64,000 nt of DNA, from the NCBI RefSeq assembly GCF_011758655.1, contig NZ_JAAMPA010000001.1:3224001-3288000 (forward strand), read 5' to 3'. Position 1 is the stretch's first letter, and each line of letters begins with the position of its first letter. This stretch comes from Modestobacter marinus. GTDB taxonomy: Bacteria; Actinomycetota; Actinomycetes; Mycobacteriales; Geodermatophilaceae. The translations under genes were made by a program, and so were the position numbers. Below the pieces are notes generated by a model. It saw only the letters and a program-made list of their open reading frames with translations, had not been told where the DNA came from and did not search any database. Shown here piece after piece: positions 1-64,000 of the stretch.

Positions 1-53
1 ATCCGGGCCCGGCGGCTGGTCAGGAAGTCGCGGATGTCCGAGCGGTTGTCCAC
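1..53 (-). CDS. XRE/MmyB-like helix-turn-helix regulator, N-terminus only (runs off left edge)
   Basis: Only the first 17 codons are inside the window, starting at a GTG whose first base is 53. They read [18 protein letters not shown]. This matches the opening of actinobacterial MmyB-type XRE regulators, which begin with a DNR.EIR.FL.SRRARI pattern ahead of the HTH. Members of this family often lie divergent from an oxidoreductase and are thought to control it. That is the arrangement here, with the alcohol dehydrogenase on the opposite strand 250 bp away. The rest of the protein is not visible, so its MmyB ligand-binding domain is inferred. Confidence 0.7.
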
Positions 54-185
54 GGACCCGACGTTACGTGCGGGCCGCTGCCGTGGGGGGTCGAGCTGGT
101 ACCCCCCACAGGCCCGCCCTCCCACGTGCACGCCCGCAGGCGTTCGGTGGACGTCGACACCCGCTGCGCACCGAGGAGGACGTCC

Positions 186-269
186 GTGCAGATCACCCGC
201 AGCTCCGTCGACACCGTTCCCGGCCCGGCGGACTGGTCCACCGGCGTCGTCGCTGTCGCCGTCGCCTGA
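186..269 (+). pseudogene. Remnant of a cupin protein, 27 codons
   Basis: A GTG at 186 is preceded by a strong GAGGAGGA ribosome binding site at 173-180 and opens a 27-residue frame ending in TGA at 267-269. The peptide begins [17 protein letters not shown]. That is the usual N-terminus of small actinobacterial single-domain cupins, which continue with FTGDVY and a His-rich beta barrel. Here the frame ends in a short Val/Ala run, and the barrel with its metal-binding histidines is absent. Only 35 bp separate its stop from the downstream dehydrogenase start. It is probably the stub left by an internal deletion, possibly kept as a translated leader. Confidence 0.5.
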
Positions 270-304
270 CCCACCCACCCACCCACCTGAACAAGGAGCA
301 CGTC

Positions 305-1345
305 ATGCGCGTCAACGCCTACGCCGCCCCCGCCGCCGGACAGCCGCTCGCCCCCACCACCATCGAGCGCCGGGACGTCGGCCCGAACGACGTGCTGATC
401 GCGATCACGCACGCCGGCATCTGCCACTCCGACATCCACACCGTCAACGGCGACTGGGGCCCGCAGCCCTTCCCCGTCGTCCCCGGCCACGAGATCGTCG
501 GCACCGTCGCCGAGGTCGGGCCGGACGTCACCACGCACCGGGTCGGGGACCGGGTCGGGGTCGGCTGCATGGTCAACAGCTGCGGCCACTGCGCCAACTG
601 CCGGGCCGGCGACGAGCAGTACTGCCTCGAGGGCATGGTCGGCACCTATGCCGTCACCGACCGGGACGGCAGCAGCACCCAGGGCGGCTACTCCACCCAC
701 GTGGTGGTCGACGCCGGCTTCGTCCTGCGGGTGCCCGAGGGCATCGACTCGGCGTCCGCGGCACCGCTGCTCTGCGCCGGCATCACCACCTTCTCCCCGC
801 TGCGCCGCTGGGGCGCCGGCCCGGGGAAGAAGGTCGCCGTCGTGGGCCTGGGCGGGCTCGGGCACATGGCGGTCAAGCTCGCGCACGCCCTGGGTGCGGA
901 GGTGACGGTGCTGTCGCAGTCGCTGAAGAAGCAGGAGGACGGCCTGCGGCTCGGTGCCGACGCCTACTTCGCCACCAGCGACCCGGACACCTTCAGCGAA
1001 CTGGCGGGCCGCTTCGACCTGATCGTCAACACCGTCAGCGCCGTGATCGACGTCGACGCGTACCTGTCGCTGCTGGCCGTGGACGGCGCCCTGGTCAACG
1101 TGGGCGCCCCGGCCGAGCCGCTGAGCCTGAACGCCATGTCGCTGATCGGCGGGCGGCGCACCTACGCCGGCTCGATGATCGGCGGCGTCGCCGAGACCCA
1201 GGAGATGCTCGACTTCTGCGCCGCGCACGGCATCGGCGCCGAGGTGGAGGTCATCCCGGCCGACCAGGTCAACGAGGCCTACGAGCGGGTGCTGGCCTCC
1301 GACGTCCGCTACCGGTTCGTCATCGACACCGCGACCCTGGCCTGA
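305..1345 (+). CDS. Zinc-dependent NAD(P) alcohol dehydrogenase (YahK/CAD type)
   Basis: A 346-residue medium-chain dehydrogenase/reductase that probably reduces aldehydes with NADPH in the cytosol. Catalytic zinc ligands are visible at Cys40 (GICHSD), His62 (PGHE) and Cys157 (LLCAG). The structural zinc lobe has Cys93, Cys96, Cys99 and Cys107. The Rossmann loop GLGGLG spans 181-186. Length and spacing match the cinnamyl-alcohol-dehydrogenase/YahK subfamily. The ATG at 305 is chosen because AAGGAG at 293-298 precedes it by 6 bases. It lies downstream of a cupin stub and a divergent XRE regulator, and ends at a shared hairpin with msrA. Substrate is unknown. Confidence 0.93.
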
Positions 1346-1393
1346 CCCCGCGCCGCCCCGCCGGGCCACGGGTGGCGGTCCACGCGTGACAGT

Positions 1394-1427
1394 GCGGCCG
1401 ACCCGACGAGGAGGTCGGGTCGGCCGC
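1394..1427. terminator. Bidirectional hairpin terminator
   Basis: A perfect 14-bp stem (1394-1407 with 1414-1427) closes a 6-base loop. It lies between the convergent stops of the alcohol dehydrogenase (1345) and msrA (1439). There is no U-tract, as is common in high-GC actinomycetes. Confidence 0.8.
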
Positions 1428-1438
1428 CGTCACCGTGC

Positions 1439-1951
1439 TCAGGCGGTGTGCGCCTCGCGGCGGGGGAGGACCCAGTCCGGCCGCACGAAGTGGCAGGTGT
1501 AGCCGAACGGGATCTTCTGCAGGTAGTCCTGGTGCTCCTCCTCGGCCTGCCAGAAGTCGCCGGCCGGCTCCACCTCGGTGACGACCTTGCCCGGCCAGAT
1601 GCCCGAGGCGTCGACGTCGGCGATGGTGTCCAGGGCGACGCGCTGCTGCTCCTCGGACGTGTAGTAGATCGCCGAGCGATAGCTGCGGCCGACGTCGTTG
1701 CCCTGCCGGTCCTTGGTCGAGGGGTCGTGGATCTGGAAGAAGAACTCCAGCAGCTCGCGGTAGGAGATCACCGCGGGGTCGAAGACGATCTCGACGGCCT
1801 CGGCGTGGTCACCGTGGTTCCGGTAGGTGGCGTTGGGGGTGTCGCCGCCGGAGTAGCCGACCCGGGTGGAGATCACCCCGGGGCGCTTGCGCAGCAGGTC
1901 CTGGGCGCCCCAGAAGCAGCCCCCGGCGAGGATCGCGGTCTCAGTGCTCAA
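1439..1951 (-). CDS. msrA: Peptide-methionine (S)-S-oxide reductase MsrA
   Basis: A 170-residue cytosolic repair enzyme that reduces the S epimer of methionine sulfoxide using thioredoxin. The catalytic GCFWG motif lies near the N-terminus, with Cys12 as nucleophile. Family blocks follow: GYSGG, the [10 protein letters not shown] stretch and FFQIHDPT-like [16 protein letters not shown]. The only other visible cysteine is in GYTCHF near residue 153, a likely resolving cysteine. The start is a TTG at 1951, supported by GAGGAGAG seven bases upstream; no ATG or GTG fits better. The gene stands alone, convergent with the dehydrogenase and separated from it by a strong hairpin. Confidence 0.95.
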
Positions 1952-2018
1952 CGTGTCTCTCCTCTTCGTTCGGACGTCGTTGCCACAACACCGCCGCGGG
2001 CGTCCGTGTTTCCCGGCC

Positions 2019-2498
2019 TCAGTCCTCGATGACGTCCAGGCCCTGCTCGCGCAGCCGCGCGAGGCTCTCCAGCATGCCGGTCAGCGTCGCCGGGTCGTGC
2101 CCGGTCCAGTCCTCCAGCTCGCGGACGACGCGCAGCGGGTGACGCGTGCGGTAGGAGCGCGTCGGGTTGCCGGGGAACCGCTTGTCGGTCACGTTCGGGT
2201 CGTCCTGGAAGGGGCCCAGCGGCTCCACGACGTAGACGTGCCCCCGCTCCTCGGTCCCGGCCAGCGCCGTGGCCAGCTCCGCACCCCAGACGGCGGTCTC
2301 GACGGCCGCGGTGAAGTAGACGTGGTTCGACACCCGCCCCTGCTGGAAGTTCGAACCCCGGCCGGGCACGAGCTCGGTGCCTGGGTCGAGCGTCGCCTTG
2401 GTGCCGTGGAAGAAGGGGCCCGCGACGTGGCCGCAGTCCTCGTAGGTCACGGCGCGGCGCTCCCCGCCGTCCGCGGCCGACTCCGGGTCAGAGGTCAT
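2019..2498 (-). CDS. arr: NAD+-rifampin ADP-ribosyltransferase Arr
   Basis: A 159-residue enzyme of the Arr family, which inactivates rifamycins by ADP-ribosylating the ansa-chain hydroxyl with NAD+. Family signatures are visible in order: [63 protein letters not shown] and PLRVV. The HGTK and YFTA pieces carry the NAD-pocket residues. The N-terminus is about 20 residues longer than the shortest Arr proteins. The ATG at 2498 fits best, since upstream in-frame sequence looks non-coding. It lies downstream of msrA's promoter side with no partner gene. Sequence match to the family is strong; resistance in this host is inferred. Confidence 0.93.
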
Positions 2499-2622
2499 GG
2501 TGCTCCACTCTGCCCCGCTTCCCGGCCCGGCGGTGAGCCGGTGACGCCGGCTGTGGTCGTTCCCGGGTGACCCGGCGGTCCCGGTGGTGGAGGCCACCGG
2601 GATCGCCGGGCAAGCGCGGGGG

Positions 2623-4260
2623 TCAGGGGATGTCGGCCTCCTTCGCCTGGCGGATGAGCTCGTAGGCGTCGTAGTAGGTCAGGAAGCCGGCCGCCTGGAG
2701 CTCGACCACGTTGTCGGTCACCTGCGTGACGTAGTCGCGGTGGCTGCTGTACAGCTCGTCCAGCCGGGCCTGCTCGAAGGGCACCTCGTAGCCGGCGATG
2801 AAGCAGAACGAGGCGCCGGTGGCCGTGCCGAACCACGTGCTGGTGGGCACGTCGACGAACGGTGAGCGCAGCCCGCCCAGGACGTTGCCGAACTCGTCGA
2901 GCACCGGCTCGCCGCGCTCGACGACGATCGGGTTGGACCGGGGCGGTGCCACGCCGTCACGCACCCAGCGGTCGAGGTTGTCCAGCGCCGCGTTGAAGTG
3001 GATGGAGCTGGGGAACCGGCTCCGCGGTCCCTCGTTGCAGGCCTGCGGTGGCACCTCGCGACCCGCGGCCACGATGTCCGCCGAGGACGCCGAGTAGTAC
3101 AGCTCGAAGGGCGTGGCGTGCCCGGCGCCGGCCATCTCGTAGTGGCGGAACTGGTCGGGGGCGACGTCGCTGTCGGGGCGGCGCGAGCCGATCCCGCGCA
3201 GGTAGTCCGACTGGGACATCACCTGGACGACCGGCACGCCGATGCCGTAGAGGTCGCGCCGCGGGTCGTCCACCGGGGGCGCCGGCTCGCACTGGTTCAT
3301 CGGGTAGGCGCCGGCGAACCCGCCACCGGCGACACCGACCAGGTAGGCGTCGTAGGTGGGCGCACCCTGCTCGGCGACCACCAGCGGGTGGATCGCCTTC
3401 ATGTAGTTGACCAGGTAGCCGCCGGTCTGGGAGTAGCCGAAGCCGTACGCGCGCTCGACCGCCGTTCCGCCGGTGCCGTAGGTCAGCGGGTTGGAGGCCT
3501 CGTCGCTGCGCAGCCAGTTGCCGACCTGGGTGTAGATGTCCCACACCAGCCCGTTCTCGGTGGCCTGGGTGGTGTCGGCCGGCAGCGGCGTCGGCTCGGT
3601 GGCCGGGTCCGCGTCGGCGTCGACGACGGAGCAGTTGGCCGGGTCGTCGACGGGCAGGGGGTTGGCGAAGGAGAGGGACCCGTACCGCTCGGCGTCGAAG
3701 GTCTTCAGGGCGTCGACGGCGACCGGCTTGGCGGTGATGCCGATCCACGCGTCGCCGTTGTCGATCATCTCCTCGCGGGCCAGCGCCCAGCCGATGTTGA
3801 GGTCGAACAGGTTCGAGGGGTTGAGCATCTCGACGACGACGGTGCCGCTGAACTCGCCGGCGTCGGCGGGACGGCGCACCAGCACCCGGGTGGTGTACGG
3901 CGCGTCCGCGGTGCGGACCACGGCGGGGGCGTCCTCCGGCCAGCTGTAGACGTTGGACGTGCCGCTCACCAGGAACTCCTCCTCGGTGTACCCGACGGCG
4001 CCGAGGTCCTCGGGCACCTCCTGGTAGGCGGCGCCGCCGAAGGGGTGCGACTCGTCGCTGACCGGCAGCGGGTCGCTCACCTGCGGCAGCGGCCCCTCGG
4101 TGCGTTCCACGCCGCCCTCGGCCGGGGTGGTCACCGGCTCGGGGGCGGGGGCAGCGACCGCGGAGGCGGTGGCGCCCCACGAGGCGGTGACCAGACCCGC
4201 GACGAGCAGGCCCCGTCCGACGGCCCGGGCGCGTGGTGGGGAGGAGGTGGTGCGGTGCAT
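2623..4260 (-). CDS. Secreted alpha/beta hydrolase (Abhydrolase_10-type)
   Basis: A 545-residue exported protein. Residues 1-37 form a signal sequence with an Arg-rich n-region, a hydrophobic core and an ASA-VAA-like cleavage site. The mature part resembles the large alpha/beta hydrolase-domain family of unknown substrate. The nucleophile elbow GYSQTG puts the serine at about 277. A likely acid follows in MSQSDYLRG and a His in AGAGHATPF. Start at ATG 4260. It has no operon partner: arr is downstream and the divergent VanZ-VanY gene begins 467 bp away. Substrate is unknown; ester or carbonate cleavage is only inferred from the fold. Confidence 0.85.
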   Translation of the reverse strand: MHRTTSSPPRARAVGRGLLVAGLVTASWGATASAVAAPAPEPVTTPAEGGVERTEGPLPQVSDPLPVSDESHPFGGAAYQEVPEDLGAVGYTEEEFLVSGTSNVYSWPEDAPAVVRTADAPYTTRVLVRRPADAGEFSGTVVVEMLNPSNLFDLNIGWALAREEMIDNGDAWIGITAKPVAVDALKTFDAERYGSLSFANPLPVDDPANCSVVDADADPATEPTPLPADTTQATENGLVWDIYTQVGNWLRSDEASNPLTYGTGGTAVERAYGFGYSQTGGYLVNYMKAIHPLVVAEQGAPTYDAYLVGVAGGGFAGAYPMNQCEPAPPVDDPRRDLYGIGVPVVQVMSQSDYLRGIGSRRPDSDVAPDQFRHYEMAGAGHATPFELYYSASSADIVAAGREVPPQACNEGPRSRFPSSIHFNAALDNLDRWVRDGVAPPRSNPIVVERGEPVLDEFGNVLGGLRSPFVDVPTSTWFGTATGASFCFIAGYEVPFEQARLDELYSSHRDYVTQVTDNVVELQAAGFLTYYDAYELIRQAKEADIP

Positions 4261-4727
4261 GGCGACTCGATCCTGTGGTCGGTCCGGGGCGTCGTTGCCC
4301 CGGGTCTCTCCAGGGGCCCACGGCGGTGTGGGCCCGCCGACCCGGAGGCGCTGGCGTCCGGATCGCTGCGGTGCGGACGGCTCCTTCCCGGACGACGTGC
4401 GGCACGGCCGGACGGCGGGACGGCCGGGTCCGGTTCTCCCCGCCCCGGTCTCCGCGTCGAGCGACCCGGCGGCGGCAGGAACGCCCGTCACCGAGGTGTG
4501 ACACAACGTGCACCCCATCCCGCCGCTCGGCAAGTGCTCGCGCGGACACGCCGGGACGCCGCCCCGGCGCGTCCCGGGCCGAGGGGCTGCGGTGGCACCC
4601 GGCGGAGTGCACGTGTCGTCCGTGTATGCGGACGCGGAGACGCTGGGGCAACCGGCGGCCGGCTGCAGTGGACCCGTCCACCCGTCCCCGACCCGCGCCG
4701 GCGCCGCCGGGCGGTGAGGAGTCCGCC
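4261..4727. other. Divergent intergenic region, 467 bp
   Basis: The region lies between the secreted hydrolase (minus) and the VanZ-VanY gene (plus) and should hold both promoters. I see no convincing gene: the frames open here are GC-skew artefacts without ribosome sites. A small inverted repeat (6-bp arms at 4617-4622 and 4629-4634) could be an operator. A good Shine-Dalgarno, GAGGAG at 4716-4721, belongs to the downstream gene. Confidence 0.5.
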
Positions 4728-5783
4728 ATGACGCCCACCCACCACCCGACTCGACTCCGAGACCGCCGGGCACCCGGGACGCCACGACCGGGACGCCTCG
4801 GGCTGGCCACGGTGGCGGTGCTGCTCGCGGTCGGCTGGGCCACGCTCGGCCCGGCCTGGCTCGTCGCCGACGCGCGGCGCGCGGTGGTGGCCGGGGTCGA
4901 GGTGCTCGCCGCGCCGTGGCCGGGCAGCGTGCACCGGGCCGAGATCGAGGCGCTGGCGAACGTGCTGCTCTTCGTGCCGGTGGGTGCGCTGGCCGCGCTG
5001 TTCCTCCGGCGCTGCGGCCCCGTGCTGCCGGTGGCGCTCGGCGCCGCCGGGTCGGTGCTGGTCGAGCTGGTGCAGTCCGCGCTGCCCGGCCGGGTGCCCG
5101 ACGTCGTCGACGTGGCCGCCAACACGACGGGCACGGTCGCTGGGGTCGCGCTCACCGCCGTGGCCCTGGCTGCGCTGCGCCGTCCCGGGCGGGCGCGGGC
5201 GCGGCGTCTCCGGCGGGGGCTGCTCCTCCTGCTGGTCGCCGCACCCCTGCTGGTGGGTGTGGCCGGCTGTTCGTCCAGTCGCCCCGTCGCTGCTGCCGGT
5301 CCCCCCGACCGGGTGGACACCGGCACGCGGGCCGGAGGCGCCGTCACCGTCGCGGACGGCTACGTGGCCGACGGCGAGGAGCTGTCGGCGTTCGCCGACG
5401 TCCCGGCCGTCACCGGGCTCGACGGCGCGCTGCGCACCGCCGTCCAGGACGCCGCCCGGGACGCGACGGCCGACGGGGTGGACTTCCACGTCTCCAGCGG
5501 GTGGCGCAGTGCTGCCTACCAGCAGTCGCTGTTCGACGCCGCGGTCGCGCAGTACGGCAGCGCCGAGGCGGCCCGGCAGTGGGTGCTCACGCCCGAGGAG
5601 TCCTCCCACGTCACCGGCGACGCCGTGGACATCGGCCCCACGGACGCGATGAGCTGGCTCGCCCAGCACGGGTCGGACTACGGCCTGTGCCAGACCTACG
5701 GCAACGAGATGTGGCACTTCGAGCTGGCCGTCGAGCGCGGTGGCCAGTGCCCCGCGCCGGCCGCCGACCCCACCGCCGGCTGA
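4728..5783 (+). CDS. VanZ-VanY fusion: membrane VanZ domain plus D-Ala-D-Ala carboxypeptidase
   Basis: A 351-residue protein in two parts. Residues 25-150 look like VanZ: membrane segments, NVLLFVPVGA at 79-88, VELVQ at 112-116 and the polar RVPDVVDVAANTTG stretch. Residues 163-181 form a second signal-like helix ending in a lipobox, VAGC with Cys181. Residues 205-345 are an M15/VanY peptidase: SSGWRS at 256-261, zinc ligands His294, Asp301 and His330, catalytic Glu327 in EMWHFE. VanY trims the terminal D-Ala of peptidoglycan precursors outside the membrane. ATG 4728 has GAGGAG six bases upstream. No internal start with a ribosome site precedes the lipobox. A VanRS-like system follows at once. 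Confidence 0.88.
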   Translation: MTPTHHPTRLRDRRAPGTPRPGRLGLATVAVLLAVGWATLGPAWLVADARRAVVAGVEVLAAPWPGSVHRAEIEALANVLLFVPVGALAALFLRRCGPVLPVALGAAGSVLVELVQSALPGRVPDVVDVAANTTGTVAGVALTAVALAALRRPGRARARRLRRGLLLLLVAAPLLVGVAGCSSSRPVAAAGPPDRVDTGTRAGGAVTVADGYVADGEELSAFADVPAVTGLDGALRTAVQDAARDATADGVDFHVSSGWRSAAYQQSLFDAAVAQYGSAEAARQWVLTPEESSHVTGDAVDIGPTDAMSWLAQHGSDYGLCQTYGNEMWHFELAVERGGQCPAPAADPTAG

Positions 5784-5902
5784 CCGGGTGGTCCCGCACA
5801 GCGAGCCGGCCAGCGTCGTCGCCGCCCGGCAACTGGCCGTCGAGGCCCGGGAACGCCGCCGGGTGCCCGCCCGGCGCGGTCGCCCCCGACCCGGCACGCG
5901 CG

Positions 5903-5923
5903 GCGATACGCCGCCGATACGGC
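5903..5923 (+). promoter_or_regulatory. Direct-repeat operator candidate ahead of the response regulator
   Basis: CGATACG occurs at 5904-5910 and again at 5915-5921, exactly 11 bp apart, about one helical turn. Direct repeats with this spacing are typical of OmpR/PhoB-type response regulator sites. It lies 20-40 bp upstream of such a regulator's start, so autoregulation is plausible. A TACCCT element at 5932-5937, just before the ATG, could be a -10 box for a nearly leaderless mRNA. Confidence 0.45.
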
Positions 5924-5943
5924 GGGCTCCCTACCCTCGCCCC

Positions 5944-6641
<698 letters not shown>

Positions 6642-6645
<4 letters not shown>

Positions 6646-7739
6646 GCGCCCGGCTGCGGCTGACCCTCAGCTACGCCGGCTACCTGTTCGTGGCCGGCTG
6701 CGGCACCGTCGCGCTGCTGGCCTACGTCCTGCACTTCGTCCCCGACGGCAACCTCAGCGACGAGCGGGGCCGCCCCGTCCCCGACCGCAGCGACCTGCTG
6801 GACGCCCTGCTGCCGAAGCTGGCGGTGGTGCTCGCGCTGCTGGCGGTGCTCGGGCTGGTGGGGGGCTGGCTGCTCGCCGGCCACATGCTGCGTCCGCTGC
6901 AGCTGATCCACGCCGTCGCGCAGCAGGTCGCGGCCGGCTCGCTCGCGCACCGGGCGCACCTGCGCGGCACCCGCGACGAGTTCCGGGAGCTCGCGGACAC
7001 CTTCGACACCATGCTCGACCGGCTCCAGGCCTCCTTCGACGAGCACCGGCGGTTCGCCGCGAACGCCTCCCACGAGCTGCGCACCCCCTACGCCGTCGAA
7101 CGGGCCATGCTCGACGTGGCGCTGGCGGACCCCGATGGCGTCGACGTCGGGCGGCTGCTGCGCCGGCTCGACGAGACCAACCGCCGCGGCACCGAGACGG
7201 TGGAGGCGCTGCTCGCCCTGACCGCCCTCGACCAGGGCCGGCTCCCGGTCCGCACCCCGGTGGACCTCGCCGAGCTCACCGCCGGTGTCGTGTCCGACCT
7301 GGGGGCGCTGGCCGACGAGGCCGGGCTCACCGTCTCCACGGAGCTGGGGGAGGGCGACCTGGACGGTGTGCCCGCGCTGGTCCGTCAGCTGGTGACCAAC
7401 CTGGTGCTCAACGGCATCCGGCACAACACCGGACCGGGCGGTCGCGTCCACGTCACGACCGGGACGACGGAGGCGGGCACGGCCGAGCTGCGGGTGGTCA
7501 ACACCGGCCCGGTGGTCGCCCCGCACCTGGTGGCCACGCTGGTCGAGCCCTTCGTCCGGGGCGTGGGGCGGACGTCGCCCGGTGGCTCCCGGCGCGGCGA
7601 CCCCGTTCCGCCCGGCAGCGGGCTCGGCCTGGCCATCGTGGCCCGCGTGGCCGAGGTCCACGGTGCGGACCTCCAGCTGTCCGCGCCGCCGGACGGCGGC
7701 CTCAGCGTGCGGGTCGTGTTCCCGGCGCCCGGGGGATGA
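6642..7739 (+). CDS. Membrane sensor histidine kinase (VanS-like)
   Basis: A 365-residue kinase partnered with the preceding response regulator. Transmembrane helices lie at about 13-33 and 60-83 around a short extracellular loop. A HAMP linker follows, then the H-box FAANASHELRTP with phosphoacceptor His144. The ATP-binding domain shows the N-box (NLVLNGIRHN) near 252-261 and a G-box GSGLGLAIV near 325. The GTG start at 6642 overlaps the regulator's TGA, so translation is coupled. The extracellular loop is only about 27 residues, so a bulky ligand domain is absent; sensing within the membrane or of the cell wall is likely. Linking it to glycopeptide or D-Ala signals is inference. Confidence 0.92.
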
Positions 7740-7778
7740 CGGTCCGGTACGGGGCTCCCGGCCGGGTGGGCAGCGGCC

Positions 7779-7982
7779 TCAGACCGCGACGGCGGTGCCG
7801 CAGATGCCGCAGACCTCCAGCTGCCGGCGCTTCCAGCGCGCGACCGGCACGAAGAACAGCGAGAACTGCCGGTACTGCCGCACGCGGGCCCACCGGGAGG
7901 TGTTGTGGCAGTTCGGGCAGGTCCGGGTCTCGCCCGGGCCGAGCTCCTTGCGCTTGGTACCGAAGCCGAAGAGGAAGAACAT
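7779..7982 (-). CDS. Small zinc-ribbon protein (zinc_ribbon_15-like)
   Basis: A 67-residue protein beginning MFFLFGFGTK, a hallmark of a conserved actinobacterial zinc-ribbon family of unknown function. Two CxxC knuckles are visible: Cys22/Cys25 (CPNC) and Cys58/Cys61 (CGIC). Between them is a basic, aromatic segment. The protein probably binds one zinc ion and may bind nucleic acid or a protein partner, but no function is established. It stands alone, convergent with the kinase gene (40 bp away). No strong ribosome site is seen upstream of ATG 7982. Confidence 0.83.
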   Translation of the reverse strand: MFFLFGFGTKRKELGPGETRTCPNCHNTSRWARVRQYRQFSLFFVPVARWKRRQLEVCGICGTAVAV

Positions 7983-8174
7983 CCGGTCAGCGTAGGGAGC
8001 AGCTCACCGGACCGACGCCGTCCGGCGAACGCACGGGGCACCGTCCGGCCGCCGGTGGTCGTACCCGAGGGCGCGTGCGGCGCGGATACCGTGTCCTCCT
8101 CCCGAGGAGACGAGACCACCCGTGACCCGCTGGCCGCCCTGCCGTGCCGCCCACCGTCGTGAGCGACGGGACGC

Positions 8175-9425
8175 ATGTGCCCGGTCCCGCCCGGTCGCGT
8201 CGCCGCACACCCCGACCCCGTGACCGCGCCGCGATCGCACTGGGACGTGGTCGTCGCCGGTGCCGGGCCGGCCGGGCTCTCGGTGGCCGCCGCCTGCGCC
8301 GCACGGGGGATGGGCGTGGTCGTGGTCGCCCCGCACCTGAGGCCGTGGCCACAGACCTACGGCATGTGGGCCGACGAGCTCGACGCCGTCTCCGCGACGC
8401 TGCTCGGTGGTCCCGCTTCCCGCACGCCGCCGCTGGGCCGGCGGTACCCGGTCACCGTGGTCCGCACCACCGCCGGGGAGCGGGACATCGGTCGCGGCTA
8501 CGCCCGGCTGCACAACGACGTCGTGCACGGCCTCCTGCTCGATCAGCTGCGCGCCGGTGGTGGGGAGACCCGCCGGGGATCGGTCGCCGCCGTCCACCAG
8601 GACGCCGCCGGCCAGGTCGTGACGCTCGCCGACGGCACCACCCTCACCGGCCGGACGGTCGTCGACGCCCGCGGCGGCGGCCCGGGCAGCGCCCAGCAAC
8701 GGGCCTGGGGGGAGCAGGTCACCGGGGACCTCGCCGGCCTGGTCCCCGACGGCGGCGCGCTGCTGATGGACTGGGCGGCGCTGCGCGAGGACGGCGTCGC
8801 GCAGCCGCCCGCCTTCCTCTACGGCATGGCCCTGGACGACGGCACGACCCTGCTGGAGGCCACCTCCCTGGCCGCCCGCCCGCCGGTGGCGCTGCCCCAC
8901 CTGCGCGACCGCCTGCACCGGCTGGTCGCCGACGCCGGGCTGCGCATCGTCGACCGACCCGAGCGGGTGGCCATCCCGCTGGACGCCGCCGTCCGACGAT
9001 CCGCCGGCGTGCCCGTCGGGGCGGCAGCCGGGCTGGTGCACCCGGCGACCGGGTACAGCGTCGCCGCCTCGCTGCGGGCCGGCGGCACCGTCGCCGACGC
9101 CCTGCTGGCCGGCGCCGACGCGGCCGCGGTGCGGGCGCTGGTCCGCGGCGCCCGGCAGCGCGCGAGCCTCGGCCTGCTCGGGCTCGGGCGGGAGGTGCTC
9201 CTCGAGCTGGACGAGGCGGAGACCGACACCTTCTTCCAGACCTTCTTCAGCCTCCCGGAGTCCGCGTGGGTGGCCTACCTCGACGTGGGCTCCGCCCCGA
9301 CGTCCATCGCGGCCGCGATGCTGCGGGTCGCCCGGGCGCTGCCACCCGCGGCCCGGCGCACCCTCGTCTCCACCGCCGTCCGCACCGTGCTGCGTGCCAC
9401 GCCCGCCGGTCCGGTCAGGGGATGA
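8175..9425 (+). CDS. crtL: Lycopene beta-cyclase family flavoprotein
   Basis: A 416-residue FAD-dependent cyclase of the actinobacterial CrtL/CrtY type, converting lycopene ends to beta-ionone rings at the membrane. The dinucleotide-binding loop GAGPAG is at 29-34. The family block around MWADELD follows it. Near the C-terminus is the FFQTFFSLPESAWVAYL stretch typical of lycopene cyclases. ATG 8175 is used, but a GTG at 8220 would give 401 residues and place the Rossmann fold closer to the N-terminus; neither has a strong ribosome site. No other carotenoid gene lies in the window, so the pathway must be elsewhere. Its 3' end overlaps the convergent SDR gene by 11 bp. Confidence 0.82.
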   Translation: MCPVPPGRVAAHPDPVTAPRSHWDVVVAGAGPAGLSVAAACAARGMGVVVVAPHLRPWPQTYGMWADELDAVSATLLGGPASRTPPLGRRYPVTVVRTTAGERDIGRGYARLHNDVVHGLLLDQLRAGGGETRRGSVAAVHQDAAGQVVTLADGTTLTGRTVVDARGGGPGSAQQRAWGEQVTGDLAGLVPDGGALLMDWAALREDGVAQPPAFLYGMALDDGTTLLEATSLAARPPVALPHLRDRLHRLVADAGLRIVDRPERVAIPLDAAVRRSAGVPVGAAAGLVHPATGYSVAASLRAGGTVADALLAGADAAAVRALVRGARQRASLGLLGLGREVLLELDEAETDTFFQTFFSLPESAWVAYLDVGSAPTSIAAAMLRVARALPPAARRTLVSTAVRTVLRATPAGPVRG

Positions 9426-10494
9426 TCCGCGCCGCCCGGTACCGCTCGACGTAGCGGAAGAAGCTGTCGCGGGAGTCCCGGCTCTGGGTGAACCCGGCCC
9501 GGCGGCTCTTGTTCATGTCGGTCAGCACCTCGATCTCCCGACCGAGGTCGCTGTCGGTGTGCCACCAGGAGGCGATCCGGCCGAGGTCGGGTTCGACCAG
9601 CCCGTGCTCGGCGGCGATGCCGGCCCAGACGTCCTCGGTGCCGGCCATGTTCTCGGTGAGCGGGCGGATCCGTCCCTCGTAGCCCTCCCACGGCAGGCCG
9701 AAGTGGTCCGCGATCTGCGGCCACAGCCAGCGCCAGCGGAAGACGTCGCCGTTGGCGGTGTTGAAGGCCTGGTCGTGCCCCGCCTCGGTCGCTGCGGCCC
9801 AGATGATCTGGTCGGCAAGGAGGTCGGCGTCGGTCACGTCGGTGACGCTGTCCCACTGCGTGCTCGACCCGGGGAAGACGAACGGGCGCCCCGTCTGCCG
9901 GCAGATCGCGGCGTACGCCGACAGCGTCAGCACCATGTTCATCGCGTTGCCCACGGCGAAGCCGAACACCGTGTGCGACCGGTGGACGCTCCAGGTGAAC
10001 CCGGCGCGGGCGGCGGCGGCGAAGAGCTCGTCCTCCTGCGCGTAGTAGAAGTTCGGCGCGTCCAGGCGGGGCTCGTCCTCGTGGAACGGCGTGTCGGGCA
10101 TCTCGCCCTGCGCGTAGGCCTCGAAGGGGCCGAGGTAGTGCTTCAGGCCGGTCATCAGCGCCGCGTGCCGCACCGACCGGGCGGGCTCGAGCGCCTGGAG
10201 CACGTTGCGGACGGCGGCGCCGTTGACCGCGATGTTCTCCGCCTCCGTGGCCTGCCGGGTCCAGGCGGTGATGGCGACGAGCTCGGGGGTCAGGCCCGCC
10301 AGCGCGGTGGACAGCCCCGCAGGGTCGGCCAGGTCCGCCTGCACGGGGTGCACGCCCTCGCCGGGCGCCCGCCCGCTGCGGGAGAGCCCGTGGACCTCCC
10401 ACCCCTGGGCGGTCAGCCGCTCCGCCAGGTTCTGGCCGACGATCCCCGTCGCGCCCACGACGAGGGCCTGCCGGGGCCGGGCTGGTGCAGTCAT
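9415..10494 (-). CDS. SDR reductase of the progesterone 5-beta-reductase/iridoid synthase-like (PRISE) group
   Basis: A 359-residue extended short-chain dehydrogenase. The nucleotide-binding motif GATGIVG lies at 14-20. Residues around ALMTGLKHYLGPFEAY and APNFYYAQEDEL match the plant-like and bacterial PRISE enone reductases, in which a Lys and a Tyr replace the usual YxxxK arrangement. Such enzymes reduce alpha,beta-unsaturated carbonyls with NADPH. ATG 10494 is preceded by AGGAGAC. A TetR gene lies 103 bp upstream on the same strand. Substrate is unknown. Confidence 0.8.
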   Translation of the reverse strand: MTAPARPRQALVVGATGIVGQNLAERLTAQGWEVHGLSRSGRAPGEGVHPVQADLADPAGLSTALAGLTPELVAITAWTRQATEAENIAVNGAAVRNVLQALEPARSVRHAALMTGLKHYLGPFEAYAQGEMPDTPFHEDEPRLDAPNFYYAQEDELFAAAARAGFTWSVHRSHTVFGFAVGNAMNMVLTLSAYAAICRQTGRPFVFPGSSTQWDSVTDVTDADLLADQIIWAAATEAGHDQAFNTANGDVFRWRWLWPQIADHFGLPWEGYEGRIRPLTENMAGTEDVWAGIAAEHGLVEPDLGRIASWWHTDSDLGREIEVLTDMNKSRRAGFTQSRDSRDSFFRYVERYRAARIIP

Positions 10495-10597
10495 CTGGGA
10501 AGGGTCTCCTGTCGGTGGCGCACGGCGCTGACGCGCCCGCGCAGGTGGTCGCCGGGGTGGTCAATCGTGTCCCCGGGAGCCTCGCACCGACCCGGAC

Positions 10598-11278
10598 TCA
10601 CCGCGTGGTGAGGTGGGCGACGACCAGGTCACACAGCAGCTCCCGTTGGTGGGCGCGGGTCGCCGGGTCGAGCATGTCCCGGTCGAAGATGGCCCGGAAG
10701 GTGTGCCGGTTGGCGGTCCGGAAGACGCAGAACGCGCTGATCACCTGGTGCACGTCGAGCGCGTCGACGTCGTCGCGGAACAGCCCGTCGTCCCGGCCGC
10801 GCTGCAGGATGGCGCCCAGCACGTCGACGGCCGGGGCGGCCAGCCCGGCCAGGGCCGGTGAGCCGGCCAGGTGCTCGGCCCGGTGGATGTTCTCGATGCT
10901 CACCAGCCGGATGAACTCCGGGTGCGCCTCGTGGTGGTCGAAGGTGAGCCCGGCGAGCTCGCGGAGCGCGGCCACCGGCTCGAGGTGCTCGACGTCCACC
11001 TGCTGTTCCAGGGCGCGGATCCGGCCGTAGGCCTGCTCCAGCACAGCCACGTAGAGCTGCTCCTTGCCGCCGAAGTAGTAGTAGATCATCCGCTTGGTCG
11101 TGCTCAGCTTGTCGGCGATCTCGTTGACCCGGGCCCCGGCGTACCCGCGGTCGGCGAACTCCGCGGTGGCCACGGCCAGGATCTCCGCGCGGGTCCGGTC
11201 GGCGTCCCGGGTGCGCTCCACCGGGCGCACCGGGGGCTCCTCGGTGCCGGGCTCGCTGTCCGGGCGGCGCGCGGTCAC
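10598..11278 (-). CDS. TetR-family regulator, divergent from qsuB
   Basis: A 226-residue repressor. After a charged 27-residue lead, the HTH runs about 28-75 (AEILAVATAEFADRGY, then TTKRMIYYYFGGKEQLY). The C-terminal ligand domain is the TetR type common near aromatic-acid genes. It starts 164 bp from the oppositely oriented qsuB gene. An ACCATTTGGT palindrome lies in that gap, so it probably represses qsuB and perhaps itself; an aromatic or hydroaromatic acid would be the effector. The SDR gene downstream on the same strand could also belong to its transcript. Effector and target are inferred from position. Confidence 0.88.
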   Translation of the reverse strand: MTARRPDSEPGTEEPPVRPVERTRDADRTRAEILAVATAEFADRGYAGARVNEIADKLSTTKRMIYYYFGGKEQLYVAVLEQAYGRIRALEQQVDVEHLEPVAALRELAGLTFDHHEAHPEFIRLVSIENIHRAEHLAGSPALAGLAAPAVDVLGAILQRGRDDGLFRDDVDALDVHQVISAFCVFRTANRHTFRAIFDRDMLDPATRAHQRELLCDLVVAHLTTR

Positions 11279-11413
11279 GGTCTCCTCCTGCGTGGACGGA
11301 CGGTCCGGCGGAGCCTATGCACACCGCGGCCCGCGCGGGCCCCGGGACCGGGACGGGGCTCCGGCGGGGGGACTGGCGCGCCGTCGTCCGATGTGGTCGG
11401 CTGTCGGTAACTC

Positions 11414-11423
11414 ACCATTTGGT
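11414..11423 (+). promoter_or_regulatory. Short palindrome upstream of qsuB, probable TetR site
   Basis: ACCA-TT-TGGT is an interrupted palindrome 20 bp before the qsuB start and inside the TetR/qsuB divergent gap. A TACATA element at 11423-11428 follows and could be a -10 box, so a bound repressor would cover it. Confidence 0.4.
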
Positions 11424-11442
11424 ACATACGAGAGCAGGGTCC

Positions 11443-13341
11443 ATGCCGCCAGCCCGCCGACCGCAGCCGACGGACGGCGCCGTGCCCGCCGCGCGGCCTC
11501 GCCGGGGGATCGCCACGGTGTGCCTGTCCGGGACGCTGGAGGACAAGCTCACCGCCGCGGCGGCCGCGGGCTTCGACGGCATCGAGGTGTTCGAGCCGGA
11601 CCTGATCGCCTCCCCGTGGTCGCCGGCCGAGCTGGCGGTGCGCTGTGCCGACCTCGGCCTGTCGATCGACCTCTACCAGCCCTTCCGCGACCTGGACTCG
11701 ACCGACCCCGTGCGCTTCGCCGCCAACCTGCGCCGCGCCGAACGGAAGTTCGACGTGATGGGCGCGCTCGGCGTCGACACCGTGCTGGTCTGCTCCTCCG
11801 TCGCCCCGGACGCGGTGGCCGACGTCGACCAGCTCGCCGAGCAGCTGTCGACCGCCGCGGCGCGGGCCGAGCTGCGCGGACTGCGGATCGCCTACGAGGC
11901 GCTCGCCTGGGGCCGGCACGTCTCGACCTGGGACGTCTCCTGGGACGCCGTCCGCCGGGCCGACTCGGCCGCGCTGGGGCTGTGCCTGGACAGCTTCCAC
12001 GTCCTCTCCCGCGGCGGTGACCCGGCCGGCTTCGCCGCGGTGCCGGGGGAGAAGCTGTTCTTCCTCCAGCTGGCCGACGCCCCGCAGCTGACCATGGACG
12101 TGCTGCAGTGGAGCCGGCACCACCGGCTCTTCCCCGGGCAGGGCGCCTTCGACCTGCCCGGCTTCCTCGGCGCCGTGCTCACGGCCGGGTACCGCGGGCC
12201 GTTGTCGCTGGAGGTGTTCAACGACGTGTACCGCCAGTCCGACCCGGCGCGCACCGCCGTGGACGCCATGCGCTCGCTGCAGTGGCTCGAGGAGGCGCTC
12301 GCCCTGGCCGACCCCGCCGCCGGGCTCCACCGGCCGCCGGCCGCACCGCAGCTGTCCGGGTGGTCGTTCACCGAGCTGGCCGTCGACGGCGTCTCCGGCC
12401 CGCAGGTCGGGGAGGCGCTCGCGGCCCTGGGGTTCACCCACACCGGCCAGCACCGCTCCAAGCCGGTGCAGCTGTGGGAGCAGGAGGCGGCGCGGGTGCT
12501 GCTCAACGCCTCCGTCGTCCGGGCCGGCGCGCCGGGGGAGGCCGCGGTCTCCGCGCTGGGGCTGGAGAGCAGCGACCCGCAGCGCTCGGCCGTCCGTGCC
12601 GAGGCGATGAGCGCACCGGTGCTCCCGCGGACCCGCGGGGCGACCGAGGCCGAGCTGTCCGCGGTCGCGGCCCCCGACGGCACGGAGGTGTTCTTCACCC
12701 GCACCGGGCCCGACGGCTGGCCGGCCGACTTCCTGCCCACCGGCGCCCCACCCGCGGCGGGTGCCGGGCTCACCGGCATCGACCACGTCGCTCTCGCGCA
12801 GCCCTTCGACGCCTTCGACGAGGCCGGGCTGTTCTACCGCGCGGTGCTCGGCCTGGAGCCGCAGCAGGTCACCGAGCTGGCCGCACCCTTCGGTCTGGTG
12901 CGCACCCGGGCGGTGACCGGCCCCGACCGCGCGGTGCGGCTGACCCTCTCCGCCTCCTCCCTGCGCCGCGGCGGCTGGGCTCCCCGGGTCCCCGAACCGC
13001 AGTACCTCGCCTTCGCCACCGACGACGTCGTGGCGACGGCGGAGCGGCTGCGGGCCGCCGGCGCCCCGCTGCTGCGGCTGCCGGAGAACTACGCCGACGA
13101 CCTCGAGGCCCGGTTCGACCTCCCCGCCGACCTGCTGGCCGCCATCCGCGAGCACGGGCTGATGTACGAGGAGGACGTGCACGGCGCCTGCCTGCAGCTG
13201 GCGACCGAGGTCCTCGGTGACCGGTTCTTCGTCGTGGTCGTGCAGCGGCTGGGGGGCTACGACGGGTACGGCAATGCCGATGCGCCGGTCCGGATGGCCG
13301 CCCACCGCCGTCAGCGGCGCGCCGCGGCGGTGTCCCGGTGA
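11443..13341 (+). CDS. qsuB: QsuB-type fusion: 3-dehydroshikimate dehydratase plus HPPD-like VOC domain
   Basis: A 632-residue two-part enzyme. Residues 22-290 form a xylose-isomerase-like TIM barrel whose metal ligands are visible in AYEAL (Glu), LCLDSFH (Asp/His), FLQLADA (Gln) and SLEVFND (Glu). This domain converts 3-dehydroshikimate to protocatechuate. Residues 345-620 resemble 4-hydroxyphenylpyruvate dioxygenase. IDHVAL supplies His448, but the second iron-ligand position reads PQYLAF with Tyr521, so classical HPPD activity is doubtful. The layout matches Corynebacterium QsuB. ATG 11443 is chosen because the barrel starts soon after. A TIM-barrel gene follows 40 bp on, and the TetR gene is divergent. 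Confidence 0.92.
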   Translation: MPPARRPQPTDGAVPAARPRRGIATVCLSGTLEDKLTAAAAAGFDGIEVFEPDLIASPWSPAELAVRCADLGLSIDLYQPFRDLDSTDPVRFAANLRRAERKFDVMGALGVDTVLVCSSVAPDAVADVDQLAEQLSTAAARAELRGLRIAYEALAWGRHVSTWDVSWDAVRRADSAALGLCLDSFHVLSRGGDPAGFAAVPGEKLFFLQLADAPQLTMDVLQWSRHHRLFPGQGAFDLPGFLGAVLTAGYRGPLSLEVFNDVYRQSDPARTAVDAMRSLQWLEEALALADPAAGLHRPPAAPQLSGWSFTELAVDGVSGPQVGEALAALGFTHTGQHRSKPVQLWEQEAARVLLNASVVRAGAPGEAAVSALGLESSDPQRSAVRAEAMSAPVLPRTRGATEAELSAVAAPDGTEVFFTRTGPDGWPADFLPTGAPPAAGAGLTGIDHVALAQPFDAFDEAGLFYRAVLGLEPQQVTELAAPFGLVRTRAVTGPDRAVRLTLSASSLRRGGWAPRVPEPQYLAFATDDVVATAERLRAAGAPLLRLPENYADDLEARFDLPADLLAAIREHGLMYEEDVHGACLQLATEVLGDRFFVVVVQRLGGYDGYGNADAPVRMAAHRRQRRAAAVSR

Positions 13342-13381
13342 CACCGGCCGGCTCTGCCGACATCGAGAGGACGGACGTGTC

Positions 13382-14176
13382 GTGAACCGGTTGGCCGTAC
13401 ACCAGTCGGTGGTGCACCCGCGCAGCCCCGTCGAGCTCACCGAGCTGCTGGCCGGCACCGGCTGGGACTCGATCGGCCTGCACGTCGGAGCCGTGGCCGA
13501 GGTCGAGCCGTGGTGGTCCGGTGGCGCGGGGGAGCGCAACCTGCAGCGGCTCGTCGACGAGCTCCTCGAGACGCGGGTGACGGTGCTGGACGTCGGCCGG
13601 GTGCAGCTCGGCGGCACCCTGCCCGACGACCACGTGCACGCCGCCCACGGGCGGGTGCTGGACCTGGGCGCCCGGTTCGGTGCCCGCCACGTCACGGCGC
13701 GCTTCGATCCGGCGACCGCGGCCGGACAGGAGCTGGCCGAGCAGGTCGACGTCTTCGGCCGGCTGGTCGAGCAGGCCCGCCCCTACCGGCTGCTGCCGCT
13801 GCTCGCGCCGCTGCCGGTCGACCGCCCGGACCTGCTCGCCGGCGCGGCGGCCGTCGTGCGTCCCAGCGGGGGCGGCGTCGTCCTGGACGTGCCGGTCGGC
13901 AGCTGCACGCCGGCCGGGGTCGAGGCGGCCGTCGACGTGCTCGGCGAGTCCCTCGGCTACGTCCGGCTCAGCGCGCGGCAGGTCGAACGGGCCGGTGAGG
14001 TCACCGCCGGCCTGCTCGCCACCTTCCCGCCGCACGTCCCGGTCGCGCTCGGCGGCGACGACTCCGTCGGCGTGCTCACCGACGACCCCACCGCCCGGCT
14101 GGACCGGCTGCACGGCCTGGTCGACCAGATGCTCGAACACCCCCGGGCGCGCGCCCGCCGGCTGGCCGCCGGCTGA
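13382..14176 (+). CDS. Sugar-phosphate-isomerase-like TIM barrel lacking metal ligands
   Basis: A 264-residue protein with the pattern of the xylose isomerase-like TIM-barrel superfamily: about eight beta/alpha units and a start resembling the SVVHPRSPVELTELL opening. The usual Glu, Asp/His, His and Glu metal ligands are not found where expected: the strands read LLPLLAPL, VLDVPVG, YVRLSARQ and VALGGDD. It is therefore probably not a metal-dependent isomerase. GTG 13382 is preceded by GAGAGGAC. It follows qsuB by 40 bp, likely in one transcript, so a role in hydroaromatic catabolism or in binding a pathway intermediate is inferred only from position. Confidence 0.65.
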   Translation: MNRLAVHQSVVHPRSPVELTELLAGTGWDSIGLHVGAVAEVEPWWSGGAGERNLQRLVDELLETRVTVLDVGRVQLGGTLPDDHVHAAHGRVLDLGARFGARHVTARFDPATAAGQELAEQVDVFGRLVEQARPYRLLPLLAPLPVDRPDLLAGAAAVVRPSGGGVVLDVPVGSCTPAGVEAAVDVLGESLGYVRLSARQVERAGEVTAGLLATFPPHVPVALGGDDSVGVLTDDPTARLDRLHGLVDQMLEHPRARARRLAAG

Positions 14177-14246
14177 CCCGGGGCCGCGACCGGCGCGGCG
14201 GCCGGCCCGGCCGGGCGAGGCCGGTCACGCCCAGGGGTGCTCGGGC

Positions 14247-15278
14247 TCACGAGGTCAGATGCGGGGTGAGCAGTCGGGCCGGGTTGACCACCGTCATCTG
14301 GTGGACGTCGTCCTCGGTGGCCCCGCCGGCGAGCAGCAGGGGGACCACCCGCGTCGGGATGTTCTCGAAGCGCCAGTGCGGTGCGTGGCGGGCCCGCCAC
14401 GACGGTGGCGTGACGCGGCTGAAGCAGGCCGCGTCGTGGGAGAGCACCATCCGGTCGGCGTACCCCAGCCGCAGCAGCGCCAGCACGGTGGCGACGCGGC
14501 GGTCGTCGGGAAGGACGTGCTCCATGCCGAACCGGTCCATGCCGATGGTCGACCCGGCGTCCATCAGCACCCGCAGGTACGTGAGGTCCTCGGTGTCCCC
14601 GGAGTGGCCGATGACCACCCGGTCCAGTGGCACGCCCTGCTTCCGCAGGAACGCCTGCTGGTCCAGCCCGTTGCGCAGGGCCGGCCGGCTGTGCGTGGTG
14701 ATCGGGACGCCGGTCTGCTGGGCGGCCACCGCGGCGGCGGTCATCACCCGGGCGACGTCCTCGGTGATGCCCGCCTCGTCGGTGACGACCTTGAGCATCC
14801 CGGCCCGGACGCCGGTGCCGGCGATGCCCTCCTCGATGTCGGCGAGGAAGAACTCGATCAGCGGGTCGGGGCCGCCGACCAGCAGCCCCGGCCCGTGGGT
14901 GCCGAAGTAGGGCGGCAGCACGTCGGCGGTGTAGTAGCCGGTCGAGGCGATCAGGTGCACCGGCACCCGCTCGGCCACGGGCACCAGGCGGGCGACGTCC
15001 CGGCCGAGGCCCAGCACGGTCAGGTCGACCACCGTGCGGACGCCGAGGTCGCGCAACCGGGTCAGCGCGGTGACGGCCCGGTCGACGGCGGTGGCCGGCT
15101 CCCACTCCGGGTGCGGGTGGTTGAGGTCGAGCTCCGGGCTGCTGACGAAGACGTGCTCGTGGACCAGCGTCGTCCCGAGCTGCTCGGGGTGCACCGGGCC
15201 GCGGAAGGTCTGCACCACCGCCCCGGGGCGCTCCTGTGCGGAGTCGCCCCGGGGCTGGGTGCGGAGGGCGTCGGTCAC
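14247..15278 (-). CDS. Phosphotriesterase-like metal hydrolase / lactonase
   Basis: A 343-residue amidohydrolase-fold enzyme of the phosphotriesterase family. Two metal ions are expected, with ligands seen as HEHVF (His pair), MLKVVTDE (carboxylated Lys), THSR (His), IGHSGD (His) and LSHDAAC (Asp). Natural substrates of the group are mostly lactones. The start overlaps the end of dctP by 4 bp, making it the last gene of the dctQM-qsuD-dctP operon. A role in opening a lactone or ester of a hydroaromatic acid taken up by the TRAP system is inferred. The first 20 residues are unconserved, so a later start is possible. Confidence 0.88.
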   Translation of the reverse strand: MTDALRTQPRGDSAQERPGAVVQTFRGPVHPEQLGTTLVHEHVFVSSPELDLNHPHPEWEPATAVDRAVTALTRLRDLGVRTVVDLTVLGLGRDVARLVPVAERVPVHLIASTGYYTADVLPPYFGTHGPGLLVGGPDPLIEFFLADIEEGIAGTGVRAGMLKVVTDEAGITEDVARVMTAAAVAAQQTGVPITTHSRPALRNGLDQQAFLRKQGVPLDRVVIGHSGDTEDLTYLRVLMDAGSTIGMDRFGMEHVLPDDRRVATVLALLRLGYADRMVLSHDAACFSRVTPPSWRARHAPHWRFENIPTRVVPLLLAGGATEDDVHQMTVVNPARLLTPHLTS

Positions 15279-16306
15279 TCGGCCGAGTCGCGGATGGCCT
15301 CGTAGACGCTGAGCTGCTCCTCGCTCAGGTTGGCCCGCAGGTACTCCTCGGCCTGGGTGCGGAAGGCGTCGACGTCCACGTCCTCCACGACCTCGAACTC
15401 ACCGCCCGAGGTCCACTCGTCGAGGACCTGCTGCTCGTCCTCCGCGACGCACTCGGGCACCTGCTCGACGGCTGCCGCGACCGCGGCGTCGAGGGCCTCG
15501 CGCTGCTCGTCGGACAGCTCCTCGACGCCCGGGCCGGCGATCACCAGGTTGGAGTTCTCCTGGTGGGCGGACAGGCTGAGGAAGTCCTGCACCTCGCCGA
15601 GGTTCTGGGCGTCGATGTTGACGATCGGGTTCTCCTGGCCGTCGACGATGCCCTGCTGGAGAGCCAGGTACAGCTCCTCGTAGGCCACCTCGGTCGGCTC
15701 CGCGCCCAGGGCGCGGGCGTTCATCAGGTACTGCGGCGAGTTGGGGAACCGCATCCGCAGGCCCTCCAGGTCGCCGGGCTCCCGGATCGGCTGGCCGGCG
15801 GTGAAGTGCCGGGCGCCGGCGGACCAGGCACCGAGCACGCTGGCGCCGGTGGCGTCGGCGAAGCCCTGGGTCAGCTCGTCGGAGGCGTCGCTGCCGAAGA
15901 AGGTGGCCAGGTGCTCCCCGTCGTCGAAGGCGTACGCCGCGTCGACGACGCTCATCGGCTCGTACACCGCCCCGAGCGCCGAGGCGCCCTGGATGTCCAG
16001 GTCGACGTCGCCGGAGATGACCGACTGGATGCGGTCGGCGTCGCCGCCGAGCTGGCTGCTCGGGAAGATCTCCACGGTCACGCCGACGTCGGCGGCCTCG
16101 AGCTCGTCGGCGATGACCTGCGCACCGCACCGGTGCTGCGGCTGCTGCTCGGTGTAGCTGTGCGCGAGGGTCAGCTCCACCTCGCCGCCGCCGCCACCGG
16201 CCTCTCCGCCGCCGGCGTCGTCGCCGCCACAGGCGGTGGCGAGCAGGAGCGGGAGGAGGGCGGAGGCCGCGAGGAGCGGGCGGGTGGGGAGGGGACGGTG
16301 GGTCAT
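15275..16306 (-). CDS. dctP: TRAP transporter substrate-binding lipoprotein DctP
   Basis: A 343-residue extracytoplasmic solute receptor. Residues 1-26 are a lipoprotein signal ending in LLATAC, with the lipid-modified Cys at about 26, then a Gly/Glu-rich linker. The DctP fold follows, including SGDVDLDIQGASALG, PGDLEGLRMRFPNSP and the conserved arginine (LRMRFP) that binds a substrate carboxylate. A C-terminal helical tail completes it. ATG 16306 has a GAAGGGAAAG ribosome site. It lies fourth in an operon, after the two permeases and the dehydrogenase, and overlaps the hydrolase. The dehydrogenase suggests the ligand is shikimate, quinate or a derivative. Confidence 0.92.
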   Translation of the reverse strand: MTHRPLPTRPLLAASALLPLLLATACGGDDAGGGEAGGGGGEVELTLAHSYTEQQPQHRCGAQVIADELEAADVGVTVEIFPSSQLGGDADRIQSVISGDVDLDIQGASALGAVYEPMSVVDAAYAFDDGEHLATFFGSDASDELTQGFADATGASVLGAWSAGARHFTAGQPIREPGDLEGLRMRFPNSPQYLMNARALGAEPTEVAYEELYLALQQGIVDGQENPIVNIDAQNLGEVQDFLSLSAHQENSNLVIAGPGVEELSDEQREALDAAVAAAVEQVPECVAEDEQQVLDEWTSGGEFEVVEDVDVDAFRTQAEEYLRANLSEEQLSVYEAIRDSAE

Positions 16307-16329
16307 GGTCTTTCCCTTCGTCGGGATTC

Positions 16330-17286
16330 TCAGTGCTCGGTCGGTCGGGCGGTCGGGCGGTGTGCGGGTCGGGTGCCGGACGGCAGCCCGTCGCCGTCGA
16401 TCTCGGCGGCGACGAGCTCGTCGAAGTCGGCGAACATGGCCGGCCGGGCCGCCGCACGGCCGAGGAAGAGCTCGAAGGAGTCCGCGGCCTGGTTCACGGC
16501 CATCCCGGCGCCGGTCATCACCCGGCACCCCAGGGCGGTCGCCTCCTTCACCAGCTCGGTCAGCAGCGGCCGGTAGACGATGTCGGCGACCCAGAGGTCC
16601 TCGCGCAGCAGGCCGGCGGGCACCGGGCTGCCGGGGTGGGCCGCCATCCCCATCGGGGTGGCGTTCACCAGGCCGGACGCCTCGGCGAGCAGGTCGGGCA
16701 GTTCCTCCGGCGCGCAGACCGTCGTCGACACCTGGTTGCCGGCTGCCGCGAGCGCGTCGATCAGCTGCTGGGCGCGGACCGCGTCGCGGTCGACCACCGA
16801 CAGGTGCGCCACGCCCTGGCCGGCGAGGGCGTGCGCGACGGCGCCCCCCGCGCCGCCGGCGCCGATCAGGACGACCCGCTCGAGCGGGACCCCCGGCAGC
16901 CCGGCCCGCAGGGCGGCGGCGAAGCCGGTCACGTCGGTGTTGTGACCCCGGGTGCGACCGTCCTCGACCACGATCGTGTTGATCGCGCCGATGGCGGCGG
17001 CCTCCGGAGCCAGCTCGTCGACGAGTGGCGCCATCACCTGCTTGACCGGGTGGGTGACGTTGAGGCCGTCGAAGCCGAGCTCGACCGCGGCGCGCAGCAG
17101 GCCCCGCAGGTGGTCCGGCCGCAGGGCGTCGTCCGGCAGCTCGACGGTCTTGTAGGTGTAGCGCAGGCCCTGCCGTGCGCCCTCCCGTTCGTGCAGCTCG
17201 GGGGAGAGCGACGGCCCGATGCCCTGGCCGAGGAGCCCGGCGAGGAAGGACCGGCGGGCAGCCGGCGGCGGTGCGGAGGCGGTCAC
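16330..17286 (-). CDS. Quinate/shikimate dehydrogenase, probably NAD-dependent and catabolic
   Basis: A 318-residue AroE-fold enzyme that oxidises shikimate (or quinate) to its 3-dehydro form. The catalytic lysine lies in GLNVTHPVKQ and its partner Asp in HNTDVTGF. The cofactor loop is GAGGAGGAVA. The next strand ends LSVVDRD, with Asp where NADP-specific AroE enzymes carry NRT. This suggests NAD, as in Corynebacterium QsuD. The GTG start at 17286 overlaps the dctM stop by 3 bp and dctP follows after 23 bp, so it sits inside a TRAP operon rather than with biosynthetic aro genes. A catabolic role feeding QsuB is strongly suggested. Confidence 0.9.
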   Translation of the reverse strand: MTASAPPPAARRSFLAGLLGQGIGPSLSPELHEREGARQGLRYTYKTVELPDDALRPDHLRGLLRAAVELGFDGLNVTHPVKQVMAPLVDELAPEAAAIGAINTIVVEDGRTRGHNTDVTGFAAALRAGLPGVPLERVVLIGAGGAGGAVAHALAGQGVAHLSVVDRDAVRAQQLIDALAAAGNQVSTTVCAPEELPDLLAEASGLVNATPMGMAAHPGSPVPAGLLREDLWVADIVYRPLLTELVKEATALGCRVMTGAGMAVNQAADSFELFLGRAAARPAMFADFDELVAAEIDGDGLPSGTRPAHRPTARPTEH

Positions 17287-18557
17287 AGGCCCAGCACCTC
17301 CGGCAGCCAGAGGACGGCGTCGGGGAAGGCGATGATCAGGCCGAGGATGACGATCAGCGGGACGATGAACGGCAGGCACCCGCGGAAGACCTCGCTGACC
17401 TTGGTCTCGGCCACCGAGCTGAGCACGTACAGCACGGTGCCCACCGGCGGGGTGAGCAGCCCGATCATCAGCGCGACGATCATGAGGACGCCGAGCACGA
17501 TCGGGTCGACGCCGAAGCTCGCGCTGATCGGCAGCAGGATGGGCACCACCAGCACCAGGACGGCGGTGGGGTCGACCACCGTGCCCAGGACCAGCATCAG
17601 CACCGCGGTCATCAGCAGGAACACCGTGGCGTTCTCGGTGAACCCGAAGACGTTCTCGGCCAGCAGCTGGGGGACCCGCTCGCGGGCCAGGATGTAGCCC
17701 AACAGCGACGCCGAGGAGACGATCAGCATGATCGCCCCGGTCGTCGTCACCGTCTCGGTGAGCACCTTGGGCAGCTCCCGGACGGACAGACTCCGGTAGG
17801 CGAGGCAGAGCACCAGCATGTAGGCGACGCCGACGGCGGCGGCCTCGGTGGGCGTGAAGAAGCCGCCCAGGATGCCGCCCAGGATGATCACCGGGGCGAG
17901 GATGGGGCCGATGACCCGTCGTCCGGTGACCACCAGCCGGCGCATCGAGAAGTCGGTGCGGACGATGTCGGGCTGCTTCCGCACCAGGAAGAAGACGACG
18001 ACGCACAGGCCGAAGGCCATCAGCAGGGCCGGCACGACGGAGGCGGCGAAGAGTCCGCCGGTCGAGACTGCGGCCAGCCCGGCGAAGATCACCGCCGGGA
18101 TGCTCGGCGGCATCACCGGGGCGATCAGCGAGGCGGCGCCGGTGACGCCGAGCCCGAAGCGGAGCGGGTAGCCGTTGCGCACCATGGCCGGGATCTGGAT
18201 CTTGCCCAGGGCGGCGGCGTCGGCCACCGCGGAGCCGCTCATCCAGGAGAAGCCGAGGCTCACGCCCACGCTCACGTAGCCGAGGCCGCCGCGCACCCGG
18301 CCGAGCAGTGCCAGGGCGAAGTCGAAGAGCCGGTCGGCGATGCCGCCGCGGTTCGCGATGACGCCGAGCAGGATGAACAGGGGCACGGCCAGCAGCGGGA
18401 AGCTCGCGGTCGCGTTGACGATCAGCCGGAGGCTCAGGCCCAGGGACTGCCCGGTGAGCAGCATGTAGGCCAGCGAGGGGCCCAGGAAGGCGAAGGCCAC
18501 CGGGACCCGGACGAAGAGCAGGGCGACGATCGCGATGGTGAGGAGCAGCAGGCTCAT
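17283..18557 (-). CDS. dctM: TRAP transporter large permease DctM
   Basis: A 424-residue integral membrane protein with about 12 hydrophobic helices. The family signature region FPLLAVPLFILLGVIANRGG is near the N-terminus. Later blocks GSAVADAAALGKIQIPAM, TPTEAAAVGVAY and LTPPVGTVLYV are all typical of DctM. It forms the sodium-driven translocation channel with DctQ. ATG 18557 overlaps the dctQ stop by 4 bp (ATGA), and its own stop overlaps the dehydrogenase start. Ligand choice is set by DctP further down the operon. Confidence 0.95.
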   Translation of the reverse strand: MSLLLLTIAIVALLFVRVPVAFAFLGPSLAYMLLTGQSLGLSLRLIVNATASFPLLAVPLFILLGVIANRGGIADRLFDFALALLGRVRGGLGYVSVGVSLGFSWMSGSAVADAAALGKIQIPAMVRNGYPLRFGLGVTGAASLIAPVMPPSIPAVIFAGLAAVSTGGLFAASVVPALLMAFGLCVVVFFLVRKQPDIVRTDFSMRRLVVTGRRVIGPILAPVIILGGILGGFFTPTEAAAVGVAYMLVLCLAYRSLSVRELPKVLTETVTTTGAIMLIVSSASLLGYILARERVPQLLAENVFGFTENATVFLLMTAVLMLVLGTVVDPTAVLVLVVPILLPISASFGVDPIVLGVLMIVALMIGLLTPPVGTVLYVLSSVAETKVSEVFRGCLPFIVPLIVILGLIIAFPDAVLWLPEVLGL

Positions 18558-19093
18558 GCCGGCCGCACCTCCGTCGTCCCGACCGGAGCCGGCACCCCGC
18601 GGACGGCGAAGAGCACGGCGGCGACGGCGCCACGGATGGCGGTGCTGAGGAAACCGAGGAAGGGGAAGAGGTACAGGAAGGTCAGCGGCATGCGCAGGGA
18701 CGGCGACCTGAGCTGTCCCTGGGAGGACATCAGCTCCCACGCCTCGGCCGCGAAACCGGCGCCGATCACGGCGACGATCGCGCTGGCCAGGACCCGCACG
18801 AACCGGACGACCTTCGGGTTCTTCACGTTGTCGACCAGCTGCAGCGCGATGTGGGAGTCGGTGGTGACGAGCACGCCGGCCACCGTGAACGTGACCCAGA
18901 CCAGGCAGAACCGCGCCAGCTCACCGGTCCACGACCAGCCGGCGACCGGCAGGTAGCGCTGCGCCGCCTGGACGAGCACCAGCAGGAAGAGCACCGCCAG
19001 CGCCGTCGCGGCGAGCCCGAGCTCGACCTTCGTGATCACCGAGATCCACCTGGGTCTGCGCCGTGCGGTGGTCGCCTCGTGGGCTCCGGTCAT
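18554..19093 (-). CDS. dctQ: TRAP transporter small permease DctQ
   Basis: A 179-residue membrane protein with four predicted helices (about 20-42, 58-80, 98-118, 140-165). The DctQ block around WTGELARFCLVWVTFTVAG is clear. It pairs with DctM to form the membrane part of the TRAP importer. ATG 19093 is preceded by AGAGAGGAC. It is the first gene of the five-gene operon running to 14247. The operon's promoter region, 19094-19217, is shared with the divergent LacI gene and holds a LacI-type operator. Confidence 0.92.
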   Translation of the reverse strand: MTGAHEATTARRRPRWISVITKVELGLAATALAVLFLLVLVQAAQRYLPVAGWSWTGELARFCLVWVTFTVAGVLVTTDSHIALQLVDNVKNPKVVRFVRVLASAIVAVIGAGFAAEAWELMSSQGQLRSPSLRMPLTFLYLFPFLGFLSTAIRGAVAAVLFAVRGVPAPVGTTEVRPA

Positions 19094-19163
19094 CGCCGTC
19101 CTCTCTCCGCCTCTGTGCTGCCGGTCACAGCACGGGGGACGGTACGAAGGTCGGAGGTCGGGC

Positions 19164-19177
19164 GGCAAACGGTTGCC
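19164..19177. promoter_or_regulatory. LacI-type operator in the TRAP/lacI divergent gap
   Basis: GGCAAACGGTTGCC is a near-perfect palindrome with the central CG typical of LacI/GalR-family operators. It overlaps the likely -35 of the lacI-type gene and lies close to a TGCCGC/TACCGT promoter candidate for dctQ on the other strand, so one repressor could control both. A further TTGCC copy follows at 19183-19187. Confidence 0.65.
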
Positions 19178-19202
19178 ATGTGTTGCCAAACCCTCGTAAC
19201 CT
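19173..19202 (+). promoter_or_regulatory. Promoter of the LacI-family gene
   Basis: TTGCCA (19173-19178) and TAACCT (19197-19202) are separated by 18 bp. Transcription would begin at about 19208-19212, right at the first start codons (GTG 19212, ATG 19218), so the mRNA is probably leaderless. The -35 lies inside the LacI operator, which implies autoregulation. Confidence 0.55.
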
Positions 19203-19217
19203 GACCGTGATGTGCAG

Positions 19218-20216
19218 ATGACGAGCTCGACGATCTACGACGTCGCCAAGGCCGCCGGCGTCGCGACCTCGACGGTGTCGCGGGCCTTCAGCAACCCCGA
19301 CCGGGTGGGGGCGGTGACCCGGGAGCACGTCCTGGAGGTCGCCCGCCGGCTCGGCTACCAGCCCAACCCGCACGCGCGGGCGCTGGTGTCCCGCCGCACC
19401 CGGACGGTCGCGATGGTGGTCTCCGACATCACGAACCCGCACTTCTTCGAGCTCATCCGGGGCGCGGAGATGCGGGCGAAGGCCTCCGGCTACACCCTCG
19501 TCCTGGTCAACGCGGAGGAGTCACCGCGGATCGAGCTCGAGCAGGTCCACCGGCTGACCCGGTCGGTCGACGGCTTCCTGCTGGCCGCGAGTCGCCAGCC
19601 CGCCGACGATCTCCTGCAGCTGGCGGCCAACCACCGGGTGGTCGTGGTCAACCGCCGGGTGCCCGGCCTGGCCAGCGTGGTGCTCGAGCACGCCGAGGGG
19701 TGCCGGCAGATGGTCGCCCACCTGGCGTCCCTCGGGCACGAGTCGGTCGTCTACCTCGCCGGCCCGCGCAGCTCCTGGATGGCGGCGAGCCGCTGGGCGG
19801 CCATCCGCGGAGCCGCGGCGGAGCTGGGTCTGCGCGCACAGCGGATGGGGCCGTTCGCGCCCACCGTGGCGAGCGGGGGCGCGGCCGCCGATGCGGCGCT
19901 GACCACCGGCGCGACCGCGGCCATCGCGCACAACGACCTGCTGGCCATCGGGGTCATGCGGCGCCTGGCCGACCGCGGCGTCCAGGTGCCGGCGGACGTG
20001 AGCGTGGTCGGGTTCGACGACATCTTCGCCGCCGACCTGTGCACCCCGACCCTGACCACGCTCGGCGGTGCGCACGCCGACGTCGGGCGGGCGGCGGTGG
20101 AGATCCTGCTGAACTCGATGGAGCAGCCGCGGGATCTGGCCCCGGAGCTGGTCGTGCCCTCGGAGCTCATCCTGCGCCGGTCGACCGGCGTCCCCGGTCG
20201 TCCTGCGGGCCGGTGA
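19218..20216 (+). CDS. LacI-family transcriptional regulator of the TRAP/shikimate operon
   Basis: A 332-residue repressor. The HTH at 3-25 reads TIYDVAKAAGVATSTVSRAF, followed by the hinge helix region (NPHARALVSRR). A periplasmic-binding-protein-like sensor domain (about 60-330) contains VGFDDIFAADLCTPTLTT. ATG 19218 is preferred; a GTG at 19212 would add two residues. No Shine-Dalgarno exists, in keeping with a leaderless transcript. It faces the dctQ-dctM-dehydrogenase-dctP-hydrolase operon and its likely operator lies between them. The inducer is probably the imported acid or its oxidation product. Confidence 0.92.
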   Translation: MTSSTIYDVAKAAGVATSTVSRAFSNPDRVGAVTREHVLEVARRLGYQPNPHARALVSRRTRTVAMVVSDITNPHFFELIRGAEMRAKASGYTLVLVNAEESPRIELEQVHRLTRSVDGFLLAASRQPADDLLQLAANHRVVVVNRRVPGLASVVLEHAEGCRQMVAHLASLGHESVVYLAGPRSSWMAASRWAAIRGAAAELGLRAQRMGPFAPTVASGGAAADAALTTGATAAIAHNDLLAIGVMRRLADRGVQVPADVSVVGFDDIFAADLCTPTLTTLGGAHADVGRAAVEILLNSMEQPRDLAPELVVPSELILRRSTGVPGRPAGR

Positions 20217-20491
20217 TCGGTCGGTCATCGGCCTGACCGGCGACCGGGTCCCGGCCAGGACGCCGGGTCCCCTGGGTCGACGGGGCCTTGCGGGCGAGCA
20301 CCCGCGTCCGTGAGCCGACCTGGCAGTGTGAGGGCGTCGTGGGCCCCTGGGGGCCGGCGCGCCGCGATCGAGCAGGCGGGTCGCGGCGCCGGCGTCGCAC
20401 GACCGGTGCTGCGGCTGTCGGCGCGGAGGGGGGGTCGGGCAGACGCCCCCGGGCCCGGTGGTGTGGGTGCCGGGCCGGATCGGGAGGGCAG

Positions 20492-21319
20492 ATGACAGAC
20501 CAGGCAACCGAGCTGCGCTTCAAGCCGCAGGAACTCCTGCTGGCGCTGGGCGGCGCGCTCATCCTCGACACGTACGAGGACCCCCTGCCCACCCGGGTGT
20601 TCCTCGACGTGCTCGGTTCCGTGGGCGTCAGTGCTGACGCCACCAGGTCGGTGCTGACCCGGCTCACCGAGCGCGGCCTGCTGACCCGGCACCAGGACGG
20701 GAGAGTGGCCAGCTACGGGCTGACCGAGACCTCGCGGAGGGTCCTGCGGGAGGGGCGGCGGCGGGTGCGGACGCCCGACCCGTTCCACCAGGCGAGCAGT
20801 GACTGGACGCTGTTGAGCTTCTCCTTGCCGGAGTCGCAGCGGGACGTCCGGAGTCGGCTGCGGTCCCGGTTGACCTGGGCCGGCTTCGGCTGCCTGCGCG
20901 ACGGGCTGTGGATCGCGCCGGGCCGCGTCGACCTCGACTCGATCATCGCCGTGGGTGCCGACGTGGGGGGCTTGTCGATCGACGGGTTCGTCGCCGCTCC
21001 GGCCGCCGGCACGGACGTCGCCCGGTTCGTCCGGCGGGCCTGGGACCTCGATGCCCTGCGCTGGGAGCACGAGGAGTTCCTCCGCAGGTGGGACCGGCCC
21101 CTCCCTCGGGGCGAGGACCCGCTGGCCCTCTTCACCCTCCTCGGCGCCCACTGGATCCGACTGCTCCGCAGCGACCCGGTGCTGCCCGAGCGCCACCTGG
21201 GCGAGGACTGGCCCGGGCGCCGGTCGGCGGCCGTGTACGGCACCGTCGTGACGGCTCTGGAGGCGCGGGCGCAGGCGGCCTTCGCCGACCTGGTGAGAGA
21301 CGCACGCGCCAGACGGTGA
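20492..21319 (+). CDS. PaaX-family transcriptional regulator
   Basis: A 275-residue protein with the PaaX layout. An N-terminal winged helix (about 10-85) includes RVFLDVLGSVGVSADATRSVLTRL-type segments and GRVASYGLTE. A central domain contains FSLPESQRDVRSRLR and GFGCLRDGLWIAP, and a C-terminal PaaX domain includes LFTLLGAHWIRLLRSDP. In enteric bacteria PaaX responds to phenylacetyl-CoA. Here no paa gene is close: the LacI gene is upstream and a secreted hydrolase 104 bp downstream. Target and ligand are therefore open. ATG 20492 has GGGAGGGCAG upstream. The 275-bp gap before it holds nothing I can name. Confidence 0.88.
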   Translation: MTDQATELRFKPQELLLALGGALILDTYEDPLPTRVFLDVLGSVGVSADATRSVLTRLTERGLLTRHQDGRVASYGLTETSRRVLREGRRRVRTPDPFHQASSDWTLLSFSLPESQRDVRSRLRSRLTWAGFGCLRDGLWIAPGRVDLDSIIAVGADVGGLSIDGFVAAPAAGTDVARFVRRAWDLDALRWEHEEFLRRWDRPLPRGEDPLALFTLLGAHWIRLLRSDPVLPERHLGEDWPGRRSAAVYGTVVTALEARAQAAFADLVRDARARR

Positions 21320-21362
21320 GCTGGATGCCGTGGCGCAGCTCACAGAAAAGGTCGGCAACTCG

Positions 21363-21391
21363 TTGACGCCCGTTCGGTCCGGGCCTAGCGT
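21363..21391 (+). promoter_or_regulatory. Sigma-70-like promoter of the secreted hydrolase gene
   Basis: TTGACG (21363-21368) and TAGCGT (21386-21391) are spaced by exactly 17 bp. The hydrolase start is 32 bp further on, with a GTGAGG ribosome site between. Confidence 0.6.
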
Positions 21392-21422
21392 CACCGGCAC
21401 CCGAGCCCCTGTGAGGATGCTG

Positions 21423-22820
21423 ATGTCCCCCCGATCCCTCGTCCCCGGCCTGGCCTGCGCGCTGGCCGTCTCGCTCGCCGCCGCCTCACCCGCCGCAGCC
21501 GGGGAGCCCTCGGGCCCGCGGCACGTCGAGGGGACGGTCGACGACGGGGCCACCGCCTGGGTCGCCGACGTGCCGGCCGACTGGAACGGCACCGTGCTCC
21601 TGTACAGCCACGGCTACCGGCCCAGCTTCTTCCCCATCCCGCACACCGCGGAGAACGCGCCGGACGACGTGACCCGGCAGGCCCTGCTGGACCGGGGGTA
21701 CGCCCTCGTCGGCTCCTCCTACGAGCGCAGCGGATGGACGCTGGACACCGCTGCGGAGGACCAGCTGCAGACCCTCGAGGCGTTCTCCGTCGCCGTCGGC
21801 GAGCCGTCGCGGGTGCTCGCCGTCGGGACCTCCATGGGGGGCCTGGTGACCGGTCAGCTGGCCGAGCTCCCGGGCACCCCGGTCGACGGTGCCCTGCCGA
21901 CCTGCGGGCTCGTGCACGGCGGGGTGGACCTGCTCAACTACCAGCTCGACGGTGCCCATGCGATCGCCCAGCTGCTCGTCCCAGCGGGCACCGAGGTGCG
22001 GCTGGCCGACTACGAGGGCGACCTCGCCGCCGTCAACGCGGCCGCGAGCACCCTCACCGACGCCGTGGTGGCCGCGCAGGACGACCCCGAGGGCAGGGCG
22101 CGGATCGCGCTCGCCGCCGCGCTCTACCACCTGCCGCGCTGGGCCCCGGGTGAGGCCGAGCCCGGTCCGCGGGACCACGAGGCGCAGGTCGACGCGCAGG
22201 TCGCCCAGTTCACGTCCGCACTGGGCTTCACCTACCCGGCGCGGGTCGACATCGAGAACACGGTGGGGGGGAACCCCTCCTGGAACGCAGGCGTCGACTA
22301 CCGCACGTTGCTGCAGCACGCGGACGAGCGGGGGCAGGTGGAGGCCCTGTACCGGGCGGCCGGCCTGGATCTCGACGCCGACCTCGACCGGCTGACCGCG
22401 ACGGCGTCGGTGACGCCTGACGAGCAGGCGCTGCAGACCGCCCGCGCCACCTCCGAGCTCACCGGGGAGCTGCAGGTCCCGGTGCTCAGCCTGCACACCA
22501 CGCACGACGTCCTGGCCCCGGTGCAGGTCGAGGAGGAGTACGCGGAGACGGTGCGCCAGGCCGGTGCGAACAGGCTGCTGCGCCAGGCCTTCGTGCACCG
22601 GCTGAGCCACTGCCAGTTCACCCCGGCCGAGCTGGTCGCCTCCGTCGAGGCCCTCGACGAGCGGGTCGCCACCGGGCGCTGGGGCTCTGCGGCCCATCCC
22701 CGCACCCTCGATGCAGCGGCTGAGGAGCTCGGCCTCGGTCCGTCGGAGATCCTCTGCGACTACCGGCCGGCCGAGTGGCTGGGCGACCGCGGTGGCGCGT
22801 TCGGCCCACCGCGCTACTGA
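21423..22820 (+). CDS. Secreted alpha/beta hydrolase
   Basis: A 465-residue exported hydrolase. Residues 1-25 form a Sec signal (LVPGLACALAVSLAAASPAAAG). The mature fold has the oxyanion region LLYSHGY, nucleophile elbow GTSMGG (Ser at about 138), likely acid in HTTHDVLAP and His in RLSHCQF. Two cysteines, in PTCGLVHGG and LSHCQF, could pair outside the cell. ATG 21423 is used because GTGAGG at 21411-21416 sits 6 bases upstream; an ATG at 21417 touches that site. It is followed by another secreted hydrolase (frameshifted), so the pair may act together on an extracellular ester or peptide. Substrate is unknown. Confidence 0.85.
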   Translation: MSPRSLVPGLACALAVSLAAASPAAAGEPSGPRHVEGTVDDGATAWVADVPADWNGTVLLYSHGYRPSFFPIPHTAENAPDDVTRQALLDRGYALVGSSYERSGWTLDTAAEDQLQTLEAFSVAVGEPSRVLAVGTSMGGLVTGQLAELPGTPVDGALPTCGLVHGGVDLLNYQLDGAHAIAQLLVPAGTEVRLADYEGDLAAVNAAASTLTDAVVAAQDDPEGRARIALAAALYHLPRWAPGEAEPGPRDHEAQVDAQVAQFTSALGFTYPARVDIENTVGGNPSWNAGVDYRTLLQHADERGQVEALYRAAGLDLDADLDRLTATASVTPDEQALQTARATSELTGELQVPVLSLHTTHDVLAPVQVEEEYAETVRQAGANRLLRQAFVHRLSHCQFTPAELVASVEALDERVATGRWGSAAHPRTLDAAAEELGLGPSEILCDYRPAEWLGDRGGAFGPPRY

Positions 22821-22947
22821 CCGCGACCGCAGTCCGGCACGGGCGCCGGGCACCCCGCGTGCCCGGCCCCGTGCCGACACTCCCGGCGTCCCTGGGCGCC
22901 GTGCCGTTCTCCATCCCGTTCGCCGTCCAGTTCCCCGTGGAGGAAGC

Positions 22948-24632
22948 GTGCTCAGCAGACAGCGCCGTCGTCTCGGCGTGATCGGCACCATCACCGGCGC
23001 GGTCGTGGCGGGGGTGCTGGCACCACCGGCCGCCGCACACCCCGGCCGCCCCGCCGACGCCACCAACGCCGTCCAGCCGGACTGGTTCGACTACGACCGG
23101 CCGGCCGCCTACGACACCGTCGTGGAGCGGCTGCAGGTGCCGATGCGGGACGGCTTCGAGCTCGGGTGCACCATCGCCCGGCCCGCGGTCGGCGGTGAGC
23201 CGGCGGCCGGGAGTTCCCCGGGATCCTCCGCAGCTACACGCCGTACGGCAGGGCCGTGGCGGAGGCCGAGGGCGCGTTCGCCACCTTCTTCAGCCAACGT
23301 GGCTACAACGTGATGTCCTGCGACATCCGCGGCACCGGGATCTCCCCGGCGCCGGGCTTCGAGGCCCGCTGGCCGATCCAGGGCAGGGACGGCCACGATG
23401 CGGTGGAGTGGCTGGCCGACCAGTCGTACTCCACGGGCAAGGTCGGCGCGTCCGGGACGAGTTACGGCGGGCAGACGACCCTGGAGATCGCGGCACAGCA
23501 ACCGCCGCACCTCGCGGCGATCGCCCCCAACGTCTCGCCGATGGAGAACTACGCCGAGATCTTCTACCCGGGCGGCGCGCCGGCGGCAGCGGACTGGCTC
23601 TGGGTCGGCAGCCCCGACGTGGCGGACCCCACCTTCGAGCAGCGGCAGCTCGAGGCGTTCCGGGCACACCCCACCTACGACGAGTACTGGGACGTCCAGA
23701 ACGTGGCGAACGTGCACGAGGACATCGAGGTGCCGGTCCTGCTCACCGGCGGGTGGTTCGACGTCTTCCGGGCCGGTGCCATCGGCAACTACCAGGGCCT
23801 GCGGGACGCCGGCAACGACGACGTCCGCTTGGTCATGGGGCCCTGGACCCATGCGGACACCTGGGAGCAGGAGGCCGAGCCCCTGCCGATCGGCGCGACC
23901 CTCGCCTGGTTCGACCACTGGCTGGGCGAGGACCCCGACGCACCCCTGCCGGCGGCGCCGGTGACCAGCTACGAGGTCGAGGGCACCACCGGGGGGCGCT
24001 GGGTCGAGCTGGCCGACTGGCCGGCAGACGGGGAGGGCACGGAACTCGCCCTCGGCACCGACCGTGAGCTGGACCGGCGGCCCGGCAAGCCGGGCACCCT
24101 CGATCTCGCGATCGACCCGGACGACGGTCCGGCCACCACCTGCCTGGTCGGCTGCCCGCGGCCGACGGACCCGGCGGCGGACAACGCCGCGGCGGACGAG
24201 GGGCGGCTGACGTTCACGTCCGGCCCGCTGGTCCACGACGCCGTGCTGGCCGGGCAGGCCGAGGTCACGCTGGAGGCGACCCTGCCCAACAGCGACGGCA
24301 ACCTCGTGGCCAAGGTGATGGACGTCGCCCCCGACGGTCGCGTCACCGAGGTCGCCGCCGGCTGGCTCCGGGCCAGCCACCGCTTCGGGCACGAGCAGAG
24401 CGTCCCCGTCACCCCCGGTGAGGAGGCCACCTTCGTCATCGATACCCAGCCGGCGCACTGGCGCTTCGCGGAGGGCCACCGGGTGCGGATCAGCCTCATG
24501 ACCGGCGACGTCCCGCGGCTGGCACCGGATGGCTCGACCGGGGTCATCGGCGTCGCCACCGGCGCCCGTGGCTCCGTGGCGGAGATCGAGTTCACCCACC
24601 GGGTCCGCTTCGCGAGGACTCCCAGGGCGTAG
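22948..24632 (+). pseudogene. CocE/NonD-type secreted hydrolase (X-Pro dipeptidyl-peptidase fold), split by a -1 frameshift
   Basis: The gene starts at GTG 22948 after GGAGGAAG, with a signal peptide ending PPAAAHP. The frame runs through PDWFDYDRPAAYDT and PMRDGFELGCTIARPAVGGEP, then goes out of register at GGG 23209-23211. The sequence continues in the -1 frame from GAG 23211 (EFPGILRSYTPYG) to a TAG at 24632. The second part holds the nucleophile GASGTSYGG, acid GGWFDVF, His GPWTHAD and the C-terminal jelly-roll domain of CocE hydrolases. One extra G in the GGG run would restore the whole 561-residue protein. It may be a pseudogene, a sequencing slip or a programmed shift. Confidence 0.88.
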
Positions 24633-24803
24633 TCCGGGGCCTGGTCGACCAGTGCGGCTCCGGGCAGTCGAGCGTCGCACTCATTGCGATCAGGTGTAGG
24701 TCCCGTGACCGGGCTCGTGGCACCCGGCGGCCGGCTGGGCACGGGAGCACCCTCCGCTCATCCAGGCAGCAGTGCAGCTGCCGTTCATCGCGGAGGTGTT
24801 CCC

Positions 24804-24980
24804 GTGTCCGAGCTCCTGGACCACTCGGTCGTACCGGCCAGCGCACTGGCCCGGATGTCCTGCTGTGTCGCGTGCGGCGGACCGGACGTCGGCGACCTCC
24901 CCGGCGACTTCGACCCGCAGGACTGGGTCGCGGTGCTCGTCTGCCTCACCTGCGACCACCGGTGGTCGGTCAGCTGCTGA
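24804..24980 (+). CDS. 58-residue zinc-ribbon-like small protein
   Basis: GTG 24804 is preceded by a good GGAGGT at 24792-24797, spaced 6 bases. The 58-residue product has two CxxC pairs, Cys21/Cys24 (CVAC) and Cys47/Cys50 (CLTC), and a terminal Cys58, so one structural zinc is likely. The segment between them is acidic (DLPGDFDPQDW), unlike nucleic-acid-binding ribbons. I do not recognise a named family. It stands between the CocE-type gene and the MFS gene with its own ribosome site. Function is unknown. Confidence 0.68.
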   Translation: MSELLDHSVVPASALARMSCCVACGGPDVGDLPGDFDPQDWVAVLVCLTCDHRWSVSC

Positions 24981-25016
24981 GCAGACCCGGGCCGGCGCGC
25001 GTGCCAGGGTGAGCGG

Positions 25017-26303
25017 ATGACCGGGCGGGGGGCGGATCAGCGCACCCCCGCGCTGCTGCTCGCCGCCGTCCTGCTGGTCGGGGTCAACCTGCGGGGGGCG
25101 ATCGCCGCCGTCTCCCCGGTGCTGCCCGAGGTGCGCGCCGACCTGGGCCTGTCGCCGTCCTCGGTCAGCCTGGTGACCACCCTGCCGGTGCTCTGCTTCG
25201 CCGCGGCCGCACCGGCCGCGGCCTGGTTCGGACGGCGGGTCGGCGCCCGCCCGGGGATCTCCTGGGCGTTGCTGTTGCTGGCCGTGGCGACCGTGGCGCG
25301 GGTGCTCGGCGGACCGGCCGTGCTGCTGGCCGGCACGGTCGCGATCGGCCTGGCGATGACGGTCGGCAACGTGCTGCTGCCACCGGTGGTGAAGGCCGGG
25401 TTCGGCGCCGCCGCCGGCCGGGTGACCGGCCTCTACACCGCCGCCTTGGCCGCCGGCGCGGCCCTGACCGCTGCGCTCACCGCCCCGATCGCCGGGCTGT
25501 GGGGCTGGCGGGTGGGACTGGCCGGCTGGGCGCTGCTGGCGCTGGCCGCAGCGGTGCTGTGGCGGTCCGCCGCCGGCACCGCGGATCCGACGGGGCCCGC
25601 GCCGGTCACGCCGGCGGCCGCGGGACGTGGACCGGCCACCGGTCCCTCGGTCTGGCCGCACCCGGTGGCGTGGGCCGTGGGGCTGCTGCTCGCCCTCCAG
25701 ACGATGCTCTACTACGCGGTCACCACCTGGTTGCCGACCCTGCTGGTCGACCGGCTGGAGGCGGGTCTCCCGACGGGGGCGGCCGCTGCGTCGCTCTTCC
25801 AGCTGGTCGGGATCCTCGGCGCCCTGCTCGTCCCCGCGCTCATCGGACGCCGGCGCGGGCAGGTCGGGCTCGGCCTGGTCGTCGGCGCCGGCTGGGTGGT
25901 GCTCTTCGCCGGGCTGCTCGCCTGGCCCGCCGGCTGGGGGCTGTGGGTGACCGTCGGCGGGCTCGCGCAGGGAGCCGGTGTCGCCCTGTCGTTCACCGTG
26001 ATCGTGCTGCGGGCCCACGACGCGGACGCCGCCCGCCGGGTCTCCGGGATGGCGCAGCTGGTCGGCTACGGGATCGGCGCCACGGGGCCGCTCCTGGTCG
26101 GTGGCCTCTACGGTGCGACCGGCGGCTGGGCCGTCCCGCTGGCGACGCTGGCCGGGATCGGCGTCCTCTACGCCGCGGTCGCGTCCGTGGCCGGGCGACC
26201 GGTCACCGTCGGCGGACCACCCTCCGTCCGGGACGGCGGCTCGGCGCCGGTCGGTCCGGCGCCGGCCGGCGGACGACCGGCGACGCCCCCGGGTGGCCGG
26301 TAG
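25017..26303 (+). CDS. MFS transporter of the CynX/NimT (cyanate/nitroimidazole) family
   Basis: A 428-residue membrane protein with 12 predicted helices. The N-terminal signature GVNLRGAIAAVSPVLPEV is typical of the CynX/NimT subfamily. Helix 3-4 motifs (GRRVGARPG) and the midpoint loop near 185-205 follow the usual MFS split, and the last 30 residues are a disordered Pro/Gly tail. Known members move cyanate or export nitroimidazoles; the substrate here cannot be read. ATG 25017 has AGGGTGAG upstream. The FGGY kinase gene begins 40 bp after its stop, so the two may be co-transcribed. Confidence 0.88.
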   Translation: MTGRGADQRTPALLLAAVLLVGVNLRGAIAAVSPVLPEVRADLGLSPSSVSLVTTLPVLCFAAAAPAAAWFGRRVGARPGISWALLLLAVATVARVLGGPAVLLAGTVAIGLAMTVGNVLLPPVVKAGFGAAAGRVTGLYTAALAAGAALTAALTAPIAGLWGWRVGLAGWALLALAAAVLWRSAAGTADPTGPAPVTPAAAGRGPATGPSVWPHPVAWAVGLLLALQTMLYYAVTTWLPTLLVDRLEAGLPTGAAAASLFQLVGILGALLVPALIGRRRGQVGLGLVVGAGWVVLFAGLLAWPAGWGLWVTVGGLAQGAGVALSFTVIVLRAHDADAARRVSGMAQLVGYGIGATGPLLVGGLYGATGGWAVPLATLAGIGVLYAAVASVAGRPVTVGGPPSVRDGGSAPVGPAPAGGRPATPPGGR

Positions 26304-26343
26304 CGTCGGCCGCTCGGTACAGGCTCGGCGGGCGGGGAGCGGG

Positions 26344-27846
26344 ATGAGCAGCAGCACAGGCCGGGTCGTGCTGGCGGACGCGCTGGACCCGCTCGTCCTC
26401 GCGCTCGACGTCGGCTCGACGGCGAGCCGCGGCGACGTGTACGACGCGGCCGGCCGGCCGGTCGAGGGCGGCCGGCAGAAGGTCGCCCACCAGTTCCGGA
26501 CCGCCGCCGACGGCACCAGCGAGATCGACCCGGACCAGGTGGTCGACGAGATCGCCCGGGTCGTCACCGACCTCACCGCCCGGCTGCCGGAGGGACGGGT
26601 CGCCGGCGTCGCGCTGGACACGTTCGCCTCCTCCCTGGTCGGCGTCGGCGCCGACGGCCGGGCCGTCACCCCCTGCTACACCTACGCCGACTCCCGGTGC
26701 GGCCCGCAGGTCACGGCCCTGAGGCGCGAGCTCGACGAGGCCCGGGTGCAGCAGCGCACCGGCTGCCGCCTGCACAGCAGCTACCTCCCGGCCCGGCTGC
26801 GCTGGCTGCGGGAGACCGACCCCGACCGGTTCGCCGCGGCGCGACGGTGGACGTCGCTGGGGGAGTACGTCTGGTTGCGGCTGCTGGGGACGACGGCGGC
26901 CGGCACCTCCACCGCCGCGTGGACGGGCCTGCTCGACCGGAGGACCGGACGCTGGGACCCCGAGATGCTCGACGTCGCCGGGGTCGGGCCCGACCAGCTG
27001 TCCGAGGTCCGCGACCCCGACCACCCGCTGTCCGACGTCGACCCGGAGGTCGGGCGGCGGTGGCCGGCGCTGGCCGGTGCCCGCTGGTTCGCACCGATCG
27101 CCGACGGGTTCGCCAGCAACCTGGGTGCCGGGGCCGACGACGAGACGACCGCCGCGCTGGCCGCGGCCACCAGCGGGGCCGTCCGGGTGCTGGTGCCCGA
27201 CGTCCCGGAGCACCTGCCGCCGGGGCTGTGGTGCTACCGCGTCGACTCCCGCCGCTCGCTGCTCGGCGGTGCGCTCAACGACGTCGGCCGGGTGATCACC
27301 TGGCTGCAGGGCACGGTGCAGCTCGGCGAGGAGGACCCCGACCGGCTGATGGCCGCCGCGCCGGACCCGGCGACGCCGCTCGTGCTGCCCTACCTCTCCG
27401 GTGAGCGGTCCACCGGCTGGGCGGCGTCCGCCCGGGCGGTGCTCTCCGGGGTGTCCACGGCCACCGACGGCCCCGCGCTCTTCCGCGGCGCGATGGAGGG
27501 CGTCGCGCTCTCCTACGGGCGCATCGCCGACCAGCTGCGGGCGGCCGGGGGCGAGCCGCAGCGGATCGTGGCCAGCGGCCGGGTCGCCCAGGAGCTGCCG
27601 GGCTGGCTGCAGGTCGTGGCCGACGTGCTGGGTGCCCCGGTGGAGCCGGTGACCATCAAGCGGGCGACGCTGCACGGCACCGCCCTGCACGCGCTGGAGG
27701 TGCTGGCGCCGGAGATCGCTAGGGCTCCGGTCGAGACCGCGCCGACGCTGCACCCGGTGCCCGCGCACCGCGAGCACTACCGGCGGCGGGCGGCGGAGTA
27801 CGACCAGCTCTACCGCGCGGTGATCGCGCAGGACGCCCCGGCCTGA
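26344..27846 (+). CDS. FGGY-family carbohydrate kinase, gluconokinase-like
   Basis: A 500-residue sugar or polyol kinase of the actin-like ATPase fold. The N-terminal phosphate loop LALDVGSTASRGDVYD and the second-domain ATP site (GVALSYGRIADQL, then the glycine-rich ASGRVAQELPGWLQ) are clear. The Asp in ADGFASNLGAGA lies where the catalytic base region is expected. Best resemblance is to gluconokinases, which make 6-phosphogluconate. ATG 26344 follows GGGGAGCGGG. It is preceded by an MFS gene and ended by a strong hairpin, so the pair looks like a transport and phosphorylation unit, although CynX-type carriers are not known for sugars. Confidence 0.88.
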   Translation: MSSSTGRVVLADALDPLVLALDVGSTASRGDVYDAAGRPVEGGRQKVAHQFRTAADGTSEIDPDQVVDEIARVVTDLTARLPEGRVAGVALDTFASSLVGVGADGRAVTPCYTYADSRCGPQVTALRRELDEARVQQRTGCRLHSSYLPARLRWLRETDPDRFAAARRWTSLGEYVWLRLLGTTAAGTSTAAWTGLLDRRTGRWDPEMLDVAGVGPDQLSEVRDPDHPLSDVDPEVGRRWPALAGARWFAPIADGFASNLGAGADDETTAALAAATSGAVRVLVPDVPEHLPPGLWCYRVDSRRSLLGGALNDVGRVITWLQGTVQLGEEDPDRLMAAAPDPATPLVLPYLSGERSTGWAASARAVLSGVSTATDGPALFRGAMEGVALSYGRIADQLRAAGGEPQRIVASGRVAQELPGWLQVVADVLGAPVEPVTIKRATLHGTALHALEVLAPEIARAPVETAPTLHPVPAHREHYRRRAAEYDQLYRAVIAQDAPA

Positions 27847-27854
27847 GAGCCCAC

Positions 27855-27882
27855 CGGCCGCTGTCCACGCGGACAGCGGCCG
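27855..27882 (+). terminator. Hairpin terminator after the FGGY kinase
   Basis: A perfect 12-bp stem (27855-27866 with 27871-27882) encloses the loop ACGC, 9 bp after the kinase stop. It lies between convergent genes and can serve the amidase transcript too. Confidence 0.8.
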
Positions 27883-27912
27883 CGGCCCCGACGTCCCGCC
27901 GTCGATGGGACG

Positions 27913-29277
27913 TCAGGCGGAGGTGACCGGGCCGAGGGCGGCCTCGACCCGGCGGGCGGTCGCCAGCAGGGCGGTGTCGGACCCCGGCAGGCCCTCCAGC
28001 GAGATCCCGATCGGCAGGCCGGCGCCGGTCGTGCCCGCCGGCAGCGAGATGGCCGGCATGCCCGCGGTCGAGCCCGGGCCGGTGTTGCGGATGGTGGTCA
28101 GGAAGACCGGCACCTGCCGGCCGTTCAGCTCCGTCGTCTCGTCGTCGCCGAGCGGCGGGGGCGGCAGGGGCACGGTCGGGTACACGAGCGCGTCCAGCGG
28201 TTCGGCGTCCGCGGGACGGAGCGCTGCGGCGTAGGCAGCCCGCAGCCGGTCCCGCGTGGCCATCGCCTGCCGGTAGACGTCCTCGGTGACGGCCCCGCTC
28301 GCCGCGGCCTCGAGCCCAGCCCGGACGTCGGGGGAGGCGACCTGGGCCAGCACGTCGGCCAGGGTGAGTCCGCGCTCGGGTCCGGGCAGGGTCGCGAGGT
28401 ACGCCGGCAGGTCCTGGGCCACCTCGAAGAAGACGATGGGGAAGCCGCACTCCGCGTCGAGGGCGTGGCCGCCGGCGACCTCCACCTCGACCAGCTCGAC
28501 CCCGCTCGCGGCCAGGCGCTCCAGCGCCCGCTCGGTGCAGCGCGCGACCTCGGGGTGCAGGTCGTCGTAGAAGCCGGTGCGCGGCACCCCCAGGCGCAGC
28601 GGCCGGCCCGACTCCGCCGGCGCCGGTTGGCCGGTGACGATCTCGTCGACGAGCGCCACGTCGGCCACGGAGGTCGCCAGCACCCCGGCCGTGTCCCGGG
28701 TGCGCGAGATGGGCACGATCCGGCCGGTGCCCCATCGGCCGGTGGTGGGGCGCCAGCCGACGACGCCGCAGTGCGCGGCCGGCACCCGGAGCGACCCGCC
28801 GGTGTCGGTGCCCAGCGCGATGGGCACGACGCCGGTCGCGACGGCGACCGCGGACCCGCCCGACGACCCCCCGGCCGACCGGGTGGTGTCGTGCGGGTTG
28901 CGCACCGGGCCGAAGGCGGCGTTGTTGCTGGTGATGCCCAGCGCCAGCTCGTGCAGGTTGGTCTTGCCGATCACGGCGGCTCCGGCCGCGCGCAGCCGCG
29001 CCACCGCGTGCTGGTCCCGACCCGGGCGGGAGTCGCGGAGCGCCGGCGTCCCCCCGGTGGTGGGCAGGTCGCGGGTGTCCAGGTTGTCCTTGACGGCGAG
29101 CGGCACGCCGGCCAGCGGGCCCGTCCCCGACTCCGCGTGCTCGGCGACGGACAGGAAGGCGCCGAGCCCTGCGGCGTCCCGGGCGCGCTGCACGGCGGCC
29201 GCGACCACCTCCTCGGCCGAGGACGAGGAGACCTGCTGCCGGACCTGGGTGATCCCTGTGGGCTGCACGGACGGCAT
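27913..29277 (-). CDS. Amidase-signature hydrolase (mandelamide/indoleacetamide hydrolase type)
   Basis: A 454-residue amidase-signature enzyme with the Ser-cisSer-Lys triad. Lys63 is in LAVKDN, the cis serine in the GGSSGGSA loop near 136-143, and the nucleophile Ser162 in GTDTGGSLRVPA. It hydrolyses a carboxamide to acid and ammonia. Spacing and the terminal GLPIGISLEGLPGSD block fit the mandelamide/indoleacetamide hydrolase group rather than GatA. ATG 29277 is preceded by GAGGACG. A lipoprotein gene ends 121 bp upstream on the same strand after a hairpin, so the amidase likely has its own promoter. The substrate is not determinable. Confidence 0.9.
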   Translation of the reverse strand: MPSVQPTGITQVRQQVSSSSAEEVVAAAVQRARDAAGLGAFLSVAEHAESGTGPLAGVPLAVKDNLDTRDLPTTGGTPALRDSRPGRDQHAVARLRAAGAAVIGKTNLHELALGITSNNAAFGPVRNPHDTTRSAGGSSGGSAVAVATGVVPIALGTDTGGSLRVPAAHCGVVGWRPTTGRWGTGRIVPISRTRDTAGVLATSVADVALVDEIVTGQPAPAESGRPLRLGVPRTGFYDDLHPEVARCTERALERLAASGVELVEVEVAGGHALDAECGFPIVFFEVAQDLPAYLATLPGPERGLTLADVLAQVASPDVRAGLEAAASGAVTEDVYRQAMATRDRLRAAYAAALRPADAEPLDALVYPTVPLPPPPLGDDETTELNGRQVPVFLTTIRNTGPGSTAGMPAISLPAGTTGAGLPIGISLEGLPGSDTALLATARRVEAALGPVTSA

Positions 29278-29352
29278 CGTGACACGTCCTCGAGCGATCG
29301 TCAGCCGGGTGCGCACCGGCCGGGGCGGGGCGGTGCACCGGCTGGGACGGGA

Positions 29353-29375
29353 CCGGGACCAGCCCCTGGTCCCGG
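29353..29375 (-). terminator. Hairpin terminator after the lipoprotein gene
   Basis: A perfect 10-bp stem (29353-29362 with 29366-29375) with a CCC loop sits 24 bp beyond the lipoprotein stop codon and upstream of the amidase gene. Confidence 0.7.
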
Positions 29376-29398
29376 CGCCCCTGCCCCGACGCCCCGGG

Positions 29399-30010
29399 TC
29401 AGGCGTCCAGGCCCGCGTAGGTCGGCGTGGCCTCCTCGCCGTCCCAGGTGACGCGGAACTCGAAGGCCGTCTCGAGGTCGGCGAGGTACTGGTCGGCCTC
29501 GGCCTGGGTGATCGTGCCGTCGGCCAGCAGGGTGTCGATCGCCGGGCTGTACTCCGCGACCATCGCGTCGATGAGCTCCTGGGGGTCGATGTCCAGGTCC
29601 TCGGCGACGGTGGCCAGGTTCTGCCCGGAGTCCATCCGCACGTGCAGCTCGTCGTGGGTGATGCCGAGGACCTCGTCCAGGACGTCCTCGACCGGCTGAT
29701 GGCCGCGGTGCAGGCCCAGCCCGGCGTCGCCGTAGGCGTCCTGGACCAGCGCGACCAGCTCCTCCTCGGTGGTGACGGAGGAGACGTCGACCGACCCGCC
29801 GGGGCCGCCCTCGCCGCCCGCGGGCATGCCGCCGCCGGGCCCGGTCGTCCCGGAGCCGGTCGTGCCGGAGGTGGTCGTCGAGGAGTCGGTGGCGGTGGTG
29901 GAGGTGTCGGCGGTGGAGGTGCTCGCGGTGGCGCTGTCGGTGGTCCCGCAGGCGGCGAGCGGGAGGGCGAGGGTGAGGGCCAGGGCGGCCACGGCCGTGC
30001 GGATCGTCAC
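29399..30010 (-). CDS. Putative lipoprotein with Ser/Thr/Gly linker and a helical repeat domain
   Basis: A 203-residue exported protein. Residues 1-20 are a lipoprotein signal with the lipobox LAAC at 18-21. Residues 22-75 are a low-complexity Ser/Thr then Gly linker, likely spanning the cell wall. The C-terminal 125 residues carry a pattern seen in many actinobacterial exported proteins: LGITHDELHVRM, LATVAEDLDIDPQELIDAM, then an acidic helix pair (DGTITQAEADQYLADLE). I cannot assign a function. GTG 30010 is preceded by AGGAC. It is divergent from hupE across 172 bp and ends at a hairpin. Confidence 0.78.
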   Translation of the reverse strand: MTIRTAVAALALTLALPLAACGTTDSATASTSTADTSTTATDSSTTTSGTTGSGTTGPGGGMPAGGEGGPGGSVDVSSVTTEEELVALVQDAYGDAGLGLHRGHQPVEDVLDEVLGITHDELHVRMDSGQNLATVAEDLDIDPQELIDAMVAEYSPAIDTLLADGTITQAEADQYLADLETAFEFRVTWDGEEATPTYAGLDA

Positions 30011-30182
30011 GGGGAGTCCTGTCGGTCGGGGTCGTCGGGCGACGACCGGGGGTGTGGGGACCACGCTGGACCGGCCGGTTCTGCGTCCCGGGTTTGCTGC
30101 CTGTGCAGTCCCTGAGTCCGCCCTGGGAGGCGCACAGTGCGAGCTGGGCGTCCGCACAGCCGGGCCGGTCACGGTCGGTGCC

Positions 30183-31457
30183 ATGACGACGCACCGCATC
30201 CGCGCCCTGGTCGCCACCGCCCTCACCGGTGTGGTGGCCGCCGGCCTGACGCTGTCCACCGCCGGCACCGCCCAGGCCCACAGCCTGACCAGCAGCACGC
30301 TGGACGTCCGGGTCGGTGCGGAGTCGGTCGAGGCGACCATCTCGGTGGCCGCCGCCACCCTCGATGCGGTGGTCGATGACCCGACGTCCGACGCGCAGGT
30401 GGTCGGCTACCTCGCCGAGCACCTGAGCGTCACCGGCGAGGACGGGGACGCGTGGGCCGAGACGTGGTCCTCGGTCACGCGGGAGGCGGTGGAGAGCATC
30501 GACTCCTACCGCGTCGAGGTGGTGCTGGACCCCGGCGGCGCGGACCCGTCGTCGTTCACGCTGGCCTACGACGGGGTCATCGAGGCCGACGGCTCCCACG
30601 AGGCCGTGGTCGTGCTGACCGACGCCGCCGGGGACATCTCCACCGCCGGGGTGCTCACCGCCACCGACGACACCCTGATCGTGGGCGACACCGTCGGCAC
30701 CGGTCTGCTGGACATGGTCGGCCACGGCCTGCACCACGTGCTGGCGGGGGCGGACCACCTGCTGTTCCTGCTCACCCTGCTGCTCGTGGCCCCGGTGGCC
30801 GCGGTCGCCGGCCGGTGGCAGCGCCGGGACGGCGTCCGGCCCACCCTGCGCGCCGTCCTGGCGGTGGTCACCGCCTTCACCGTCGGCCACTCGCTGACGC
30901 TGCTGGCCTCGGCGCTGGGCTGGGTGACCGCGCCGAGCGCGCCGGTCGAGGTGCTGATCGCGGTCTCGGTGGGCGTCGCCGCCGTGCACGCGCTGCGTCC
31001 GCTCGCCCGCCGCGGCGAGGTGCTCGTGGCCGGGGGCTTCGGCCTTGTGCACGGGCTGGCCTTCGCCGGCATCCTCACCGACCTGGGGCTGTCGGGCGCC
31101 ACGTCGGTGCCCGCGTTGCTGGCGTTCAACGTCGGCGTCGAACTGGCCCAGCTGCTCACCGTCGCCCTGGTGTTCCCCTCGCTGTACCTGCTGTCACGGA
31201 CCCGCTGGTACCCGCAGGTGCGCACCACCGGGGCGCTGATCGCCCTGGTCGCGGCCACCACCTGGGCGCTGGACCGGCTGGGCCGGCTGGCCGATCCGCT
31301 GGCCGGGGTGGAGGAGGTGCTGGTGGCCCACCCCTGGTGGGTCGTCGCCGGGCTGGCGGCCCTGGCCCTGGTCTGTCGGGCGGCCGACCGACCGGTCACC
31401 GGTGCCGTGGTGGACCAGGGGCGTCATCGCGTCCCGGCCCTCGACGGCCGCCGGTGA
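30183..31457 (+). CDS. HupE/UreJ-family membrane protein
   Basis: A 424-residue protein. Residues 1-31 are a signal peptide ending AQA, so the mature chain begins HSL. An extracytoplasmic beta-rich domain follows (35-170). The HupE/UreJ_2 membrane domain (about 175-410, 6-7 helices) has the His-rich signatures GLHHVLAGADHLLFLL, FTVGHSLTLL and LVHGLAFAGIL. These motifs are thought to bind and move a metal such as nickel, or occur in proteins of unknown role in this branch. No hydrogenase or urease gene is in the window. ATG 30183 sits in a short leader opposite the lipoprotein gene, with no obvious Shine-Dalgarno. Confidence 0.85.
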   Translation: MTTHRIRALVATALTGVVAAGLTLSTAGTAQAHSLTSSTLDVRVGAESVEATISVAAATLDAVVDDPTSDAQVVGYLAEHLSVTGEDGDAWAETWSSVTREAVESIDSYRVEVVLDPGGADPSSFTLAYDGVIEADGSHEAVVVLTDAAGDISTAGVLTATDDTLIVGDTVGTGLLDMVGHGLHHVLAGADHLLFLLTLLLVAPVAAVAGRWQRRDGVRPTLRAVLAVVTAFTVGHSLTLLASALGWVTAPSAPVEVLIAVSVGVAAVHALRPLARRGEVLVAGGFGLVHGLAFAGILTDLGLSGATSVPALLAFNVGVELAQLLTVALVFPSLYLLSRTRWYPQVRTTGALIALVAATTWALDRLGRLADPLAGVEEVLVAHPWWVVAGLAALALVCRAADRPVTGAVVDQGRHRVPALDGRR

Positions 31458-31525
31458 CCGACCCGCCGGTCCTGCCTGCGTCCCACCGCAGCCGAGCGGT
31501 CGAGCCCCGGCGGCCGGCCCGGCGG

Positions 31526-31900
31526 TCAGGCGACGTCGGTGCGGGCGCCGGCCAGGTACTCGCGCACCGCCGACTCGGGGACCCGGAAGGAGCGGCCGAC
31601 GCGGACGGCGGCCAGCTCGCCGCCGTGGACGAGGCGGTACACGGTCATCTTCGACACGCGCATGGCCGCCGCGACCTCGGCCACCGTCAGGAACAGGACG
31701 GGGCGCGGCGGGGGCTGCTGGCCCATCGGCCGGGGAGCCAGCGGGCGCCGGGCCATCGGGGTGCCGGGCTGCACGCCGACACCCGGCTGGGCCGGGCGGA
31801 CCGCCGGACGGGGGACGGGCACGCCGGGCTGGAGCCGCGGCTGGCCGGAGCCGGCCGGACGGTAGGAGGCCGGAGCGGGGGAGCGCTGGGGCAGGGACAC
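31526..31900 (-). CDS. Helix-turn-helix (excisionase/BldC-like) DNA-binding protein with Pro-rich N-terminus
   Basis: A 124-residue protein. The C-terminal 50 residues are a MerR/excisionase-type winged HTH: LTVAEVAAAMRVSKMTVYRL, then the wing VHGGELAAVRVGRSFRVP. This domain is highly conserved among actinomycetes, where such proteins act as small transcription factors despite the excisionase name. The first 70 residues are a Pro/Arg/Gly-rich tail, probably disordered. GTG 31900 has GAGAGGAAC upstream and a promoter candidate at 31980-32007. There is no integrase or attachment site nearby, so a role in excision is unlikely. Confidence 0.82.
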   Translation of the reverse strand: MSLPQRSPAPASYRPAGSGQPRLQPGVPVPRPAVRPAQPGVGVQPGTPMARRPLAPRPMGQQPPPRPVLFLTVAEVAAAMRVSKMTVYRLVHGGELAAVRVGRSFRVPESAVREYLAGARTDVA

Positions 31901-31979
31901 GTCGTTCCTCTCGGTGGCGGTCCACGGGGCGCGGTGACCGGCAGAGTGCCGGCGACGCTGCGCTCCCGTGCTGGTACTC

Positions 31980-32007
31980 ACCGTAAGGGAGTGGCTCCCG
32001 TTGACAA
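31980..32007 (-). promoter_or_regulatory. Promoter candidate of the HTH gene
   Basis: On the minus strand TTGTCA (32002-32007) and TACGGT (31980-31985) are separated by 16 bp. The spacer holds an inverted repeat, GGGAG-TGG-CTCCC (31987-31999), which could bind a regulator. The start codon is 79 bp downstream. Confidence 0.4.
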
Positions 32008-32145
32008 GGGGACACGCGGGACGAGACGAACCGGTCCGCTTCGTCAGGAGTTCCCCGTGCGCCCGGCGGGCCCGGGCGCGCCGGGGGCGGCGGGTGCTGA
32101 CGTCCCGGGCGGAGCCGACCACCGCGCCGGGACGCCGCCCCGTGG

Positions 32146-32988
32146 TCAAGCGCGCTGCGCCCGGCGCTGGAGCGCGGCGACGAGCCGGGGGTAGGCCCGG
32201 GGGGCGAGCCGGACGAGCAGGTCGACGGCCTTGGCGTCGTTGCCCACCAGGACGCGCGGCTTCCCCGCCTCGACGCCGTCGACGACGATCCGCGCGGCCT
32301 GCTCGGCGGGCATCCGCAGCAGCTTCTCGTTGTACATGCGCATCCGGGCCTCGTCCTCGGCGGTGACCGTGCCGCGCTGGCGGGAGTGCTCGAGCGCCGC
32401 CGTCGCGATGTTGGTCCGCACGCCGCCGGGGTGCACCACGGTCACCTGCACCGGGTGCCCGGCGATCAGCAGCTCGCTGCGCAGCGCCTCGGTGAACCCG
32501 CGGACGGCGAACTTGCTCGCGCTGTAGGCGTTGATCGACGCCTGGGCCATGATCCCGTTCAGGCTGGACACGTTGACCACGTGCCCGTCGCCGGAGGCCA
32601 CCAGGTGGGGGAGGAAGGCCTTCGTGCCGTGCAGGACGCCGAAGAGGTTCACGCCCAGGATGCGGTCGTAGTCGGCCCAGTCGCTGTCCAGCACCGGGCC
32701 GCCGCCAGCCACCCCGGCGTTGTTGTAGACCTGGTGGACGACGCCGAAGTGGTCGGCGACCGTGTCCGCGTGGGCCAGCACGGCGGCGCGGTCGGTGACG
32801 TCCAGCCCGGCGCTGTGCACCTGCGCGCCGAGCGCCCGCGCCCGGGCGGCGGTCCCAGCCAGCCCGTCCTCGTCGACGTCGGAGACGGCCAGCCGCGCTC
32901 CCCGCCGGGCCAGCTCGAAGGCCAGCTGCCGGCCGATGCCGGACCCGGCGCCGGTGACGACGGCGACCTTGCCGCGGACGCTGCTCAT
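32146..32988 (-). CDS. Short-chain dehydrogenase/reductase, third gene of the BVMO operon
   Basis: A 280-residue classical SDR. The cofactor loop TGAGSGIG lies at 12-19. Asp in VSDVDEDGL suggests NAD preference. NNAG, the catalytic Ser (VNVSSLNG) and the YSASK motif are all present. The C-terminal tail resembles SDRs of long-chain alcohol or ketone metabolism. ATG 32988 overlaps the stop of the alpha/beta hydrolase gene (ATGA), so it is the last of three coupled genes: monooxygenase, hydrolase, SDR. It probably oxidises a secondary alcohol to the ketone used by the monooxygenase. Confidence 0.9.
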   Translation of the reverse strand: MSSVRGKVAVVTGAGSGIGRQLAFELARRGARLAVSDVDEDGLAGTAARARALGAQVHSAGLDVTDRAAVLAHADTVADHFGVVHQVYNNAGVAGGGPVLDSDWADYDRILGVNLFGVLHGTKAFLPHLVASGDGHVVNVSSLNGIMAQASINAYSASKFAVRGFTEALRSELLIAGHPVQVTVVHPGGVRTNIATAALEHSRQRGTVTAEDEARMRMYNEKLLRMPAEQAARIVVDGVEAGKPRVLVGNDAKAVDLLVRLAPRAYPRLVAALQRRAQRA

Positions 32989-33920
32989 CGGGGGGCTCCT
33001 GCCGGGTCGAGGGGGGCGCCGGTGCTCCGGGCCAGGTCGGTGGTGAGGTCGACCAGCTGGTCGACGACGCCGGGGGCGAGGTGGTGGCCCATGCCGGTGA
33101 TCTCCACGTGCCGGGAGCCGGGGATGGCAGCGACCGTGGCCCGGCCGCCGGTCGGGTGGACCATCCGGTCGACCGACCCGTGCACCACCAGCGTGGGGGC
33201 GGTGATCCGGCGCAGCTCCGCGGTGCGGTCACCGGAGGCGTGGATCGCGCTGATCTGCCGCGGGACGCCCGCCCGGGAGCGCAGGCCCCCGCCGCGCTCC
33301 CAGAGCCCGATGGCCCAGGCGCGCTCGAGGTCGTCGTCGGGGAGGAAGGTCGGCGAGCCGATGTGCCCGAGCAGCGCCAGGTGCCGCTGGACCGACTCCT
33401 CCACCGTGCGGGCCGGGCGCTTCGCCATCCGCACCAGCGTCGACCGGGCCGGCTGGCCGACCCGCCGGTGCCCGGTGGTGGAGAAGATCGAGGTGAGGCT
33501 GGCGACCCGGTCGGGGTGCCGGGCGGCGAGCGTCTGGGCGATCATGCCGCCCATCGACATGCCGACCAGGTGCACCCGGTCGATGCCCAGGTGCTCCAGG
33601 AGCCCGTGGGTGTCTGCGGCCATGTCGGCCAGGTCGTAGGCGTCCGGTCGCGGCCGGGCCAGCAGCTGGCGCAGCCGCCCGGGCGGCGGGGTGCCGATCG
33701 AGCTGGACCGGCCGACGTCCCGGTTGTCGAACCGGACCACGCGGAAGCCGCGGTCGGCGAACCCGTCGACCATCCGCTGCGGCCACGAGGTCAGGTCGAT
33801 GCCGAGGCCGGCGATGAGCAGCAGCGGGACGCCGTCGTCCGGCCCGGAGACCCGGTGGCAGAGCCGCGGGCCGGCGGGCAGGTCGACGAACCGGTCCTCG
33901 TCCGGGGCGGGGGCGGTCAT
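32985..33920 (-). CDS. Alpha/beta hydrolase (esterase) of the BVMO operon
   Basis: A 311-residue cytosolic hydrolase. Oxyanion region LLIAGLGIDLTSW, nucleophile elbow GMSMGG (Ser at about 120), acid in VVHGSVDRMVHP and His in MGHHLAPG form a complete catalytic set. It overlaps the monooxygenase stop and the SDR start by four bases each, so the three are translationally coupled. The natural role in such a set is to hydrolyse the ester made by Baeyer-Villiger oxidation into an acid and an alcohol. The chain also resembles the LipR-like members of mycobacterial mymA operons. Confidence 0.9.
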   Translation of the reverse strand: MTAPAPDEDRFVDLPAGPRLCHRVSGPDDGVPLLLIAGLGIDLTSWPQRMVDGFADRGFRVVRFDNRDVGRSSSIGTPPPGRLRQLLARPRPDAYDLADMAADTHGLLEHLGIDRVHLVGMSMGGMIAQTLAARHPDRVASLTSIFSTTGHRRVGQPARSTLVRMAKRPARTVEESVQRHLALLGHIGSPTFLPDDDLERAWAIGLWERGGGLRSRAGVPRQISAIHASGDRTAELRRITAPTLVVHGSVDRMVHPTGGRATVAAIPGSRHVEITGMGHHLAPGVVDQLVDLTTDLARSTGAPLDPAGAPR

Positions 33921-35428
33921 GCCGGCACCGCCGCGGGAGCCCCGGGAGCCGCCGGGGTCATCGCGCGGGAGAAGTGCAGCTCGGGGTCGGTGACGTCGTC
34001 GGTGCGCAGCAGCCGGACGTCGGCGCGGTAGTCCATCGACGTCAGCCAGGGCATCCGGTCGCCCTGCTTCGGCAGCTGGTCGACCGAGCGCCGGACGTAG
34101 CCCGCGCCGAAGTCCAGCAGCGGCCGGGTCGGCATGGCCGGGTCGCCGACCTCGGGCCGGCAGGCGTCGTACCCGTTGCGGTCCATGTGGGTCAGCAGCC
34201 GGGTGAAGTGCTCGCAGAGCAGCCCGATCTTCAGCGTCCAGGAGCTGTTCGTGTACCCGATCGCGTAGGCGAGGTTCGGCACGCCGGAGAGCATCATGCC
34301 CTTGTAGGCCACGGTCTCCGGCAGCCGCACCTCGGCGCCGTCGACGGTGAACCGGATGCCGCCGAACGCCTGCAGGTTCAGGCCGGTGGCGGTCACGATG
34401 ACGTCGGCCGCCAGCTCGCGGCCGGACTCCAGCAGCAGCCCCTGCTCGGTGAAGGTGACGATCCGGTCGGTGACGACCTCGGCCGAGCCGTTCCGGATGG
34501 CGCGGAACAGGTCACCGTCGGGGACCGCGCACAGCCGCTGGTCCCACGGGCCGTACGGCGGGTTGAAGTGCTCGTCGACCGGATAGCCCGCGGGCAGCGC
34601 CCGGGTGTTGACCCAGCGGATCAGCTTCCGGGCCCGGTCGGGGTGGCGCTGGGCGAACCGCCAGATCAGCTGGCCCTTGGCGATGTTCATCCGCCGGATC
34701 AGCGGGTGGGCGCGCTCCTCGCCGAGCAGCCGGCGCAGCCGGTTGCCCAGCCGGTCGACCGCCGGGACCGGCATGACGTAGCTGGGCGTGCGCTGCAGCA
34801 TCGTCACGTGCCCGGCCGTGGCCGCCAGCGCGGGGACCAGGGTGACCGCGGTGGCGCCGCTGCCGATGACGACGACGCGCCTGCCGGTGGTGTCCAGGTC
34901 CTCGGGCCAGTGCTGCGGGTGCACGATCGGGCCGGGGAACCGGTCGCGGCCCTCGAACTGCGGGGTGAAGCCCTCGTCGTAGCGGTAGTACCCACCGGCG
35001 CAGAACAGCCAGCTGCAGGTCAGCGTCGTCCGCTCGCCGGTGTCCCCGCGCTCGACCTCCACCGTCCAGCGCGCCTGTGCCGAGGACCAGCTCGCGGCCA
35101 GCACCCGGTGGTGGAAGCGCACGTGGGAGTCGATGTGGTTCTCGCTGGCGGTCTCCCGGAGGTAGGCGAGGATCCGGTCGGCGCTGGCGATCGACTGCTC
35201 CTCACGCCACGGCTTGAACTCGTAACCGAAGGTGTGCAGGTCGGAGTCCGAGCGGATGCCGGGGTAGCGGAACAGGTCCCAGGTGCCGCCGGTCGCGCCG
35301 CGGGCCTCCAGCAGGGCGAAGCTGCGCTGCGGGTGGTCGCGCTGCAGGTACCAGGCGGCACCGATGCCGGACAGGCCGGCGCCGACGATCAGGACGTCGA
35401 GGTGCTCGACCGGGGTCGGGGAGGTCAT
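33917..35428 (-). CDS. Baeyer-Villiger monooxygenase (EthA/MymA-like flavoprotein)
   Basis: A 503-residue class B flavin monooxygenase, FAD- and NADPH-dependent. The FAD loop GAGLSGIG is at 15-22. The fingerprint FPGPIVHPQHWP matches the BVMO consensus FxGxxxHxxxWP. A second dinucleotide loop GSGATAVTL follows, and then the conserved ATGLNL segment. It inserts oxygen beside a ketone to give an ester or lactone. ATG 35428 begins the operon, in front of the coupled esterase and SDR. The gene faces a PucR regulator across 108 bp. Relatives also activate thioamide pro-drugs, but the native ketone is unknown. Confidence 0.93.
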   Translation of the reverse strand: MTSPTPVEHLDVLIVGAGLSGIGAAWYLQRDHPQRSFALLEARGATGGTWDLFRYPGIRSDSDLHTFGYEFKPWREEQSIASADRILAYLRETASENHIDSHVRFHHRVLAASWSSAQARWTVEVERGDTGERTTLTCSWLFCAGGYYRYDEGFTPQFEGRDRFPGPIVHPQHWPEDLDTTGRRVVVIGSGATAVTLVPALAATAGHVTMLQRTPSYVMPVPAVDRLGNRLRRLLGEERAHPLIRRMNIAKGQLIWRFAQRHPDRARKLIRWVNTRALPAGYPVDEHFNPPYGPWDQRLCAVPDGDLFRAIRNGSAEVVTDRIVTFTEQGLLLESGRELAADVIVTATGLNLQAFGGIRFTVDGAEVRLPETVAYKGMMLSGVPNLAYAIGYTNSSWTLKIGLLCEHFTRLLTHMDRNGYDACRPEVGDPAMPTRPLLDFGAGYVRRSVDQLPKQGDRMPWLTSMDYRADVRLLRTDDVTDPELHFSRAMTPAAPGAPAAVPA

Positions 35429-35536
35429 CGCTGCTCCAGGCTCGGGGATGCCGTCGTCCCGACGATGCGTGACCCGGGGCACCCCGTGCGAGCACATCGT
35501 GCACCCGGCTGGCTCGTTGCTGGTGCAGGATGCCTC

Positions 35537-36787
35537 ATGACCCGCGACTGGCCGCCGCCCTCGCCGCCCGTCCGCGACCTGTTCCGGCGCGGTGCCGAGC
35601 TGGCCCTGGACCCGCGGGCGGACTGGGTGACTGAGCTGCACACCGCGGCCCTGAGCGGTGCCGGGATGCGGCCGGTCGCGGAGGACCCGGTGCTCGCCGA
35701 GGGCGCCCGGCGGGCGAACCTGGCCAACCTGCTGCACTGGATCGCGTCGAACGTGCAGCGCCCGGGGGAGCGGGTGCCGGTGGCCCTCGGCCCGGAGGTG
35801 CTGGAGGGGGCCCGGGACCTGGTCCGCCGCGGGCTGGACCACGTCGGCCTGGACGCCTACCGGACCGCCCAGGGGGTGGCGTGGCGGCGCTGGATGGAGA
35901 TCTGCTTCGACCTCACCTCCGACCCCGCCGAGCTGCGCGAGCTGCTGGACGTCTCGGCGCGGTCGATCACCTCCTTCATCGACGACACGGTCGCCGCGGT
36001 GTCCCAGCGGATGGCGGCCGAGCGCGCCGAGCTGACCCGTGGCGCCCACGCGGAGCGGCGCGCCACCGTCTCGCTGCTGCTGGAGGGCGCGCCGCTGGGC
36101 CGGGCCCGGGCCGAGGTGCAGCTGGGCTACGTGCTCACCGGGCCGCACACCGCCGTCATCGTCTGGAGCAGCGGCCGGGGCGGTCCGGCGCAGCTGGAGG
36201 CGGCGGCGGAGGCGACCATGCGGGCCAGCGGCGCCTCCCGGCGGCTGACCGTCGTGGCCGGCGCGGGCGCCCTGTGGGTGTGGCTGCCGGTCAGCCGGGC
36301 ACCCGAGCCGGAGGCGCTGGCCGAGGGGCTGGCCGGGGCGCCCGACGTCCGGGTGGCCGTGGGCCGCCCGGGCACCGACGTGGAGGGCTTCCGGCGCAGC
36401 CACCTGGACGCGGCGACCACCCAGCAGATGCTGGCCCGGCTGACCTCGCCCCAGCAGGTCGCCCGCTTCGCCGACGTGCAGCTGGTCGCGCTGCTGACCA
36501 GCGAGCCCACCCGGGTCGAGGAGTTCCTCACCGACACCCTCGGCGATCTGCGCGGTGCCGACGCCGAGGTCCGGGACACGGTGCTCGGCTACGTGCGGGA
36601 GCTGGGCAACGCCTCCCGGACGGCGGCGCGGCTGTTCACCCACCGCAACACCGTGCTGCGCCGGCTGGCCCGCGCCGACGAGCTGCTCCCGCGCCCGCTG
36701 GCCGAGGACCCGGTGGCGGTCGCCGCCGCCCTGGAGGTGCTGCGCTGGCGTGGCCCGGCGCCGGCGGCGGAGCGCGTCCGCCGCTGA
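35537..36787 (+). CDS. PucR/CdaR-type transcriptional regulator, divergent from the BVMO operon
   Basis: A 416-residue regulator. The first 280 residues hold a GAF-like/PucR central region with no catalytic motif. The C-terminal HTH_30 is clear at about 355-400: LGDLRGADAEVRDTVLGYVRELGNASRTAARLF-type text, with the turn THRNTVLRRLARADELL. Such proteins usually activate neighbouring catabolic operons in response to a pathway compound. It lies 108 bp from the monooxygenase operon on the opposite strand, so that operon is the likely target. ATG 35537 has AGGA eight bases upstream. Confidence 0.88.
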   Translation: MTRDWPPPSPPVRDLFRRGAELALDPRADWVTELHTAALSGAGMRPVAEDPVLAEGARRANLANLLHWIASNVQRPGERVPVALGPEVLEGARDLVRRGLDHVGLDAYRTAQGVAWRRWMEICFDLTSDPAELRELLDVSARSITSFIDDTVAAVSQRMAAERAELTRGAHAERRATVSLLLEGAPLGRARAEVQLGYVLTGPHTAVIVWSSGRGGPAQLEAAAEATMRASGASRRLTVVAGAGALWVWLPVSRAPEPEALAEGLAGAPDVRVAVGRPGTDVEGFRRSHLDAATTQQMLARLTSPQQVARFADVQLVALLTSEPTRVEEFLTDTLGDLRGADAEVRDTVLGYVRELGNASRTAARLFTHRNTVLRRLARADELLPRPLAEDPVAVAAALEVLRWRGPAPAAERVRR

Positions 36788-36818
36788 CCGGCGGAGCACC
36801 GCGCCGGGCGCGCGCCGG

Positions 36819-37214
36819 TCAGGGAGTGCGCGTGCGGGTCGACCACCACGCCCAGGCCACCAGCACCGGCTGGCCGAGCAGCCGCAGCGCGCGCTTGGTG
36901 TCGGTGTCCAGGCCGAAGGCGTCGCGGTGCTGGGTGTACTGGGCGATGTTGCCCGGCGCGATCGCGGTGAAGAAGGCCGCGGCCAGCGCGCCGATCCGGC
37001 GCTGCTCGCGCGGCAGGCCGACCAGGATCGCGCCGAGACCGACCTCCACCACGCCGGACATCAGCACGACGTCGTCCACGTCCAGCGGCACCCACGGCGG
37101 CACCTGGGCGCGGAACTCCTCCCGCGCGAACGTCAGGTGGCTGGTGCCGGCGAACACCAGCGTGCTCCCCAGGGCGATGCGGGCGATCGAGCGCAGGCGG
37201 GTCTGGTCGGGCAC
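36819..37214 (-). CDS. DoxX-like membrane protein
   Basis: A 131-residue protein with four predicted helices (about 8-26, 45-66, 72-92, 108-125). The pattern LGSTLVFAGTSHLTFAREEF near the N-terminus and VVEVGLGAILVGLP in the second helix match the DoxX family. Members take part in redox or membrane functions that are poorly defined. The GTG at 37214 is preceded by GGAGGACCC. It ends 31 bp from the convergent PucR gene and is divergent from the ABC transporter operon. Confidence 0.82.
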   Translation of the reverse strand: MPDQTRLRSIARIALGSTLVFAGTSHLTFAREEFRAQVPPWVPLDVDDVVLMSGVVEVGLGAILVGLPREQRRIGALAAAFFTAIAPGNIAQYTQHRDAFGLDTDTKRALRLLGQPVLVAWAWWSTRTRTP

Positions 37215-37330
37215 GGGTCCTCCACGGATCTGGTCGGGACGGCGGGCGCGAGGATGCGGCGTTCCCGACGGGTCGGTCCGGTGCTTCCCCTCCCGGGGGC
37301 GCGACCGAAACCCGGGTCCGGCCGAGGCTC

Positions 37331-37350
37331 TTGACCTTGACGCAGCGTCA
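37331..37350 (+). promoter_or_regulatory. MerR-type promoter/operator of the ABC transporter operon
   Basis: TTGACC (37331-37336) is followed by the perfect palindrome TGACGC-A-GCGTCA (37338-37350). Such a dyad just after the -35 within a long spacer is the signature of MerR-family promoters. The cognate merR gene is the third gene of the operon downstream. The ABC ATPase starts at 37369, so the transcript would be leaderless or nearly so. Confidence 0.75.
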
Positions 37351-37368
37351 GGGCACGACGCTGCCGCC

Positions 37369-38145
37369 ATGACCACGACACCAGCCATCGAGATCGCCGG
37401 GCTGACCAAGTCCTACGGCGACTCCACCGTGCTCGCGGGCGTCGACCTGACCGTCCCCGCCGGCACCGTCCTCGCCCTGCTCGGCAGCAACGGCGCGGGC
37501 AAGACCACCACGGTGCGCATCCTGTGCACCCTGCTCCGGGCCGACGGCGGCACGGCCACCGTCAACGGGTTCGACGTCGCCACCCAGCCCGCGCAGGTGC
37601 GCGGCTCGATCAGCCTCACCGGGCAGTTCGCCGCCGTCGACCAGCTGCTCACCGGCAGGGAGAACCTCGTCCTGGTCGCCCAGCTGCGGCACCTGACCGA
37701 GCCGGGCCGGGTCGCCGACGACCTGCTCGCCCGGTTCGACCTGAGCGACGCCGCCGGACGCCGGGTGTCGACGTGGTCGGGCGGCATGCGGCGCCGCCTG
37801 GACATCGCGATGAGCCTCATCGGCGACCCGCCGGTGCTCTTCCTCGACGAGCCGACGACGGGGCTGGACCCGCAGTCCCGGCTGGAGGTGTGGGCGACCG
37901 TGCGGGAGCTGGCCGGCCGCGGCACCACGGTGCTGCTCACCACCCAGTACCTCGACGAGGCCGAGCACCTCGCCGACCGGATCGCCGTGCTGCACCAGGG
38001 CCGGATCATCGCCGAGGGCAGCCTCGCCGAGCTCCGGCAGCTGCTCCCGCCGGCCACCGTCGAGTACGTGGAGAAGCAGCCGTCCCTGGAGGACGTCTTC
38101 CTGGCGATCGTCGGCGGCGGCCCGCAGGAGGAGACGCAGCGATGA
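37369..38145 (+). CDS. ABC transporter ATPase (DrrA-like exporter)
   Basis: A 258-residue nucleotide-binding subunit of an ABC-2-type exporter. Walker A GSNGAGKTT (39-47), signature WSGGMRRRLD, Walker B VLFLDEPTTGLD and the H-loop in LLTTQYLDEAEHL are complete. The C-terminal extension is shorter than in DrrA but has the PSLEDVFLAI motif. It couples with the next gene's permease, which overlaps by 4 bp (ATGA). Likely role: export of a lipophilic compound or antibiotic. Expression is expected to be MerR-controlled through the 37331-37350 dyad. Confidence 0.93.
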   Translation: MTTTPAIEIAGLTKSYGDSTVLAGVDLTVPAGTVLALLGSNGAGKTTTVRILCTLLRADGGTATVNGFDVATQPAQVRGSISLTGQFAAVDQLLTGRENLVLVAQLRHLTEPGRVADDLLARFDLSDAAGRRVSTWSGGMRRRLDIAMSLIGDPPVLFLDEPTTGLDPQSRLEVWATVRELAGRGTTVLLTTQYLDEAEHLADRIAVLHQGRIIAEGSLAELRQLLPPATVEYVEKQPSLEDVFLAIVGGGPQEETQR

Positions 38146-38906
38146 CCACCACCTACGTCGTCCGCGACACCACGACGATGCTCAAGCGGTCGCTGCGGCA
38201 CGTCCTGCGCAGCCCGGACACGATCATCACCACGGCGGTCACGCCGATCACCATGCTGCTGCTGTTCGTCTACGTCTTCGGCAGCGCGATCGAGGTCGGC
38301 GCCGGGGACTACGTCGACTACCTGCTGCCCGGGATCCTGCTCATCACCATCGCCTCCGGGATCGCCTACACCGCCTTCCGGCTCTTCACCGACGTCTCCA
38401 GCGGCATCGTCGAGCGGTTCCAGTCGATGCCCATCGCCCGGTCTGCGGTGCTCTGGGGCCACGTGCTGACCTCGGTGGTGGCGAACCTGGTCTCCCTGGT
38501 CCTCGTCGTGCTCGTCGCCGTGGCGATGGGGTTCCGCACCGGCGCCGGGCCGCTCGCCTGGCTCGCCGTCCTCGGGATCCTGGTGCTGTTCACGCTGGCG
38601 CTCACCTGGCTGGCGGTGATCCCCGGGCTGACCGCGACGTCCCTCGACGGGGTGAGCGGGTTCTCCTACCCGCTGGTCTTCCTGCCGTTCATCAGCTCGG
38701 CGTTCGTGCCGACGGCGGGCATGCCCGGCCCGGTGCGCTGGTTCGCCGAGCACCAGCCGGTCACCCCGATCGTCAACACCCTGCGTGCGCTGTTCGCCGA
38801 GCAGCCCGTGGGCGACGACGGGTGGGTCGCGGTCGCCTGGTGCGTCGCTCTCCTCCTGGTGGCCTACGCGCTCGCGGTGCGCACCTACCGGCGGAAGATC
38901 GGCTGA
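38142..38906 (+). CDS. ABC-2 transporter permease (DrrB-like)
   Basis: A 254-residue membrane protein with six predicted helices. ABC-2 features: an N-terminal cytoplasmic segment (RSLRHVLRSPDTII), then LLPGILLITIASGI, RFQSMPIARSAVLWGHVL (the conserved cytosolic loop) and FLPFISSAFVPTAGMPG. It pairs with the preceding ATPase; both starts and stops overlap. The merR gene follows 25 bp on, completing a three-gene operon. Confidence 0.92.
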   Translation: MTTTYVVRDTTTMLKRSLRHVLRSPDTIITTAVTPITMLLLFVYVFGSAIEVGAGDYVDYLLPGILLITIASGIAYTAFRLFTDVSSGIVERFQSMPIARSAVLWGHVLTSVVANLVSLVLVVLVAVAMGFRTGAGPLAWLAVLGILVLFTLALTWLAVIPGLTATSLDGVSGFSYPLVFLPFISSAFVPTAGMPGPVRWFAEHQPVTPIVNTLRALFAEQPVGDDGWVAVAWCVALLLVAYALAVRTYRRKIG

Positions 38907-38931
38907 CGACGACGAGGGAGGGGGCTCACCC

Positions 38932-39702
38932 GTGCTGACCATCAGCCAGCTCGCGTCCTACGCCGGGGTGACGGTGCGCGCCGTCCGGCACTACCACGCC
39001 ACGGGCCTGCTGCCCGAGCCCGAGCGGGACTCCTCCGGGTACCGGCGCTACGACGCGGCGGCCGTCGTGGAGCTCATCCGGATCCGGACCCTGGCCGAGG
39101 CGGGGGTGCCGCTGGCGCGGGTCAGCGAGCTGCTGACGGCCGGCGAGGAGGAGTTCGCGGCGGCGGTCGAGGCGGTCGACCGCCGCCTGCGCGCCGAGAT
39201 CCGCGACCGCCAGCGGCACCGCACCCGGATCGCGCAGCTCACCGCGGGGGAGCGCCTGGTGCTCCCGCCGGTGGCCGTCGCCTACCTCGACCGCATGCGC
39301 GAGCTGGGCTTCCCCGAGCGGCTGATCCGGATCGAGCGGGACAGCTGGATCCTGATCGCGGCCCGGGTGCCCGAGCAGGTCGAGCCGATGATGGCGATCA
39401 AGCACGCGCAGCTCGAGGACCCGACGCTGCGCCGGCTCTACCTGGACGTCGGGGAGCTGGCCGACTGCGGGCCCGACGACCCGCGGCTGCCGGAGCTCGC
39501 CGACCGGGTGGAGGCGTTCCTCGCGCAGGCGACCACGGTGTCCGCCGGTGCTGAGGAGCAGCCGATCAGCGAGGACCTCGTCGCGCTGCTGGACGCGGCG
39601 TTCGTGCAGTCCTTCCCGTGGGCGTCGCGGCTGCTGCAGATCCTGGAGCGGCGCGGCTACACCGGCTGGACGAACATCCGGCGCACCTGCCCGACCGTCT
39701 GA
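38932..39702 (+). CDS. MerR-family transcriptional regulator of the ABC exporter operon
   Basis: A 256-residue regulator. The HTH reads MLTISQLASYAGVTVRAVRHYHATGLLPEPERDSSGYRRY, a textbook MerR N-terminus, with a dimer helix (about 90-115). The C-terminal domain, about 130-250, is long and hydrophobic and fits a ligand-binding drug sensor of the TipAS or related sort, although it lacks metal cysteines. GTG 38932 has GGAGGGGG upstream. It is co-transcribed with the ABC genes and probably activates its own operon through the TGACGCAGCGTCA dyad. Confidence 0.92.
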   Translation: MLTISQLASYAGVTVRAVRHYHATGLLPEPERDSSGYRRYDAAAVVELIRIRTLAEAGVPLARVSELLTAGEEEFAAAVEAVDRRLRAEIRDRQRHRTRIAQLTAGERLVLPPVAVAYLDRMRELGFPERLIRIERDSWILIAARVPEQVEPMMAIKHAQLEDPTLRRLYLDVGELADCGPDDPRLPELADRVEAFLAQATTVSAGAEEQPISEDLVALLDAAFVQSFPWASRLLQILERRGYTGWTNIRRTCPTV

Positions 39703-39706
39703 CCGT

Positions 39707-39720
39707 CCTCCGTTCGGAGG
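39707..39720 (+). terminator. Hairpin after merR (first of two)
   Basis: CCTCCG-TT-CGGAGG is a 6-bp perfect stem, 4 bp after the merR stop. Confidence 0.55.
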
Positions 39721-39749
39721 CTCGCTCCGCTGGCCGGTGGACCTCCTCG

Positions 39750-39765
39750 CGCCGCTGACGCGGCG
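39750..39765 (-). terminator. Hairpin between convergent merR and tetR genes (second)
   Basis: CGCCGC-TGAC-GCGGCG is a 6-bp perfect stem, 27 bp before the convergent tetR stop. The two hairpins together can insulate both transcripts. Confidence 0.5.
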
Positions 39766-39792
39766 GAGCATCCCGACCCCTGGTCCCGTCCG

Positions 39793-40452
39793 TCAGAGCA
39801 CCGGCGCCGCCCGCGGGTCGATCAGGCTCACGGGGGCGCCGTGCCGGTGCGTGACCGGAGCCGACAGCATCCCGGCGATCGCATCGGACAGGAAGTCGCC
39901 GACCGCCTGCCAGGCGGGGTCCGTGCCGTCCCGCGCCGCCTGGGTCTCGACGTCCGCGCACGACGCCGAGACGATGCGGGTCATCAGCCGGGTCCGCCCG
40001 ATGACCACGTCCCCGTCGAGGTGGCCGAGCCGCGTGACCACGGAGTGCGCGATGGCGGAGGCCGACTGCGCCAGGCCTGCGGACTCGCGGAGCAGGGTCG
40101 CGGTCGTGGGGTCGTGCAGTGCCTGGGCGAGGAAGCGTGCGCGGCTGGTGGGCTGGGGCAGGTCGGCCAGTGCGTCGGTGAACGGGACCACCAGGCTGCG
40201 GACGTCGCCCAGGACGGAGTCGGAGCGCGCGAACATGGCCTGTCGCGGCGGCTCCAGCGCGGCGAGGTGACGGGTGATCAGCGCCTGGAGCAGCCCGACC
40301 CGGCCGTCGAAGTAGTAGCGCACCGCTGAGTGGTTGGTGTTGCCGGCGGCCTCGGCGACCTTGCGGTCGGAGACCTGGGCGAGGCCGGACTCGGCGAACA
40401 GCCGCTCGGCCGCGTCCAGCAGGGCCGTGCGGGCGGCGTCGGACCGTGCCAC
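39793..40452 (-). CDS. TetR-family regulator of the duplicated YhgE-like gene
   Basis: A 219-residue repressor. The HTH region reads ARTALLDAAERLFAESGL, then VAEAAGNTNHSAVRYYF with helix 3 binding DNA. The C-terminal domain is a long all-helical ligand domain. GTG 40452 is chosen because GGGGAGAC precedes it; a TTG at 40497 would add 15 residues without a better site. It faces the large membrane protein gene, and the gap contains two overlapping perfect palindromes. It therefore likely represses both, responding to a lipophilic compound handled by the membrane protein. Confidence 0.87.
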   Translation of the reverse strand: MARSDAARTALLDAAERLFAESGLAQVSDRKVAEAAGNTNHSAVRYYFDGRVGLLQALITRHLAALEPPRQAMFARSDSVLGDVRSLVVPFTDALADLPQPTSRARFLAQALHDPTTATLLRESAGLAQSASAIAHSVVTRLGHLDGDVVIGRTRLMTRIVSASCADVETQAARDGTDPAWQAVGDFLSDAIAGMLSAPVTHRHGAPVSLIDPRAAPVL

Positions 40453-40510
40453 CAGAGCGTCTCCCCGTCGATCGTCGTCCGATGTGATGCGCGTCAAGCT
40501 AGCTGGTCGC

Positions 40511-40534
40511 TGACTTTATAAGTCACTTGACTTA
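40511..40534. promoter_or_regulatory. Two overlapping palindromes, TetR operator
   Basis: TGACTT-TAT-AAGTCA (40511-40525) and TAAGTCA-CT-TGACTTA (40519-40534) are both perfect and share the AAGTCA half-site. Three half-sites of one consensus lie within 24 bp, a layout fit for two TetR dimers. On the minus strand TATAAA (40515-40520) could be the -10 of tetR. Confidence 0.75.
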
Positions 40535-40638
40535 CATTCAGGTCGTCTCACTTCCGGGCGCACGCGCCCTGGCTCCGCCGGCGCAGCCGGGGCCGATCCG
40601 CGTCCGATGCTCGCCCCGCCCTCACCTGGAGCACTCGC

Positions 40639-42846
40639 ATGGAGCCCGTCGCCGCGTCCACCGCAGCCGGTACCGCCACCTCCACCGCAGCCGGTCCCCC
40701 TGTGGCCGGTGCACCCATCGAGGACCGGAAGACCCGCATCGCGCGCTACGTCTTCCTCTTCCTCATCCCCTTCCTCATGGTCACGATGATGTACGCGACG
40801 TACGTCGGCACCATGCACGCGCCGCACCCGCGGGACATGCCGGTCGCCGTGGTCGGGATCGGTGCGGAGGCCGAGGCGGTCGTCGACTCGCTCGCCGCCG
40901 TGCCGGACGACGTCGTGGACCCGCGTCCGGTCGGGTCGGCGGCCGAGGCGGTCGCGCTGCTCGAGAGCCGTGAGGTCGTCGGCGCGCTGGCGGTCCCGGA
41001 GCAGGGGACCGACGCGGCGACCCTCTACACCGCGAGCGCGGCCGGGCCCTCGCAGGCCACGACCGTGCAGCAGTTGCTCGCACCGATCGCCGTGCAGCAG
41101 GGCTGGACCATCGAGTCCGAGGACGTCGCCCCGCTGGACCCGGGTGACTCGTCGGGCACGGCGGTGCTGTTCGCCGCGATGGGCATGATGCTGGCCGGGT
41201 ACGTGCCGCTCAGCGTGGTCCTGCTGGGCCTGCCGCACCTGCTGGCGGTGCGGCGGTTCGTGCCGGTCCTGCTCGGCTGGGCCGCCGGGACCAGCGCGCT
41301 GATCTGGCTGATCCTGGGGCCGGTCGTCGGTGCCGTGGACGGGCACTTCCTCGGCTTCCTCGGCGTCGGCATGCTGGCCGTCGGCGCGGTCGGGGCGGCC
41401 CAGCTGCTGTTCACCAAGCTGATGGGGCCTCTCGCCGTCCTCATCGGCATGCTCCTCTACGTCGTGCTGGGCATGCCGGCCTCCGGTCTGGCGCTGTCGG
41501 TCGACGTCATGCCGGGCTTCTTCTCCTTCCTGCACGGGGTGCTGCCGCTCCCGGCCGCGGGGGAGGCGCTGCGGTCGCTGGTGTACTTCGACGGCGACGG
41601 GCTCGGCAGGCACCTGCTCACGCTCGCCCTCTGGCTGGTGGTCGCGCTGGGGCTGTCCCTGCTGAAGGAGCGGAAGAGCGGGCTGGCGGTGCCGGGCGCC
41701 CCGCCGGTCAGCGGCCCGGACGCGCCGCTGCCGGCCCTGGCCGGCGGCCCGGTGCGGTCGCTGCGCGTCCGCTACGCCGCCGCAGTGGCGTTCCCGCTGT
41801 CCATCCTGGTCATGGTGGTGGGCCTGATGAGCTTCGCGATGCACGAGCCGACGGTGCGCGACCTCCCGGTCGCCGTGGTCGGCGCGACGGAGGAGCAGGC
41901 CGCGCAGGTCGCCGACGGTCTGCAGTCGAACCTGGGGTCCATGGTCGACGTCCAGGTGGCCGGCTCGGTGGACGCCGCGACGGACGCCGTCGTCGAGGGT
42001 GAGGTCGTCGCCGCCTACGTGCTCCCCGCCGGCCCGGGGGAGGAGGCCGTCCTCTACACCTCGGCGGGAGCCGGCGTCAGCCAGCAGAGCGTGGTCCGCG
42101 CGGTGTTCGGCCAGGTCGCCGCCGGGCAGCAGGTGCCGCTCACCGAGACCGACCTGACCCCGCTCACCGACTCCGACACCATGGGCAGCAACAGCATGTA
42201 CGTCGGCATGTCGTGGATCATGGCCGGCTTCCTCATCATGGCCGTCTTCCGCGGCGGCGCACCTGAGCTGCGCCGGACGCGGCAGTTCCTCCCGCACCTC
42301 GCCGGTTGGTCGATCGGGATGGCGCTCTGGCTGTGGCTGCTCTACGACGTGATCATCGGGGCGGTCAACGGGAACGCCTGGCAGATGATCGGTTTCGGGG
42401 CGGCGACGATCTTCGCCATGGCGGCCGTGACCGGCGTCCTCACCCGCACCCTGGGACTGGCCGCGATCGTGCCGGTGATGGTGGTGCTGATGCTCGCCGG
42501 TGTCCCCGCCTCGGGCGGTGGCCTCTCGCTGTACATGGTCCCCGAGCTCTTCCGCGGCCTGTCGGACGTGCTGCCCCTGCCGGCGGCGGTGGACGCGGCG
42601 AGGTCGCTGGTCTACTTCGACGGCGCCGGGGTCGGCCGGGACCTCCTGGTCATCGCGATCTGGGGTGGCGCCGGTCTGCTGCTGAACCTCGTCGTGGACC
42701 GGTGGCTGCGGCGCCGGGAGGACGGCACCGGCCTCCCCGGTCCGGACGGCCGCCCCTCGCCTCCCGGTGCGGCGGACGAGGACCCCGACCGGGGCGACGC
42801 CGACCGCGACGACGCCGACCGGCTGGAAGGTGCCGGGGCGCGGTGA
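40639..42846 (+). CDS. Tandemly duplicated YhgE/ABC-2-like membrane protein
   Basis: A 735-residue protein in two copies of the same unit, about 36-345 and 378-690. Each has a first helix, an extracytoplasmic domain opening with LPVAVVG or MPVAVVG, an LYT-A/S-AG block, a bundle of about five helices and LPLPAA..ARSLVYFDG near the end. The unit resembles YhgE/Pip-type ABC-2 membrane proteins. The last 35 residues are acidic. ATG 40639 fits the first helix; no strong ribosome site. There is no ATPase partner. Controlled, presumably, by the divergent TetR. Efflux or cell-envelope transport is inferred. Confidence 0.8.
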   Translation: MEPVAASTAAGTATSTAAGPPVAGAPIEDRKTRIARYVFLFLIPFLMVTMMYATYVGTMHAPHPRDMPVAVVGIGAEAEAVVDSLAAVPDDVVDPRPVGSAAEAVALLESREVVGALAVPEQGTDAATLYTASAAGPSQATTVQQLLAPIAVQQGWTIESEDVAPLDPGDSSGTAVLFAAMGMMLAGYVPLSVVLLGLPHLLAVRRFVPVLLGWAAGTSALIWLILGPVVGAVDGHFLGFLGVGMLAVGAVGAAQLLFTKLMGPLAVLIGMLLYVVLGMPASGLALSVDVMPGFFSFLHGVLPLPAAGEALRSLVYFDGDGLGRHLLTLALWLVVALGLSLLKERKSGLAVPGAPPVSGPDAPLPALAGGPVRSLRVRYAAAVAFPLSILVMVVGLMSFAMHEPTVRDLPVAVVGATEEQAAQVADGLQSNLGSMVDVQVAGSVDAATDAVVEGEVVAAYVLPAGPGEEAVLYTSAGAGVSQQSVVRAVFGQVAAGQQVPLTETDLTPLTDSDTMGSNSMYVGMSWIMAGFLIMAVFRGGAPELRRTRQFLPHLAGWSIGMALWLWLLYDVIIGAVNGNAWQMIGFGAATIFAMAAVTGVLTRTLGLAAIVPVMVVLMLAGVPASGGGLSLYMVPELFRGLSDVLPLPAAVDAARSLVYFDGAGVGRDLLVIAIWGGAGLLLNLVVDRWLRRREDGTGLPGPDGRPSPPGAADEDPDRGDADRDDADRLEGAGAR

Positions 42847-42853
42847 GGGCGAC

Positions 42854-42882
42854 GGGCTGGACGGCGACCTGCCGTCCAGCCC
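42854..42882. terminator. Strong hairpin between the duplicated membrane protein and GtrA
   Basis: A perfect 11-bp stem (42854-42864 with 42872-42882) with a 7-base loop, 7 bp after the stop and 51 bp before the convergent GtrA stop. Confidence 0.8.
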
Positions 42883-42932
42883 GGGCCGGGTACGGGACGG
42901 GTCGGCGTTGAGCCGGCCCGGCCTCGGTGGAC

Positions 42933-43427
42933 TCAGACGCAGCGGGGGGTCCGGGCGCCGAAGGCCCAGCGCAGTGCGACGAAGCGGATCAGCCCGATGG
43001 CCCCGGTGACGACGGCGACGGTGGCGAGGTCGCCGAGGGCGCCCCTGCCGGGAGCGACCGTGGCGACCCACCCGAGGGCCGCCGAGGTCGCCACCATGCC
43101 GGCCAGCGCCAGGCCGCCCCCCTCCCACTGAGCGGTGTGCCAGCTGACCCGGCCGCCGGCCCGGAACGTGAGCCGGCGGTGGAGCTCGTTGGCGACGACC
43201 GAGGAGGCGAGCGCCCCCACCAGGTTGGCCGCCTGGGCCCCGGCGCCCGCGGTGAGCAGGAAGAGCAGGGCGTACAGGACGTTCGCCAGGCCACCGACGG
43301 CCACGAAGCGGAAGAACTGGCCACCGCCGTCGTCCCGGCTGAGCCGGCGCACCAGCCGGTCCGCAGCGCGGTGGACCGGCACGACGAGCACGCGCCCGGT
43401 CGTCCGCTGGTCGCTCGCGCTGGTCAC
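42933..43427 (-). CDS. GtrA-like membrane protein
   Basis: A 164-residue protein with four helices. The GtrA pattern is seen: FFRFVAVGGLANVLYALLF, then ANLVGALASSVVANELHRRLTF. Members flip or present polyprenyl-linked sugars in wall polysaccharide synthesis. GTG 43427 is preceded by GGACGACGG. It is followed downstream only by the convergent gene and has no glycosyltransferase partner, so its role in this genome is open. Confidence 0.87.
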   Translation of the reverse strand: MTSASDQRTTGRVLVVPVHRAADRLVRRLSRDDGGGQFFRFVAVGGLANVLYALLFLLTAGAGAQAANLVGALASSVVANELHRRLTFRAGGRVSWHTAQWEGGGLALAGMVATSAALGWVATVAPGRGALGDLATVAVVTGAIGLIRFVALRWAFGARTPRCV

Positions 43428-43557
43428 GGGGCCGTCGTCCCTCCGGCTGGACCAGCGCCGGTCGCCGGTCGAACACCACTGAGCCTGCCCGGCCCGGCGC
43501 TGCCGCACGTCGTCCTGAGGGACCGTCGTGGAGTACTGCGTCCGTGGTAGCCGGCTG

Positions 43558-44220
43558 CTACTGCGGGCTGATGCCCGCCCGGATCGCGAACGCGACCAGC
43601 TGCGCCCGATCCCGGGCCCGGACCTTGGTCATCGCCCGGTTGGCGTGCGTCTTCACGGTGAACGGGGAGAGGAAGAACCGCTCGGCGATCTCGGCGGCGT
43701 CGAGACCGGCGGCGATCGCGGCGACGACCTCGCGCTCGCGGGGCGTGAGCCCGGCGAACCGGGCGGCCATCGCCGGGTCGACGTCGACCGGGCGCTGCTG
43801 CACGACGTGCTCGACCACCGCGCTGACCGCGCTGGGGGAGAGGGCGCGGGCACCCGCGGCCACGGACAGGATCGCGTCGGTCAGCTCGGTGGGCCCGGCG
43901 CCCTTGCTGAGGAAACCGTCGGCGCCGGCCCTCAGTGCCTGCAGCACGTTCTCGTCCTGGTCGAAGGTGGTCAGCACCAGGATCCGGAGCTGCTCGGCGG
44001 GCCGGGTGAGCCGGATCCGCCGGGTGGCCTCCACCCCGTCGATGCCGGGCATCCGGATGTCCATCAGGACCACGTCGGGACGTGCCTCGTCGAGCTGCCG
44101 CAGCACGGCGAGCCCGTCCCCGGCCTCCGCCACGACCTCCAGCTTGGGATGGGCGCCGATGATGGCGCGCAGCCCGGCGCGGATCATCTCCTGGTCGTCG
44201 ACCAGCATCACCCGGGTCAC
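43558..44220 (-). CDS. NarL/LuxR-type response regulator
   Basis: A 220-residue two-component regulator. Receiver: VDDQ at 8-11, phosphoacceptor Asp54 (VLMDIRMPG), the LTTF region and Lys at about 104. The C-terminal LuxR HTH (about 155-215) reads LTPREREVVAAIAAGLDAAEIA, then SPFTVKTHANRAMTKV. It overlaps the kinase stop by 4 bp (ATGA), so kinase and regulator are one unit. Downstream is GtrA after 131 bp. Targets are not evident; the MMPL transporter upstream in the same orientation is a candidate. Confidence 0.93.
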   Translation of the reverse strand: MTRVMLVDDQEMIRAGLRAIIGAHPKLEVVAEAGDGLAVLRQLDEARPDVVLMDIRMPGIDGVEATRRIRLTRPAEQLRILVLTTFDQDENVLQALRAGADGFLSKGAGPTELTDAILSVAAGARALSPSAVSAVVEHVVQQRPVDVDPAMAARFAGLTPREREVVAAIAAGLDAAEIAERFFLSPFTVKTHANRAMTKVRARDRAQLVAFAIRAGISPQ

Positions 44221-45392
44221 CGCAGCGCCCCGTCGAGGACGGGCAGCTCGGCCCGGACGACGAAGCGCCCGTTGTCGACCGTGACGTCGAGCCGGCCGCC
44301 GGCGGCGGAGGCCCGCTCCCGCATCCCGATCAGCCCCCGCCCGGCCCGGTCGACGTCGGCCTGCGGTCCGACGTCGTTCACCGCCTCCACGGTGACCGTG
44401 GGGCCGGAGACGTCGACGGTCAGCCGCACGCGTCCGCGGCTGTGGCGCTGGGCGTTGGTCAGTGCCTCCTGGGTGATCCGGTAGGCGGCCGCGCTGATCT
44501 GCGGCGGCAGCTCACGGGACAGGTCGCCGAGCACGGCGTCCACCTGCAGGCCCGCGGCGCGCACCTTCTCGACCAGGTCCGGGACGTCCCGGTGGCTGGC
44601 CACCGGACCCGGATCGGTGCCATCCGTGCCGGTGTGCAGCACCCGGAGGATCTCCTGGGTCTCGGCCAGCAGTGACTTCACACTGCCCCGGGCGGCGGCG
44701 AGGTGCTGCCGGGCGGGTCCGGCAGCTGCGGGCAGCTGCACCTCCGCCGCGCCCAGGTGCATGCTCACCACCGCGATCTCGTGACCGAGGGTGTCGTGCA
44801 GGTCCCGGGCGATCCGCAACCGCTCCTCCGCGACGCTGCGCTGCACGGCGGCGTCCCGACCCGCGACCGCCTCGTGCGTGCGGTCCTGGAGCGCCGCCCA
44901 GTACTGCTGCTGGCCCCGGATGGCACTCCCGGTGGCTGCCGCCGCGAGGGCGGCCGCCCCGGCGATCCAGGCGATCGGGTTCCCCGCGCCGAACGAGCCT
45001 GCGGCGAGGCCGACGGCGAGGAAGTTCGCGAGACCGACCACCGGCCCGCTCAGCAGGCCGGAGACGCCGCGCAGGGTGAGCAGGAACGTCCCGAACACCG
45101 CGACCTGCCACATCACGAGCGGCTCGGCGCCCGCGGCGTGGGCGACCAGGGGACCGAGGGCCAGCAGGCCGATGCCGGCCAGCGGCCACCGGTAGCCCAG
45201 GACGACGCCGGCGGCGCTGAGCAGCAGCGCAGCCAGGCCACCGGGACCGTGGTCCGCGAACGGCACGGTGGCGATGCCCGCCGCGAACGTCGCGCCGATG
45301 ACGACCGGGGTGCTGACCTCGAGCAGCCGGGAGCGGCGCATCCACACCGGGGGACGGGGCATGTCCCCCGCTCGCGAGGTGGACCCGGTCAC
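44217..45392 (-). CDS. NarL-type sensor histidine kinase
   Basis: A 391-residue kinase. Membrane helices occupy about 28-165 (six or so, small loops), then HisKA_3: RLRIARDLHDTLGHEIAVV with the phosphoacceptor His. The ATPase has the N-box AYRITQEALTNAQRHSRG and the G-box GRGLIGMRERASAAGG. GTG 45392 overlaps the upstream gene's TGA (GTGA), making a coupled start; an ATG at 45362 is 10 codons later and less likely. Partner regulator overlaps at its 3' end. No extracellular sensor domain is visible, so membrane or intramembrane sensing is likely. Confidence 0.92.
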   Translation of the reverse strand: MTGSTSRAGDMPRPPVWMRRSRLLEVSTPVVIGATFAAGIATVPFADHGPGGLAALLLSAAGVVLGYRWPLAGIGLLALGPLVAHAAGAEPLVMWQVAVFGTFLLTLRGVSGLLSGPVVGLANFLAVGLAAGSFGAGNPIAWIAGAAALAAAATGSAIRGQQQYWAALQDRTHEAVAGRDAAVQRSVAEERLRIARDLHDTLGHEIAVVSMHLGAAEVQLPAAAGPARQHLAAARGSVKSLLAETQEILRVLHTGTDGTDPGPVASHRDVPDLVEKVRAAGLQVDAVLGDLSRELPPQISAAAYRITQEALTNAQRHSRGRVRLTVDVSGPTVTVEAVNDVGPQADVDRAGRGLIGMRERASAAGGRLDVTVDNGRFVVRAELPVLDGALR

Positions 45393-45856
45393 CGGTCGAT
45401 CCTCGCACCGAACGGCTCGCTCCTGCTCCCGACAGGCGGCAGCGCACGCTGCTCCTCCCCGGCGGGGAGCGTTGCGGCGACCACGAAGCCGCCGGCCTGC
45501 GGTGCTGCCACCCGCAGTGCCCCGTCCGCCGCCAGCACCCGCTCGTGGGTGCGGCGGAAGCACTCGTCGAGGGAGCGCGCCGGCCGGCGCGCGGAGCCGC
45601 CGTCGGCGACCCCGCTGACCACGAGCACGTCCAGGTGCCGCGCCGACCAGGTGAGGGACAGGGAGAGACCAGCACCGGGCGTGCGCGCCGTGGCGGCCGT
45701 CAGCGCGTCCTGCGCCAGCTGCCGGACAGCGAGCTCGCCGAGTGCGGAGAGCGGTCGCTCCTGGCCCACCACCGAGATGCGCAGGGCGGCGCCGTCCGCG
45801 CGGAACCGGGCGAGGAGTCCGCCCGGCCACTCGGAGGGCAACGGTCCAGGCAGCAC
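45389..45856 (-). CDS. Degenerate, ATPase-lobe-only relative of NarL-type kinases
   Basis: A 155-residue protein that aligns by eye with the C-terminal ATPase lobe of a NarL-type kinase. It begins at the segment after the phospho-His helix (LLARFRADGAALRISVVG) and continues to FVVAATLP. The His-containing helix is absent. The N-box reads RQLAQDALTAATARTPGA, with the Asn changed to Ala or Thr. The DxGxG and GxGL boxes have decayed to SGVADGGSA and RRTHERVLAADG. So it probably cannot bind ATP well. GTG 45856 follows GAGAGGAG. Its TGA overlaps the GTG of the intact kinase, so it is co-translated. Confidence 0.68.
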   Translation of the reverse strand: MLPGPLPSEWPGGLLARFRADGAALRISVVGQERPLSALGELAVRQLAQDALTAATARTPGAGLSLSLTWSARHLDVLVVSGVADGGSARRPARSLDECFRRTHERVLAADGALRVAAPQAGGFVVAATLPAGEEQRALPPVGSRSEPFGARIDR

Positions 45857-45910
45857 GGAGCTCCTCTCGGGAAGGGGACGTCGTCCACCGGTCATCGGAC
45901 GTGCACGGCC

Positions 45911-45943
45911 GCCGGCCCGGTCGCGTGGTGCGACCGGGCCGGC
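45911..45943 (-). terminator. Strong hairpin terminator after the MMPL gene
   Basis: A perfect 14-bp stem (45911-45924 with 45930-45943) with loop GTGGT, 9 bp past the MMPL stop and 54 bp before the degenerate kinase's start. It should insulate the MMPL and kinase transcripts. Confidence 0.8.
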
Positions 45944-45951
45944 AGTGGTGT

Positions 45952-48138
45952 TCAGCGCTGACCCGCGGTCTCGAGCTCCGGGACCGTCGGGTCCTCGGCC
46001 GGTGTGGCCGACGGCCCCTCGATGGACACCCGCGGGGTGATCCGCTCCGCCCAGCGCGGGTACCACCAGGTGCCTGCGCCGACGCGGTGCATGACCGCGG
46101 GCACCAGCACCAGCCGGACGAGGAAGGCGTCGACCAGGACGGCGGCGCCCATGCCCACCCCGAGTTCGGCGATGATCCGCTCACCGGAGAACCCGAAGGC
46201 GGCGAACACGCAGGCCATGATGACGGCGGCGGTGGCGATCACCCGGCCGGTCTCGGCCATGCCGACCCGGACGGCGCGGCCGTGGTCGCAGGTGTGCGTC
46301 CACTCCTCGTGCATCCGGCTGACCAGGAACACCTGGTAGTCCATCGACAGCCCGAAGACGATGCCGACGACCATCACCGACACGAACGGCTCCACCGGTG
46401 CCGCCGAGCCCACCCCGAACAGGGCCGAGCCCCAGCCGAACTGGAAGACCGCGGTGACGAGGCCCAGGCCCGCGGCGATGGACAGCAGGTTGGTGACCGC
46501 GCCGATCAGCGGCACCAGCACGCTGCGGAAGGCGAGAGCCAGCAGCACGAAGCCCAGCACGGCGATGATCGCCAGGTAGACCGGCAGCTTCGACGTCAGC
46601 GCCTGGGCGAAGTCGATGCCGCTGGCGGTGCTGCCGCCGACGTACACCTGCAGGCCGGTGCCGTCCTCGGCGGCCGGGACCACGTCCTCGCGCAGTGTGG
46701 TGACCAGGTCGGCGGTCTCCTCGGCCTGCGCGGTCGACGCCGGCGTCACGGTGATGACGCCGATCTCCTGCCCGGCGGCCGGCGGTGGCGCGCTCACCGA
46801 GGCCACGTCCTCGACGGAGGAGAGCTGCCCGGCCAGGGTGGTGAACGCGGCGCGCGAGACGTCGTCGGGCGTCTGGCCGACCAGCAGCAGCGGAGCGTCG
46901 AACCCAGGACCGAAGCCCCCGGCCATCGCCTGGTGGTACTCGTGGGTGTCCGAGCCGGCCGGGTCGCTGCTGGCGTCGGCAGTGCCCAGTCGGATGCTGA
47001 GTGCGGGCGCGGCGAGCAGCACGACCAGCGCGGCCGCGACGACGCCCAGGATGGCCGGACGGCGCTGGACGGCGGTGGCCCAGCGGGTCCACAGGCCGCC
47101 GCCGGGCTCGGTGACCGGCTCGCCGGCGGCCAGGGCGCGGCGCTGGCGGCGGCCGAGCACCCGGTTGCCCAGCACGGCGAGCAACGCGGGCAGCAGGGTC
47201 AGTGCGGACAGCACCGTGAACCCGACGGTGACCGCCGCACCCAGCGCCATGCCGGTGAGGATGCCGATGTCCAGCACGGTCATGCCCAGCAGCGCCACCA
47301 CGACCGTGGCCCCGGCGAACACGACGGCCCGGCCGGAGGTGTCCACGGCCTGGGCGATGGACTCCCGTAGCGGCAGGCCCGACAGCAGCGCCTTGCGGTG
47401 CCGGTTGACGATGAACAGCGCGTAGTCGATGCCCACTCCGAGCCCGACGAGGGAACCCATGGACAGCGAGTAGCTGGGCAGGTCGATGACGTTGGAGCCG
47501 AGCAGGACCACCAGCGCGGCGACGCCGACCCCGGCGACGCCGGTGACGATCGGCAGCACGGCGGCCCACACCGACCGGAACACCAGCAGCAAGATGACCA
47601 GTGCGCAGAGCACCCCGATGACCTCGGCCGGTCCGCCGGCGCTGAACCCGGGGTCGAAGGCGGACCCGCCGGTCACGGCCAGCAGGGTGTTGCTGTCCAG
47701 GGAGTCGGCGAGCTCGGTGATCTGCTCGACCTCGGCGTCCTCGGTCACGGTCACGGTCGCGTAGGCGATCGTGCCGTCGGCGCTCACCTGGGCGGCACCG
47801 GCCGCGTCGTAGGGGCTGACCACCGACTCGACCCCGGGGGTCGCGGCGATCTGCGTCAGCACGTCCTGCACCTGGGTGACCACGGCAGGATCGGTGACCG
47901 GGACGCCGTCGGTCTGCCAGACCACGTTCCCGGTGCTGGTGGCGTCGTCGCCGGGGTCCGCGCCGGCCTGAGCCAGCAGGGCGTAGGCGGTGCTGGACTC
48001 GCTGTCGGGCAGGTCGGTGGAGTCGGTGAACGCCGATCCGATCCCACCCACCGCTCCGCCCAGGCCGACGAGCGCGACCAGCCACAGGGCGAGCACGGCG
48101 AACCGTCCTCGCGCACACCATCGAGCAAGAGCAGACAC
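45952..48138 (-). CDS. MMPL-family (RND-like) lipid transporter
   Basis: A 728-residue transporter with two homologous halves: 12 helices and two large extracytoplasmic porter loops. The proton-relay Asp/Tyr segment in helix 4 is visible as GLGVGIDYALFIVNRHR and its second-half partner as FGLSMDYQVFLVSRMHEEW. The C-terminal tail (after HRVGAGTWWYPRW) is short, lacking the long coiled tail of MmpL3. MMPL proteins export lipids or hydrophobic compounds. GTG 48138 is preceded by GGAGGACC. Upstream, 391 bp with a perfect palindrome separate it from a TetR gene on the same strand. Confidence 0.94.
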   Translation of the reverse strand: MSALARWCARGRFAVLALWLVALVGLGGAVGGIGSAFTDSTDLPDSESSTAYALLAQAGADPGDDATSTGNVVWQTDGVPVTDPAVVTQVQDVLTQIAATPGVESVVSPYDAAGAAQVSADGTIAYATVTVTEDAEVEQITELADSLDSNTLLAVTGGSAFDPGFSAGGPAEVIGVLCALVILLLVFRSVWAAVLPIVTGVAGVGVAALVVLLGSNVIDLPSYSLSMGSLVGLGVGIDYALFIVNRHRKALLSGLPLRESIAQAVDTSGRAVVFAGATVVVALLGMTVLDIGILTGMALGAAVTVGFTVLSALTLLPALLAVLGNRVLGRRQRRALAAGEPVTEPGGGLWTRWATAVQRRPAILGVVAAALVVLLAAPALSIRLGTADASSDPAGSDTHEYHQAMAGGFGPGFDAPLLLVGQTPDDVSRAAFTTLAGQLSSVEDVASVSAPPPAAGQEIGVITVTPASTAQAEETADLVTTLREDVVPAAEDGTGLQVYVGGSTASGIDFAQALTSKLPVYLAIIAVLGFVLLALAFRSVLVPLIGAVTNLLSIAAGLGLVTAVFQFGWGSALFGVGSAAPVEPFVSVMVVGIVFGLSMDYQVFLVSRMHEEWTHTCDHGRAVRVGMAETGRVIATAAVIMACVFAAFGFSGERIIAELGVGMGAAVLVDAFLVRLVLVPAVMHRVGAGTWWYPRWAERITPRVSIEGPSATPAEDPTVPELETAGQR

Positions 48139-48529
48139 GGCAGGTCCTCCGGGGTCGGTCAGGCAACTGCAGTGAGCTTCGGCCGCTGGACCTCCCCGGA
48201 CGTCGTCCACGGGGACCGATCACGACTACTGCGATCGCAGTAGCGACCGGCCCGGGGATGCGGCGTCCGGCTCGACGTGTCGTGGGACCGCGAGGTCGTG
48301 GTCTGTGCTGGCCGGGTGCGCGACCCGGTTCTCTGCCGGTCGACCCGGGGCCTCCTCGGCAGCTGGGCCCTCGGGCGCCTGCGCACCGCAGCGCAGGCCG
48401 CGGCCGGACGTGGCGCCGCCCTGCACCGATGCGCAGCGGGTTGCCGTCGGTCGTCCCGGCGTCGGACGTGAGGGCCGCGACGCCCGCCCCAGCACCCCGC
48501 GGACCTCCGGGATGCTGGAGGAGGAGGCG
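48139..48529. other. Intergenic region upstream of the MMPL gene, 391 bp
   Basis: It lies between the tetR stop (48530) and the MMPL start (48138), both on the minus strand. Its only clear signal is an 18-bp perfect palindrome at 48226-48243, 88 bp upstream of the MMPL start. I see no convincing gene in the remainder: the small frames have no ribosome sites or family patterns. Confidence 0.55.
48226..48243. promoter_or_regulatory. 18-bp perfect palindrome in the MMPL promoter region
   Basis: CTACTGCGA-TCGCAGTAG is a perfect palindrome without a spacer. Its form fits a TetR-family operator, and MMPL genes are often TetR-regulated. It differs from the CCGGACA site next to kstD, so a second regulator may act here. 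Confidence 0.65.
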
Positions 48530-49090
48530 TCAGGGGAGGGGCAGCAGGGCGCGCACCCGCGCGACGGCGGGTGCGATGTCGCCGGGATCGGCAGCGGTGA
48601 CCACCACCCCGAAGACCATCCGCCACGCCAGGAGGACGTCGGCCGGGGTGAGGCCGGCCGCCACGGATCCCGCCTCCTGCGCCCGCGGCAGGGTGGCCTC
48701 GACCAGCTCCAGGAGCCGAGCGTTCCCGCGGTACCCCGGCAGCTCCTGGCGTGCGTCCAGCACCATCTCCACGAAGGCGGACGACTCGACGGTCAGCTCG
48801 ACGAGCCGAGCCCAGAGCCGGGGGAACGCGTCGGGCCCGGGATCGGCGGCGACGGCTGCCAGCTCGGTGAAGTTGTCCTCGAAGACGGCGAGGGCCAGGT
48901 CCAGCCGGGTGGGGAAGTGGCGGTACAGGACGCCCTGACTCACCCCTGCCTCGCGCACGATCGTGCTGAGCGGCACCCGGTAGCCGCGTTCGGCCATCAC
49001 CCGGCGTGCCGCGGCGAGGATCGCCCGGCGGTTGTCGCCGGCCGCCGCGGGACCGCGGTTGACGGCGCCAGCACGTATGACCATGCTCAC
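48530..49090 (-). CDS. TetR-family regulator, divergent from kstD
   Basis: A 186-residue repressor. The HTH runs RRAILAAARRVMAERGYRV, then LSTIVREAGVSQGVLYRHFPTRLDLALAVFE. The remaining helical domain is of the standard size. A GTG at 49090 or an ATG at 49084 can serve as start. An 18-bp palindrome (49102-49119) lies 12 bp upstream, between this gene and kstD, so it probably represses both. The ligand could be a steroid or a related CoA ester, inferred from kstD. Confidence 0.9.
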   Translation of the reverse strand: MSMVIRAGAVNRGPAAAGDNRRAILAAARRVMAERGYRVPLSTIVREAGVSQGVLYRHFPTRLDLALAVFEDNFTELAAVAADPGPDAFPRLWARLVELTVESSAFVEMVLDARQELPGYRGNARLLELVEATLPRAQEAGSVAAGLTPADVLLAWRMVFGVVVTAADPGDIAPAVARVRALLPLP

Positions 49091-49101
49091 ACCCTAAGCA
49101 T

Positions 49102-49119
49102 CCGGACAACACTGTCCGG
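49102..49119. promoter_or_regulatory. 18-bp operator palindrome between tetR and kstD
   Basis: CCGGACA-ACAC-TGTCCGG has perfect 7-bp arms. It abuts the kstD ribosome site (GGGAGGGGG, 49121-49129), so bound protein would block transcription entry or initiation there. Confidence 0.7.
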
Positions 49120-49136
49120 TGGGAGGGGGCAACGGC

Positions 49137-50789
49137 ATGACCACGGCTGACGGGACGACGCAGGACGAGACCTTCGACGTCGTGGTGGTGGGCAGCGGTG
49201 CTGCCGCGTTCGCCACCGCGCTCGGGGCGGTCGACGAAGGGCTCAGCGCGGTGCTGCTGGAGAGCACCGACAAGTGGGGCGGCAGCACCGCGATGTCCGG
49301 GGGCGGCATGTGGCTGCCGGACAACCCCCTCATGGCACGTGCCGGGGTCGGCGACTCCCGGGAGGAGGCGCTGACCTACCTCGCGGCGACGGTGGGCGAG
49401 GAGGGTGTGGCCGCTTCCCGGGCGCGGCAGGAGGCCTTCGTCGACGGAGTGGCGGACTTCGTCACGACGGCCGAGCGGCACGGCATGCGCTTCGCCCGGG
49501 CCACCGACTACCCCGACTACTACCCGGAGCGCCCGGGCGGCAAGGTCGGGCGCTCGATGGAGGTCGAGCCGCTGGACTCCAAGGCGATCGGGGACTGGTG
49601 GCGGACCCTGCGCAACGCGGTGCCGCTGCCGGCGAAGACCGACGACGTGTGGCTGCTCGGCCGGGCCTGGTCCACGCCGGGCGGGTTCGTCCGTGGTGCG
49701 CAGTTCGTCTTCCGGGCGCTCGGCGGGGTGCTGCGCGGTCAGCGGCTGGCCGGCATCGGCGTCGGCCTCGCCACGTCGTTCTGCAAGGCCGTCGTGGTGG
49801 ACCAGGGAGTTCCGCTGCGGCTCAACTCAGCCCTGGAGGACCTGGTCGTCGAGGACGGCCGCGTGGTGGGCGTCCGGGTCCGCCGCGACGGCCGGGCGGT
49901 CACCATCCGTGCCCGCCGGGGCGTGATGCTGGCCGGTGGGGGCTTCGAGCACAACGTCGACTGGCGGCAGAAGCACCACGGCATCGACGGGGCGCCGTCG
50001 GGCAACCCGGGCAACGTCGGGGGCCCCATCGCGGTCGCCCAGCGTGCCGGTGCGGCCGTCGAGCTCATGGACGAGGCGTGGTGGGGCGGGTCGATCGCGC
50101 CGCTCCCCGGGACGGCGCCGGCCTTCATCGTGGGCGAGCGTTCGATGCCGTACTCGCTCATGCTCGACGCGCACGGGGACCGGTTCGCCAACGAGTCCGA
50201 GTCCTACGTGGACCTCGGTCACCACATGCTCGCCCACGACAAGGACGGCCCGTACTGGCTGGTGGCCGACGCCCGGCACGCCCGCCGGTACCTGCGGACC
50301 TTCGCCCTCGACCCGCGGGCCAACAAGGCGATGCGCAAGGCCGGCATCATGGTCAAGGCGCGCAGCGTCGACGAGCTCGCCCGCGGGCTGGGTGTCCAGC
50401 CGGCTCGACTGCGCGCCACCCTCGAGCGGTTCAACGGCTTCGCCCGCGCCGGCAAGGACGGCGACTTCGGCCGGGGCGACTCCGCCTACGACCGCTACTA
50501 CGGTGACCCGACCGTCCGGCCCAACCCGTGCCTGGGCCCGCTGGAGAAGGCGCCGTTCACGGCGTTCCGGGTCGTGATCGGCGACCTGGGCACCAAGGGC
50601 GGGGTGGTCACCGACGGTGATGGCCGGGCCCTGCGCGAGGACGGGTCCGTCATCGAGGGTCTGTACTCGGCCGGCAACAACTCCGCGTCCGTGATGGGTC
50701 GCACCTATCCCGGGCCGGGCTCGACCATCGGCCCGGCTGCGGTGTTCGGCGTGCGTGCCGCCCGGCACATGGCCGGCTCGCGAAGCTGA
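49137..50789 (+). CDS. kstD: 3-ketosteroid delta-1-dehydrogenase-like flavoprotein
   Basis: A 550-residue FAD enzyme that introduces the C1-C2 double bond of 3-ketosteroids. FAD loop VVVGSGAAAFATAL, then GGSTAMSGGGMW. Catalytic tyrosine regions of the family are seen: PDYYPERPGG, MPYSLMLD and YPGPGSTIG (Tyr plus Gly pair). ATG 49137 is preceded by GGGAGGGGGC spaced by 6 bases. The gene stands alone with its divergent TetR; no other steroid catabolic gene is in the window, so the rest of the pathway must be elsewhere, or the substrate may be a different 3-oxo compound. Confidence 0.9.
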   Translation: MTTADGTTQDETFDVVVVGSGAAAFATALGAVDEGLSAVLLESTDKWGGSTAMSGGGMWLPDNPLMARAGVGDSREEALTYLAATVGEEGVAASRARQEAFVDGVADFVTTAERHGMRFARATDYPDYYPERPGGKVGRSMEVEPLDSKAIGDWWRTLRNAVPLPAKTDDVWLLGRAWSTPGGFVRGAQFVFRALGGVLRGQRLAGIGVGLATSFCKAVVVDQGVPLRLNSALEDLVVEDGRVVGVRVRRDGRAVTIRARRGVMLAGGGFEHNVDWRQKHHGIDGAPSGNPGNVGGPIAVAQRAGAAVELMDEAWWGGSIAPLPGTAPAFIVGERSMPYSLMLDAHGDRFANESESYVDLGHHMLAHDKDGPYWLVADARHARRYLRTFALDPRANKAMRKAGIMVKARSVDELARGLGVQPARLRATLERFNGFARAGKDGDFGRGDSAYDRYYGDPTVRPNPCLGPLEKAPFTAFRVVIGDLGTKGGVVTDGDGRALREDGSVIEGLYSAGNNSASVMGRTYPGPGSTIGPAAVFGVRAARHMAGSRS

Positions 50790-50831
50790 CCCCCTGTCCA
50801 CCGGCGTCGTCGGCCGGGCCGGCTGCCCGAG

Positions 50832-51308
50832 GAGGAGAACGCATCGACCCGTGACAGCTGCCCGTCGGGCCGCAGTCACCCCCCGCACGCCGGGCTCGAC
50901 GATCTGAGCCCGGCGTGCAGGGCGGCCGGGTTCGCCGCGCTGGAACGGGAGCTGACGCTGCGGATCCGCCGGTCCCGGGGTGGTGCAGGGCCGGCTGGGC
51001 AGTCAGGTGGACCCCGGCCTGGACAGCGGTCGCTGCGCTCTGATGCTGCGGTGGGACGCCAGCGGGCCGGCGCGGGCCACCGACCTCGTCGCCCGGCTCG
51101 GCATGGACATGAGCACGGTGAGCCGGCAGGTCGCCTCGCTGGTGGCGCTCGGGCTCGTCGAGCGGGTGCCGCACCCGGGCGACGGTCGGGTGCGGCCGTC
51201 GTCCATCTCGGCGGAGGGCAGCGCCGACCGGTCCGGCTGAGGGCGCTCCGGCGGGCCAGCTGGCAGGCCGACCTGGCCGACCCGGGCCGGGTGCTCGCCG
51301 CCGCATGA
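50832..51308 (+). pseudogene. Decayed marR gene with at least two frameshifts
   Basis: A GAGGAGGAG ribosome site near 50830-50838 has no start codon in place after it. One frame then reads DDLSPACRAAGFAALERELTLRIRRSRG. From 50980 the text jumps to another frame, VVQGRLGSQVDPGLDSGRC, and continues ARATDLVARLGMDMSTVSRQVASLVALGLVERV with HTH and wing GDGRVRPSSISAEG. A second jump near 51225 gives LRALRRASWQADLADPGRVLAA, ending at 51308. Joined, these pieces recreate a MarR of about 150 residues. The lost start and two shifts argue for decay, not sequencing error alone. Confidence 0.8.
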
Positions 51309-51431
51309 CGGCCCGGCGGGAGCCCCGGTACGGCACCCGGCGGCCGGGCGGCGCGCGGCAGGACCGCCGGGCGTGTGATGCTCACCCCAGGACTCGCTCT
51401 CTGCAACGACGCGGAAGACCCGAGGTGCTGG

Positions 51432-52349
51432 ATGGAAGCCGACCTGCCGGCGCTGGACGCGGACGCCGTCGTCCCGGTGTTCTTCCTGTCCGACAGCACC
51501 GGGATCAGCGCCGAGACGATGGGCAACGCGCTGCTCATCCAGTTCCCCGACGTGCACTTCGAGCGCACCCTGATCCCGTTCATCTCCTCGGTCGAGGAGG
51601 CCCGCGCGGTGGTGGCCCAGCTCGACGAGGCGATGACCGGCCCGGTCACCCCGCTGGTCTTCACCACCGCCGCGGTCGACGAGGTGCGCGAGGAACTGCT
51701 GAGGACCAAGGCCCCGATCATCGACTTCTTCGGCATCCACATGGACCGGGTGGAGGCCCAGCTGGGCACCCGCGGGCTGCGGGAGGCCCGCCGGCTGCAC
51801 GGGGTGGGCGACGTCCGGCGGTACAACAGCCGGATGGCGGCGATCGAGTTCGCCATCGAGCACGACGACGGCCTGAGCCCCCGGGGCCTGGACCGGGCCG
51901 ACGTCGTGCTGCTGGCGCCGTCCCGGTGCGGCAAGACACCCACCGCCATGTACCTGGCCCTGCAGCACGGCCTGTTCGTGGCCAACTACCCGCTGGTCGA
52001 CGAGGACCTGGAGACCACCGACCTGCCCCGGCCGGTGAAGGACCTGCGCGACCGCTGCTTCGGGCTGACCACCACGGTCGCCCGGCTCAGCCGGGTCCGG
52101 CAGGAACGGCGCCCGGACTCCCGGTACGCGTCGGAGGACCAGTGCCGCTACGAGCTGCGCCGGGCGACGGCGATGTACGAGCGGCACTCCCTGCCCACGG
52201 TGGACACCTCGGCGGCCTCCGTCGAGGAGATCGCCGCCGTGGTGATCCAGACCCTGGCCCGGCAGCGGCGCAGCTCCGAGGGGCAGCCGACCGGCCGACG
52301 CCCACCCTCCGGTCATGACCTCCGGCGAGGAAGGACACCCCGACCATGA
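51432..52349 (+). CDS. ppsR: PEP synthase regulatory protein (bifunctional kinase/pyrophosphorylase, DUF299)
   Basis: A 305-residue protein that switches PEP synthase off by ADP-dependent phosphorylation and on by phosphate-dependent dephosphorylation. The N-terminal [18 protein letters not shown] matches the family, and the P-loop-like [15 protein letters not shown] lies at about 158-172. [17 protein letters not shown] is also diagnostic. ATG 51432 is supported by GAGGTG upstream; a start at 51375 would add 19 poorly conserved residues. It overlaps ppsA (ATGA), so kinase and target are co-translated. Confidence 0.93.
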
Positions 52350-54763
52350 GCACCGACACCGCACCCGAGGCACCGGCCGGCAGCGGCGACGAGGCCGACA
52401 ACGTCCGCTGGTTCGCCGAGCTGGGGCTGGGCGACCTGGAGGTCGTGGGCGGCAAGAACGCCTCGCTGGGCGAGATGATCTCCCACCTGGCCGACGCCGG
52501 GGTCAGCGTCCCCGACGGCTTCGCCACGACGGCCGCGGCCTACCAGCGCTTCCTCGGCGACACCGGGCTGGCCGCCCGGATCGCCGACCGGCTGCGCACG
52601 CTGGACACCGACGACGTCCGGGCGCTGTCCGCCGCCGGCACGGAGATCCGCCGGGCGGTGGTCGAGCAGCCGTTCCCGCCGGCGCTGGAGGCCGACATCC
52701 GGACCGCCTACGAGCGCCTGGCCGGGGACGACGCCGAGGCCTCCTTCGCGGTGCGGTCCAGCGCCACGGCCGAGGACCTCCCCGACGCCTCCTTCGCCGG
52801 CCAGCAGGAGACGTTCCTCAACGTCCGCGGCATCGACGCGGTGCTGCAGGCCGTCCGCGAGGTCTACGCCTCGCTCTACAACGACCGGGCCATCGCCTAC
52901 CGCGTGCACCACGGCTTCGACCACGAGTCGGTGTCGCTGTCGGCGGGCGTGCAGCGGATGGTCCGCTCGGACGTCGGGGCGTCGGGCGTGCTGTTCACCA
53001 TGGACACCGAGTCCGGCTTCCGGGACGCCGTCTTCATCACCTCGGCCTACGGGCTGGGCGAGGGCGTCGTGCAGGGGGCGGTCAACCCGGACGAGTTCTA
53101 CGTCTACAAGCCCGCCCTGCGGGCCGGGCGGCCCGCCGTCCTCAAGCGCGGCGTGGGGGAGAAGGCCACCAAGATGGTCTACACCTCCTCCGCCGAGGTC
53201 GGCCGGACGACGGAGTTCGTCGACGTCGACCCCGCCGACCGCCGGAAGCTCTCGCTCACCGACGACGAGGTGCTCGAGCTGGCCCGCCAGGCGCTCAAGA
53301 TCGAGGAGCACTACGGCCGGCCGATGGACATCGAGTGGGGCAAGGACGGCCGCACCGGTGAGCTGATGATCCTGCAGGCCCGCCCGGAGACGGTGCAGTC
53401 CCGCGCCGGCACCACCTCCGAGCGCTACCGGCTCACCGGCACCGGGGACGTCGTGGTCGAGGGGCGGGCGATCGGGCAGAAGATCGGCGCCGGCGCGGTC
53501 CGGGTGCTCGGCGACCTCGACGAGATGGACTCCTTCACCCCCGGCGACGTGCTGGTCGCGGACATGACCGACCCGGACTGGGAACCGATCATGAAGCGGG
53601 CCTCGGCGATCGTGACCGACCGCGGCGGCCGTACCTGCCACGCGGCGATCATCGCCCGCGAGCTGGGCATCCCCGCCGTCGTCGGCACCGGCACCGCGAC
53701 CCGGGCCCTGCACGACGGCGACCCGGTCACCGTCTCCTGCGCCGAGGGCGACACCGGCCTGGTCTACGCCGGGGAGGTGGGCTTCGAGGTCGCCGAGACC
53801 GAGCTGGAGGCCATGCCGGAGATCCCCACCAAGATCATGATGAACGTGGGGACGCCGGAGCAGGCCTTCGCCTTCTCCCGGCTGCCGCACGCCGGCGTCG
53901 GGCTGGCCCGGCTGGAGTTCGTGATCAACCGGCAGATCGGCATCCACCCCCGCGCGCTGCTGGAGCTGGAGACCCTCGAGCCGGAGCTCGCGGCGGAGAT
54001 CACCGAGCGGATCGCCGCCTACCCCTCGGCACGGGACTTCTTCGTGCAGCGGGTCGCCGAGGGCGTCTCGATGATCGCGGCGGCGTTCGCGCCGGAGCCG
54101 GTGATCGTGCGGATGAGCGACTTCAAGTCCAACGAGTACGCCAACCTGCTCGGCGGCGAGCGCTACGAGCCGCACGAGGAGAACCCGATGCTCGGCTACC
54201 GCGGGGCGTCGCGGTACCTGTCGGCCGACTTCGCCGACTGCTTCGCCATGGAGTGCGAGGCGCTCCGGTACGTCCGGGACGAGATGGGCCTGACCAACGT
54301 CAAGATCATGATCCCGTTCGTCCGGACGGTGGCGGAGATCGAGGGCGTCGTCGCCCTGCTCGGCGAGCACGGCCTGCGCCGCGGCGAGAACGACCTGTCG
54401 GTGGTGATGATGTGCGAGCTGCCGTCCAACGCGCTGCTGGCCGGGGAGTTCCTCGAGCACGTCGACGGGTTCTCCATCGGCTCCAACGACATGACCCAGC
54501 TGGTGCTGGGCCTGGACCGCGACTCCAGCCTGGTGGCCGGCAGCTTCGACGAGCGGAACCCCGCCGTCCTGGCGGTGCTGGAGATGGCGATCAAGGCCTG
54601 CCTGGAGCGCGGAAAGTACGTCGGCATCTGCGGGCAGGGCCCCAGTGACCACCCCGATCTGGCCGAGTGGCTCGTCGCGCAGGGGATCGAGTCGATGTCG
54701 CTGAACCCGGACACCGTCGTCGACACCTGGCTGCACCTCGCCCGGACGTCGCGCCCGGCCTGA
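52346..54763 (+). CDS. ppsA: Phosphoenolpyruvate synthase
   Basis: An 805-residue enzyme making PEP from pyruvate, ATP and water for gluconeogenesis. N-terminal ATP-grasp domain (20-360) begins [12 protein letters not shown]. The phosphohistidine domain has [14 protein letters not shown] with His432. The C-terminal PEP/pyruvate barrel ends with [11 protein letters not shown] (catalytic Cys762). The neighbouring Thr in GRTCHA (before the His) is the residue that PpsR phosphorylates in known systems. It overlaps the ppsR stop by 4 bp and is the last gene before the convergent ATPase. Confidence 0.96.
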
Positions 54764-54781
54764 CCGGGGCGGCGCCCGGGC

Positions 54782-55231
54782 TCAGGCGGTCGGGAGGAGG
54801 GCCGCCCAGACGTGCTTGCGGGGCCCGACGACGACCCAGCCCACCGTGGTCGACAGCCGGGCGATCAGGTGCAGACCCAGACCGCCCTGGGCCGGGTCGC
54901 GGTCGACGGCCGGCACGGGCGGACGGTCGGGGCGGGCGTCGCTGACGTCGATCAGCCAGCCCGCGCCGCACTCGTCGACCCGGACCTGCACGGGGGCGCC
55001 GCTGTGCCGCAGCCCGTTGGAGGCCAGCTCCTCGAAGGCCAGCAGCAGCCGGTCGACGTCGTCCTCGCCGGCGCCCCCGGGCCCGGCGTGGTCGGCGAGA
55101 CCGGCCCGGAGGTCGTTGCGGGCCGACGTCAGCTCGGCCGGCCGGGTGATCTGCCAGCTCCAGCTGGTCCGGGGCGCGGTGACGGCGGGGAGCGGGCGCT
55201 GCACCCAGGGCCCGGGCGGTTCGGTGCTCAT
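54782..55231 (-). CDS. Anti-sigma-like HATPase (RsbW/SpoIIAB fold), copy 1
   Basis: A 149-residue single-domain GHKL ATPase. Visible boxes: N-box FEELASNGLRHSG (57-80 region), Asp in LIDVSDARPDRPP and the glycine box GGLGLHLIARL. There is no membrane segment or His phosphoacceptor. Such proteins bind sigma factors or anti-anti-sigma factors and phosphorylate the latter. ATG 55231 is used. It is the downstream member of a tandem pair; its twin lies 113 bp upstream and the PP2C gene diverges beyond. A sigma-factor partner is not in the window. Confidence 0.87.
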   Translation of the reverse strand: MSTEPPGPWVQRPLPAVTAPRTSWSWQITRPAELTSARNDLRAGLADHAGPGGAGEDDVDRLLLAFEELASNGLRHSGAPVQVRVDECGAGWLIDVSDARPDRPPVPAVDRDPAQGGLGLHLIARLSTTVGWVVVGPRKHVWAALLPTA

Positions 55232-55343
55232 CGCTCCCACGTGGCGTCGAGGAGTCCAGGGCGCGGGCCCGGCGAGCAGCACATGCCCCGTCCATCGGCA
55301 GCCGGACCGCGGGGGGTGACGGCCACGGCGGGGGACACCGGCA

Positions 55344-55784
55344 TCAGGGGGTGGTCAGGCAGGCCCACACGTGCTTGCGCGCCCCCGCCACCACCCAGCC
55401 GTGCGCCGCCGCGAGCCGGGCGATCAGGTGCAGGCCCAGCCCCCCGTACGCGGGGTCGCGCCCCACGGCCGGCACCGGCGGGCGGTCGGGGCGGGCGTCG
55501 CTGACGTCGATGAGCCAGCCCGAGGGGCACCCGGTCACCACCACGACGACCGGCTGGCCGCTGTGCCGCAGGCCGTTGGAGGCCAGCTCCTCGAAGGTCA
55601 GCAGCAGCCGGTCGACGTCGTCGGCCTCGGCGCCCGGCGGCAGCCCGTCGCCGGCCAGGTCGTCGCGGAGTGCGCCGCGGGCCGCGGTGAGCTGCGCCGG
55701 ACGGTCGATCTCCCAGCGCCACGTCCGGCCGGCTCGGTCGCCGAGGTCCGGCAGCGGGGTCTCCTGCCAGGGCTGGGTGCTCAT
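55344..55784 (-). CDS. Anti-sigma-like HATPase (RsbW/SpoIIAB fold), copy 2
   Basis: A 146-residue paralogue of copy 1. The same text recurs almost unchanged: DDVDRLLL-FEELASNGLRHSG, GWLIDVSDARPDRPPVPAV, GGLGLHLIARL and RKHVWA. The N-terminal 40 residues differ, which suggests different partner specificity. ATG 55784 is used, with no strong ribosome site upstream. DNA identity with copy 1 is long and exact in two stretches, so the duplication is recent or kept alike by gene conversion. A PP2C phosphatase gene begins 208 bp away on the other strand. Confidence 0.87.
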   Translation of the reverse strand: MSTQPWQETPLPDLGDRAGRTWRWEIDRPAQLTAARGALRDDLAGDGLPPGAEADDVDRLLLTFEELASNGLRHSGQPVVVVVTGCPSGWLIDVSDARPDRPPVPAVGRDPAYGGLGLHLIARLAAAHGWVVAGARKHVWACLTTP

Positions 55785-55991
55785 CTGCTCCGTCGCGTCC
55801 GTGGGGGCCTCTTCTCGGCCAGTGCCCCCAGAGGACCACAGGAGTCGTGCGGGCGCTGACCGGAGCGGCGTGGCCACCCGGCCGCGGGCCCGCCCTCCGG
55901 CGCCCGAGGGGCACCGGAAGGGCGATCTGCCCCGTACAGTCGGCTGGCCATCGGGACGTGCGGCGTCGTGTCCCCGCCACGGAAGGGACAC

Positions 55992-58535
55992 GTGCCCAGC
56001 TCACTCCCGCCTGCTCCGGCAGTGCCGGCCGGGTCCGACCCGGCATTCGAACGCTTCGCCCGGCTGGTCCGGCGGCAGCTGCGCGTGCCCGTGGCGCTGG
56101 TCACCTTCGTCTCGGCCGACGAGCAGGTGTTCCCGGGCGCCCTGGGGCTGTCCGAGCCCTGGCAGTCCACCCGCCGCACGCCGCTGAGCCACTCCTTCTG
56201 CCAGCACGTCGTGCGCTCGGCCGAGCCGCTGGTCGTCTCCGACGCCCGCCTCGACCCCCTGGTCGCCGACAACCTGGCCATCCCCGACCTGGGCGTCATC
56301 GCCTACGCCGGCATCCCGCTGACCGACGCCGACGGGCGCGTGGTCGGGTCGCTGTGCGCCATCGACAGCCGCCCGCGCGAGTGGTCCGAGGACGACCTGG
56401 CGGTGCTGGTCGACCTGGCCGGTGCGTGCAGCTCGGAGTTCCAGCTGCGCAGCGCGCAGCGCCGGGCGGCGGACGCCGGTGCGCTGGCCGAGGAGTCCTC
56501 GGCGGAGACGCGGCGGCTGCTGGCCGACCAGGAGATCGACCGGTCCCGGTGGGCGCTGGCGCTGCAGGCAGGCCGGGTCGGCACGTTCGACCTGGACCTC
56601 GCGACCGGCGAGCTCGCGGTGGACGACCGGCTGCTCGAGCTGTCCGGGATGACCCGGGCCGGGTTCAGCGGTCGCCCCGAGGACGTCTACGCCCACGTGC
56701 ACCCCGACGAGCTCCCCGACGTCGTCGCCCGGGTCCAGCGGGCGATCCGGACCGGCGGCGCCTACGACGCGGAGTACCGGGTCGTCCTCCCCGACGGGGC
56801 GGAGCGGTGGGTGTCCGCCCACGGGCAGGTGGCGGGCGGCGAGGACGGCACCTCGGCGCGCCTCGTGGGCGTCGTGCACGACACCACCGCCCGGCGCCGG
56901 AGCCTGGAGCTCGCGGTGCAGACCCTGGAGTCGATGGCCGTCGGCTACCTGGCGATGGACGGCGACGGGCGGGTCAGCTACGTCAACGGGGAGGCCGAGC
57001 GCGCCCTCGGCCGCCCGCGGGTCGAGCTGGTCGGCGGCGTCGTCTGGGAGCTGTTCCCGGCGACGCTGGGCACCGCCTTCGAGGCCGGCTACCGCAGGGC
57101 CGCCGAGACCGGCCGGCCGTGCACCTTCGACGCCTGGTACCCCGAGCCGCTCAACGCCTGGTACGAGGTGCGGGCGAACCCCGAGCACGGCGGGGTCGCG
57201 CTGTACTTCACCGACATCACCGAGCGGGTGCGCGTGCAGCAGCGCAGCGACCTGCTGGGGGAGGTGTCCCGCGAGCTGAACAGCATGCTGGACCCCGAGC
57301 AGGCGGTCGCCCGGCTGGCCCGCCTGGTCGTGCCGGCCCTCGCCGACTGGTGCGTGGTCACGCTCGTCGACGACGACCAGCAGGCCGGCAGCCGTCGGGG
57401 CCTGCGCGACGTCGGCTGGTGGCACGCCGACCCGGCGCTGCTCCCGGTCGTGGAGGCCTACGCCCGCGAGCGCATCCCGGCCCTGAAGGACACGTCCTTC
57501 GTCAGCCGGGTGCTCGTGACCGGGCGCCCCGCCACGGTCCCCGCGGAGGCCACCGAGCGGATCCAGGCCGTGCTGCTGCCCGGCCGGGCGCACGACCTCC
57601 TCGGTGAGCTGACCCCGGAGTCCTTCGCCATCCTCCCGCTGCCTGGCCGCGACCGGACCGTGGGCCTGCTGAGCCTCTTCAACGGCGGGGCCCGGGCGCC
57701 GATCTCGGCGGCCGAGCTGCAGGTGGCCGCTGACATCGCCGGCCGGGCCGGCCTGGCCCTGGACAACGCCCGGCTGTACCGGCAGCAGCGGCAGCTGGCG
57801 GAGGGCCTGCAGCGGTCCCTGCTGACCGGGCCCGCCGTCCCCGACCACGTCCAGATCGTCGTCCGCTACACCCCGGCCGCAGAGGCGGCGCAGGTCGGCG
57901 GGGACTGGTACGACGCCTTCGTGCAGCCCGGCGGCAGCACGATCGTCACCATCGGTGACGTGCTCGGCCACAACACCGAGGCCGCCGCCGCCATGGGCCA
58001 GCTGCGCTCGATGCTGCGCGCGATCGCCGTCACCACCGACGCCCGCCCCGCCGAGGTGCTGACGCGGGTGGACGAGGCGATGGCCACCCTGCAGACCCGG
58101 ACGAACGCGACCGCCGTCGTGCTGCGCCTGGAGCAGACTGCGGAGCAGGCCCAGCGGGGCACCAGCACCGTCCGCTGGTCCAACGCCGGGCACCTGCCGC
58201 CGATGGTGATCGCCCCCGACGGCACGGTGCTGTCGCTGAGCGCGCCGCGGGCGGACCTGCTGCTCGGGGTCGACGACACCGCCCAGCGGCGGGAGCGGGA
58301 GGTCGCCCTCGACCCGGACGCGGTGCTGCTGCTCTACACCGACGGCCTGGTCGAGCGGCGCGACTCCGACCTCGACGCCGGCCTCGAGCGGCTGCGCGAC
58401 GCGCTGGCCGACCTCGCCGGGCTGGACCTCGAGGAGCTGTGCGACCAGCTGCTGGCCCGCCTGCTGCCGGACGACGTCGACGACGACGTCGCCCTGATCG
58501 CCCTCCGGCTGCGCCCGCACGGCCCCCCGGCCTGA
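55992..58535 (+). CDS. GAF-PAS-PAS-GAF-PP2C (SpoIIE/RsbU-type) phosphatase
   Basis: An 847-residue soluble sensor phosphatase. Order: GAF-like domain 20-155 (LVTFVSADEQVFPGALG), PAS about 185-300 (FDLDLATGELAVDDRLLELSG), PAS about 310-415, GAF about 425-585, then a PP2C/SpoIIE domain 600-847 with metal sites GGDWYD, GDVLGHN and DGLVERRDSD. This class dephosphorylates anti-anti-sigma factors to switch on a stress or general sigma factor. GTG 55992 has GGAAGGGAC upstream. It diverges from two anti-sigma-like ATPases and converges with the c-di-GMP gene (3 bp between stops). Confidence 0.93.
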   Translation: MPSSLPPAPAVPAGSDPAFERFARLVRRQLRVPVALVTFVSADEQVFPGALGLSEPWQSTRRTPLSHSFCQHVVRSAEPLVVSDARLDPLVADNLAIPDLGVIAYAGIPLTDADGRVVGSLCAIDSRPREWSEDDLAVLVDLAGACSSEFQLRSAQRRAADAGALAEESSAETRRLLADQEIDRSRWALALQAGRVGTFDLDLATGELAVDDRLLELSGMTRAGFSGRPEDVYAHVHPDELPDVVARVQRAIRTGGAYDAEYRVVLPDGAERWVSAHGQVAGGEDGTSARLVGVVHDTTARRRSLELAVQTLESMAVGYLAMDGDGRVSYVNGEAERALGRPRVELVGGVVWELFPATLGTAFEAGYRRAAETGRPCTFDAWYPEPLNAWYEVRANPEHGGVALYFTDITERVRVQQRSDLLGEVSRELNSMLDPEQAVARLARLVVPALADWCVVTLVDDDQQAGSRRGLRDVGWWHADPALLPVVEAYARERIPALKDTSFVSRVLVTGRPATVPAEATERIQAVLLPGRAHDLLGELTPESFAILPLPGRDRTVGLLSLFNGGARAPISAAELQVAADIAGRAGLALDNARLYRQQRQLAEGLQRSLLTGPAVPDHVQIVVRYTPAAEAAQVGGDWYDAFVQPGGSTIVTIGDVLGHNTEAAAAMGQLRSMLRAIAVTTDARPAEVLTRVDEAMATLQTRTNATAVVLRLEQTAEQAQRGTSTVRWSNAGHLPPMVIAPDGTVLSLSAPRADLLLGVDDTAQRREREVALDPDAVLLLYTDGLVERRDSDLDAGLERLRDALADLAGLDLEELCDQLLARLLPDDVDDDVALIALRLRPHGPPA

Positions 58536-58538
58536 GGG

Positions 58539-60812
58539 TCAGGCACCGGCGAAGGGCAGGAGCCGGGGCGGGAGGCCGCCCGTGCCCGCCGGCCAGGGCG
58601 CGCGGTCACCGCTGCGCGCCTTGGCCACGTACATGGCCGCGTCGGCCCGGGCGATGAGCGCCGCCGGCTCGTCGGCGTCCGCCGGGAAGACGGCCGCGCC
58701 GGAGCTGGCGCTGATCCGCAGCGTGGCCCCGGCCAGCTCGAGGACGTCGTCGAGGGCGGCGTCCAGGTGCTCCTGCACCCGGCGGACCATCTCCTCGGCC
58801 GGCGGCCGGCTGCCGTCGTCCGGCTGAGCGCCGCCGGCCGCGGGGAGCCCGGCCAGGACGACGAGGAACTCGTCGCCGCCGAGCCTGCCCAGCAGGTCAC
58901 CGGCGCGGACGGCGGAGCGCAGGCGGCCGGCGGCCCAGACGAGCGCGGCGTCGCCGACGGCGTGGCCGTGGTGGTCGTTGATCGTCTTGAAGTCGTCGAG
59001 GTCCAGCAGCACCGCCGCCACGCTGCCGCCGGTCCGGCGGGCCCGGCGCAGCTCCAGGTTCAGGTGCTCCAGCACGTGGGCCCGGTTGGGGAGCCCGGTG
59101 AGCTCGTCGTGGTGGGCCAGGTACGCCGTCCGTCGTTCCCGGTCGACCCGCGCGGTGACGTCCAGCTGACTGCCGATGAGGTGGGTGACCTCGCCGCTCC
59201 CGTCCCGGACGGCGCTGATGTGCAGCTCGTTCCAGAACGCCGAGCCGTCGCGCCGGTAGTTCAGCAGGACCGCGTCGACGTCCCGGCCGGCGACCAGCCG
59301 CCGCCCGATCGGGTGCACCTGGTTGCGGTCGGTGTCCGCCCCCTGCAGGAAGCGGCAGTTGCGGCCGAGCACCTCCTCCTCCGTGTAGCCGGTCATCCGC
59401 AGGAACGCCGCGTTCGCCCAGACCAGCGGGAGGTCGGGCAGGCGGGCGTCGGCGATGACGACCCCGTTGCTGGCGACCGAGACGGCCCGGAGCACCAGGT
59501 CCGGGAGGTCGGTCTCGGCGACCCGCGGCACCGGGCCGCCGGCGGCGACGGCGCGGGGCGCCGACGGCGTCGTCCCGGTGGTCGCCGGGCGGGTCCGCTC
59601 CAGCAGCATGCCGGCCGCCTCCAGCGCGCGCGGCCGGTCGTAGGTCAGCACGTAGTCCAGTCGCCGACCGCCCGTGCCGCCCGGCCCGGGCTCGTCCTCC
59701 GGCACCTCCCGGGCCGCCAGCGCCGCGGCGAAGTGCGGGCTGACCACCGTCACGACCCACTGGTCGGTGAGCGGGTCGCCCGCATCGAGGGCGGTGCCGA
59801 CCACGCCCGGGACGGGCTCGTCGGGCATCCCCGGTCCCGTCACGGCGGTCAGGGCGGTGAGGCGGCCGAGCGTCTCGTACCGGCGGCGGGTGCGCCCGCT
59901 CATCAGGTCGGCGTGCTGGAAGTTCGCGAGGACGACGGTCTGCTCGTCCAGCAGGAGCGCCTGGCGCTCGATCTGGCGGGTCATCGAGGCCAGCAGCGGC
60001 ACGCCGGCGCGCTGGGCGTCCGAGGCGGCGGCGAGGACCGCGTACGGGGTGGCCGGACCGGACCCGTCGTCGCCCCGCGCCGGGGTGACCGGCCGCAGCG
60101 GCAGGGCGCGCATGCCGGTCGCCGGCAGGGCCCCGGGGCGCCCGAACATCCAGCCCTGACCGAGGCGTGCCCCCATCGCCAGCGCGCGGTCCAGGTGCTC
60201 CTGGGTCTCGATGCCCTCGGCCAGCACGAGCGCGCCGGAGCGCTCGGCGTCGGCCCGGACGGCGTTGACCACGGTGGCGGCCTGCAGGCTGGTGTGGCCG
60301 CGCACCAGGGCCAGGTCGAGCTTGATCACGTCCGGCCGCAGGAACGAGATCAGGGCGAGCCCGGCCGGCTCGGCGCCGACGTCGTCCAGCGCCACCCGCC
60401 AGCCGACCTCGCGCACGCCCCGCACGCCGCGGACCAGGTCGGCCGGGCGTTCGAGCAGGTCCCGCTCGGTCACCTCCAGGACGACCTGCACCCCGGCCGG
60501 GACCAGCTCGGCGAGGGCGGCCAGGTCGGCCGGGGACAGGGTGGACAGCGTGGCCGGCTCGATGTTGACGAACAGCGTGGCCGGCTGCTCGGCGCCGGCG
60601 ACCCCGGACAGCGCGGCGCGCAGACAGGCGGCGTCCAGCGCGGCCGTCGTCCCGTCGAGGGCGGCCGCGGCGAACAGCTCGCCCGGGGACTCCAGCGGCC
60701 CGGGCTCCCCTCGGGACAGCGCCTCCACCGCCACCAGTGCGCCGTCGGACAGGTCGACGATCGGCTGGAACAGCGACCGCACGGTGTGCCCGCGGCGCAC
60801 CCGTGGCGTCAT
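58539..60812 (-). CDS. EAL-DICT-LOV-GGDEF c-di-GMP protein with blue-light LOV domain
   Basis: A 757-residue cytosolic protein. EAL domain 10-240: Glu30 in VEALSRG, LEVTER, ALDDVGAE, IKLD and AEGIETQ are kept, so phosphodiesterase activity is plausible. DICT domain about 265-390 (LLASMTRQIERQALLLDEQ, then VVLANFQHAD). LOV-type PAS about 440-545 has GRNCRFLQG, with flavin-adduct Cys486. GGDEF domain about 560-740 has RLGGDEF at 643-649 intact, a likely cyclase. So c-di-GMP may be made and broken under blue-light control. ATG 60812 used. Confidence 0.93.
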   Translation of the reverse strand: MTPRVRRGHTVRSLFQPIVDLSDGALVAVEALSRGEPGPLESPGELFAAAALDGTTAALDAACLRAALSGVAGAEQPATLFVNIEPATLSTLSPADLAALAELVPAGVQVVLEVTERDLLERPADLVRGVRGVREVGWRVALDDVGAEPAGLALISFLRPDVIKLDLALVRGHTSLQAATVVNAVRADAERSGALVLAEGIETQEHLDRALAMGARLGQGWMFGRPGALPATGMRALPLRPVTPARGDDGSGPATPYAVLAAASDAQRAGVPLLASMTRQIERQALLLDEQTVVLANFQHADLMSGRTRRRYETLGRLTALTAVTGPGMPDEPVPGVVGTALDAGDPLTDQWVVTVVSPHFAAALAAREVPEDEPGPGGTGGRRLDYVLTYDRPRALEAAGMLLERTRPATTGTTPSAPRAVAAGGPVPRVAETDLPDLVLRAVSVASNGVVIADARLPDLPLVWANAAFLRMTGYTEEEVLGRNCRFLQGADTDRNQVHPIGRRLVAGRDVDAVLLNYRRDGSAFWNELHISAVRDGSGEVTHLIGSQLDVTARVDRERRTAYLAHHDELTGLPNRAHVLEHLNLELRRARRTGGSVAAVLLDLDDFKTINDHHGHAVGDAALVWAAGRLRSAVRAGDLLGRLGGDEFLVVLAGLPAAGGAQPDDGSRPPAEEMVRRVQEHLDAALDDVLELAGATLRISASSGAAVFPADADEPAALIARADAAMYVAKARSGDRAPWPAGTGGLPPRLLPFAGA

Positions 60813-61035
60813 GCGCCGAGCCTCGCACGCCGGGCCGGTCGGCGCGGGTCCTGCGTCGCACCCGTCTCCGGGGTGGCCCGGGGCTCCGCCGGGCCGGCGC
60901 CGGAGTTCACCACCCCGAGGCACCCGGGATGCCGCCCGGACCCCCGGTTCCGGGATGCTGTGCTGGTCAGCCTCGCGCAGCGGGCGCGGCCCCGGCCGGG
61001 GTGCTGGCCAGTGACGAACGACGGAGGAGACCCCC

Positions 61036-62253
61036 ATGCCGGTTGACCAGTTGCTGGACGAGGCGACGCGGATCGCCGACGCGCTGCTCGACGTCCAGAC
61101 CCGGGTCAACGCCCAGATCGACGCCGCGCTGACCGACCTGCTGCCCGGGGTCCAGCAGCGGCTCGGCGCCGCACCCTCGGGAGACGTCGACGTGAGCGAC
61201 CTGGGGAACGCGCGGATCACCGGCCTGAGCGTCGTCGTCACCCCGGCCGCGGTGGCCACCGTCGTCCCGCTGTCGGCGGAGTCGGCCACCACGACCCGGG
61301 ACGCGCGTCGCGCCACGACCGCCATCGTCGGCGGGGCCGACGACCGGCTGGCCGTCATCGCCGGCCCCTGCTCGATCCACGACCCGGCCGCCGCCCTGGA
61401 GTACGCCGCCTTCCTCGCCGACATGCGGGCACGGCACGGTGCGGACCTGGAGATCCTGATGCGGACCTACACCGAGAAGCCGCGGACCGAGGTCGACTGG
61501 AAGGGCTTCGCCTACGACCCGTTCCTGGACGGCTCCAGCCGGATCAGCGTCGGCCTGGTCGCCACCCGGATGCTGATGGGCCGGATCACCGCGCTGGGCG
61601 TCCCGGTGGCCGCCGAGCCGCTGAACGCGCTCACCCCGCAGTACGTCGACGGGCTGGTCACCTACAACGGCGTCGGCGCCCGCAACGTCACCGACCAGAC
61701 CGCCCGGGAGCGCGTGTCCGGCTTCTCCTCCGTCGTCGGCTTCAAGAACTCGCCGGAGGGCAGCGTCGACGTGGCGATCCAGGCCGTGCTGACCGCGCGG
61801 GCGCCGCACGAGTTCCTCGGCGTCGATCACCACGGCGTGAGCGCCCAGCTGTCGACGACCGGCAACGACACCGGCCACGTCATCCTGCGGGGCGCCAAGG
61901 ACGGCCCCAACTACTCGGCCGCGCACATCGCCGCCACGAAGCGGGCGCTGGCCGCCCGCGGTCTGCCGGAGGTCGTGGTCGTCGACGCCTCGCACGGCAA
62001 CAGCCAGAAGGACCACCGCCGCCAGGTCGACGTCGTGCGCGACCTGGCCGGGCAGGTCGCCGGCGGCGAGCAGGCGATCCGCGGCGTGATGATCGAGAGC
62101 AACCTCGTGGCCGGGCGGCAGGACCTCGACCGCCGGCACCCCGAGCGCCTCGAGCACGGCAAGAGCGTCACCGACGCCTGCGTCGACCTCGGCACCACCG
62201 AGGAGCTGCTGGCGGAGCTGGCCGAGGCCTCCCGGGCGCGGCGCGCGGCCTGA
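61036..62253 (+). CDS. aroG: Class I 3-deoxy-7-phosphoheptulonate synthase (DAHP synthase, AroF/G/H type)
   Basis: A 405-residue enzyme joining PEP and erythrose 4-phosphate to start aromatic amino-acid synthesis. Family motifs: IAGPCSIHD, RTYTEKPRT, GARNVTDQ, VGFKNSPEG, VVDASHGNS with metal-ligand His, and GVMIESNL. The metal Cys is that of AGPCS. The N-terminal 70 residues are longer than E. coli AroG's and may hold regulatory contacts. Many actinomycetes rely on the class II enzyme instead; this is a class I member. ATG 61036 follows GGAGGAGA. It is convergent with an ACT-domain gene (12 bp). Confidence 0.93.
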   Translation: MPVDQLLDEATRIADALLDVQTRVNAQIDAALTDLLPGVQQRLGAAPSGDVDVSDLGNARITGLSVVVTPAAVATVVPLSAESATTTRDARRATTAIVGGADDRLAVIAGPCSIHDPAAALEYAAFLADMRARHGADLEILMRTYTEKPRTEVDWKGFAYDPFLDGSSRISVGLVATRMLMGRITALGVPVAAEPLNALTPQYVDGLVTYNGVGARNVTDQTARERVSGFSSVVGFKNSPEGSVDVAIQAVLTARAPHEFLGVDHHGVSAQLSTTGNDTGHVILRGAKDGPNYSAAHIAATKRALAARGLPEVVVVDASHGNSQKDHRRQVDVVRDLAGQVAGGEQAIRGVMIESNLVAGRQDLDRRHPERLEHGKSVTDACVDLGTTEELLAELAEASRARRAA

Positions 62254-62265
62254 CCGGCGGCGGCG

Positions 62266-62556
62266 TCACGCCGTCGAGGCCAGCCGCCCGGCGAGGGTGA
62301 CGTCGACGGTCAGGACGCAGGGGAGCCGGTGCAACCGGGCGACCACCAGGTCCACCTCATCGGGGGTGGCGAGCAGGTCGACGCCGACCGTCCAGCGCCC
62401 GGTGCCGGCCTCCTCGGCCGACAGGCGGGTGAAGGCGTGGTGGCGCCCGGTCAGCAGGGTGAGGACGCGCTGCAGGCCGAGCGCGTCGGTGACGACGACG
62501 CGCACCTTGGCGGCGTCGTGGGTCGTGCCGGCGTGGGTGGTGTGGCGGGGGGACAT
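62266..62556 (-). CDS. Small ACT-domain-like protein
   Basis: A 96-residue protein with the alternating pattern of one ACT domain (beta-alpha-beta-beta-alpha-beta): VRVVVTDALGLQRVLTLLTGRH, then RWTVGVDLLATPDEVDLVVARLHRL and VLTVDVTLAGRL. It resembles the ACT unit of acetolactate synthase small subunits, without their C-terminal domain. ATG 62556 has GGAGGCT upstream. It lies convergent with the DAHP synthase, so it could be an amino-acid-sensing helper, but nothing proves contact. The 260 bp to the next gene hold nothing else I can name. Confidence 0.72.
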   Translation of the reverse strand: MSPRHTTHAGTTHDAAKVRVVVTDALGLQRVLTLLTGRHHAFTRLSAEEAGTGRWTVGVDLLATPDEVDLVVARLHRLPCVLTVDVTLAGRLASTA

Positions 62557-62816
62557 GGGGAGCCTCCGGGCCGGGCGGCCCTGGTCAGCGGGGGAGCGAC
62601 CTCGATGGACGTGCCCACGGACCCGCCGGTGCGAGGGTCAGTCGCCGACGGGCCCGCACGGAATCCGCTGCCCAGCCACGGCTGCACGCTAGCCCGGAGG
62701 TGGCCCACGCCACAACCGCCGGGCCGGACCGGTGCGGCCGGGCCGCGACGTGGGGCCTGGCCGGGCACCGACCCGGTGTGGCACGGTCGCCCCACGGCCC
62801 GCCCCCGAGGAGACAC

Positions 62817-64000
<1,184 letters not shown>

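What the first reader, a model, noticed from the sequence alone, without database searches (positions are those of the whole stretch)
10598..20216. Hydroaromatic acid catabolic region joining TRAP uptake, NAD-type shikimate dehydrogenase, QsuB and a phosphotriesterase-like hydrolase
Two facing transcription units, one under a TetR and one under a LacI regulator, combine import, oxidation and ring aromatisation to protocatechuate. No 3-dehydroquinate dehydratase is present, so shikimate, not quinate, is the simplest substrate. The phosphotriesterase-like enzyme, coupled to dctP, adds a step not known in Corynebacterium qsu genes: perhaps hydrolysis of a lactone or ester such as a quinide- or shikimate-type lactone. 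This is my best candidate for a new pathway here.
Basis: partly seen in the sequence, partly recalled or inferred. Interest (0 to 1): 0.72.

Follow-up and report, generated by a model that had tools for sequence, protein, structure and literature searches.

The report
Plant-acid uptake cluster with extra hydrolase
A soil actinobacterium carries a conserved gene cluster that most likely imports shikimate- or quinate-type plant acids and turns them into protocatechuate, with an extra hydrolase of unknown substrate that, in the genomes sampled, goes with one type of importer and may trim the imported compound first.

Summary
The genes are as described, in a Modestobacter-like genome. One gene was missed (13383-14176). 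The cluster recurs in Pseudonocardia, Nocardioides, Mumia, Jiangella, Cellulomonas and, in part, Blastococcus. Of 394 class genomes, nine carry this PTE subfamily and the same nine carry this DctP clade. Eight have a related TRAP-QuiC-SDH operon without PTE (LacI seen in seven), so the hydrolase is an add-on to one importer version, not needed for aromatisation. The PTE is PLL-type but has its own polar loop (TPPSWR, 31 of 31 rows, 0 of 22 others). Its DctP lost two bulky aromatics near the ligand arginine. I favour hydrolysis of a bulkier hydroaromatic ester or lactone; no substrate is shown. Two MAG loci pair DctP-PTE with an alcohol dehydrogenase instead of SDH/QuiC, which weakens a strictly hydroaromatic role. 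New variant of a known kind.

The parts
10598..11278 (-). TetR regulator (TetR_N + TetR_C_29); homologues at 60-67% identity lie beside SDH and mostly QuiC in TRAP-less clusters of other actinobacteria
11443..13341 (+). QuiC/QsuB two-domain 3-dehydroshikimate dehydratase; E/D/Q/E ligand positions of the dehydratase domain conserved; HPPD-like domain has lost two of three iron-ligand positions (H-Y-V instead of H-H-E)
13383..14176 (+).
14190..14237 (-). Remnant (~48 bp, ends approximate) of the 3' end of a deleted aroQ (type II 3-dehydroquinate dehydratase); intact in L001-L005
   Evidence: a global alignment did not place it, the local ones do
14247..15278 (-). PTE-family hydrolase (PF02126), PLL-like, no signal peptide apparent (inference), metal ligands kept, own loop [FY]S[RHQ][VMI]TPPSWR
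15275..16306 (-). DctP solute-binding protein (probable lipoprotein, inference) of the clade that goes with this PTE
16330..17286 (-). Shikimate/quinate dehydrogenase, NAD-type by its beta-2 Asp; catalytic Lys and Asp and the Asn conserved
17283..18557 (-). DctM large TRAP permease
18554..19093 (-). DctQ small TRAP permease
19163..19178 (.). Putative LacI operator, consensus TGGCAANCGNTTGCCA, only match with <=2 mismatches in the 64-kb window
19212..20216 (+). LacI-family regulator, diverging from the TRAP-SDH-PTE operon

Best explanation
A hydroaromatic acid catabolic cluster of the quinate/shikimate (qsu/qui) kind. LacI controls dctQ-dctM-SDH-dctP-PTE; TetR controls QuiC-TIMx. DctP captures a hydroaromatic carboxylic acid that still carries an extra group, DctQM imports it, and the cytoplasmic PTE-family metal hydrolase removes that group (ester or lactone cleavage). 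SDH oxidises the freed quinate or shikimate at C3 with NAD+; AroQ (here only the copy elsewhere in the genome, in relatives also one in the operon) turns 3-dehydroquinate into 3-dehydroshikimate; QuiC aromatises it to protocatechuate, which enters the pca genes found elsewhere in the genome. Shown here (sequence level): the gene set, its conservation, the aroQ loss, the operator motif, the co-occurrence of this PTE clade with this DctP clade, the PTE and DctP signatures. Inferred: all reactions, ligands and regulation, above all the PTE step.
For: Gene families and catalytic residues of SDH and QuiC. Order conserved in 25 of 28 PTE-led loci; QuiC in 22 of 28 fetched stretches, in 12 of them directly after PTE on the same strand. 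aroQ in the cluster in 5/5 other Modestobacter loci, 2/2 Jiangella, G166, G299, G362. The 14 other DctP matches (<=54%) show no PTE within 1.5 kb, nor in the wider stretches read for 12 of them; 8 are TRAP-QuiC-SDH operons without PTE, LacI seen in 7. PTE: H254, D258, S287, T290, S293, W294, R295, R310 in 31 of 31 cluster rows; of 22 other PLL rows one has S287, one S293, one R295 and none the other five; TPPSWR 31 of 31 against 0 of 22. DctP 162/163 are S or N and A, T or V in 33 of 33 PTE-linked rows, Y and F in 8 of 8 type B rows, just before R166, which aligns with a SiaP arginine. Operator at <=2 mismatches in 29 of 34 LacI-dctQ gaps; 0.0005 expected per 200 random bases. pca genes in the genome.
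Against: Two MAG loci (L019 Acidimicrobiia, L020 Chloroflexi) have PTE-ADH-DctP-DctQ-DctM with a zinc alcohol dehydrogenase and no SDH beside them; their genomes have no QuiC match. G022 (Blastococcus tunisiensis) and G709 (identical DctP, probably the same species) keep SDH-DctP-PTE but have no QuiC match. So PTE is not bound to aromatisation. The co-evolution signal between PTE and DctP is not specific: with SDH (and LacI) as controls the partial correlation falls to 0.40 (0.22), and to 0.07 without three discordant genomes. The nearest solved DctP relatives are named C4-dicarboxylate or sialic-acid binders, at 21-30% identity in the fold list. In Vibrio natriegens a TRAP transporter beside a 3-dehydroshikimate dehydratase is discussed as a protocatechuate importer (PMC13253662, passages), so the TRAP here could carry an aromatic acid. 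No substrate was tested.
Confidence: 0.55

Rival explanations
1. The cluster is hydroaromatic, but DctP-PTE handles a different acid (a sugar acid, aldonolactone or other hydroxy-acid lactone) and is only co-located; LacI marks a second pathway that shares the SDH.
For: L019/L020 keep DctP-PTE with an alcohol dehydrogenase and without SDH/QuiC. LacI regulators mostly sense sugars (recalled). Nearest DctP in the PDB by sequence is 4pc9/4pcd, recalled to bind hexonates.
Against: SDH lies inside the LacI operon, between dctM and dctP, in the 25 conserved loci, and QuiC follows PTE directly in 12 (Nocardioides, Jiangella, Cellulomonas and others). PTE-less versions of the LacI-TRAP operon also carry QuiC-SDH.
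Confidence: 0.22
2. Simple importer of shikimate, quinate or an aromatic acid; the PTE is a side activity, for instance cleaning up lactones or esters formed from the substrate or its products, without being on the main path.
For: Type B operons, presumably for the same acids, have no PTE. A TRAP next to a 3-dehydroshikimate dehydratase in Vibrio natriegens is discussed as a protocatechuate importer (PMC13253662, passages).
Against: PTE is kept in each of the 9 sampled genomes with this DctP clade and has a private, conserved loop.
Confidence: 0.15
3. PTE is a quorum-quenching or detoxifying PLL (acyl-homoserine lactonase / organophosphate hydrolase) that hitch-hikes.
For: Best solved relative is 4if2; PLL Tyr97 and Arg223 equivalents are present.
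Against: Loop 8 differs in kind from the other PLLs compared; curated models for OPH, PRK09875 and phospho-furanose lactonase are not reached (157/500, 124/486, 61/630 bits).
Confidence: 0.05
4. PTE replaces the 3-dehydroquinate dehydratase (a dehydrating amidohydrolase).
For: In the window PTE is present and operon aroQ is not.
Against: Relatives carry both side by side, and the window's absence is a deletion.
Confidence: 0.03

Closest known systems
qsu genes of Corynebacterium glutamicum (QsuB dehydratase, QsuD quinate/shikimate dehydrogenase)
   Same: QsuB-type two-domain dehydratase and QsuD-type dehydrogenase; product protocatechuate (PMC9324987, PMC12241104, PMC5948850: passages seen)
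   Different: TRAP importer instead of an MFS one, LacI/TetR instead of LysR control (both recalled for C. glutamicum); PTE hydrolase and TIMx added; operon aroQ lost in this strain
QuiC1 of Pseudomonas putida (PDB 5hmq)
   Same: Near full-length match of P0002, dehydratase ligand positions identical
   Different: HPPD-like domain of the Modestobacter protein lacks two iron-ligand positions
TRAP genes beside a 3-dehydroshikimate dehydratase in Vibrio natriegens (PMC13253662, passages)
   Same: A TRAP transporter co-located with a 3-dehydroshikimate dehydratase
   Different: Sits in a protocatechuate 4,5-cleavage region and is discussed as protocatechuate uptake; the paper's main text has 0 occurrences of quinate and phosphotriesterase
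Phosphotriesterase-like lactonases (M. tuberculosis PPH 4if2, SsoPox)
   Same: Family, metal ligands, Tyr97 and Arg223 equivalents
   Different: Own clade (SH-aLRT 99) with its own loop 8; operon context with TRAP and SDH
SiaP-type and other TRAP solute-binding proteins (2cex, 4pcd)
   Same: Fold; aligned Arg, Arg and Asn
   Different: 24-30% identity; two bulky residues near the first Arg replaced by small ones

Membership tests
Phosphotriesterase-like lactonase (PLL) | PF02126 family and binuclear metal ligands (HxH, Lys, His, His, Asp; recalled) | tested here: met
   255.5 bits against cut-off 22.4; residues visible in the alignment with 4if2
Phosphotriesterase-like lactonase (PLL) | PLL active-site Tyr97 and Arg223 (numbers recalled for SsoPox) | tested here: met
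   Y116 and R249 of P0004, in 31 of 31 cluster and 22 of 22 other rows
Phosphotriesterase-like lactonase (PLL) | Hydrophobic loop 8 that holds the acyl tail of AHLs (recalled) | tested here: not met
   [FY]S[RHQ][VMI]TPPSWR in 31 of 31 rows
Phosphotriesterase-like lactonase (PLL) | Lactonase activity | not testable with these tools
   needs enzyme assay
OPH / PRK09875 / phospho-furanose lactonase (NCBIfam equivalogs) | Curated score cut-off | tested here: not met
   156.9/500, 123.8/486, 61.4/630 bits
QuiC/QsuB two-domain 3-dehydroshikimate dehydratase | N-terminal TIM barrel with E/D/Q/E ligand positions plus HPPD-like domain | tested here: met
QuiC/QsuB two-domain 3-dehydroshikimate dehydratase | NCBIfam NF042435 equivalog cut-off | tested here: not met
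   568 of 1200 bits, residues 20-629
NAD-type quinate/shikimate dehydrogenase (QsuD) | Catalytic Lys and Asp, Asn, and Asp after beta-2 | tested here: met
NAD-type quinate/shikimate dehydrogenase (QsuD) | PRK14027 equivalog cut-off | tested here: not met
   255.5 of 515 bits; PRK12549 shikimate dehydrogenase subfamily is met, 367.2 against 235
TRAP transporter | DctP, DctQ and DctM over a curated cut-off | tested here: met
   Pfam for all three, TIGR00787 and TIGR00786
Complete qsu-type quinate pathway | 3-dehydroquinate dehydratase in the cluster | tested here: not met
   deleted in the window; present in 5/5 other Modestobacter loci with this PTE

The most novel reading that the evidence does not exclude
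A new enzyme activity within the PTE family: a hydroaromatic-conjugate hydrolase (O-acyl-quinate/shikimate esterase or carboxylated lactone hydrolase), defined by the [FY]S-x-x-TPPSWR loop and paired with a wide-pocket DctP clade, forming an actinobacterial route that imports intact plant conjugates by TRAP and cleaves them inside the cell before oxidation.
Probability: 0.4. Interest if true: 0.65.

Novelty: new variant of a known kind. Interest (0 to 1): 0.5.

Why it matters
Quinate, shikimate and their esters are abundant in plant litter (recalled), and a gene set joining TRAP, SDH, 3-dehydroshikimate dehydratase and a phosphotriesterase-family hydrolase did not show in the listings of my searches of an open-licence library. 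If right, the cluster gives a defined, testable enzyme-transporter pair in many soil actinobacteria, a natural comparison set (operons with and without PTE), and a residue signature that could assign a physiological substrate to one branch of a family known mostly for promiscuous organophosphate and quorum-signal hydrolysis (recalled).

Tried and rejected
PTE as stand-in for pcaD (enol-lactone hydrolase): rejected, a pcaD match over cut-off sits in the genome near PF00775- and Lyase_1-family genes. PTE as stand-in for aroQ: rejected. DctP-PTE 'co-evolution': a partial Mantel with DctM alone looked strong (r 0.78, 29 loci), but with SDH and LacI as controls most of it went, so I do not claim specific co-evolution. 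Tree tests: PTE-linked DctPs (A plus L019/L020) form one branch (SH-aLRT 99); joining L019/L020 to the PTE-less type B is rejected for DctP (AU p 7.8e-6), and for DctM, A plus L019/L020 as one branch is marginally rejected (p 0.036). Further tests: DctM, A plus L019/L020 without L155-L157, p 1.2e-10; DctP, L156/L157 with Jiangella, p 0.037; PTE cluster rows without L019/L020 as a clade, not rejected, p 0.083. The groups were set by gene content before the trees, but the tests were chosen after seeing them, and the trees are quick ones with long branches. Neighbouring hydrolases (21330-24632): close matches only in L004 among the loci then held, so not part of the system. Chloroflexota survey: 2 of 251 genomes matched, one of them G020 itself, the other at 47%. 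hhalign of TIMx against the QuiC barrel was weak; the link came from the fold search and from a homologue fused to QuiC in Jiangella. A TetR operator was looked for in nine loci and the window; no shared palindrome was found. Plasmid search for PTE: 17 records, all <60% identity, not followed.

Rows dropped before counts: L009 (broken frames) from the trees and the operator count; PTE rows with internal stops or under 300 aligned residues from the PTE alignment; loci without LacI or DctQ from the operator count. Of the 57 SDH matches, 30 were fetched as loci; wider stretches were read for some of these and for other genomes (20 regions, 14); the remaining SDH matches were not looked at. 'No TRAP' and 'no PTE' mean no tblastn match to the window's own proteins in the stretch read.
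Full report
Where it is. The window lies in a Modestobacter-like genome (G000, 5.1 Mb, 12 contigs): the five nearest loci, L001-L005, are Modestobacter records with PTE at 93-94% identity.

What is there. Two units face each other. Left, + strand: QuiC/QsuB (11443-13341) and an unlisted gene (13383-14176), with TetR diverging at 10598-11278. Right, - strand: DctQ, DctM, SDH, DctP, PTE, overlapping by 4 bases at three of four junctions, and LacI diverging at 19212. QuiC matches 5hmq over residues 18-629 of 632 with the four dehydratase ligand positions kept. SDH matches QsuD (3jyo) with catalytic Lys and Asp and the Asn kept and Asp at the end of beta-2, hence NAD. DctP is a TRAP binding protein by sequence and by AlphaFold model (mean pLDDT 86; first fold matches SiaP 2cex and 4pcd).

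The missing dehydratase. The genome has no type I 3-dehydroquinate dehydratase match and one type II match about 4 kb from its second SDH-family gene. Type II matches were found in 27 of 29 genomes searched, and each of G001-G005 (the Modestobacter loci) has two; the second sits directly after PTE, at L001:11035-11490 and the same place in L002-L005. Aligned locally to these, the window lacks about 426 bases of L001 and keeps about 48 bases of the aroQ 3' end at 14190-14237; the remnant is short, and a single global alignment did not place it, so its ends are approximate. A cluster with aroQ also occurs in both Jiangella loci and in G166, G299 and G362.

Distribution. A PTE-led scan of genome contigs gave 28 loci: 25 have LacI, DctQ, DctM, SDH, DctP and PTE, 22 have QuiC and 7 AroQ within the fetched stretch. 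This set is chosen by PTE, so I repeated it from other genes over 394 genomes of the class (each genome's best 5 first-look candidates were scored; some genomes are the same as in the first set). SDH (E <= 1e-30) is in 53 genomes, 57 matches; of 30 loci fetched, the window's own among them, 7 show TRAP plus PTE within 1.5 kb and 23 show neither. Of these 23, 19 were read more widely: 4 have a TRAP operon without PTE (G278, G319, G251, G374) and 15 have no TRAP match, 13 of them with TetR and 13 with QuiC. DctP (E <= 1e-45) is in 21 genomes, 23 matches: the 9 at >= 63% identity all have PTE beside them; the 14 at <= 54% have none within 1.5 kb, nor in wider stretches read for 12 of them, and 8 of these are DctM-DctP-QuiC-SDH operons, LacI and DctQ seen in 7 (L150 is cut by the contig end). 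PTE (E <= 1e-40) is in 70 genomes; the 9 matches at >= 58% are in exactly the same 9 genomes, and 21 further loci read (<= 52%) have none of these neighbours within 1.5 kb. Within Geodermatophilaceae this PTE (E <= 1e-90) is in 8 of 112 genomes, 6 of them of the window's genus. So PTE looks like an add-on to one importer version and not a requirement of the aromatising pathway.

What the hydrolase is. It is PLL-like: best solved relative 4if2, metal ligands, Tyr97 and Arg223 equivalents (SsoPox numbers recalled). But the cluster proteins, L019 and L020 included, form their own clade (SH-aLRT 99) with a loop 8 of the form [FY]S[RHQ][VMI]TPPSWR. H254, D258, S287, T290, S293, W294, R295 and R310 are in 31 of 31 rows; among 22 other PLL rows one has S287, one S293, one R295, and none has any of the other five. 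A polar, arginine-bearing loop suits an acidic, hydroxylated substrate rather than an acyl-homoserine lactone (inference). Its partner DctP has Ser/Asn and Ala/Thr/Val where type B DctPs have Tyr and Phe, three to four residues before R166. R166 aligns with the arginine that I recall as a ligand contact in SiaP; that suggests a roomier pocket (inference, no coordinates examined). Together: a bulkier hydroaromatic acid comes in and PTE removes the extra group.

What speaks against it. L019 and L020 (MAGs) pair DctP-PTE with a zinc alcohol dehydrogenase and no SDH beside it, and their genomes have no QuiC match; G022 and G709 have SDH-DctP-PTE and no QuiC match. The PTE-DctP correlation is not specific once SDH and LacI are controls. 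TRAP relatives in the fold list lie far off (21-30% identity in the 50 shown). No substrate has been tested.

Regulation. The LacI-dctQ gap holds TGGCAANCGNTTGCCA within 2 mismatches in 29 of 34 loci, in operons with and without PTE; the consensus came from the same loci, so the count leans towards it, but chance is about 0.0005 per 200 random bases and the window has a single site, 19163-19178.

The unlisted gene. P0003 is found in 21 of 112 Geodermatophilaceae genomes; in 19 of 20 loci read it lies within 1.5 kb of QuiC, in the other beside AroQ. In 231 class genomes only two others matched, weakly. Its model (mean pLDDT 74) is a TIM barrel; the first of many similar fold matches is 5hmq, QuiC1 itself (E 4e-7). 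In Jiangella a homologue is fused in frame behind a QuiC (profile match 33 bits). The glutamate that this homologue has on the middle strand is not kept in P0003 while the following aspartate is; beyond that the alignment is uncertain. I would guess that it is not an ordinary metal enzyme of that family (inference).

Literature. Searches for dehydroshikimate dehydratase with TRAP transporter (1 paper, the Vibrio one), phosphotriesterase with quinate (3), phosphotriesterase with shikimate dehydrogenase and TRAP (0), quinate, shikimate, TRAP and solute-binding protein (0), and TRAP transporter with solute binding, lactone and phosphotriesterase (0) returned nothing that by listing describes this cluster. 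Passages of PMC13253662 and PMC5082522 were read; the other two of the three were seen as listings only. The library holds open-licence papers only. I also read passages of PMC9324987, PMC12241104 and PMC5948850.

Verdict. A real, conserved hydroaromatic cluster with an interesting extra hydrolase; a new variant of a known kind.

Noticed in passing
13383-14176: Unannotated TIM-barrel protein kept beside QuiC in Geodermatophilaceae; a homologue is fused to QuiC in Jiangella (L189:82-2316).
   Followed up: partly
11443-13341 (C-terminal half): HPPD-like domain of QuiC has Tyr and Val/Met at two of the three iron-ligand positions in the window, L001 and L005; L026 has Tyr/Gln; most other rows keep H-H-E.
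   Followed up: partly
   Followed up: no
L019, L020: PTE next to a zinc alcohol dehydrogenase and a TRAP operon in Acidimicrobiia and Chloroflexi MAGs: maybe the same module on a different substrate.
   Followed up: partly
L151, L152: A further TRAP-SDH cluster type (DctP 43-44% by tblastn) with IclR regulators and, in L151, aroQ between dctP and dctM.
   Followed up: no
20486-24632: PaaX-like regulator and two alpha/beta-hydrolase-type enzymes (one only by a sub-threshold match) next to the cluster; shared only with L004 among the loci then held.
   Followed up: partly
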